DNA from: Magnetococcales bacterium
Lineage (GTDB): Bacteria > Pseudomonadota > Magnetococcia > Magnetococcales > JADGCL01
Assembly: GCA_015229005.1 (NCBI GenBank)
Contig: JADGCL010000029.1
Coordinates: forward strand, 1 to 37,645
DNA: 37,645 bases
Direction of reading: 5' to 3'
Both the position numbers and the translations under genes were made by a program. Below, in pieces: positions 1 through 37,645 of this stretch; within the stretch, counting starts at the first letter, position 1; the number at the start of each line of letters is the position of its first letter. A model generated the notes under the pieces. It worked only from the letters and a program-made list of their open reading frames with translations, ran no database searches and was not told the DNA's origin.

Positions 1-240
1 CGCCGCCCACCCCGGAAGGGCCCCAACGCCCCCCTGGTGAGGGCGGGGGGGGCGGGGGCCCTGGGGGTGGAATTGGGGGGGGCGGCGGTCTACCATGGAG
101 AGCTGCGGCAGAATCCCCGGTTGGGCTTCGGGGGCGAGGCCGGGGTGGGGGATATCCCCCGGGCGATCGCCCTGCTCCGGCGGGGCAGTTATCTCTGGGG
201 CGGGGTGGCGACGGGAGTGGGCTGGTACTGGTCGATGTGA
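1..240 (+). CDS. cbiB/cobD: Adenosylcobinamide-phosphate synthase, C-terminal part (5' end outside window)
   Basis: Open from the first base in frame 1, ending at TGA 238-240. The translated piece carries GPNAPLVRAGGAGALGVELG, matching the conserved C-terminal 'PNAG..MAAMAGALGV.LGG' block of CbiB/CobD. It is followed by the family's usual end, an 'RRGSYLW' segment leading into a last short hydrophobic stretch. The family is an inner-membrane enzyme that attaches aminopropanol (or its phosphate) to cobyric acid in cobalamin synthesis. The next gene makes the aminopropanol phosphate precursor, which supports the call. Only about the last 79 residues are visible, so nothing can be said about the start or the promoter. 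Confidence 0.85.
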   Translation, partial: RRPPRKGPNAPLVRAGGAGALGVELGGAAVYHGELRQNPRLGFGGEAGVGDIPRAIALLRRGSYLWGGVATGVGWYWSM

Positions 241-282
241 GTGTGCGGCGACTGCTGTTTCCTTGATCCGGAGGTTCTGCTG

Positions 283-1275
283 GTGTTGGAACATGGTGGC
301 GGGGTGCGGGTGGCGGCGGCGCATTTCGGTATTCCGCCGGGGGCGTGGCTGGACCTCTCCACGGGGATCAATCCCCTGGGCTGGCGGGCCCCGCTTGGAG
401 AGATGCCCGCCGCTGCCTGGTCGCGGCTGCCGGAGGTCGAGGATGGTCTGGAACAGGCGGCCCGGGAGTATTATGGGAGTGCCCATCTCCTGCCGGTCGC
501 GGGTTCGCAGGCGGCCATCCAGGTGTTGCCGCGCCTCTTTTCTCCCGCACGGGTGGCGGTGGTCGAGCCGACCTATGCCGAACATGCCCATGCCTGGCGG
601 GCGGCGGGTCACGCGGTGGTGGGGGTCGCACTCTCCGACCTGGGAGGGGATCTGGAGGGTTTCGACGGGGTGGTGGTGGTCAATCCCAACAACCCGACGG
701 GGCGGATCGTTCCCCGTGCCAGGCTCCTCGACTGGCACGGACGCCTTGCCGCCCGCGGGGGCTGGCTGGTGGTGGACGAGGCCTTCATGGACAGCGATCC
801 GGGGGAATCGCTGACGCCACATCCGCCGATGGCGGGGCTCTTTGTCCTGCGCTCCCTGGGCAAATTCTTCGGGCTCGCTGGGTTGCGTGTCGGGTTTCTC
901 CTGGCCCTGCCCGAGGCCTTGGAGCAGGCCCGGGAGCTGTTGGGTCCCTGGGGGCTTTCCGGTCCTTCCCGTTGGCTTGCGACTCGGGCGTTGCGGGATC
1001 GGGATTGGCAGGCGGCGGCGCGTCTCTCCTTGCGGACGCGATCGCGGGAGTTGGTCCGGCTCCTTGATCGCCATGGCCTGCCGGTTTCCGGGCATACCGC
1101 TCTTTTCGCCTGGGTTGCAACCGAGCGAAGCGAGGAGTGGTGGACGGAATTTGGGCGCAACGGCATTCTGGTCAGGCGCTTTCTCCGGCCCGGGGGTGTG
1201 CGCTTCGGGCTGCCGGGAGGGGAGGCGGAGTGGCGGCGTCTGGAGGGGGTTTTGGGCGCTCTTTCGGGTCGCTGA
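283..1275 (+). CDS. cobC: L-threonine-O-3-phosphate decarboxylase / cobalamin aminotransferase-like enzyme
   Basis: A 330-residue fold-type I PLP enzyme (called CobD in Salmonella, CobC elsewhere). It makes (R)-1-amino-2-propanol phosphate for the nucleotide loop of cobalamin. Seen: the N-terminal 'LEHGG' and 'DLSTGINPLG' blocks typical of the family, VVVNPNNPTG for cofactor/substrate contacts, and the Schiff-base lysine in SLGKFFGLAG (about K194), followed by GLRVGF. I chose GTG 283 because GGAGG (270-274) sits 8 nt upstream and the protein then begins as the family does. The frame is open back to GTG 241, directly after the upstream stop. It lies 42 nt after the cbiB-type gene, so the two probably share a transcript. 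Confidence 0.87.
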   Translation: MLEHGGGVRVAAAHFGIPPGAWLDLSTGINPLGWRAPLGEMPAAAWSRLPEVEDGLEQAAREYYGSAHLLPVAGSQAAIQVLPRLFSPARVAVVEPTYAEHAHAWRAAGHAVVGVALSDLGGDLEGFDGVVVVNPNNPTGRIVPRARLLDWHGRLAARGGWLVVDEAFMDSDPGESLTPHPPMAGLFVLRSLGKFFGLAGLRVGFLLALPEALEQARELLGPWGLSGPSRWLATRALRDRDWQAAARLSLRTRSRELVRLLDRHGLPVSGHTALFAWVATERSEEWWTEFGRNGILVRRFLRPGGVRFGLPGGEAEWRRLEGVLGALSGR

Positions 1276-1344
1276 GGAGGGGTTGTCATTACGGGCATTC
1301 CGTTGCTGCGGACGGGAACCGATTCTGGAGAGTATTGCCGAATC

Positions 1345-3441
1345 ATGCCGAGCATCGAGGCCGTGTCGATATTTGTTCTGTTCACCATTTCCCTCCATGG
1401 TTGGGGGAGGTCGGCGGTTTCAGTTTTTTATGGGAATGAAAAATCGCCCGGATATGTTTACCCGGTGGCGGTGGGTTTCGCGGTTTGGGTATTCATCGGT
1501 GGGGTGTTGAATCTGGCGGGCCTGGCCCATGGGGGCGTTGTCGACGGCCTGGTGATGCTGGGGGTCGCCATGGCCGGGTGGATGTGGTGGCGCACATGGG
1601 TTGGAAGGCGGGGCGGGTCTGGTTTTTCGGATGGTCATCGTAACATCAGGGACTATCTGGATCTGTATGGTGGTGGCTCGAGATATATTTTGTTGATATC
1701 ATTGTTTGTCGTTGTGGTATCCTCGGTATTCCTGTTCCATTTCTTGATGCCAATGAAGAGTTTCAATTTTCATGACGACTTTCAGTTTTATTTCAATCAA
1801 GTCAAGATCATGGCGGAGATGGGGTCGTTGCAGGGGCAGCCTCTTTTCAGAACGGGTCTGATCAATCTGGGTGGGTTTACTTTTGTCCAGGTGTTTTTTG
1901 TCGATCACCTGTCGTTTGCCCATATAGGGTCTGTTGATGCCGTTCTGTTTTTTTCCATTGGAATGTTATTGATTATTGATGTTGGAATCGTCCGCTTTGC
2001 GCGTCCCTTGGCGATCCTTGGAGCAGTCGTTGTTTTTCTGATGGTCAATCCTCAAATCGTGAATGTCTCACCGGTCTATGCGGGTGCGGTGACCATTATT
2101 GGCTTGATCCATTCATCCATCATTCTTTTTGAGACGATGGCGGATGCCTCGTTCAGGAGACAATTGTTGGCGGCAGTTCCGGTCGGCCTGTTTGTTGGGG
2201 CCATGCTCCCTTTGAAATTGACGTATTTCTTGTTCATCGTAACATTTGTGACGCTGCAGGTGTTGGTTTTTATTTTCAGAAAGCGACCGTGGCGTCAGGG
2301 GCTCCGGGTTGTTTCGATCGGGGCGGGTGTTGCGCTCCTTGAGACGCTGTTGTGGGCGATGGCCTATTGGGAGAACTTTGCGGCAATGCTTGTGGCCCCG
2401 GCCGTTGCCCCGCCGGTTTCATCGGGGGTGGCTGCCGGTCTCCCCGGGGCGATGTCGGTCCGTTCCCCGATCGACCTTGTCGTATCCAATTTTCGTTTTT
2501 TGATGTCCGGTGTTCCGCTTCCCTATGGTGACAATCCTTTTCAATTTACGGTGATCGCTCTGCTTCTTCCGGGTATCGCCCTGTATTTTTGGAGGCGTTG
2601 CGATGCTGGTGAGGAGTTAGATCGCGGCGATGCCACCAGGTGGGTATTGTTGGTGTCTTGTGTTTCTGCCTTGGTCGCCTTTCTCTTCGCGGGTCCGGTC
2701 TATGGTTACGCCGCCTCGGGGATTCGTTATTCGACGCCGTTTCTGCTGGGTGTATTACCGTTGGCTGTGGTGTTGGCCTCGATTCCCGGTGGGGGCTTGC
2801 ACGGGGTGGCACCGTCAGTAGCGGGAGGGGGAATCCCCGGTGGCCATGGAGGATCGGTCGACCTTTTTCCGATGTTGGTTTCAGTTGTTGTCGTTTTATT
2901 GTTTATTGATACATTTATCCTGAGAATTTTCCGGGTGGTCGATTTTGCGCATGTCTATTCATTTCAGGTGGCTTCAAGTAGTTCTTATATCGAATCGATC
3001 GATGGCATACTGGGTCCAGATAACGAGCGGTTGATGCGTCGTGTTCAGGAGCATGTTCCTCCTGGAAGGACAATCATGGTCGACACGGTCGCGTCTTTTT
3101 TGTTTGATTTTAACAGGAATCATCTTTTGGTGAGCGATTATGGCCTTGCCAAGTTTCGGATAGGAATTTATGGCAGTGATTCCTGGATTGATTTGCAAAA
3201 ACATATCCAGGGAATGGGTGCTGATTACATGATCTGGCAGTTTCGTGGGTTCGGTTTCAGGGGGGTGTCCTATTTTGAAGGCCTGAAGCGCATGGAAGAG
3301 TTTAGTCGTTTTGGTGAAGGCATCGACCTGAATATTTCTTTTTTGCGCGGTGTCGATGATATGGCCGGTCGCAACGAGAGTGTTGTTGTCGGTGATTATC
3401 TCGTGATTAAGCTTTCTGCCGATGCCGTGACGCAGATGTGA
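1345..3441 (+). CDS. Multi-spanning membrane protein, probable GT-C type glycosyltransferase
   Basis: About 698 residues with roughly 11 to 13 hydrophobic segments. There are four near the N-terminus, then a loop carrying the acidic motif NFHDDFQFYF, further segments to about residue 540, and a soluble C-terminal domain of about 160 residues. An acidic pair in the first large loop after early membrane spans is the usual catalytic signature of GT-C enzymes, which use polyprenyl-phosphate sugars on the periplasmic side. The function is inferred from topology and this motif only. The start ATG 1345 (MPSIEAVSIF) puts the first membrane span at the N-terminus; the frame is open back to TTG 1303 and no strong ribosome site decides. 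Base composition drops clearly compared with both neighbours (T-rich runs from about 1690 to 3440), suggesting transfer or different selection. It sits alone between cobalamin and KDO genes. Confidence 0.55.
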   Translation: MPSIEAVSIFVLFTISLHGWGRSAVSVFYGNEKSPGYVYPVAVGFAVWVFIGGVLNLAGLAHGGVVDGLVMLGVAMAGWMWWRTWVGRRGGSGFSDGHRNIRDYLDLYGGGSRYILLISLFVVVVSSVFLFHFLMPMKSFNFHDDFQFYFNQVKIMAEMGSLQGQPLFRTGLINLGGFTFVQVFFVDHLSFAHIGSVDAVLFFSIGMLLIIDVGIVRFARPLAILGAVVVFLMVNPQIVNVSPVYAGAVTIIGLIHSSIILFETMADASFRRQLLAAVPVGLFVGAMLPLKLTYFLFIVTFVTLQVLVFIFRKRPWRQGLRVVSIGAGVALLETLLWAMAYWENFAAMLVAPAVAPPVSSGVAAGLPGAMSVRSPIDLVVSNFRFLMSGVPLPYGDNPFQFTVIALLLPGIALYFWRRCDAGEELDRGDATRWVLLVSCVSALVAFLFAGPVYGYAASGIRYSTPFLLGVLPLAVVLASIPGGGLHGVAPSVAGGGIPGGHGGSVDLFPMLVSVVVVLLFIDTFILRIFRVVDFAHVYSFQVASSSSYIESIDGILGPDNERLMRRVQEHVPPGRTIMVDTVASFLFDFNRNHLLVSDYGLAKFRIGIYGSDSWIDLQKHIQGMGADYMIWQFRGFGFRGVSYFEGLKRMEEFSRFGEGIDLNISFLRGVDDMAGRNESVVVGDYLVIKLSADAVTQM

Positions 3442-3509
3442 TCGAGAGATTGTTGTCGGACCGTCGATGAACGGGCCTTGCCGGTCGGGACTGGTTTTCC
3501 AAGTTCTAT

Positions 3510-3553
3510 CAGCCCGTTGAAGAAGTCCACGGATGGACTTTTTCGGCAGGCTG
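3510..3553. repeat. 44-bp imperfect palindrome (REP-like or terminator hairpin)
   Basis: Two 20-base arms around a 4-base CGGA loop. The inner arms pair perfectly (AAGTCCA/TGGACTT) and the outer ends pair as CAGCC/GGCTG, with four differences between arms, several tolerated as G-U pairs. The right arm contains a T5 run, but it lies inside the stem. The element ends 7 bases before the kdsB ribosome site, so it could act on kdsB mRNA, terminate transcription from 1345-3441, or be a dispersed repeat. Confidence 0.6.
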
Positions 3554-3573
3554 CGGAAGTGGGAGAAATCGTA

Positions 3574-4308
3574 TTGAGTGAGATCCTTGTTGTCATTCCG
3601 GCGCGTTATGCTTCGACCCGGCTCCCGGGCAAGGCCCTGGCGGAGATCGCCGGCAAGCCGATGATCCGGCACGTATACGAGCGGGCAAGTCAGGCGCGGG
3701 TAGGGCGTGTTCTGGTGGCGACGGACGATCTGCGGATTGCGCGGGCGGTGACGGCCTTCGGGGGCGAAGCGGTGATGACCTCGCCGGAGCATCCCTCGGG
3801 GACAGACCGCATCGCGGAAGCGATTGGCGCCGATTTCCAGGGGCTTGTGGTCAATGTCCAGGGGGACGAGCCGATGCTCGTTCCCGGGATGATCGATGAG
3901 GTGGTGGCCCCCCTCGTTGCCGATCCCGGGATTCCGATGGGGACATTGGCTCACCTCTTGACCGATGCGGAGGAGTTCCAAAGCCGGGACGTGGTGAAGG
4001 TGGTCACCGACCGGCGAGGCTTTGCCCTCTATTTTTCCCGGGCCCCGATCCCCTGCCACCGTGATGGTGTCGCCGGAGAGGGGGGCGGGCCGTTCAGGCA
4101 TGTCGGTCTCTATGCCTATCGTGCCGATTTCCTCCGTCGTTTTTCGCGGCTGCCGCCGACGCCCCTGGAACAGGCGGAAAAGTTGGAGCAACTTCGGGCG
4201 TTGGAGCATGGCTACCCCATCCGTGTGGTGACCACCAGCCATCGGGCGGTTGGTGTCGATACGCCCGAGGATCTGGAAAAAGTCCGTCGCCGGATGGCGG
4301 TGGGGTGA
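3574..4308 (+). CDS. kdsB: 3-deoxy-manno-octulosonate cytidylyltransferase
   Basis: A 244-residue enzyme that activates KDO with CTP to CMP-KDO for lipid A-core synthesis in the cytosol. Seen: the N-terminal nucleotide-binding loop IPARYASTRLPGKAL, then VATDD, the SGTDRIAEA block, VNVQGDEPM and FSRAPIPC, all standard for KdsB. The length matches the E. coli enzyme (248). The chosen start is TTG 3574, with GGGAG (3561-3565) 8 nt upstream, giving a protein that begins SEILVVIPARY. The frame is open upstream to 3478, but that stretch is only the palindrome and intergenic DNA. pyrG downstream makes the CTP used here, and kdsA makes KDO 8-phosphate. Confidence 0.95.
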   Translation: MSEILVVIPARYASTRLPGKALAEIAGKPMIRHVYERASQARVGRVLVATDDLRIARAVTAFGGEAVMTSPEHPSGTDRIAEAIGADFQGLVVNVQGDEPMLVPGMIDEVVAPLVADPGIPMGTLAHLLTDAEEFQSRDVVKVVTDRRGFALYFSRAPIPCHRDGVAGEGGGPFRHVGLYAYRADFLRRFSRLPPTPLEQAEKLEQLRALEHGYPIRVVTTSHRAVGVDTPEDLEKVRRRMAVG

Positions 4309-4426
4309 GGTTTCCGCTATAGTACCGCGCTGGCGAACGGGCGGAGCCTTCTTCGGAGGGGGGATCGACCGGATTCGGATGGCGGGTCAGATTCGGTGGG
4401 ACAGTGTAACCCGTTGAATCCAGTAA

Positions 4427-6157
<1,731 letters not shown>

Positions 6158-6251
6158 GTCCGGCTCCTGCGGGCCGGTCGGTCGCCCAGTCGTCCTGGAG
6201 GGGGTTGGGGCGGGCGGGGCACCTTTGGTTTCCGGGGGCTGTGGTCGGGTC

Positions 6252-7100
6252 GTGCGGGTGGGGAGCGTTGAGGTCGGCAATCACCTGCCGCTGGTGTTGA
6301 TCGCTGGTCCCTGTGTCATCGAAGGGGAGGAGTTCGCCCTCAGGACGGCGGCACAGCTCAAGGACATGGCCTCCCGGCTCGGTGTCCCGCTGATCTACAA
6401 GTCTTCTTTCGACAAGGCCAATCGTACCTCGACACGGGGTTTCCGGGGGGTCGGGGTCGAGGCGGGGCTGGCGATTCTTGCCAAGGTGCGGCGCGAGCTG
6501 GGGATGCCGGTGGTCACCGATGTCCACGAGTCGCGCCAGGCGGCCCTGGTGGGCTCGGTGGTGGATCTTCTGCAGACGCCGGCCTATCTTTGTCGGCAGA
6601 CCGACCTGATCGAGGCGGTGGCGCGGACGGGGAGGCCGGTCAACATCAAGAAGGGGCAGTTCCTCGCTCCCGGCGACATGGTGCATGTGGCGGGGAAGGC
6701 GGAGGCGGTGGGCAATCGGCAGCTGCTTTTCTGCGATCGGGGGACCCAGTTCGGCTATCGGGATCTTGTGGTTGACATGCGGGGGCTCGCCATCATGGCT
6801 GCGACCGGCTACCCCGTGGTCTTCGATGCCACCCATTCGGTGCAACTTCCGGGGGGGCTCGGGGGGGCGAGCGGAGGGGAGAGGCGTTTTGTCGCGCCGC
6901 TCGCACGGGCGGCGGTGGCGGTGGGGGTTGCGGCCCTTTTCCTGGAGGTCCATCCTGACCCCGACAAGGCCCCCTGCGATGGTCCCAACATGCTTCCCCT
7001 GGAGGGGCTGGAGTCTCTGGTTGCCGGGTGGATGCGGCTGGACGAGATTGTCAAGGGAAGTTGCGGGATTACGGGGCATTGGCAGGAGGTTTCGGCATGA
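6252..7100 (+). CDS. kdsA: 3-deoxy-8-phosphooctulonate synthase
   Basis: Condenses PEP with arabinose 5-phosphate to KDO 8-phosphate, the committed step to KDO. Seen: [52 protein letters not shown], the [12 protein letters not shown] block, [12 protein letters not shown] and [19 protein letters not shown], covering the full TIM barrel. I place the start at GTG 6252 (GTG 6258 is also possible), because conserved sequence begins right after it and the product is then 282 residues, as in E. coli (284). The frame is open back to GTG 6150, inside the end of pyrG, so an N-terminal extension of 34 residues cannot be excluded. The stop overlaps the gcvT start as ATGA (7097-7100). Confidence 0.94.
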
Positions 7101-8188
7101 GGGTTACTCCGCTTCACGCACGCCACCTGGAATGCGGTGCGCGGATGGTCGATTTTTCCGGTTGGGAGATGCCGTTGCACTACGGCTCGCAGCTCGGCGA
7201 GCACCATCTGGTGCGACGGGAATGTGGTTTGTTTGATGTCTCCCATATGGGTCAGGTGGATGTCGCTGGTCGTGAGGCGGTGGCCTTTCTGGGGCGTATC
7301 TTTGCCGGGTCGGTGACTGCTCTTGTGCCCGGGCAGGCGCGCTACGGGGTGATGCTCAATGAGGCGGGGGGCATCGTCGATGATCTCATCGTCTATCGTT
7401 TGGGTGAGGCTGAGTTTCGTCTGGTGATCAATGCTGGTCGGCGTGAGCGCGACCTGGAGTGGATCGGGAGCCAGGCAGAAGCCTTTGCGGTTGAGGTTCG
7501 GCGGCGTGACGATCTGGCGATGGTTGCCCTGCAGGGGCCGGAGGCCCTCTTCCGGTTGCGGCGGGTGATTCCTGCTGCTCTTTGGGAGCGGGTTGGGGCG
7601 GCTCCTGCGTTTCATGCTGTTCACGAGGGGGAATGGCTGGTGGCACGTACCGGCTACACCGGCGAGGAAGGGTGCGAGATCATGCTCCCTGCCGCCGAGG
7701 TGGTTGCCCTTTTCGATGCCCTGCGGCAGACCGGGGTGGCGCCCATCGGCCTGGGGGCCCGGGACACCCTGAGGCTGGAGGCGGGGATGAACCTCTATGG
7801 CCTGGACATGGACGAGGAGGTCGACCCCTTCCTTTCCGGGGTGGCCTGGAGCGTAGGGTGGGATCCCCCGGAGCGGGATTTTATCGGTCGGCGGGCACTG
7901 GAGCGGCTTCGGACGAGCCCCGGTCGGCGGCAACGCCAGGGGCTGGTTCTGGAGGTTCCCGGGGTGCTGCGCAACCATATGGCTGTGGAACTCTCTGGTC
8001 GGGGGGTAGGGGAAGTGACGAGCGGGGGGTACTCGCCCACCCTGGGGTGCGGGATTGCCCTTGCCCGTCTGGACCGGGATATCCTCCCTGGCAGTCGTGT
8101 CGAGATCGAGGTCCGGGGGCGGAAGCTGCCGGTTCGGGTGGTGCGACCGCCCTTTGTCCGTCTGGGCCGGTCGGCGCTCAGGGACTGA
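7097..8188 (+). CDS. gcvT: Aminomethyltransferase, glycine cleavage system T protein
   Basis: A 363-residue T protein: it releases ammonia from the aminomethyl-lipoyl H protein and passes the methylene group to tetrahydrofolate. Seen: the N-terminal [20 protein letters not shown], the folate-binding VSHMGQ region, the central [22 protein letters not shown] and the C-terminal [16 protein letters not shown]. Length equals the E. coli protein (364). Start ATG 7097 has AGGAGG (7084-7089) 7 nt upstream and overlaps the kdsA stop, so translational coupling is likely. Unusually, the next gene is gcvPA and no gcvH lies between, although gcvT-gcvH-gcvP is the common order. Confidence 0.95.
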
Positions 8189-8209
8189 TATCATTCGAGG
8201 AGTTGGTCG

Positions 8210-9568
8210 ATGCCGTTCGTTCCCCATACCGAAGAGGATCTCGGGCAGATGCTTGCCGCCATCGGTGTCGAGAGCGTCGAGGCGCTGTTCGCGGAGATCC
8301 CCGGGGAGTTGCGGGCGGCGCCCCTGAATCTGCCGCCGCCGCTGAACGAGATGGCCCTTGCCCGTCACCTGGGCGAGGCCGCCGGGCGTGACGCCGGGCT
8401 GGTTTGTTTCATCGGCGCCGGGGCCTACGATCACTATGTGCCGGCGGCGGTCTGGGAGATCGCCGGGCGGGGTGAGTTCTACACGGCCTACACCCCCTAC
8501 CAGGCGGAGGCGAGTCAGGGCACCCTCCAGGTCCTGTACGAGTTCCAGAGCATGATCGCTCACCTGACCGGCCTGGAGGTCGCCAACGCCTCGCTCTACG
8601 ACGGTGCGAGTGCCCTCGGGGAGGCGGTTTTGATGGCGGTCCGCGCCAACCGTGGGGCGAAGGCGCCGCGAGTGTTGCTTGCGGATACCGTCTCGCCGGT
8701 GCATCGGCGGGTGGTGCGGAATCTGGTCGAGGCACAGGGGATCGAACTGGTGACCCTGCCGCACGAACCCCGCGAGGGGGGGGTGGATCCGCTCCTCCTG
8801 GACGGTTTCACCCGGGGGAGCGTCGCTGCCCTGGTGATCGCCCAGCCGAACTATTTCGGGGTGTTGGAGGAGGTCGACGCCCTGGTCGATCGCGCCCATG
8901 CGTTGGGGGCGCTGGTGATCGCCGAGGTGAATCCCATCTCGTTGGGGATACTGCGTCCGCCCGGCTCCTGGGGGCGTTCGGGGGCCGATATCGTCTGCGG
9001 CGAGGGGCAGCCGCTGGGGGCGCCGCTCTCCTCGGGGGGGCCCTATTTTGGATTCATGGCGTGTCGTGGCGAGCATGTGCGGCAACTGCCGGGTCGTATC
9101 GTCGGTCGCACGACCGATCAGGGTGGACGGGAGGGGTTCGTCCTGACCCTGCAGGCCCGGGAGCAACACATCCGCCGGAGTCGGGCGACCTCGAATATCT
9201 GTACCAACCAGGGGTTGATGACGGTTGCGGCGTCGGTCTACATGACCCTTCTCGGACCGGCCGGTTTGGCGGCGACGGCGCGCGCCTGTCACGCCAACGC
9301 CCTGTCGTTGGTCGAGCGGCTCACCGCTGTTCCCGGGGTGGAGCGGCTCTTTTCGCGTCCTTTTTTCCACGAGTGCGCCTTGCGGTCTCCTGTGCCGGTT
9401 GCGGAGCTTCTGCCCTGGCTGGCGGAACGGGGGATCGGTGGTGGGGTGGGCTTGGTCGGCGACTACCCGCACCTGGGGGAGTCTCTTCTCACTGCGGCGA
9501 CCGAGCGGCGGACGGCGGCGGAGATCGATCTCTTCGGGAGGTTGCTCGCCGAGCGGGTGGGATTCTGA
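8210..9568 (+). CDS. gcvPA: Glycine dehydrogenase (decarboxylating) subunit 1
   Basis: A 452-residue N-terminal half of the split P protein. It pairs with GcvPB to decarboxylate glycine and load the aminomethyl group on lipoylated H protein. Seen: the N-terminal [102 protein letters not shown] and [17 protein letters not shown]. The length is normal for the family. Start ATG 8210 follows a GAGGAG; the gap after gcvT is 21 nt. This subunit lacks the PLP lysine, which is in GcvPB. Split GcvP is common in Gram-positives, archaea and several proteobacterial lineages but not in E. coli. Confidence 0.96.
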
Positions 9569-9658
9569 GTGGGGACTCGTTCGACGGTCTGATTGGTGGG
9601 ATTTCGGTGGTTTGATTGGTGGGGCATCGTTGGTGGGGCGTGGGGGTTGAGAGGGCGG

Positions 9659-12509
<2,851 letters not shown>

Positions 12510-12519
12510 GTTGTTTTTA

Positions 12520-12594
12520 ACACATGGCGGATGTTGAATGTGAATGACAGGGGCTTTTTCCTCTGTACATTGCTTTCGACATCTGCCATGGTGT
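12520..12594 (+). other. Long rod-like hairpin downstream of eno
   Basis: The arm 12523-12538 (starting CATGGCGGATGT) pairs with 12575-12590 over 16 consecutive positions, two of them G-U. The base extends by three pairs (12520-12522 with 12592-12594) past a bulged G. The tip forms a 7-bp helix, ACAGGGG with CCTCTGT, closing a CTTTTT loop. There is no T-run after the 3' arm, so it is not a textbook terminator. It could be an mRNA 3'-end stabiliser, a processing site, a small RNA, or a repeat/MITE remnant. A weaker CGAGGG/CCCTCG inverted repeat follows at about 12594-12620. Confidence 0.55.
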
Positions 12595-12713
12595 CGAGGG
12601 TTTGGGTGGTCGAGCCCTCGGTTTGGAGGCTTTTGCTTGGGGGGGGGGAGGAAGGCGCGAGAGGTTCCGGCAGCGTGGAGGCCTTTGGCTGATCGGTGGC
12701 GGGGGAGAATGCG

Positions 12714-13163
12714 GTGGCTGAGGAGATGGTGAAGATCGGGGTTGTGGCGAAGCAGTTGGGGATCTCCATTCGGACGATCCACATGTACGAGCGTGAGGGT
12801 TTGGTTCTTTCTTATAAGAATCCTGCCGGCACTCGCTATTTCACCCGGCGTGATGTCGAGTGGTTGCTGGTCATCCGGGCCATGATCAAGTCTGCCATCA
12901 GTATCGCCGGGATCCGTCGGCTTCTGGCGCTGATTCCCTGTTGGGAGAGGATGCGTTGTGCCTACGTCGAGAAGAAGGAGTGCCCGGCCATTCTTGACAA
13001 TGAGCTTCCCTGCTGGGCGAACCATGCCAACTTATGCTGGAATTCCGGGCAGGAGTGCCGGGATTGTCCGGTGTATGAGATGCGGTTTTCCATCAGTACA
13101 ATGAAGAGCCACCTGGACATTCGGATGAAGCCCGAGTTTTCGGAACCCTCCTTGGCCTCATGA
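12714..13163 (+). CDS. MerR-family regulator with Cys-rich C-terminus
   Basis: About 149 residues. The N-terminal MerR winged helix-turn-helix is clear: KIGVVAKQLGISIRTIHMYE, then REGL and GTRYFTRRDVEWL. It is followed by the usual dimer-helix beginning (IRAMIKSAISIAGIRRLL). The C-terminal part has seven cysteines at about residues 76, 82, 90, 100, 108, 115 and 118, including two PCW motifs and a final CRDCPVY, suggesting a bound metal or iron-sulfur cluster; the ligand is not identifiable from sequence. Start GTG 12714 has GGGGGAG (12701-12707) at 6 nt; GTG 12696 and ATG 12726 are alternatives. The target is unknown; the adjoining exported protein is the nearest candidate. Confidence 0.8.
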   Translation: MAEEMVKIGVVAKQLGISIRTIHMYEREGLVLSYKNPAGTRYFTRRDVEWLLVIRAMIKSAISIAGIRRLLALIPCWERMRCAYVEKKECPAILDNELPCWANHANLCWNSGQECRDCPVYEMRFSISTMKSHLDIRMKPEFSEPSLAS

Positions 13164-13202
13164 ATTCTGGCCCTCTTTTGCGCACTGCGGGTGAATCCTT
13201 TC

Positions 13203-13826
13203 ATGTCTCTTCCTGGTTGGTTGCGTTCTCCGGGTTCCTCTGTCCTCTTGTGTCTTTCCCTGGTTCCGTTGCTGGTGGTGTGGGAAGCTGGGGCGGGTCC
13301 GGGGGACGACGGGCTCCCCTTTTTTGAGTGTCCATCCGTTGGCGGTGCGGTTGTCCTGAGTTACGCTCCTTGTGGGGCTTCGGAGGCCGATGCGGCGCGT
13401 TATCGGCAGCGGGTATTGGAGGCCGTTGAGCGGCGCGAGACAGGGGAGAAGGATCCGGCGGCGGGTTTGCCGGCAAAGGAGGCTTCTGCCGGAGCGGTTG
13501 CCCCGGGTTTGGGTTCTGTCTCCGGTTCTTTCCGAGGGGGTGGGCCTGGTGAATCTGCGGTGGGGGGCGTGGCCGGGGGAGTTCCGCAGGATGATCTGGC
13601 CAGGGCCCAAGGGGAGGCCATGGGCCGGATCATGAGCGATCCGGCCTTGTTGCAGCGGGTCATGGCCTTGAAGGACGACCCTGCCTTTCGGAAGGCGGTG
13701 GAGAGTCCGGAGATCCGGAGTGCTTTGGAACGGGGCGACGTGGGGGCCTTGACCCGGGATCCGCGAATTCTTGAGCTTCTTTCCCACCCCATTGTTCGGG
13801 AGATCGAAGGAAGGGAGCCCCCCTGA
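13203..13826 (+). CDS. Small exported protein of unknown function with STI1-like C-terminal region
   Basis: About 207 residues. The N-terminus looks like a signal peptide or anchor (hydrophobic SSVLLCLSLVPLLVVWEAGA). A short segment with two cysteines follows (FFECPSVGGAVVLSYAPCG) that resembles the DUF4124-type 'Y.C.D..G.V.....PC' pattern. Then comes a low-complexity Gly/Ala linker. The C-terminal 70 residues carry repeated short helices with Asp-Pro spacers (SDPALLQRVMALKDDPAFRK, then GALTRDPRILELLSHP), resembling STI1/chaperonin-binding repeats. Function is unknown; protein-protein contact in the periplasm is an inference. Start ATG 13203 is preferred over GTG 13191; the ribosome site is weak. 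It follows the MerR gene by 39 nt. Confidence 0.6.
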   Translation: MSLPGWLRSPGSSVLLCLSLVPLLVVWEAGAGPGDDGLPFFECPSVGGAVVLSYAPCGASEADAARYRQRVLEAVERRETGEKDPAAGLPAKEASAGAVAPGLGSVSGSFRGGGPGESAVGGVAGGVPQDDLARAQGEAMGRIMSDPALLQRVMALKDDPAFRKAVESPEIRSALERGDVGALTRDPRILELLSHPIVREIEGREPP

Positions 13827-13905
13827 GAGGGGGGGGCGTTCGGCTCTGCGGCGCGGGGATGCGCGGTCGGAATCGATTGGTGAGGCCGCTTGGTTCCGGA
13901 AGGAA

Positions 13906-13932
13906 GACGAAGGTCTGTTTCCGTTCTTCGTC
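13906..13932. terminator. Weak hairpin between convergent genes
   Basis: GACGAAG (13906-13912) and CTTCGTC (13926-13932) form a perfect 7-bp stem with a 13-nt loop in the 145-bp gap between two converging genes. On the minus strand a TTCCTTCC stretch follows; neither side has a true T-run, so a terminator role is tentative. Confidence 0.3.
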
Positions 13933-13971
13933 CAGCGGGAGGGTCTTGTGTGGCCGTCCTGCGACAGGCTC

Positions 13972-14136
13972 TCAACAGGCGGCGAAGCGGGCGACTGCGT
14001 CCTTCAGTCGAAGCAGCCGCTCCTGGATGGATATGGCCTGTTTGTAGCTTTGGATGCCGCTGGCCAGGACGGACTCTTCGTCGTTGTCGTAGATCCTGTA
14101 CTCTTCCCGACTGGCGATGATGTGCAATGTTTCCAT
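13972..14136 (-). CDS. Small hypothetical protein (54 aa)
   Basis: A 54-residue protein beginning METLHIIASREEYRIYDNDE and ending ARFAAC. It is mostly polar with a helical second half (SIQERLLRLKDAVARF) and no signal or membrane segment. Start: ATG at 14136 with a GGAAAGGA-type ribosome site upstream on the minus strand. Its residue composition is far from that of the Arg/Pro/Gly-rich shadow reading frames nearby, which is the main reason to call it real. It lies 160 nt downstream of the 114-residue minus-strand gene and may be cotranscribed. I do not recognise the family. Confidence 0.5.
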   Translation of the reverse strand: METLHIIASREEYRIYDNDEESVLASGIQSYKQAISIQERLLRLKDAVARFAAC

Positions 14137-14296
14137 GGGGGATCCTTTCCGGACTCCGCCGTTGGGGTGCGCCCGGGGTCGCCGTTCAGGTATGTGTTTC
14201 CGGAGTGAGGTCTGTTGCACGACTCCCTGCGGTCCCGGGGAGGGCGGGGCCCGACCAGGCCCCCACCGGGGGGGGCTCGCGGGGAGAGAAGACGTG

Positions 14297-14641
14297 TCAG
14301 GCGGCCTGGTATTTTGCCGATTCCTGAGTCCCTCTCTGGCTGAAGGGGCGCCCGATCAGGGAGCGGGTTTTGTCGTGGCGTCCCGATTTGGCCATGAGGT
14401 CGAGGGCGCAACGATGGACGAATGCTGGGTGGTAGCCGGCGAAGACGCAGACCAGGCGGAAGTTCTCGTCGGCCTCATGGAACCATTCCCTGGCTGAATC
14501 GCGGAGCTTGCGGCCCTCGTCGCTGACCGGTTCGGAGAGGGCATCGTGGAAGGCCCGGATCAGGACGCTTCGCCAGAGGTGTTCCTCGGGGGTTGCGCTG
14601 GCTTCGATGTCGGACATCATGGGCAGTTCCAGTGGTTCCAT
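14297..14641 (-). CDS. Hypothetical protein (114 aa), phage-like small protein family resemblance
   Basis: A 114-residue soluble protein. It has the pattern LWRSVLIRAFHDALS, then a Ser-Ala-Arg-Glu-Trp-Phe helix, then DENFRLVCVFAGYHP and a basic tail. The 'W..VL..A..DA ... A..W....DENF..VC..AG..P..V' layout recalls short proteins found in prophages and mobile islands. That is a resemblance by memory, not a proven match. Start ATG at 14641 is supported by GGAGAG about 7 nt upstream on the minus strand. It is divergent from the SppA-type gene; the 275-bp gap between them carries the inverted repeat at 14695-14721. Function unknown. Confidence 0.6.
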   Translation of the reverse strand: MEPLELPMMSDIEASATPEEHLWRSVLIRAFHDALSEPVSDEGRKLRDSAREWFHEADENFRLVCVFAGYHPAFVHRCALDLMAKSGRHDKTRSLIGRPFSQRGTQESAKYQAA

Positions 14642-14694
14642 GGGGCACTCTCCGGGGGTGGTCAGGGATTGGCGTCAGGCCCGATTGCCATGAG

Positions 14695-14721
14695 GATGTC
14701 ACGATTGGTGGATCTGACATC
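14695..14721. promoter_or_regulatory. Inverted repeat in divergent intergenic region
   Basis: GATGTCA (14695-14701) and TGACATC (14715-14721) are perfect inverted 7-mers separated by 13 bp, about two helical turns centre to centre. They lie between the minus-strand 114-residue gene and the plus-strand SppA-type gene. A consensus -35 TTGACA follows at 14724-14729, but no convincing -10 is placed behind it. An operator is plausible; no regulator is identified. Confidence 0.35.
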
Positions 14722-14916
14722 GTTTGACATAATCGATGCAATGCGTGTGCCATTTAACCGGAATGGGCTGAGTTCGAGGAGGGGCGGTGTTCGGCGGAAT
14801 TTGGGGTACCTCCGGGAGGGCGAATTGGGACGGGAAGGTGGCAATCTTGGCCGTTTCGTGCCTTTTTTTCCCTGGGGATGCTTGTTGCGGCAGGAGACGA
14901 ACTCTGGGGTGGGATC

Positions 14917-15963
14917 ATGGACAAGACCGAGCCGATGTTGCCCGGGGGTGCGGTGGAACCCGGCTTCCAGGGGCGTGACGGGATGTTGACGTTGGAAATC
15001 TTGACGCAATTGGAGGAGAGTCGGGAACGTGAGCGTCAGGCTTTGGAGACGCTTTTTTTGGCGCAACTCAAGGAGCAGCGACGCGCCAACCGTGGGAAGA
15101 ATTGGTTTCGGTTGTTCATTGCCCTATACCTTGTGGTTCTCCTGGTGCTTGGGGAGGGGGTGGATGGGATTCTCGGGCTCGATTTCGACAAGCCCGCCGG
15201 GGGTGCGGGGGGACATACGGCGCTGGTCGATCTGGAAGGGGCGATCATGGCTGCGACGCCGCAGAGCGCCGAAAACGTCATCGAGGGATTGAAGGACGCC
15301 TTCAAGGATGATGAGACCCGGGCGGTGGTGATTCGGATCAACAGCCCGGGTGGAAGCGCGGTGCAGGCGGGAATGATCCACGACGAGATGCTGCGGTTGC
15401 GGAAGAAGTATCCCAAGATTCCGCTCTATGCGGTTCTTGGCGATCTCTGCGCCTCGGGGGGGTACTACGTGGCGGCGGCGGCCCAGGAAATCTATGCCGA
15501 CAAGGCGACTCTTGTCGGGTCGATCGGGGTGATCATGCGGGGGTTCGGGCTGAGCGATCTGATCGGTCGGTTGGGTATCGAGAATCGGACGATGACTGCC
15601 GGTCGCAACAAGGATTTTCTCGATCCGTTCGCTCCCATGAAGGAGGAGGAGCGAGCCCATGTGCAGAAGCTCCTCGATAAGATTCATGCACAGTTCATCA
15701 AAGCGGTCAAGGATGGTCGGGGGGATCGCCTGAAGACGGATCGTGGGGACCTCTTCGAAGGGCTGATCTGGACCGGGGAAGAGGCGGTCGATCTGGGGCT
15801 TGCCGATGGCCTGGGATCGGATTCCTGGGTGGCGCGGGAGAAAGTCAAGGTCCCGAAGATGGTCGATTTCACCCGCGATCCCGATTGGTTGAGCCGGGTG
15901 TCGGATCAGTTGGGCGAGACCTTGATGATGAATCTGGGTCGAGTCGAGGTCGTGCTGAGGTGA
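14917..15963 (+). CDS. sppA: SppA-type signal peptide peptidase (S49 family), membrane anchored
   Basis: A 348-residue S49 serine protease of the single-domain type. A charged, coiled-coil-prone N-terminal region (EESRERERQALETLFLAQLK) precedes one membrane span (LFIALYLVVLLVLGEGV), then the protease domain. Seen: RAVVIRINSPGGSAVQAGMI, the Ser nucleophile in DLCASGGYYVAAAA (about S180), GSIGVIM, and the general-base lysine about 52 residues later in GRNKDFLDPF (K232). That Ser-Lys spacing equals the known bacterial SppA dyad. The family degrades leftover signal peptides at the membrane. Start ATG 14917 is favoured; ATG 14878 would add 13 residues and no strong ribosome site separates them. 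The 60-residue cytosolic N-terminus is longer than in typical SppA. Confidence 0.85.
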   Translation: MDKTEPMLPGGAVEPGFQGRDGMLTLEILTQLEESRERERQALETLFLAQLKEQRRANRGKNWFRLFIALYLVVLLVLGEGVDGILGLDFDKPAGGAGGHTALVDLEGAIMAATPQSAENVIEGLKDAFKDDETRAVVIRINSPGGSAVQAGMIHDEMLRLRKKYPKIPLYAVLGDLCASGGYYVAAAAQEIYADKATLVGSIGVIMRGFGLSDLIGRLGIENRTMTAGRNKDFLDPFAPMKEEERAHVQKLLDKIHAQFIKAVKDGRGDRLKTDRGDLFEGLIWTGEEAVDLGLADGLGSDSWVAREKVKVPKMVDFTRDPDWLSRVSDQLGETLMMNLGRVEVVLR

Positions 15964-16024
15964 GGTTGTGAGGAGTTGAATGTCTGAATAAGTGGAAATG
16001 GGGGGTATTTTCTTGGACGGTGCA

Positions 16025-16048
16025 ATCTCCCGGGAGATGACCTAGAAT
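16025..16048 (+). promoter_or_regulatory. acnB promoter with perfect 14-bp palindrome
   Basis: ATCTCCCGGGAGAT (16025-16038) is a perfect palindrome. It lies 4 bp upstream of TAGAAT (16043-16048), a good -10 box, and fills the spacer behind a weak -35 (GTGCAA at 17 bp). A site between -35 and -10 is a standard repressor position. The promoter lies 59 nt upstream of the acnB start; the regulator is unknown. Confidence 0.5.
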
Positions 16049-16106
16049 GGTCACCCGAGCCGGAGGAAACGGCGCCTGACACCAACACCGCGAAGGAGGT
16101 CATCTG

Positions 16107-18662
16107 ATGCTGGACGCCTATCGACAACATGTTGCAGAAAGGGCCAAGGAGGGGGTACCGCCTCTGCCGCTGAACGCTTCCCAGACCGAGGCCTTGGTCG
16201 GCCTGTTGCAGAAGCCGCCTGCTGGGGAGGAGGCCTTTCTCCTCGACCTGATCACCAACCAGGTCCCGCCCGGGGTGGATGACGCTTCGGAGGTGAAGGC
16301 CCGGTTTTTGGCCGGTGTCGCCAAGGGGAGTCTCAAGTGTCCGATGATCGATGCCAAGGCGGCGGTCGCCCTCTTGGGAACGATGATGGGCGGTTACAAC
16401 GTCAAGCCGCTGATCGAGTGTCTGGATATACCGGCGTTGGCGGCGGATGCGGTGAAGGCTCTTTCGCAGACGTTGCTGGTTTACGATTCGTTTGGTGAGA
16501 TCGTGGCCAAGGCGAAGGGCAACCCCCACGCCAGGCAGGTGTTGCAGAGCTGGGCGGATGCGACCTGGTTCACCTCGCGTCCGGAAATGCCGGAAGAGGT
16601 GACGGTGACGGTATTCAAGGTGGATGGCGAGATCAACACCGACGATTTTTCTCCGGCGTCGGAGGCGTGGAGCCGTCCGGACGTGCCGGTACACGCGAAG
16701 TCGATGCTGGTGACCCGCAAGGAGGGTTCGCTGGCGGAGCTGGAGTCCCTGAAGAAGAAAGGTCATCCCCTCGCTTTTGTTGGTGACGTGGTGGGGACCG
16801 GTTCTTCGCGGAAGTCGGCGGCCAACTCCCTGATCTGGCACATTGGCCAGGATATTCCGCATGTTCCGGCGAAACGGACCGGGGGGGTTGTGCTGGGCTC
16901 GACCATTGCTCCGATCTTTTTCAACACCGCCGAGGATTCGGGGATGTTGCCGATCCAGTGCGATGTCTCGGGGCTGAAGTCCGGTGATGTCGTCACGATC
17001 AATACCCGCAAGGGGACGATCGTGCGTGATGGCCAGACGGTGGTCAACTTCAAGCTGGAGCCCTCGACGCTGGCGGACGAACTCCGTGCCGGTGGTCGGG
17101 TCAATCTGATTATTGGTCGGAAGCTCACGGCGCAGGCGCGCGAGGCGCTGGGAATGTCGCCTTCGAAGCTCTTCGTCGAGGCCGATGTGCCGCCGGATAC
17201 GGGCAAGGGGTATACCCTGGCGCAGAAGATGGTTGGCAAGGCGGTGGGGCTTCCCGGGGTGCGTCCGGGCGCCTATTGCGAGCCGAAGATGACGACGGTG
17301 GGTTCCCAGGATACGACGGGTCCCATGACTCGGGACGAGATCAAGGAGTTGGCCTGTCTCGGATTTTCGGCCGAGATGGTGATGCAGAGCTTCTGCCACA
17401 CGGCGGCTTATCCCAAGTCGGTGGATATCGTCACCCACAACACCCTTGGCAAGTTCTTTTCGGACCGGGGCGGGCTGGCCTTGCGGGTTGGGGATGGGGT
17501 GATTCACTCATGGCTCAATCGCCTTTGCCTGCCGGATACGGTGGGCACCGGCGGGGATTCGCACACCCGGTTTCCCATCGGCATCTCTTTTCCGGCGGGT
17601 TCGGGTCTGGTCGCCTTTGCGGCGGCGACGGGCAACATGCCGCTGGTGATGCCGGAGTCGGTTCTGGTCCGTTTCACCGGTGAGATGCAGCCGGGCATCA
17701 CCTTGCGCGATCTTGTCAATGCCATTCCCTGGGTCGCGATCCGGAGGGGGCTCCTGACGGTGGCGAAGGCCGGCAAGAAGAACATTTTTTCCGGTCGCAT
17801 TCTGGAGATCGAGGGGCTGCCGCAGCTCAGGGTGGAGCAGGCCTTCGAACTGGCGGATGCCTCGGCGGAGCGTTCGGCCACGGCCGCGACGGTGTTGTTG
17901 GACAAGGAGCCAGTGGTTGAATATCTCCAGTCCAATGCGATGCTTCTCAAGAATCTGTTGAAGCGGGGGTACCAGAACCCGGCGGCGATCCAGCGGCGGT
18001 TGGAGGCGATCGAACAATGGTTGGCCGCCCCCTCTCTTCTGAAACCCGATGCCGATGCCGAGTATGCGGCGGTTCTGGAGATCGATCTGAATGAGATCAA
18101 GGAGCCGATCGTCGCCTGTCCCAACGATCCAGACGATGTCAAGCTCCTCTCCGAGGTTGCCGGGGACACCATCGACGAGGTCTTTTTGGGCTCCTGCATG
18201 ACCAACATCGGCCACTTCCGGGCGGCGGCGCGCATTCTCGATGGTGGTGCGGCGGTTCCGGGCCGGTTGTGGGTGGCGCCGCCGACGCGGATGGATGAGC
18301 GGCAGCTCATCGACGAGGGTGTCTACAGCGTCTTTGGCAAGGTTGGGGCGCGCACCGAGGTCCCCGGCTGTTCCCTGTGCATGGGCAATCAGGCCCGGGT
18401 GCGGGACAATTGCACGGTCTTCTCCACCTCGACCCGCAATTTCAACAACCGCATGGGCAAGGGCGCACGCTGCTACCTGGGTTCGGCGGAGTTGGCGGCG
18501 GTGTGCGCGGCGACCGGGAAGATTCCTACCGTGGCCGAATATCAGGCTGCGGTGAAGGACAAGATCGCCCCCAAGGAGAAGGAAGTCTATCGGTATCTCA
18601 ACTTCGACAAGATCCCGAATTATGAGGAGAGCGGTGTGGTGATTCCGATCCGGCCCGCCTGA
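16107..18662 (+). CDS. acnB: Aconitate hydratase B (bifunctional with 2-methylisocitrate dehydratase)
   Basis: An 851-residue AcnB-type aconitase, isomerising citrate and isocitrate in the TCA cycle. AcnB order is visible: an N-terminal HEAT-like helical domain ([20 protein letters not shown] onward), then the swivel domain, then the three-domain core. The [4Fe-4S] ligands are in [12 protein letters not shown] (about C697) and [13 protein letters not shown] (about C755, C758). The catalytic region [13 protein letters not shown] and [16 protein letters not shown] are intact. Length is close to E. coli AcnB (865). Start ATG 16107 has AAGGAGGT upstream. A promoter with a palindrome precedes it and a strong terminator follows at 18711-18749, so it is probably monocistronic. 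Confidence 0.97.
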
Positions 18663-18702
18663 GTCCGTAACGGGGTCGATACTCCTCTGCGAGGAGGAGG
18701 CG

Positions 18703-18708
18703 TATAAT
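18703..18708 (+). promoter_or_regulatory. Perfect TATAAT box just upstream of the acnB terminator
   Basis: TATAAT at 18703-18708 lies 3 bp upstream of the terminator stem, with no recognisable -35 at 16 to 18 bp. A small perfect inverted repeat CTCCTC/GAGGAG (18682-18696) precedes it. If used, transcription would start inside the hairpin. It may be an attenuated promoter for the gene at 18826 or chance. Confidence 0.25.
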
Positions 18709-18710
18709 GA

Positions 18711-18749
18711 ACCGGGGAGGGGTGTTGTCGGCGCCTCCCCGGTTTTTTT
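18711..18749 (+). terminator. Rho-independent terminator after acnB
   Basis: Perfect 10-bp stem ACCGGGGAGG (18711-18720) with CCTCCCCGGT (18734-18743), a 13-nt loop and T7 (18743-18749). It is a textbook terminator, placed 49 nt after the acnB stop and 77 nt before the next start. Confidence 0.9.
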
Positions 18750-18825
18750 GAGTGATTTGGTAGAGTGGGTTGCTGAAAGGGGTGTTTCCCGAAAGCGGGC
18801 GGTTGTGGCTTGGGGAGGTGTTGCC

Positions 18826-19395
18826 ATGTCTCATACGGTGACGTTGGAAGAGGTCTGGAAGATGTTCCGGGAAACGGCTCTCCAGATTGAGAAAACGTCT
18901 GCACAGATGCGGGAGACTGATCTTAGGTTCAAGGAAACGGACCGCAAGATTCAGGAGGTCTCGCGGCAGATCGGCAATCTGGGGGGGAAGTGGGGGCAGT
19001 TCGTGGGGAATCTGGTGGCGCCGAACTGTCGGAAGGTGTTCGCCGAGCGTGGAATTCCGGTGCATGAGGTGCATCAGCGGGTAAAAAAGAGATTTGACGA
19101 TGGTCGCAACATGGAGATCGACATTCTGGTGGTCAATACTGATGCCGTGGTCCTGGTCGAGGTGAAAAGTACGTTGACGGTCAGGGATATCCGGGAGCAT
19201 CTCGATCGTCTGGGTTGGTTCAAGGAGTTCTTTCCCCGCTACGGTGATTGCCGGGTGATGGGGGCCGTTGCCGGGATGGCGAGCGAGGAGGGGGCGGAAG
19301 AGTTCGCCAGGAATCAGGGGCTTTTTGTCCTGGTCCAGTCCGGAGAGACCATGGAGTTGGCCAATGAAGCCCGGTTCCAGCCCCGGGTGTGGTAG
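18826..19395 (+). CDS. Coiled-coil PD-(D/E)XK nuclease-like protein (DUF3782-type)
   Basis: A 189-residue soluble protein. Residues about 8-55 form a coiled coil of repeated Glu/Thr/Lys heptads (QMRETDLRFKETDRKIQEVS). Residues 95-114 hold a PD-(D/E)XK core: EIDILVV (D99) then VVLVEVKSTL (E112, K114), the metal-binding triad of this nuclease fold. A conserved helix with the basic HQRVKKRF precedes it. Proteins of this shape are frequent, often in several copies, in cyanobacteria and environmental proteobacteria. Their role is unproven and nuclease activity is only inferred. Start ATG 18826 has GGGGAGG (18812-18818) 7 nt upstream. It stands alone between the acnB terminator and a convergent kinase gene. 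Confidence 0.8.
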   Translation: MSHTVTLEEVWKMFRETALQIEKTSAQMRETDLRFKETDRKIQEVSRQIGNLGGKWGQFVGNLVAPNCRKVFAERGIPVHEVHQRVKKRFDDGRNMEIDILVVNTDAVVLVEVKSTLTVRDIREHLDRLGWFKEFFPRYGDCRVMGAVAGMASEEGAEEFARNQGLFVLVQSGETMELANEARFQPRVW

Positions 19396-19477
19396 TTCCC
19401 GCATCCCTGCGGTGGGATCGGCTCGATGACCTGTCGACGACCGGGATGTGTTGCTCTGCCGGGAGGGCGGGCCGAAT

Positions 19478-21709
19478 TCAAAGTGTCCCCTCTTTCAGGG
19501 TTCCCTCGGCGACCTGACGAATCACCTCCAGAAGGCGCCGCTTCTTGATGGGTTTGGTGAGGAAAAAGTCGCAGCCGGCCTCCCGGCTCCTCTCCCTTTC
19601 TCCCTCAAGGGCATGGGCCGTCAGGGCGATGATGGTGACGGGGGGGCGTCTGTTTTCCTGCTCCCATCGGCGGATCAGACGGGTTGCGGTATAGCCGTCC
19701 ATGGCCGGCATTTGGACATCCATGAAGATCAGGTCCCAGGGGTGTGTCGTTGCCATTTCCACCGCCTTCTCGCCATCAGCGGCCACGGCCAGGGTGTGCG
19801 GGCTGTTTTTCAGGTAGGCCTGGATCAGCAGTTGATTATCCGGGGAGTCTTCCACCAGCAGAACAGCGCTGCCACTTACGGTCGAGGTATCGTGGGGTTG
19901 GTCTCCGTCTGGTCGGGGCGGTGGCGGGGATGCGGGCCCAAAGGGAAGGGTGACGAAAAAGGTGCTGCCGACGTGGAGTTGGCTCTGGACGCGGATATGG
20001 CCGCCCATCCGTTCCACCAGATGCCGGGATATGGTGAGGCCGAGTCCTGATCCCCCGAAGCGTCGGGTTACGCTGGAGTCGGCCTGAGTGAAGGAGTCGA
20101 AGATCTTGGTGAGGTGGTGATCGGCGATACCGATACCGCTATCCTCGATTGTCAGGGCGAGGCTCGGGAGAGTCCCCGATTCCACTCCTGCCAGCAAACG
20201 GACGAATCCCTGGGAAGTGAAACGAATGGCATTGCCCAGGAGATTGAAGAGGATTTGCCGCAGACGGGCCTGATCGACCCGGATCCAGGGGGGAACCCCG
20301 GGGTCCACCTCGCAGGTCACGGTCAACGCCTTCCCGGTGGCGAGGCCCCGCATTTGGTCAGTGATCTCGTGAAGCAGGTGATGGATCGGGACCGGCTCCG
20401 GGGAGAGTTCGATCTCGCCGGACTCGATCCGGGAGAGATCCAGGATCTGATCGATCAATCCCAGGAGACTCCTGCCGGCCCCGCGGAGGCGTTCGACATA
20501 GTCCAGTTGCTCCCCGGTCAGGCCCGATTCCGAGAGGAGTTCTCCCATCCCCAGGACCACGTTCATCGGGGTGCGAATTTCGTGGCTGACGGTGGTCAGA
20601 AACTGGCTCTTGGCGTTGCTGGCGCTTTCGGCCTGCTCCTTGGCCCGGATCAGATCGAGTTGGGTCCGTCTGTTTTGGGTGACCTCCCTGAGGATGAAGA
20701 TCAACCACTCCACCCTGCCGTCTTTTCCCCTGATCGGGTCGAGGCTCCAGTCCCAATAGGAGATCCCCCATTCCGGGTGTTCGGGAAATTCAAAGGGCTT
20801 GGCGGTGATGGAAAAGGGTTCTCCGCTTTCGACGACCTTGCGGAAGATGGCCTCGTTTTCGGCGTGAGGGAAAAGGGCGAAGTGGTTTTTTCCGGGAAAG
20901 AAATCGGGCTCTCGCGCACAGTCTCTGGCGTAGGAGTGATTGACCCGGATGAAATTGAATTTACTGTCCAGGAAGACCACGGAGGTGTGATTGTTGTTGA
21001 ACAACTGTTCCAGAAGGGCATTGGCATGGGTCAGCTCGGCGGTCCGTTCCTGGACCATGATTTCGAGTTGCCAGCGAAAGCTCTCGGCCTCGTCCCGTGC
21101 AAGCCGGGCCTCCCGGGTTGCCTGGACGGCAAGCGTCCGCTCCCGGGCCATGGCCTCCTCGGCCTGGACGGCCCGGCGTCGTTCCAGAGTCAAATGCGCG
21201 ACCATCTCCGCGAAGCCTGTGAGGAATCCGAGGATTGCCGGGAGTTTGTCCTCGGGAATCACGGGGACGTCGGCCAAGGCAGCCAGGTAGTCTTCCGCAA
21301 AGCCCAGATCCTCGGCCTGGCGAGAGAAGAAGGTCAGATCGGGGGGGGCTTGGAGAAACTGGCCGACGAAGACATTGGCGACGTGGAGGCCATCGACGAT
21401 GATCGGTGAGGCGGCATCCGTCAGGCCGTTGCGGCAGCGGTAAATGGCGAAGCGCTTGCCCTCGTTCAGGCGCAGGGCGAGTTCGGTGTCACTTTCCAGG
21501 CATCGACCGAGGCTCACTGGGTTCTGACGGTGGAAACCGGTACAGATCCTTTGCCAGCGGGAGGCGGTGTAGACTTTTCCTTTGAGATCGATGATGGCGG
21601 AGGCAATGCCGACGGCATCGCAGAAGTTGTCCAGCAGGCGCTGCAGCTGCTTGAAGTCCAGGAGCAGACCGAAGGGGACGTCTGACGGCGTATCCCGGTT
21701 TTCCGCCAT
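19478..21709 (-). CDS. Hybrid sensor histidine kinase with PocR and PAS domains
   Basis: About 743 residues, no membrane span, so probably cytosolic. Order: PocR-type ligand-binding domain (about 15-165; cysteines near 56, 70, 92; IYRCRNGLTDAASPI), coiled coil (170-235), PAS (230-348; WGISYWDWSLDPI), HisKA with phospho-His in FLTTVSHEIRTPMN (H376), HATPase with NLLGNAIRF (N493), DSGIGI (D523) and GSGLGLTIS, then a receiver domain with VLLVEDSPDN and phospho-Asp in IFMDVQMPAMDG (D664) and LTKPI. PocR domains are thought to bind small organic ligands such as diol or hydrocarbon derivatives. No output regulator is encoded beside it. The start is ATG 21709; TTG 21715 fits the GGAGGAGT ribosome site slightly better and adds two residues. 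Confidence 0.93.
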   Translation of the reverse strand: MAENRDTPSDVPFGLLLDFKQLQRLLDNFCDAVGIASAIIDLKGKVYTASRWQRICTGFHRQNPVSLGRCLESDTELALRLNEGKRFAIYRCRNGLTDAASPIIVDGLHVANVFVGQFLQAPPDLTFFSRQAEDLGFAEDYLAALADVPVIPEDKLPAILGFLTGFAEMVAHLTLERRRAVQAEEAMARERTLAVQATREARLARDEAESFRWQLEIMVQERTAELTHANALLEQLFNNNHTSVVFLDSKFNFIRVNHSYARDCAREPDFFPGKNHFALFPHAENEAIFRKVVESGEPFSITAKPFEFPEHPEWGISYWDWSLDPIRGKDGRVEWLIFILREVTQNRRTQLDLIRAKEQAESASNAKSQFLTTVSHEIRTPMNVVLGMGELLSESGLTGEQLDYVERLRGAGRSLLGLIDQILDLSRIESGEIELSPEPVPIHHLLHEITDQMRGLATGKALTVTCEVDPGVPPWIRVDQARLRQILFNLLGNAIRFTSQGFVRLLAGVESGTLPSLALTIEDSGIGIADHHLTKIFDSFTQADSSVTRRFGGSGLGLTISRHLVERMGGHIRVQSQLHVGSTFFVTLPFGPASPPPPRPDGDQPHDTSTVSGSAVLLVEDSPDNQLLIQAYLKNSPHTLAVAADGEKAVEMATTHPWDLIFMDVQMPAMDGYTATRLIRRWEQENRRPPVTIIALTAHALEGERERSREAGCDFFLTKPIKKRRLLEVIRQVAEGTLKEGTL

Positions 21710-21715
21710 GGACAA

Positions 21716-22015
21716 GGGGACTCCTCCGAAAGCTCTTCGCAGGTAAGTTGTCCTGCCCTGCCGAATCCTCGACGTGAGACTACTGCGAACAGGCAGCCGA
21801 GGCCGCAGCCTCTGGGGTCGAGGTCACGGTCGTCAGAGCCGAGGCCACGGTTGTGATATTGCGACCGCAACCGCGTACTCCGCAGCGAGTTTGACACGTC
21901 CCCGGGCCCCTGTCGAGACCGGTCGGCGAGGGGTGATCCGGGGTCCGGGAAGCCGGTGAGACGGGGAGATATCGTCGGGTGATCCTCTGGATTCGGACGG
22001 GATCACCTGTGTGGC
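21716..22015. other. Non-coding gap between kinase and protease genes, with hairpin
   Basis: 300 bp without a gene I can support. A perfect 8-bp inverted repeat GGTGATCC (21978-21985) / GGATCACC (22000-22007) lies just beyond the protease stop and could be a terminator stem, but no T-run follows on the minus strand. The motif GCCGAGGCC occurs twice (within about 21795-21850). A minus-strand reading frame ending near 21780 has an Ala/Thr-rich tail but no start or conserved part. Confidence 0.4.
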
Positions 22016-23593
22016 TCAACCGGGATCCAGGGTATCGATACGGTTACGAATCTCCTCGTTGGTACGGGCGCCACCGGGTCCGGAGCCGTTGACGCCGGTG
22101 GGAAGGCGGACACCGGTGGTGATCTCGCTGAGGCCGGAGAGGCGGTTACGGATCATGAGGCCGTCGTTGGCATCGGTGTCCCCGTCGCCATCGACATCGA
22201 ATCCGGTTCCTGCGGCGGTGATGCGGGAGACGATCTCGTCGTTGTCGCGACTGCCGGCGGCGCCGGCGCCGCCGATACTGGTTGGCAGGGTCAGGCCGGT
22301 GACCAGGGTGGAAGCGCCGGTGAGGCGTCTCTGGATGAGGATACCGTCGACGGCGTCGCCGTCGCCGTCGCCGTCGATGTCGAGGGTAGAGGCGGGGGTG
22401 AGGAGTTCGGTAGTGAAACTCCAGGAGAATTCAGCCAGTGGGTTCCCCCAGACGTCGCGAAGCGAGGGGGCGAGCCTGGCGGTGTGCAGGGTTCCCCGGG
22501 GGAGTGGCGTGGTGGGCTTGAAACGGGCGCTCCTGGTGGCGCTGTCGTAGGTGACGGCGCCGCCGATCAGGGTGGCGCCGCTCCGAAGGGTGATACTGTC
22601 GGAATTGATGGTCGAGGCCATCATGGCCTCGTTGAAGAGGACGGAGAGGGTCGGGGTGGTGCTGATACCGTTTGCCGAGGCGGTCGGGCTGACCGAGGTG
22701 ACGGTCGGGGCCTGGGTATCCAGTACGAGGGCGGGACCGTACTGGAGGATCCAGTCGAGGAAGCGCGAGACCCGGGTGTAAACCCCATAGGTGCCGGCCC
22801 GGGCGCAACCGATGCCCCAACTGACGATGCCGGCCAGACGCCATCCTCCCGAACCGTCGGGGACCACCAGGGGACCGCCGCTGTCGCCGCTGCAGGTGTC
22901 GTGGCCGCCGCTTGTGTAGCCGGCGCAGATCATGTTGTCGGTGATACCGCCGACGGCATTGTTGCAGGTGGACCAGGTCACGATTGGGAGGGAGACCTCG
23001 AGGAGTGCATTACTGGTGGAAATGGCCTCGGTGGCATTTGTCCGGCCCCATCCCATGGCGGTGGCGGAAGTCCCTGCGGTGGCGAGGAGGTTTTCCAGGG
23101 TCGCGGTGGTCAACTCGATCGCCGGTTGCGAGGATGGCGTTGTGAGGCGGACCAGGGCAATGTCATTGTCGCTTGTGATCGAGTTATAGGCGCTGTGGGC
23201 GATGGTTTCCGCCACGTCCCGGGTCTCGCCGCCGCTCCCGTTGAGGAGGAGTCGCCCGAGGACGACACGCATCGAGGAGAGCGGGGTCTTGTTGCCGTTG
23301 TCTTCGAGGACGCAGTGGGCTGCTGTCAGGAGCCAACTGGGATGAATCAGGGCAGCGCCACAGAAGATGCTACCCTGACGATCGGTCAGGGCGGCCATCC
23401 ACGGACCGTTGCCGGAGGCGACCGGTTCTCCGCCGATGATCCTCTGGTCCACGCCGGAGGCCCTGGCTCCGGTTACGACAGCAACCAGAGCCAGGAGAAG
23501 GGAGGCGACGAGGAGGAGGGCGAACCGGGAGAGTCGGGGACCCTCGGGAGATCCCTGCCGTAGCCGGCCCGAAAAGGGAGTTTTTTCCGTCAT
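22016..23593 (-). CDS. Secreted trypsin-like serine protease with Ig-like and dockerin-like domains
   Basis: A 525-residue S1 protease. Residues 21-46 form a signal peptide (SRFALLLVASLLLALVAVV, then TGARAS). A zymogen activation site RIIGGEP (R51/I52) follows, then H93 in LTAAHC, D144 in DNDIALV, S238 in DTCSGDSGGP with D232 giving trypsin-like specificity, and paired cysteines. Residues 292-396 resemble a bacterial Ig-like (Big_5) domain (SWSFTT at its end). Residues 404-520 contain two dockerin-like calcium repeats, DIDGDGDGDAVDGILIQRRL and DVDGDGDTDANDGLMIRNRL. Chosen start is ATG 23593, directly before the signal peptide; the frame is open further upstream but with no conserved content. 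It is probably exported and surface-bound or released; the substrate is unknown. Confidence 0.9.
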   Translation of the reverse strand: MTEKTPFSGRLRQGSPEGPRLSRFALLLVASLLLALVAVVTGARASGVDQRIIGGEPVASGNGPWMAALTDRQGSIFCGAALIHPSWLLTAAHCVLEDNGNKTPLSSMRVVLGRLLLNGSGGETRDVAETIAHSAYNSITSDNDIALVRLTTPSSQPAIELTTATLENLLATAGTSATAMGWGRTNATEAISTSNALLEVSLPIVTWSTCNNAVGGITDNMICAGYTSGGHDTCSGDSGGPLVVPDGSGGWRLAGIVSWGIGCARAGTYGVYTRVSRFLDWILQYGPALVLDTQAPTVTSVSPTASANGISTTPTLSVLFNEAMMASTINSDSITLRSGATLIGGAVTYDSATRSARFKPTTPLPRGTLHTARLAPSLRDVWGNPLAEFSWSFTTELLTPASTLDIDGDGDGDAVDGILIQRRLTGASTLVTGLTLPTSIGGAGAAGSRDNDEIVSRITAAGTGFDVDGDGDTDANDGLMIRNRLSGLSEITTGVRLPTGVNGSGPGGARTNEEIRNRIDTLDPG

Positions 23594-23666
23594 CGAACCA
23601 TTTCCGTCCTGCCCTGGGGGGCGGCCGAGGCCGGTCGGATGGGCGGTGAGACCCTTTGACCAAGTC

Positions 23667-23695
23667 TTGAAACCCTGCCGCCCGGCCTGTATTGT
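23667..23695 (+). promoter_or_regulatory. Sigma-70-like promoter upstream of small membrane protein and purB
   Basis: TTGAAA (23667-23672), a 17-bp spacer and TATTGT (23690-23695) form a good sigma-70-type promoter on the plus strand. It lies in the gap between the divergent protease gene and the small membrane gene at 23790; transcription would begin near 23702. Confidence 0.55.
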
Positions 23696-23789
23696 GAACC
23701 GCTGGGCTTCTGTTGTCGAGCCCAATGTTTCCGCTCCGGAGTGGCGGCGCCGTGGCCTTGATCGAGGCCCTCTTTCCGTGATCGAGCAC

Positions 23790-25387
<1,598 letters not shown>

Positions 25388-25431
25388 TCGCTGTACCAGT
25401 GAGGTATACAGCCGTCTGATGGGGGTCGCGA

Positions 25432-26994
25432 TTGGACGATACGGCAAGCCTGTATGATGCGATTCCCTATGGTGGCTCGCCGGTCACGGAGAGTCACCCC
25501 GGGCGTCTGGCGGCCCTGGGCATTCTCCACGGGATGCGTCCGGCCCCGGCCTCGGCGTGCCGGGTCCTGGAGTTGGGGGCGGCCAACGGCGGCAACTTGA
25601 TTCCCCTGGCGAGTCGTTATCCCGAGAGCCGGTTTCTGGGGGTCGATATCTCTCCCGGGCAGGTGGCCTCTGGCAGGGAATTGATCGCGGCGCTTGGTCT
25701 CGACAACATCGAGCTTCTGGCGGGTGATCTCCTGGAGCTTGCGGACACCCTGGGGCCGTTCGACTATATCCTGGCGCACGGCCTCTACTCCTGGGTGAGT
25801 GTCCCTGTGCGCCGGCGGATCCTGGAGCTTGTCTCCCGGACCCTGGCGCCTCAGGGGATCGCCTTTGTGAGTTTCAATGCCCTGCCGGGGTGGCGTGGGG
25901 TGCGTGGGGCGTTGCGGGAGATGTTGCGCCACTTTTCCCGCAAGGCCGGAACTCCCAGGGAGCAGGTGGCGGCAGCGCGATCGGGTCTGGACTTTTTGAT
26001 CTCGGGGTATGGAAGCGCGGAGGTATTGGAGGCGCGGCTGCTGCTGCACGAATGCAGGCGGTTGCAGGCGGCGACGGACGGCTATCTGTTTCACGAATAT
26101 CTGGCCCCGATCAACGATCCTTTTTTGTGGGTGACCTTTGTGGAGCATCTGGCCGAGGCTGGCTTGGTGCCGATCACCGACGTGGATCTCGCGATTGCCT
26201 CGCCGCTGGCTTATGGGGAAACGGTGGCGGAAACCTTCGCGACCGGCTCAGGCGATCCTCATGAGGTGGCACAGCGGCTTGATTTCATCGGCAATCGGAG
26301 TTTTCGCCGTAGCCTGATCGGGCATCGGGGCGTTGCTTTGGCCACGGAGCCGATGTGGGAACGCTTGCCGGAACTGGAGTTGATCGCCCAATGCGAGGCG
26401 GAGGTCCCTCCGGAGCTGCGCCGCTCGAAGCCCTCGCCCTATCTTTTGGCCGGTGGGGAGCGGGTTATGGTGCATCAGCCGCTGACCAAAGCGGCCCTGG
26501 AGATTCTCGGCGGTTCTTATCCGGAGACCCGGTCTCTTTCATCCCTGGCGCCCGAGGCGGCGGAACGGGTTCGGCGCGTCGGGGGAGGGGCGTTCGCGGA
26601 GGCCTTTCCCGACCTGCTGGGGGAGATGGCCTCTTTGGTGGTCCGGGGGGCGATCGGAGTCTGCGGTTCGGGATGGAGGGGGGGGGCCGATTTGGTCAGG
26701 CCGCGACTGCGGCCTCTGGCCGAGGCTGGCATTCAGCTTGGTTGGGACCATGTGGCGACGTTGCACCACCATCGGTTACCCGTCGATGATTTCCTGCGGA
26801 TTCTGGCGCCGTTGCTGGACGGGACGCGGGAGTTGAGACAGATTGTTGCCGAGATGGTTCCCGGGATTCGACTCCGGCCGGAGTTGTTGGGGGGGGCGGC
26901 GGCGCGGTGGAGCGAGGCGCGTCTGGGAACGGCGCTCGGCAAGCGGGTTGAGGAGGCGCTTCGTCTCTTGGGGCGCCAGGGATTGCTGATTTAG
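25432..26994 (+). CDS. Class I SAM methyltransferase with methyltransferase regulatory domain
   Basis: A 520-residue two-part protein. Residues 1-190 are a Rossmann methyltransferase: SPVTESHPGRLAALGILHG, motif I CRVLELGAANGGNLI, then LGVDIS and AGDLLEL. Residues about 215-300 carry the 'methyltransferase regulatory domain' pattern (FHEYLAPINDPFLWVTFVEH, then AEAGLVPI). The C-terminal 200 residues are helical, winged-helix-like. Such proteins are annotated as predicted methyltransferases and the substrate is usually unknown. Start TTG 25432 has GGGGG about 6 nt upstream and begins DDTASLYDAIPYGG, as homologues do. It lies 44 nt after purB and 54 nt before the first glycosyltransferase, so a glycan or protein target is possible but not shown. 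Confidence 0.82.
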   Translation: MDDTASLYDAIPYGGSPVTESHPGRLAALGILHGMRPAPASACRVLELGAANGGNLIPLASRYPESRFLGVDISPGQVASGRELIAALGLDNIELLAGDLLELADTLGPFDYILAHGLYSWVSVPVRRRILELVSRTLAPQGIAFVSFNALPGWRGVRGALREMLRHFSRKAGTPREQVAAARSGLDFLISGYGSAEVLEARLLLHECRRLQAATDGYLFHEYLAPINDPFLWVTFVEHLAEAGLVPITDVDLAIASPLAYGETVAETFATGSGDPHEVAQRLDFIGNRSFRRSLIGHRGVALATEPMWERLPELELIAQCEAEVPPELRRSKPSPYLLAGGERVMVHQPLTKAALEILGGSYPETRSLSSLAPEAAERVRRVGGGAFAEAFPDLLGEMASLVVRGAIGVCGSGWRGGADLVRPRLRPLAEAGIQLGWDHVATLHHHRLPVDDFLRILAPLLDGTRELRQIVAEMVPGIRLRPELLGGAAARWSEARLGTALGKRVEEALRLLGRQGLLI

Positions 26995-27048
26995 ACCGGG
27001 GATCTTCGGGAGGATTCCACAGTCGGATTCGGGTCGAGGGAAGCAGGG

Positions 27049-28227
27049 ATGAAGATCGGCATCGCCGGACCGATACTGGTGGAGGCCCTCCGGGATCAAT
27101 TGGAGCCTGGATCGGGGGGGGCGTCCCCGGCGATTCGTGGCCTTGGGGGGGCGACTGTCAACCTTCTGGTCCGGGGGTTACTGGCCAGGGGGCATGAGGT
27201 CGTCGTCTTCAGCCTCGATCCGGAGGTGACCCGTGAGGTCGTTCTCAGAGGGCCTCGTCTGACCCTGTGTCTTGGCCCTTATCGCCGGCGGGCGCGGTGG
27301 CGGGCGCTGGATCTCTTCCGCCAGGAGCGACGCTATCTCAGCGAGACGATCCGGCGAGAGCGACCGGAGGTGGTCCACGCCCACTGGACCTATGAATTTG
27401 CTCTCGGGGCTCTCGCATCCGGGCTGCCCACCCTGGTGACCATGCGGGATTGGGCGCCGGCGGTGCTTCGCCATTACCGGGACCCGTACCGCCTCCTGCG
27501 TTGGGTGATGGACGCTTTGACGGTGCGGCGCAGTCCCTACCTGACGGCCAATTCGGTCTACATTCAGGAGCTGATCGTCTCGCGTTGGCGACGGCAGGTT
27601 TCGGTCATTCCCAACCCGGTGGAACCGGGTTTTTTCCGGCAGGAAGAGAAACTCTTCCCCGAATCGGATCCGGTGGTCGTGGCGGTGGCGGAGGGTTTTT
27701 CCCGCCTCAAGAACCAGAAAAGCCTGATGCGTGCCTGGCCGATGATCCGGGAAGAACATCCCAATTGCCGACTCTGTTGGGTCGGGCGGGATTTTGAGCG
27801 CCAGGGGGTTGCCTGGAAGTGGGCCTGGGAGGAGGGGCTCGACGGCGGCATGGAGTTTGCTGGGGGTGTCAGCCGCGAGGGTCTCAAGGCAACGCTCGAT
27901 CGCGGTGCCCTGTTGGTGCATCCTTCGTTGGAGGAGTCGTTCGGCAATGCGGTGGTCGAGGCGATGGCGCGGCGGTTGCCGGTTGTGGGGGGGGGGCATT
28001 CGGGGGCGGTGCCCTGGATCCTCGATCATGGTGATGCCGGAGTGTTGACGGATGTGACCGACCCTCCGACCCTGGCGCGTGCGGTCAATGCCCTTCTCTC
28101 CTCTCGGGAGGAGTGGGTGCGTTATTCGCGGAAGGGATATCGGCGGGTCCAGTCGCACTTCTCGCTTTCCCGGGTGGTCGAGATCTCTCTGGCGGAGTAC
28201 GCCCGGATGTTGGCCCCTGGGAGCTGA
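27049..28227 (+). CDS. Glycosyltransferase, GT4 family (GT-B fold)
   Basis: A 392-residue GT-B enzyme. The N-terminal domain begins MKIGIAGPILVEALRDQLE and has the Gly-rich loop GGATVNLLVRGLLARGHEVV and VVHAHWTYEF. The C-terminal donor domain has VAVAEGFSRLKNQKSLMRAW, VGRDF and the E-x7-E motif HPSLEESFGNAVVEAMARRL. The family transfers nucleotide-activated sugars, here probably onto a lipid-linked or core oligosaccharide at the cytosolic membrane face. Start ATG 27049. Its last ten codons are caught in a tandem 28-bp duplication that runs past the stop. It is first in a series of glycan genes. Confidence 0.88.
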   Translation: MKIGIAGPILVEALRDQLEPGSGGASPAIRGLGGATVNLLVRGLLARGHEVVVFSLDPEVTREVVLRGPRLTLCLGPYRRRARWRALDLFRQERRYLSETIRRERPEVVHAHWTYEFALGALASGLPTLVTMRDWAPAVLRHYRDPYRLLRWVMDALTVRRSPYLTANSVYIQELIVSRWRRQVSVIPNPVEPGFFRQEEKLFPESDPVVVAVAEGFSRLKNQKSLMRAWPMIREEHPNCRLCWVGRDFERQGVAWKWAWEEGLDGGMEFAGGVSREGLKATLDRGALLVHPSLEESFGNAVVEAMARRLPVVGGGHSGAVPWILDHGDAGVLTDVTDPPTLARAVNALLSSREEWVRYSRKGYRRVQSHFSLSRVVEISLAEYARMLAPGS

Positions 28228-28273
28228 TCCCCGGATGTTGGCCCCTGGGAGCTGATCCCCGGATGTCGGCCCC
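28204..28273 (+). repeat. Tandem 28-bp duplication, 2.5 copies
   Basis: The unit beginning CGGATGTTGGCCCCTGGGAG occupies 28204-28231, is repeated exactly at 28232-28259 and a third time partially at 28260-28273 with one change (GTT to GTC). The first copy holds the last codons and the stop of the upstream glycosyltransferase gene. The exact identity points to a recent slippage duplication. Confidence 0.9.
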
Positions 28274-28323
28274 CTGTGGGGTGTTGTGATTCCCGGGTAG
28301 TTGACGATGGAGCGGCAGGGGTC

Positions 28324-29439
28324 TTGAGGGTACTGAACGTTTTCAACGAGTTGGTGGCCTCCGGGGCGGAGATGATGTGGTGCGCCGCCTCTCCCTGCTG
28401 GCGGGAGGCGGGGGTCACGGTCGATATCCTCGCGACGGGCGCCTCTCCCGGTCCTTTTGCCCCCTCCCTGGCCGCCTGCGGCTATACCCTGCACCACCTT
28501 GCTTTTTCCCGAACTCCGCTCTTCTTCTGGCGTTTCTATCGTCTCCTGCGGCGTCACCGCTATCGGCTGGTCCATGTCCATTGCGAACGGGCCTCCTTCT
28601 ACTACCTCCTGGTGGCCCGTCTCGCCGGGGCGCGGGTGATTCGATCGGTTCATGCGCACTTTCCGTTTTCCGGCTCTCTGGGGTTCCGTCGCCGCTGGCA
28701 GCGTCGTATCGGTCGCTGGCTGGGGGCGGTCTTCGTCAGCGTGAGTCCTTCGGTTGGGGCCACGGAGCGGGAATTTTTCGGCAATCCGACGCAGGTCATC
28801 TCCAACTGGTACGACAGCCTGTCCCTCAGGCCCCCGACCGCGGGAGAGCGTCTGTCGGCACGGGACGCCTTGTCTCTGCCTCGGGATGGGGTGGTGATCG
28901 TCAGCGTCGGCAACTGCGCGGCGGTCAAGAATCACGAGAACCTGCTGCGGGCGCTGGCCCGGGTGGGGGATTGTGGTGACTGGATCTATCTCCATGCCGG
29001 TCGGGAAGAGGCCGGGCAGCCGGAGAGGCGGCTGGTCGGTGACCTCGGCCTGGAGGGTCGGGTGCGCTTTCTCGGCATGGTGGGCGAGGTCCGGCAGGTG
29101 TTGTGGGCGGCGGATCTTTTTGTGATGCCGTCTCTGCGTGAGGGGTTCGGGGTTGCCGCCGTCGAGGCCCTGGCGACGGGCTTGCCGGCCCTTCTGACCG
29201 AGGTCCCGGGTTTGAATGGTTTTCGGGAAATCGGGGGGATCGTCTGGTCGGGGAGTTCCGCGGTCGAACTGGAGAGTTCCCTGAGACGGGCGTTATCGCT
29301 CTGTGGGGGTGTTGGGGAGGAGGAAAGGCGGGATCGGCATCTGGCGGTGAGGCGCCGTTTCGGCATGGAGGCCCGGGTTGCCGACTATGTGCGACTCTAC
29401 CGGGGGCTTTCTCCGGTGATCGGGGAGGGGAGTCGATGA
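28324..29439 (+). CDS. Glycosyltransferase, GT4 family (GT-B fold)
   Basis: A 371-residue GT4 enzyme. From TTG 28324 it begins LRVLNVFNELVASGAEMMWC, the typical start of this subgroup, and continues with LVHVHCERASFYYLLVARLA and VIRSVHAHFPF (acceptor domain). Then come VSVGNCAAVKNHENLLRALA, GRVRFLGMV and the E-x7-E motif MPSLREGFGVAAVEALATGL (donor domain). The frame is open back to GTG 28276 but adds no conserved part; the ribosome site is modest. The stop overlaps the start of the ligase-like gene as ATGA (29436-29439), so the two are translationally coupled. Donor sugar and acceptor cannot be told from sequence. Confidence 0.87.
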   Translation: MRVLNVFNELVASGAEMMWCAASPCWREAGVTVDILATGASPGPFAPSLAACGYTLHHLAFSRTPLFFWRFYRLLRRHRYRLVHVHCERASFYYLLVARLAGARVIRSVHAHFPFSGSLGFRRRWQRRIGRWLGAVFVSVSPSVGATEREFFGNPTQVISNWYDSLSLRPPTAGERLSARDALSLPRDGVVIVSVGNCAAVKNHENLLRALARVGDCGDWIYLHAGREEAGQPERRLVGDLGLEGRVRFLGMVGEVRQVLWAADLFVMPSLREGFGVAAVEALATGLPALLTEVPGLNGFREIGGIVWSGSSAVELESSLRRALSLCGGVGEEERRDRHLAVRRRFGMEARVADYVRLYRGLSPVIGEGSR

Positions 29440-31028
29440 TCGAATCTCCGCTCTTCGGTTACATCCTCCTGGCGATTTTTCACTTGGGGCTCGGGGTGCT
29501 GCTCCTGGGGGGGCAGCTTCGAGGGCTGGCCGATCCCAGGGCCGGGAAGAAGGAGGGGGTCCCTTGGCTGCGGGTGTTGATATGGATCCTGGGGACATGG
29601 CCCATCATCTGGACGATGATGATTCCCCGGAATCTGGTTCTCGAGGAGGTGATCAACGCCCTCGGAATGGATATCGAGATCGAAGCGGTGGGGCCGATCC
29701 TCGAACAGGGATTGTTGGACCAGGTTGGGCAACTGTCGGTGCTGATCCTGCTCTCGGGCAGCGCCCTCCTCCTGATGCAGGCGTTGCAGAAAGGGTTTCC
29801 GCGACCGGGACATGACCTTTGGCTGGCCTATTTGGGATATGCCTCGGGGTCGGTGCTTTCCTCGATCTTCGGCGATCCGGGGGGTGGTTTCGACGACTAT
29901 CTCTTCCGACCGATGGTGGTGTTCACCTTGCTCTATTTCTCGATCAACCTGACGCCCGAGCGGCTCGTTCCCGGGGCAAAGGGGATCTGTCTTTTTTTTG
30001 TGGTGGGGAGTGTTCTCACCCCCCTCATCAATCCGAGCTGGGCCCTGCTGGTGGATCCGACGGCCACGATCGGGCCGTTGACGACCCGTCTTTTCGGGTT
30101 ATCCAGCAATGCCAACGGGCTGGGACCGGTAGCGGTGCTGTTTCTCTACCTGGACTGGATCTTTCCGTATCGTTCGAAGACGCTGCGCTGGGTTGGCCGG
30201 ACGGTGGCGATGGTGGCGATGGTCTGGGCGCAGTCGAAGACGGTGTTGGGGGCCTTTGCGGTGGGAATCGCCCTCAAGCTCCTGTTCGACGAAAACCGGG
30301 AGAGTCGTCTCTCCCCCGGGGTCTCGGTCCTGTTTCGGGTCGGGCTCATCTCCATGAGCCTGGTGGTTGTTTCGATTCTCTCCTTTTCGGGGGACTCACT
30401 GGGGGACAAGTCCGGGGAGATCACCTTTACCGGGCGCACGGAGATCTGGGCGATCACCTGGCAGACCTTTCTTGAACGGCCCTGGATCGGTTACGGTCCA
30501 ACGATGTGGGATGCTCATTTCCGGGCGCTCTATTACGAAGAGGCCCGAACCTATGCCGCCCATGCCCACAACATGTTTCTCCAGGTCATGGGGGAGGCCG
30601 GGGTGTATGGACTGGCCACTTACCTGATCTTTCTGGTCACCCTGCTCAAGGTGATGTGGCGGAGCCGGCTCGTCTCTTCCGGGTGGTCGATTGCCTTTGT
30701 CTCGGTGGCGCTGGTGCGGACGTTCACCGAGAGTTCGCTGCGCAACCTTTCCATCAACGAAGGAACGTTTTTCAACATGATGGTCTTTGGGTTGCTTATC
30801 TACTGGGAGAAGAAGCGACTGGCGGTGGCCCCCGTGCCTTCTCCCGGGGGAGGGGAGCGACGGCGGTCGCGGGTTCCCGACTGGCGGTTTCCCCCTGTGG
30901 GAACGCTTTCCCCGGAGGGTGGTCGGGCGCCAGCTTGGGGGGGGGCGGTCGGTTCGGCGCGTGGGGGAAGGCGAGTTTCTCCTGCCTCCCCCGCCACGGG
31001 GAACTCCCCCCGAAGGCCCTTTTCATGA
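29436..31028 (+). CDS. O-antigen ligase / polymerase-like membrane protein (Wzy_C, WaaL type)
   Basis: A 530-residue protein with about 11 to 12 hydrophobic spans. The large periplasmic loop with the Wzy_C pattern is seen at about residues 328-395: FTGRTEIWAITWQTFLERPW, then IGYGPTMWD, YAAHAHNMFLQVMGEAGVYG. The conserved R of 'TGR..IW' and the His of 'AHN' are the usual functional residues. The family either ligates O-antigen from undecaprenyl diphosphate to lipid A-core (WaaL) or polymerises repeats (Wzy); sequence alone does not separate them. The last 65 residues (about 467-530) are Pro/Gly/Arg-rich, non-hydrophobic and read like translated GC-rich spacer. Start ATG 29436 and end both overlap neighbours as ATGA. 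Confidence 0.85.
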   Translation: MIESPLFGYILLAIFHLGLGVLLLGGQLRGLADPRAGKKEGVPWLRVLIWILGTWPIIWTMMIPRNLVLEEVINALGMDIEIEAVGPILEQGLLDQVGQLSVLILLSGSALLLMQALQKGFPRPGHDLWLAYLGYASGSVLSSIFGDPGGGFDDYLFRPMVVFTLLYFSINLTPERLVPGAKGICLFFVVGSVLTPLINPSWALLVDPTATIGPLTTRLFGLSSNANGLGPVAVLFLYLDWIFPYRSKTLRWVGRTVAMVAMVWAQSKTVLGAFAVGIALKLLFDENRESRLSPGVSVLFRVGLISMSLVVVSILSFSGDSLGDKSGEITFTGRTEIWAITWQTFLERPWIGYGPTMWDAHFRALYYEEARTYAAHAHNMFLQVMGEAGVYGLATYLIFLVTLLKVMWRSRLVSSGWSIAFVSVALVRTFTESSLRNLSINEGTFFNMMVFGLLIYWEKKRLAVAPVPSPGGGERRRSRVPDWRFPPVGTLSPEGGRAPAWGGAVGSARGGRRVSPASPATGNSPRRPFS

Positions 31029-31957
31029 GTCGGGCCGCAGGCGGACGACGGGTGGCGGTGCTGGTGACCTGTTTTCGCCAGCGACCGCAGGTGATGCGTT
31101 GCCTGGAGGCCTTATCCCTGGCGGCGGTGGAGGCGGGTATCGATCCGGAAATCCATCTTCTGGATGATGATGGGCGGGATGGTACCCGTGAAGCGGTTAT
31201 GCGTTCATTCCCAGGGGCCAGGATCACCGTCGGCGACGGCAGCCATTATTGGAATGGAGGTATGCGTCGTCTTTGGCTCCAGGCTGCGGAGGTGGGTTAC
31301 GATGACTACCTGTGGTTGAACAGCGATACCTACCTTCTTCCCTCGGCGCTCAGGCATCTTCTGGAAAGTGCCGCTTGGGTCCGGGAGCGGGAGGGACGGG
31401 ATGGGATCGTGGTTGGGGCGGTCCGGGATCCCGAGAGCGGCGAAATCTCCTACGGGGGGGTAAGCCGAACGCACCCGCATCGACCGCTTTCCTTCGGAAG
31501 GGTCGAGCCCGGGGAGGAGCCCCGGCGTTGTGACACCTTCAATGGCAATTGCCTCCTGGTTCCTGACGCCGTGGTCAGGGAGATCGGGGTCCTGAGCCCG
31601 GAGTTCAGCCACGCCATCGGCGATACCGATTATGGTCTGCGGGCCGGCAAGGCGGGATTCGGCAGTTGGGTTTGCCCGCACCCTGTAGGGAGCTGCCGGC
31701 TCAATCTGGGTAATGGTGACTGGGCCCGGGCGACGGTCCCCTTGCGACGGCGCATTCGGCTGGTTCTCGCTCCGAAGGGGTTGCCACCCCGGGAGTGGTG
31801 GGTTTTCGTGCGCCGTCACACGGGGAGGGGGTGGTTGTGGTACTGGGTGAAGCCCTACCTCCGGGTCTTGTTTCCGGAGCTTTGGTCGCGTCTGACCGAG
31901 GCTTCCCGGTCTTTCCGGGTTGCTCGGGTTTTCCGGGCGATTCGGCGCGGAGGCTAG
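31025..31957 (+). CDS. Glycosyltransferase, GT2 family (rhamnosyltransferase-like)
   Basis: A 310-residue GT-A enzyme. Seen: the N-terminal VAVLVTCFRQRPQVMRCLEA, the nucleotide-binding acidic cluster HLLDDDGRDGT, the DGSHYWNGGMRRLW block, the metal-site motif YLWLNSDTYLL, TFNGNCLLVPD, and the catalytic-base region SHAIGDTDYGLRAGKAGF. This spacing is that of GT2 members which add rhamnose or other deoxysugars in O-antigens; the exact sugar is not determined. Start ATG 31025 overlaps the previous stop by the ATGA tetranucleotide. The C-terminal 80 residues are basic and may lie on the inner membrane. The gene is followed after 5 nt by the next glycosyltransferase. Confidence 0.88.
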   Translation: MSRAAGGRRVAVLVTCFRQRPQVMRCLEALSLAAVEAGIDPEIHLLDDDGRDGTREAVMRSFPGARITVGDGSHYWNGGMRRLWLQAAEVGYDDYLWLNSDTYLLPSALRHLLESAAWVREREGRDGIVVGAVRDPESGEISYGGVSRTHPHRPLSFGRVEPGEEPRRCDTFNGNCLLVPDAVVREIGVLSPEFSHAIGDTDYGLRAGKAGFGSWVCPHPVGSCRLNLGNGDWARATVPLRRRIRLVLAPKGLPPREWWVFVRRHTGRGWLWYWVKPYLRVLFPELWSRLTEASRSFRVARVFRAIRRGG

Positions 31958-31962
31958 GGGGA

Positions 31963-33114
31963 ATGGGAGCGCGGATCCTGCTTTTCTATCCGGCGATGGC
32001 GCCGTATCGGGTCGACCTGTTCAACCGGCTTGCCGAAGAGGCGGTTTTTCGCGTCGTATTTCTTGACCGGGAAATCTATTATCACCGAGAGTTGGATCCA
32101 CGAGGGGTCACTGCGTCGCTTCGTTGTGACCATGGTTTTCTATCCGAAGGTTTTTCCTTGGGGGGGCGTTCGTTTCCCCTGGGACTCGGGGGGGAGATCG
32201 ACCGGTTTCGACCGCAGGCGGTGATCACGGTGGAGTACGCCTTGCCCACCCTTCTGGCCCTGTGGCACCGGCGGGGAAAAAGGCGGTACGGCCTGACCCT
32301 GTTGACGGCGGAGAATCCCTGGATTCTTGCCGAACGCCGGGGGGTTCGGGCGCTTCTGGCGCGTTACCTCCCGCGCCTTTGCGACAGTATGCTGGTTTAC
32401 TCCGAAGAGATGAAGAGTGCCTTCGAGGCCAGGGGGGTTGCCGGGGGGCGGCTTTTCGTGGCGGCCAATCACCACGAGGAGGGCGCCTTTCGTTCGCGAC
32501 TCGTCGACTCTCGGGTGCTTCTTTCCGGTATGCTGGAGAGGTATCGACTCGCGGGGCGGAAGGTTGTCCTTTTTGTTGGGCGGCTGGTGCGCGTGAAGGG
32601 GTTGGAGGCTCTGGTCCGGGCCTTTGCCCGGGTTGCACGGCGACTGCCGGAGGCGGTGCTGGTTCTGGTGGGGAGTGGTCCGGAAGCGGCAGCCCTGGGT
32701 CGACAGGCGGTTGCGGAGGGGGTTGGCGACCGGGTTCTCCTGCCAGGTCACCGGGAGGGGGCGGAGCTTGTGGCCTGGTATCACCTGGCGTCGCTCTTTG
32801 TCCTGAACAGCTTATGGGAGCCCTACGGGGCGGTGGTCAACGAGGCGCTTCTGGCGGGGGTCCCGGTGTTGTGTTCGCACCGGGCGGGAAGTCGGGCGCT
32901 TATCCGGGAGGGGTGGAATGGTCGGATCGTCGATCCCGAAGATTGCGATGCCCTGATGGCGGGTCTGGAGCGGGAGTTGATAGCGGCGCCGACGGCCGAG
33001 GTGACCGCTGTCCGGTTGCGGGACAGCCTGATGCCGGTCACTTTTCAGCGTGATGTCGATGGCTTTTTGGGGGCAGCGGACCTGGCCGCGCGAAGCTCAG
33101 GGGATCGCTCATGA
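31963..33114 (+). CDS. Glycosyltransferase, GT4 family (GT-B fold)
   Basis: A 383-residue enzyme beginning ARILLFYPAMAPYRVDLFNR, the start typical of GT4 members with 'PYR..LF..L'. It continues with PQAVITVEYALPTLLALWHR and TAENPWIL in the acceptor domain. The donor domain has VLFVGRLVRVKGLEALVRAF, LVGSGPEAAAL and the E-x7-E motif NSLWEPYGAVVNEALLAGVP. Start ATG 31963 has GGAGG 9 nt upstream; the frame is open further back inside the preceding GT2 gene but without conserved content. The stop overlaps the methyltransferase start as ATGA (33111-33114). Confidence 0.88.
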   Translation: MGARILLFYPAMAPYRVDLFNRLAEEAVFRVVFLDREIYYHRELDPRGVTASLRCDHGFLSEGFSLGGRSFPLGLGGEIDRFRPQAVITVEYALPTLLALWHRRGKRRYGLTLLTAENPWILAERRGVRALLARYLPRLCDSMLVYSEEMKSAFEARGVAGGRLFVAANHHEEGAFRSRLVDSRVLLSGMLERYRLAGRKVVLFVGRLVRVKGLEALVRAFARVARRLPEAVLVLVGSGPEAAALGRQAVAEGVGDRVLLPGHREGAELVAWYHLASLFVLNSLWEPYGAVVNEALLAGVPVLCSHRAGSRALIREGWNGRIVDPEDCDALMAGLERELIAAPTAEVTAVRLRDSLMPVTFQRDVDGFLGAADLAARSSGDRS

Positions 33115-33959
33115 GTGACGAGGCCGCAAGACCTGTCGGGGAGATGGACGATGCCCGGTCCGTTGCCGCTGCCCTGAGAGGCGAGTGTTTGTATGGGGAT
33201 GATTTCGATCTGGAGGGGATCCGCACCTGGTACGCCGATGAAGCGGAGGCCTATGCCGCCATGGGGGCGGGGAACCGGGATCGCTACACCTACGGCTACC
33301 ACGCCTTGAATTTCTACCATGGGTTCCGTTTTCTGCCGCCCGGGATTTTTGCCCATGCCCTGGGGTTTGGCAGTGCCTGGGGGGAGGAGTTCAAACCCCT
33401 GGCGGGGAGGGTCTCACGTCTGACTATTGTTGAGTCTTCAGCAGCCTACGGTGGTGACCGGGTCCATGGGATTCCGACGCGGTATGTCAAGCCGGAAGTG
33501 GAAGGGACCCTGCCCTTCGCCGAGGCCGAGTTCGATCTGATCTCCTGTCTGGGGGTGTTGCATCACCTTCCCAATGTAAGTCGTGTCGTCGGGGAGTTTT
33601 ATCGTTGTCTTGCCCCGGGCGGCCATGCCCTGATCAGCGAGCCCTGTGTTTCGATGGGGGACTGGCGTCGACCGCGACGGGGGCTTACGCGCCGCGAGCG
33701 GGGTATCCCGCTCGCGATCTTTCGCCGGATGCTCGGGGATGCGGGCTTTTTGGTGGTCAGTGAGCGCTATTGCATGATTCCCTGGCTCCCGCGTCTGGGG
33801 GATCGGCTGGGGATTGCCATCTTCAATCAGCCCTTTTTTACGAGGGTTGATGCGGTGGCCTCGCGTCTTTTGCAGTGGAACATGCACTACCATGGGACGC
33901 GTCTCTGGCAGAAGTTCAAACCTGCCAATGTATTTTATGTTTTGCGAAAGCCTGTGTGA
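33111..33959 (+). CDS. SAM-dependent methyltransferase (class I)
   Basis: A 282-residue protein. The methyltransferase core is seen as ALGFGSAWGEEFKPLAGRVS with LTIVESS (a degenerate motif I and following acidic strand end), then FAEAEFDLISCLGVLHHLPN (motif around strand 4) and YRCLAPGGHALISEP (motif after strand 5). A C-terminal 90-residue region, basic and hydrophobic, may contact a membrane or a glycan acceptor. Start ATG 33111 overlaps the previous stop, so it is coupled to the GT4 gene. In such a locus a sugar O-methyltransferase or a chain-capping methyltransferase is a reasonable inference, not shown by sequence. Confidence 0.78.
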   Translation: MSDEAARPVGEMDDARSVAAALRGECLYGDDFDLEGIRTWYADEAEAYAAMGAGNRDRYTYGYHALNFYHGFRFLPPGIFAHALGFGSAWGEEFKPLAGRVSRLTIVESSAAYGGDRVHGIPTRYVKPEVEGTLPFAEAEFDLISCLGVLHHLPNVSRVVGEFYRCLAPGGHALISEPCVSMGDWRRPRRGLTRRERGIPLAIFRRMLGDAGFLVVSERYCMIPWLPRLGDRLGIAIFNQPFFTRVDAVASRLLQWNMHYHGTRLWQKFKPANVFYVLRKPV

Positions 33960-34027
33960 CCAGGGAGAATCCAAGGGCTGGTGATTCGCCGGGGGGGGGA
34001 TGGCGGTGTTGACTGAGGAGAACGGCC

Positions 34028-35305
34028 ATGCGGATCTCGGTGGTCCACAACGAATACGGGCGGACGAGCGGCGAGGAGATTGTGGTTGGGCGCCTCATGG
34101 CCCTGCTCCGGGAGCACGGACACCATGTCTCTCCCTTTCTCCGTTCCAGCGCCATGATCGGGCGGATGCCCTTTGGCCAAATACGCGCTTTTTTTTCCGG
34201 GATATACAACCCATGGTCCCGCCGGGATTTTCGACAATTTCTGATGACGGAGAGACCGGATATCGTCCATATCCACAATTTGTATCCCCTGATCTCCCCG
34301 TCGATTCTTCTGGAGTGTCGCGCCTGTTCGATCCCGGTGGTGATGACGGTACATAATTTTCGTCTGTTGTGTCCCAATGGTCTTTTCATGAGCGGTGGCA
34401 GGGTTTGCACGGCCTGTTGTCGAGGTCGGGAATACTGGTGCCTCCTCAGGAATTGCGAGCGACAATGGCCCAAGAGCCTGGGATACGCATTGAGGAATGC
34501 GGTGGCAAGGCGCCTGGGATTTTTTCGGGATGCGGTCTGGCTCTACGCCACCCTGACTGAATTTCAAAAGCGGTGGCTGGTGGATTCCGGTATTCCCGAG
34601 GCGCGGGTCGTGGTGATTCCGAACATGGTTGAGTCCACCGCGGCGAACCTGATGTCCCCCGGAGAGGTGGGCTTGGAGGTTGGGAAGGAGCCGATTGTGG
34701 ATGGTGGTGTGGGCGGTGGGATGGTGGAGGGGGGGGATCAAAAGGGAAGAGGGGGCGGGGAAGGGTATGTGGCTTTCGTGGGGAGGGTGAGTCCGGAAAA
34801 GGGGGTGGAGACGCTTCTGGCGGCGGCGCGGCGGTTGCCGTCCATTCCTTTCCGGATTGCCGGGGAGTATGGACGGATGCCGCACTTGCCCGGAACTGCC
34901 CCGGCCAACGTTCGTTTTCTGGGGCATCTGGATGCGAAGGGGGTGTCCGAGGTTTACTCCGGGGCGAGAATGGTTGTCCAGTGCAGCCTCTGTTTTGAAG
35001 GGTTTCCGATGTCGGTGGTGGAGGCGATGGGGCACGGGCGGGCGGTGATCGGCTCACGCCTGGGTGGTTTGGCGGAGATTGTGGAAGATGGGGTGACGGG
35101 GAAACTCGTCGAAGCGGGGGACGAGACCGGGTTGGCGGCGGCGGTGCTTGATCTCTGGGGACGGCCGGAGGCAACGGCCAGGATGGGGGAGTTGGGTCGC
35201 CAGCGGGTGGCGAGCTGCTATTCGCCGGCCCGGTACTTCGATCGTCTTGAGCGGGCCTATGCCAAGGCCCTGAGGCTGGGGCCGCCGCTGTGGACGGAGG
35301 AGTGA
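34028..35305 (+). CDS. Glycosyltransferase, GT4 family, with Gly-rich insertion
   Basis: A 425-residue GT-B enzyme. The N-terminal domain shows MRISVVHNEYGRTSGEEIVV, PDIVHIHNLYPLISPSIL and VVMTVHNFRLLCPNGLFMSG, followed by a four-to-six-cysteine stretch (VCTACCRGREYWCLLRNC) seen in one GT4 subgroup. The donor domain has FVGRVSPEKGVETLLAAARR and the E-x7-E motif CFEGFPMSVVEAMGHGRAVI. Between the two domains, at about residues 206-243, lies a Gly/Glu/Val-rich insert (DGGVGGGMVEGGDQKGRGGG) where most relatives have a short linker. Start ATG 34028. A 68-nt gap separates it from the preceding methyltransferase; 6 nt separate it from the next gene. Confidence 0.88.
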   Translation: MRISVVHNEYGRTSGEEIVVGRLMALLREHGHHVSPFLRSSAMIGRMPFGQIRAFFSGIYNPWSRRDFRQFLMTERPDIVHIHNLYPLISPSILLECRACSIPVVMTVHNFRLLCPNGLFMSGGRVCTACCRGREYWCLLRNCERQWPKSLGYALRNAVARRLGFFRDAVWLYATLTEFQKRWLVDSGIPEARVVVIPNMVESTAANLMSPGEVGLEVGKEPIVDGGVGGGMVEGGDQKGRGGGEGYVAFVGRVSPEKGVETLLAAARRLPSIPFRIAGEYGRMPHLPGTAPANVRFLGHLDAKGVSEVYSGARMVVQCSLCFEGFPMSVVEAMGHGRAVIGSRLGGLAEIVEDGVTGKLVEAGDETGLAAAVLDLWGRPEATARMGELGRQRVASCYSPARYFDRLERAYAKALRLGPPLWTEE

Positions 35306-35311
35306 GATTCG

Positions 35312-36079
35312 ATGGGAGGGCGAAGAACCATTAAGTGCATGCCCGACGGTCGGGCGATGCTGAACGTCGGGTGTGGACCTCGTACCCATTTAGCTTTCAA
35401 TAATTTGGATTTTTCCCCCTATGCCCTGTTGGGTTCGCATCGCGGTCTGGTCAAGGTCCTGTACGGTCTGGGGTTGCTTTCGGCAAACCGGTACGAATCG
35501 CTTCGTGCCATCGACCCGGATATCATTTATTGGAATGTTCGTCGGGGGTTGCCCTTTGCCGATCGGGGTTTCGATCTGGTCTACCACTCGCATTTCATCA
35601 CGCACCTGGATCGGGAGGATGCGCTGGAGGTCACACATGAATGCTGGCGTGTTCTGAAGCCGGGGGGGATCGTCCGGGTGGTGGTGCCGGATTTGCGTCA
35701 GTTGGTCCTCGACTACGATTGGGCTTTTGGTCGGTTGGAGTCGGGCGAAAGCGCCTTCGAGGAGCATCAACGGGCCGTGGATGAGCTGTTCGAACTGATG
35801 GTCCGTCGGGTTCCGGTTGGAACCTCGCGGCAGCACCCGCTGGTGAGGGTATTGGAGATGGGGCTTCGTGGGGATATCCATGCACGGGGAGAGTCCCGAC
35901 GATGGCAATATGACCGTTTTTCGATGGCAGCACTGTTGCGGCAGGCGGGATTTCGGAAGACGGAATTGACGACTCCGGACAGGAGCCTGGTTGAGGGGTG
36001 GAATGCGTTTGGACTTGATCTCAATCCGGACGGATCGGTTTATAAACCCGGATCCCTGTTTATGGAGGGGATCAAGTAG
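35312..36079 (+). CDS. SAM-dependent methyltransferase (class I)
   Basis: A 255-residue methyltransferase. Motif I is AMLNVGCGPRTHLAFNNLDF. Then IIYWNVRRGLPFADRGFDLV, YHSHFITHLDREDALEVTHE and CWRVLKPGGIVRVVVPDLRQ give the strand 4/5 region, all standard for the Methyltransf_11-type family ('EC.RVLKPGG..R...PDL'). Start ATG 35312 has GGAGGAG about 9 nt upstream; ATG 35339 is a weaker alternative. It closes the plus-strand glycan series, 6 nt after the GT4 gene. Codons 100-117 (35608-35662) are present again, inverted and identical, at the right edge of the window, where that copy is broken. Confidence 0.85.
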   Translation: MGGRRTIKCMPDGRAMLNVGCGPRTHLAFNNLDFSPYALLGSHRGLVKVLYGLGLLSANRYESLRAIDPDIIYWNVRRGLPFADRGFDLVYHSHFITHLDREDALEVTHECWRVLKPGGIVRVVVPDLRQLVLDYDWAFGRLESGESAFEEHQRAVDELFELMVRRVPVGTSRQHPLVRVLEMGLRGDIHARGESRRWQYDRFSMAALLRQAGFRKTELTTPDRSLVEGWNAFGLDLNPDGSVYKPGSLFMEGIK

Positions 36080-36281
36080 GGTATTGTGACGGGCCGGGGA
36101 TGGCTGGCCAGTTTCCATGGGATGGTGTGATCCATTGAATTTGAAAGGGAGGGCAAATCCTGGTTTTGATTTTTTGGGTTGAAAACCCATCTATGGATTA
36201 TTGCAACGGGCTGGTGTGGTGGTGGGGGCACCTGCGGTCGACGGGCCGGGAGGTTTTGGTGGCCTGTGCATCGACGTGTCG

Positions 36282-37064
36282 TCATCCGACCGGACTCCGA
36301 CCGGTCAGGGCTGCAAACAACCGTCCATCGACCCTGAGGTCGGCGATATTGTGTTCGAGGGGGTGGTTTGGATGCCAGCGGGTGCGGTGGATGATGCCGG
36401 GTCTGGGTTTCGAGAATTGCATTCCCGGGATGGCGTAGGCGACGCTTTGAAAGCCGTGGGTGAGGGACCACTGGAGCAGTTTTTCGTTGAAGTGCCGCCG
36501 CATGCCAAAAGGGAATGAGAGGTGCTGGACCGGGTGATCGACGATGGCCTCCAGTCTCTCTTTGGCGGTGGTGATGTCACGGAGAGCCTCGGTGTGGGGG
36601 ATGGCGTTGAGGTTTTTATGGGAATGGGAATGACAGGCGATGGTGTGGCCGGCCTGGGCGAGTTGTCGGATCTCTGCGGCGCTGAGGCTTTGTCGGTCAC
36701 CGTGATGTTCGATTCTCTCGAAGTAGTCGGTGATGGTTCGAGGATCGGCTTCGTCGGCAATGGGTAACGTATTGACATAGAAAGTGGCTTGAATGCCAGA
36801 TTGTTGCAGAAGGGGCAGGAGGGCGAGCCAGGAGTGATAGTTGTCGTCGAAGCTGACGAAGAGGGATTTTCCGTCTGATTCATGCCAATGATCGGGGGTG
36901 GTGGAAGAATAGCCCAGCGAGCGAAAGTGGTGAAGACAGGAGGCGAGGGCACCCAACTCATTCGGGGCAATGGCATGGAAGTAGATGGCGATTTTTTCCG
37001 GGAGAGGTCGGCTCATGGCGAGGAGGTGGAACCGGCGAGCCAGGGCGATCAAGGTCGATTTCAT
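36282..37064 (-). CDS. Polysaccharide deacetylase family protein (NodB homology, CE4)
   Basis: A 260-residue CE4-type protein. Motif 1 is LFVSFDDNYHSW (D73, D74), motif 2 the HSHSH metal site (H145, H149), motif 3 SFPFG. QATFYVNTLP between motifs 1 and 2 is also typical. These enzymes remove N- or O-acetyl groups from sugars with a divalent metal. No clear signal peptide is present; a basic amphipathic start (KSTLIALARRFHLLAM) might associate with the membrane. Start ATG 37064 has AGGAG 9 nt upstream; TTG 37070 is less likely. It converges on the glycan block and probably edits the same glycan. Codon choice appears somewhat less GC-biased than its neighbours. Confidence 0.88.
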   Translation of the reverse strand: MKSTLIALARRFHLLAMSRPLPEKIAIYFHAIAPNELGALASCLHHFRSLGYSSTTPDHWHESDGKSLFVSFDDNYHSWLALLPLLQQSGIQATFYVNTLPIADEADPRTITDYFERIEHHGDRQSLSAAEIRQLAQAGHTIACHSHSHKNLNAIPHTEALRDITTAKERLEAIVDHPVQHLSFPFGMRRHFNEKLLQWSLTHGFQSVAYAIPGMQFSKPRPGIIHRTRWHPNHPLEHNIADLRVDGRLFAALTGRSPVG

Positions 37065-37272
37065 GCGCAAACACTCCTGGGAGGGTGCCGTTGGCCGTGG
37101 CAGGGTTCGATCGAGGAGGCTAACAACGTCGGGAGGTTGGAGGCAAGCCGGGCCAAACGATTTTGGTGAGTGGAGTACTTGACCCTCGGCGCTTCTTATG
37201 GCACCCTGCGCCGGCTTTTACGGGCGTGGGGGCTGGAGTCTCGGTGAGAGGTTCTCCGTCCGGTGTTGCGCA

Positions 37273-37348
<76 letters not shown>

Positions 37349-37364
37349 AAGAAAACAAACACTT

Positions 37365-37391
37365 ACGGCCATCCTCGCGGTGGCCGTTTTT
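37365..37391 (+). terminator. Rho-independent terminator of the tRNA-Lys gene
   Basis: Stem ACGGCCA (37365-37371) / TGGCCGT (37381-37387), a 9-nt loop and T5 (37387-37391), 16 nt after the tRNA CCA end. Confidence 0.85.
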
Positions 37392-37397
37392 GTTCCA

Positions 37398-37416
37398 GTA
37401 CCCACATAGTACCCAC
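37398..37416 (+). repeat. Direct repeat GTACCCAC beside tRNA-Lys
   Basis: GTACCCAC occurs at 37398-37405 and 37409-37416, 11 bp apart, just after the tRNA terminator. Short direct repeats at a tRNA 3' flank are often integrase arm-type sites, but no integrase gene is visible in the window, so this is only a hint. Confidence 0.3.
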
Positions 37417-37578
37417 CAGGAAGAAACTCTCTGGGCCAGAACCCAGGGGAGGGATTCGATCCTGGAGCTGCCCCCCTCCCCGATCCCCGACCAGGAGGGA
37501 TAGCCGTTCTCTGGATGGGCATCGTGCCGGTCAGAGAGAGAGGGCGTCACATTGCCGCCCGGGTGACGTAGCGAAACG

Positions 37579-37645
37579 CTACCCCATCGACGGCTTCAGA
37601 ACACGCCAGCATTCATGTGTGACCTCCAGCGCATCCTCCCGATCC
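37579..37645 (-). pseudogene. Truncated inverted copy of a methyltransferase gene fragment (runs off the window)
   Basis: Bases 37591-37645 are the exact reverse complement of 35608-35662, 55 of 55. On the minus strand they keep the methyltransferase frame (codons 100-117 of the gene at 35312), up to the VLKP of its conserved VLKPGG motif. Identity then stops and the frame reads Ser-Met-Gly-stop (TAG at 37579-37581), losing the C-terminal 138 residues. A perfect GTAGCG/CGCTAC hairpin (37568-37582) and a CGTCAC/GTGACG inverted repeat (37545-37550 / 37563-37568) lie at the breakpoint. The upstream part is beyond the window, so it is not known how much of the gene is duplicated, and an assembly or amplification chimera is possible. 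Confidence 0.75.

Follow-up and report, generated by a model that had tools for sequence, protein, structure and literature searches.

A 55-bp inverted methyltransferase match at a Magnetococcales contig end is very probably an assembly-graph overlap, not a recent duplication

The stretch of DNA analysed here (the window, 37,645 bp) is the complete contig C95 (G000:C95) of a Magnetococcales draft genome of 3.28 Mb in 173 contigs (79% complete), and its position 37645 is the contig terminus. The last 55 bases are the exact reverse complement of a segment inside a methyltransferase gene, and had been described in an initial annotation as either a very recent duplication or a chimera, of the DNA or of its assembly. 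We conclude, with a probability of about 94%, that this identity is the de Bruijn graph overlap at which a short-read assembler ended the contig, and that it is not evidence for recent duplication of the gene. As described, that is, as an inverted methyltransferase duplicate, the match is not a real feature.

No repeat in the window, in either orientation, is longer than this match, which has a chance expectation of about 1e-23 and reaches the contig terminus exactly; at its other edge, no base upstream of 37591 continues it. Upstream of the break there is no similarity between the two places, with an alignment score of -4 compared to a random mean of -8.2 and a 95th percentile of -2. The second-longest repeat is an overlapping 37-bp direct repeat at 28202/28230 (28202-28266, 28-bp period). 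The initial annotation was correct about the exactness of the match, the adjoining tRNA-Lys gene and the methyltransferase gene itself (Table 1), and about the stop in the copied frame, which reads TCG-ATG-GGG-TAG past the junction when followed in the sequence. It had also called the junction rich in inverted repeats, and one small hairpin does lie directly before it; however, that stretch folds no better than shuffled sequence, which gives the hairpin no significance as a cause of the break. Elsewhere in the window, at 22255-22274, we noted a perfect 20-bp palindrome, CGGCGGCGCCGGCGCCGCCG.

The origin of the identity could be settled without reads by comparing contig ends. We read both ends of 61 of the 173 contigs, giving 122 ends including those of the window, and searched for termini that matched other sequence exactly. 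At five ends the terminal match was exact and, at its longest, exactly 55 bp (Table 1), and none of the 122 ends had a longer one. Shorter terminal matches were also found, one of 46 bp between C4_R and C107 (a further copy of the repeat shared by C4_R and C110), and two of 29 and 20 bp between C110_R and C112. The interior of one contig, C8, does contain exact repeats longer than 55 bp, in a tandem array, so the 55-bp limit applies to termini and not to interiors. Because the length is constant over unrelated loci, it must be a property of the assembler, and both the length and the perfect identity are set by k. The pattern is a hallmark of de Bruijn assembly at a final k of 55, and from it we infer SPAdes or metaSPAdes as the assembler, for which the final k is usually 55. 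Contigs from metaSPAdes and MEGAHIT are known to share end sequences of length maxK at their break points (COBRA; PMC10914622), and the Magnetococcales MAG UR-1 was produced by a default metaSPAdes assembly (PMC6783814), although we do not equate UR-1 with the genome analysed here.

Table 1. Features of the window, and contig ends with a 55-bp exact terminal overlap.
Feature	Position	Strand	Basis or matching sequence
Methyltransferase gene, 255 aa, single copy in draft genome	35312..36079	+	Pfam Methyltransf_11, E 1.2e-8
55-mer in its genomic place, within methyltransferase gene	35608..35662	+	
tRNA-Lys (CTT)	37273..37348	+	ARAGORN
Terminator-like hairpin followed by T run, common to regions after three other tRNAs of the genome	37365..37391	+	Read from sequence
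Direct repeat pair GTACCCA-CATA-GTACCCA, resembling integrase arm-type sites	37398..37415	+	Motif count
Small hairpin GTAGCG-AAA-CGCTAC directly before junction, not significant	37568..37582	+	Fold z = -0.94
Terminal 55-mer of C95, proposed assembly-graph vertex common with 35608-35662 on the opposite strand	37591..37645	-	Exact match to contig terminus
55-bp overlap, end C95_R			Own interior, inverted
55-bp overlap, end C41_L (second graph overlap of equal length)	37374..37428	+	Interior of C95
55-bp overlap, end C4_R			Near end of C110
55-bp overlap, end C117_R			Near end of C98
55-bp overlap, end C8_L			Own interior

These results support the initial description in part. For the 55-bp identity the assembly branch is supported, its length being that of the overlap at four other contig ends, and the recent duplication is not: a k-mer overlap must by its nature show 100% identity, and identity is therefore uninformative about age. 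A longer copy or a second duplication boundary, sought for 26000-36079, did not turn up in the draft genome. A gene-conversion tract or micro-duplication truly 55 bp long would account for the abrupt boundary and the perfect identity; however, such a tract would have to end exactly at the contig terminus, and is contradicted by a length equal to that of the four other overlaps, and we regard its probability as negligible. More generally, an exact repeat that lies at a contig terminus and has the length of the assembler's k should be discounted before a duplication is claimed.

We propose that an assembler working with k = 55 would have walked C95 rightward to base 37590, where at least one k+1-mer would lead into the reverse-complement vertex of 35608-35662. 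This vertex would already lie on the contig's own path, and the contig would stop there, with the whole vertex printed as its final 55 bases. We also made a toy k = 55 graph of the window sequence, in which the path stopped exactly at 37645 when one chimeric read was supplied, and likewise when a genuine inverted copy exceeding 55 bp (400 bp was tried) was present. Since both cases stop at the same base, the contig establishes no more than a link between 37590 and 35662 on the opposite strand.

With regard to the origin of this link, sequence alone cannot decide between a chimera and a rearrangement. A chimeric template-switch molecule is most likely and a real rearrangement less so, because nearby inverted joins dominate the products of multiple displacement amplification (MDA) and magnetotactic samples are often amplified. 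The joins that MDA produces are mainly inverted ones spanning under 10 kb (PMC1855051), and the join seen here spans about 1.9 kb, inside that criterion; amplification before sequencing is frequent for Magnetococcales and other magnetotactic samples (PMC5955933, PMC7453278). One competing explanation is that a longer piece of the methyltransferase region is truly repeated in the genome, in inverted orientation, beyond the tRNA-Lys gene, and that this repeat broke the contig, so that the visible 55 bp are merely its first k bases. The 400-bp copy in the toy graph behaves in this way, and the 3' ends of tRNA genes are insertion sites, this one bearing attachment-like repeats. However, no second duplication boundary or further copy was found for 26000-36079 across the draft genome, although the draft is only 79% complete, and no such copy follows 37430 in 47 genomes of the same order, among which we also found no real continuation of 37430-37590. 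We consider this explanation possible but unlikely. The absence of a further copy weighs about equally on the chimeric and real-copy readings, as an alternative continuation of 37590 is also missing from every contig of the draft genome.

It is also conceivable that 35663-37590 is inverted in a fraction of the population, and that the contig ends on the junction which this arrangement creates. Such an inversion would produce precisely the observed join, by simple reasoning; the segment is nevertheless without flanking inverted repeats, and no contig shows the matching other junction or an alternative continuation of 37590, making a segregating inversion highly improbable. Taken as a biological proposal, the contig end would be a true inversion or inverted copy, sited where elements integrate at tRNA-Lys and truncated by the assembler, with a fragment of a surface-polysaccharide methyltransferase gene as its switching or island cargo; this appears to us improbable. 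The sole other match to the methyltransferase gene in the draft genome is the 55-bp tail, and a search for the gene in named genomes gave no match. The surrounding region (31795-37070) is a polysaccharide-type cluster, with two glycosyltransferases and two methyltransferases, and a polysaccharide deacetylase on the opposite strand.

The tRNA-Lys gene does resemble an integration site; this is a matter separate from the methyltransferase match, which the attachment-like repeats do not explain. The tRNA region of C95 was matched in all 40 of the same-order relatives compared. The GTACCCA pair occurs four times in the draft genome, always just after a tRNA gene and near a contig end, while a reversed control pattern occurs nowhere in it. 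In the other three copies, the terminator and repeat pair follow tRNA-Ala (C87), tRNA-Thr (C128, with the spacer CACA) and tRNA-Lys-TTT (C41). The named genomes with the motif next to a tRNA are all Magnetococcales MAGs, in which it comes after tRNA-Arg, tRNA-Val and tRNA-Lys genes. At one locus (L179, 1732-1850), the motif follows an apparent 3' tRNA fragment only, with no whole tRNA reported by ARAGORN, as one would expect where an integrated element has its distal end. Among three named Magnetococcales loci with phage-type genes downstream of the motif, two encode a phage terminase small subunit, and there is one weak match to a tail fibre. The terminator and paired GTACCCA repeats found after several tRNAs (37349-37429 in the window; C87, C128 and C41; L174-L180) are thus likely to be attachment regions of tRNA-targeting prophages or islands, a known kind of element, and the presence of such sites in multiple copies may explain why several contigs end there.

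Some further observations were made by eye on related loci. At L079 a similar repeat pair is followed directly by a frame whose beginning looks like that of an integrase. Six loci from other genomes of the order (L062, L063, L064, L066, L068 and L073) have similarly spaced but different repeat pairs, including GTAAGCA, GCAATCA, TTGCTAC and ATGGGTTCC, about 50-75 bases past the tRNA 3' end, as if integrases of differing specificity acted at one tRNA-Lys site.

Three known systems come closest to what is seen at this contig end. The tRNA, terminator and paired direct repeats, together with the phage genes downstream in related loci, are like those of the attachment regions that prophages or islands use at the 3' ends of tRNA genes. 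No integrase is seen next to the C95 copy, because the contig stops some 300 bases past the tRNA; the integrase genes that were found lie on other contigs. The link at 37590 is like an MDA inverted chimera, in which two nearby segments, here about 1.9 kb apart, are joined in inverted orientation at a break without upstream similarity (PMC1855051). The terminal identity itself is like the maxK contig-end overlaps of metaSPAdes and MEGAHIT that COBRA exploits, with one fixed exact length, here 55 bp at five ends; whereas in COBRA these overlaps join the ends of different contigs, the end of C95 matches its own interior, inverted.
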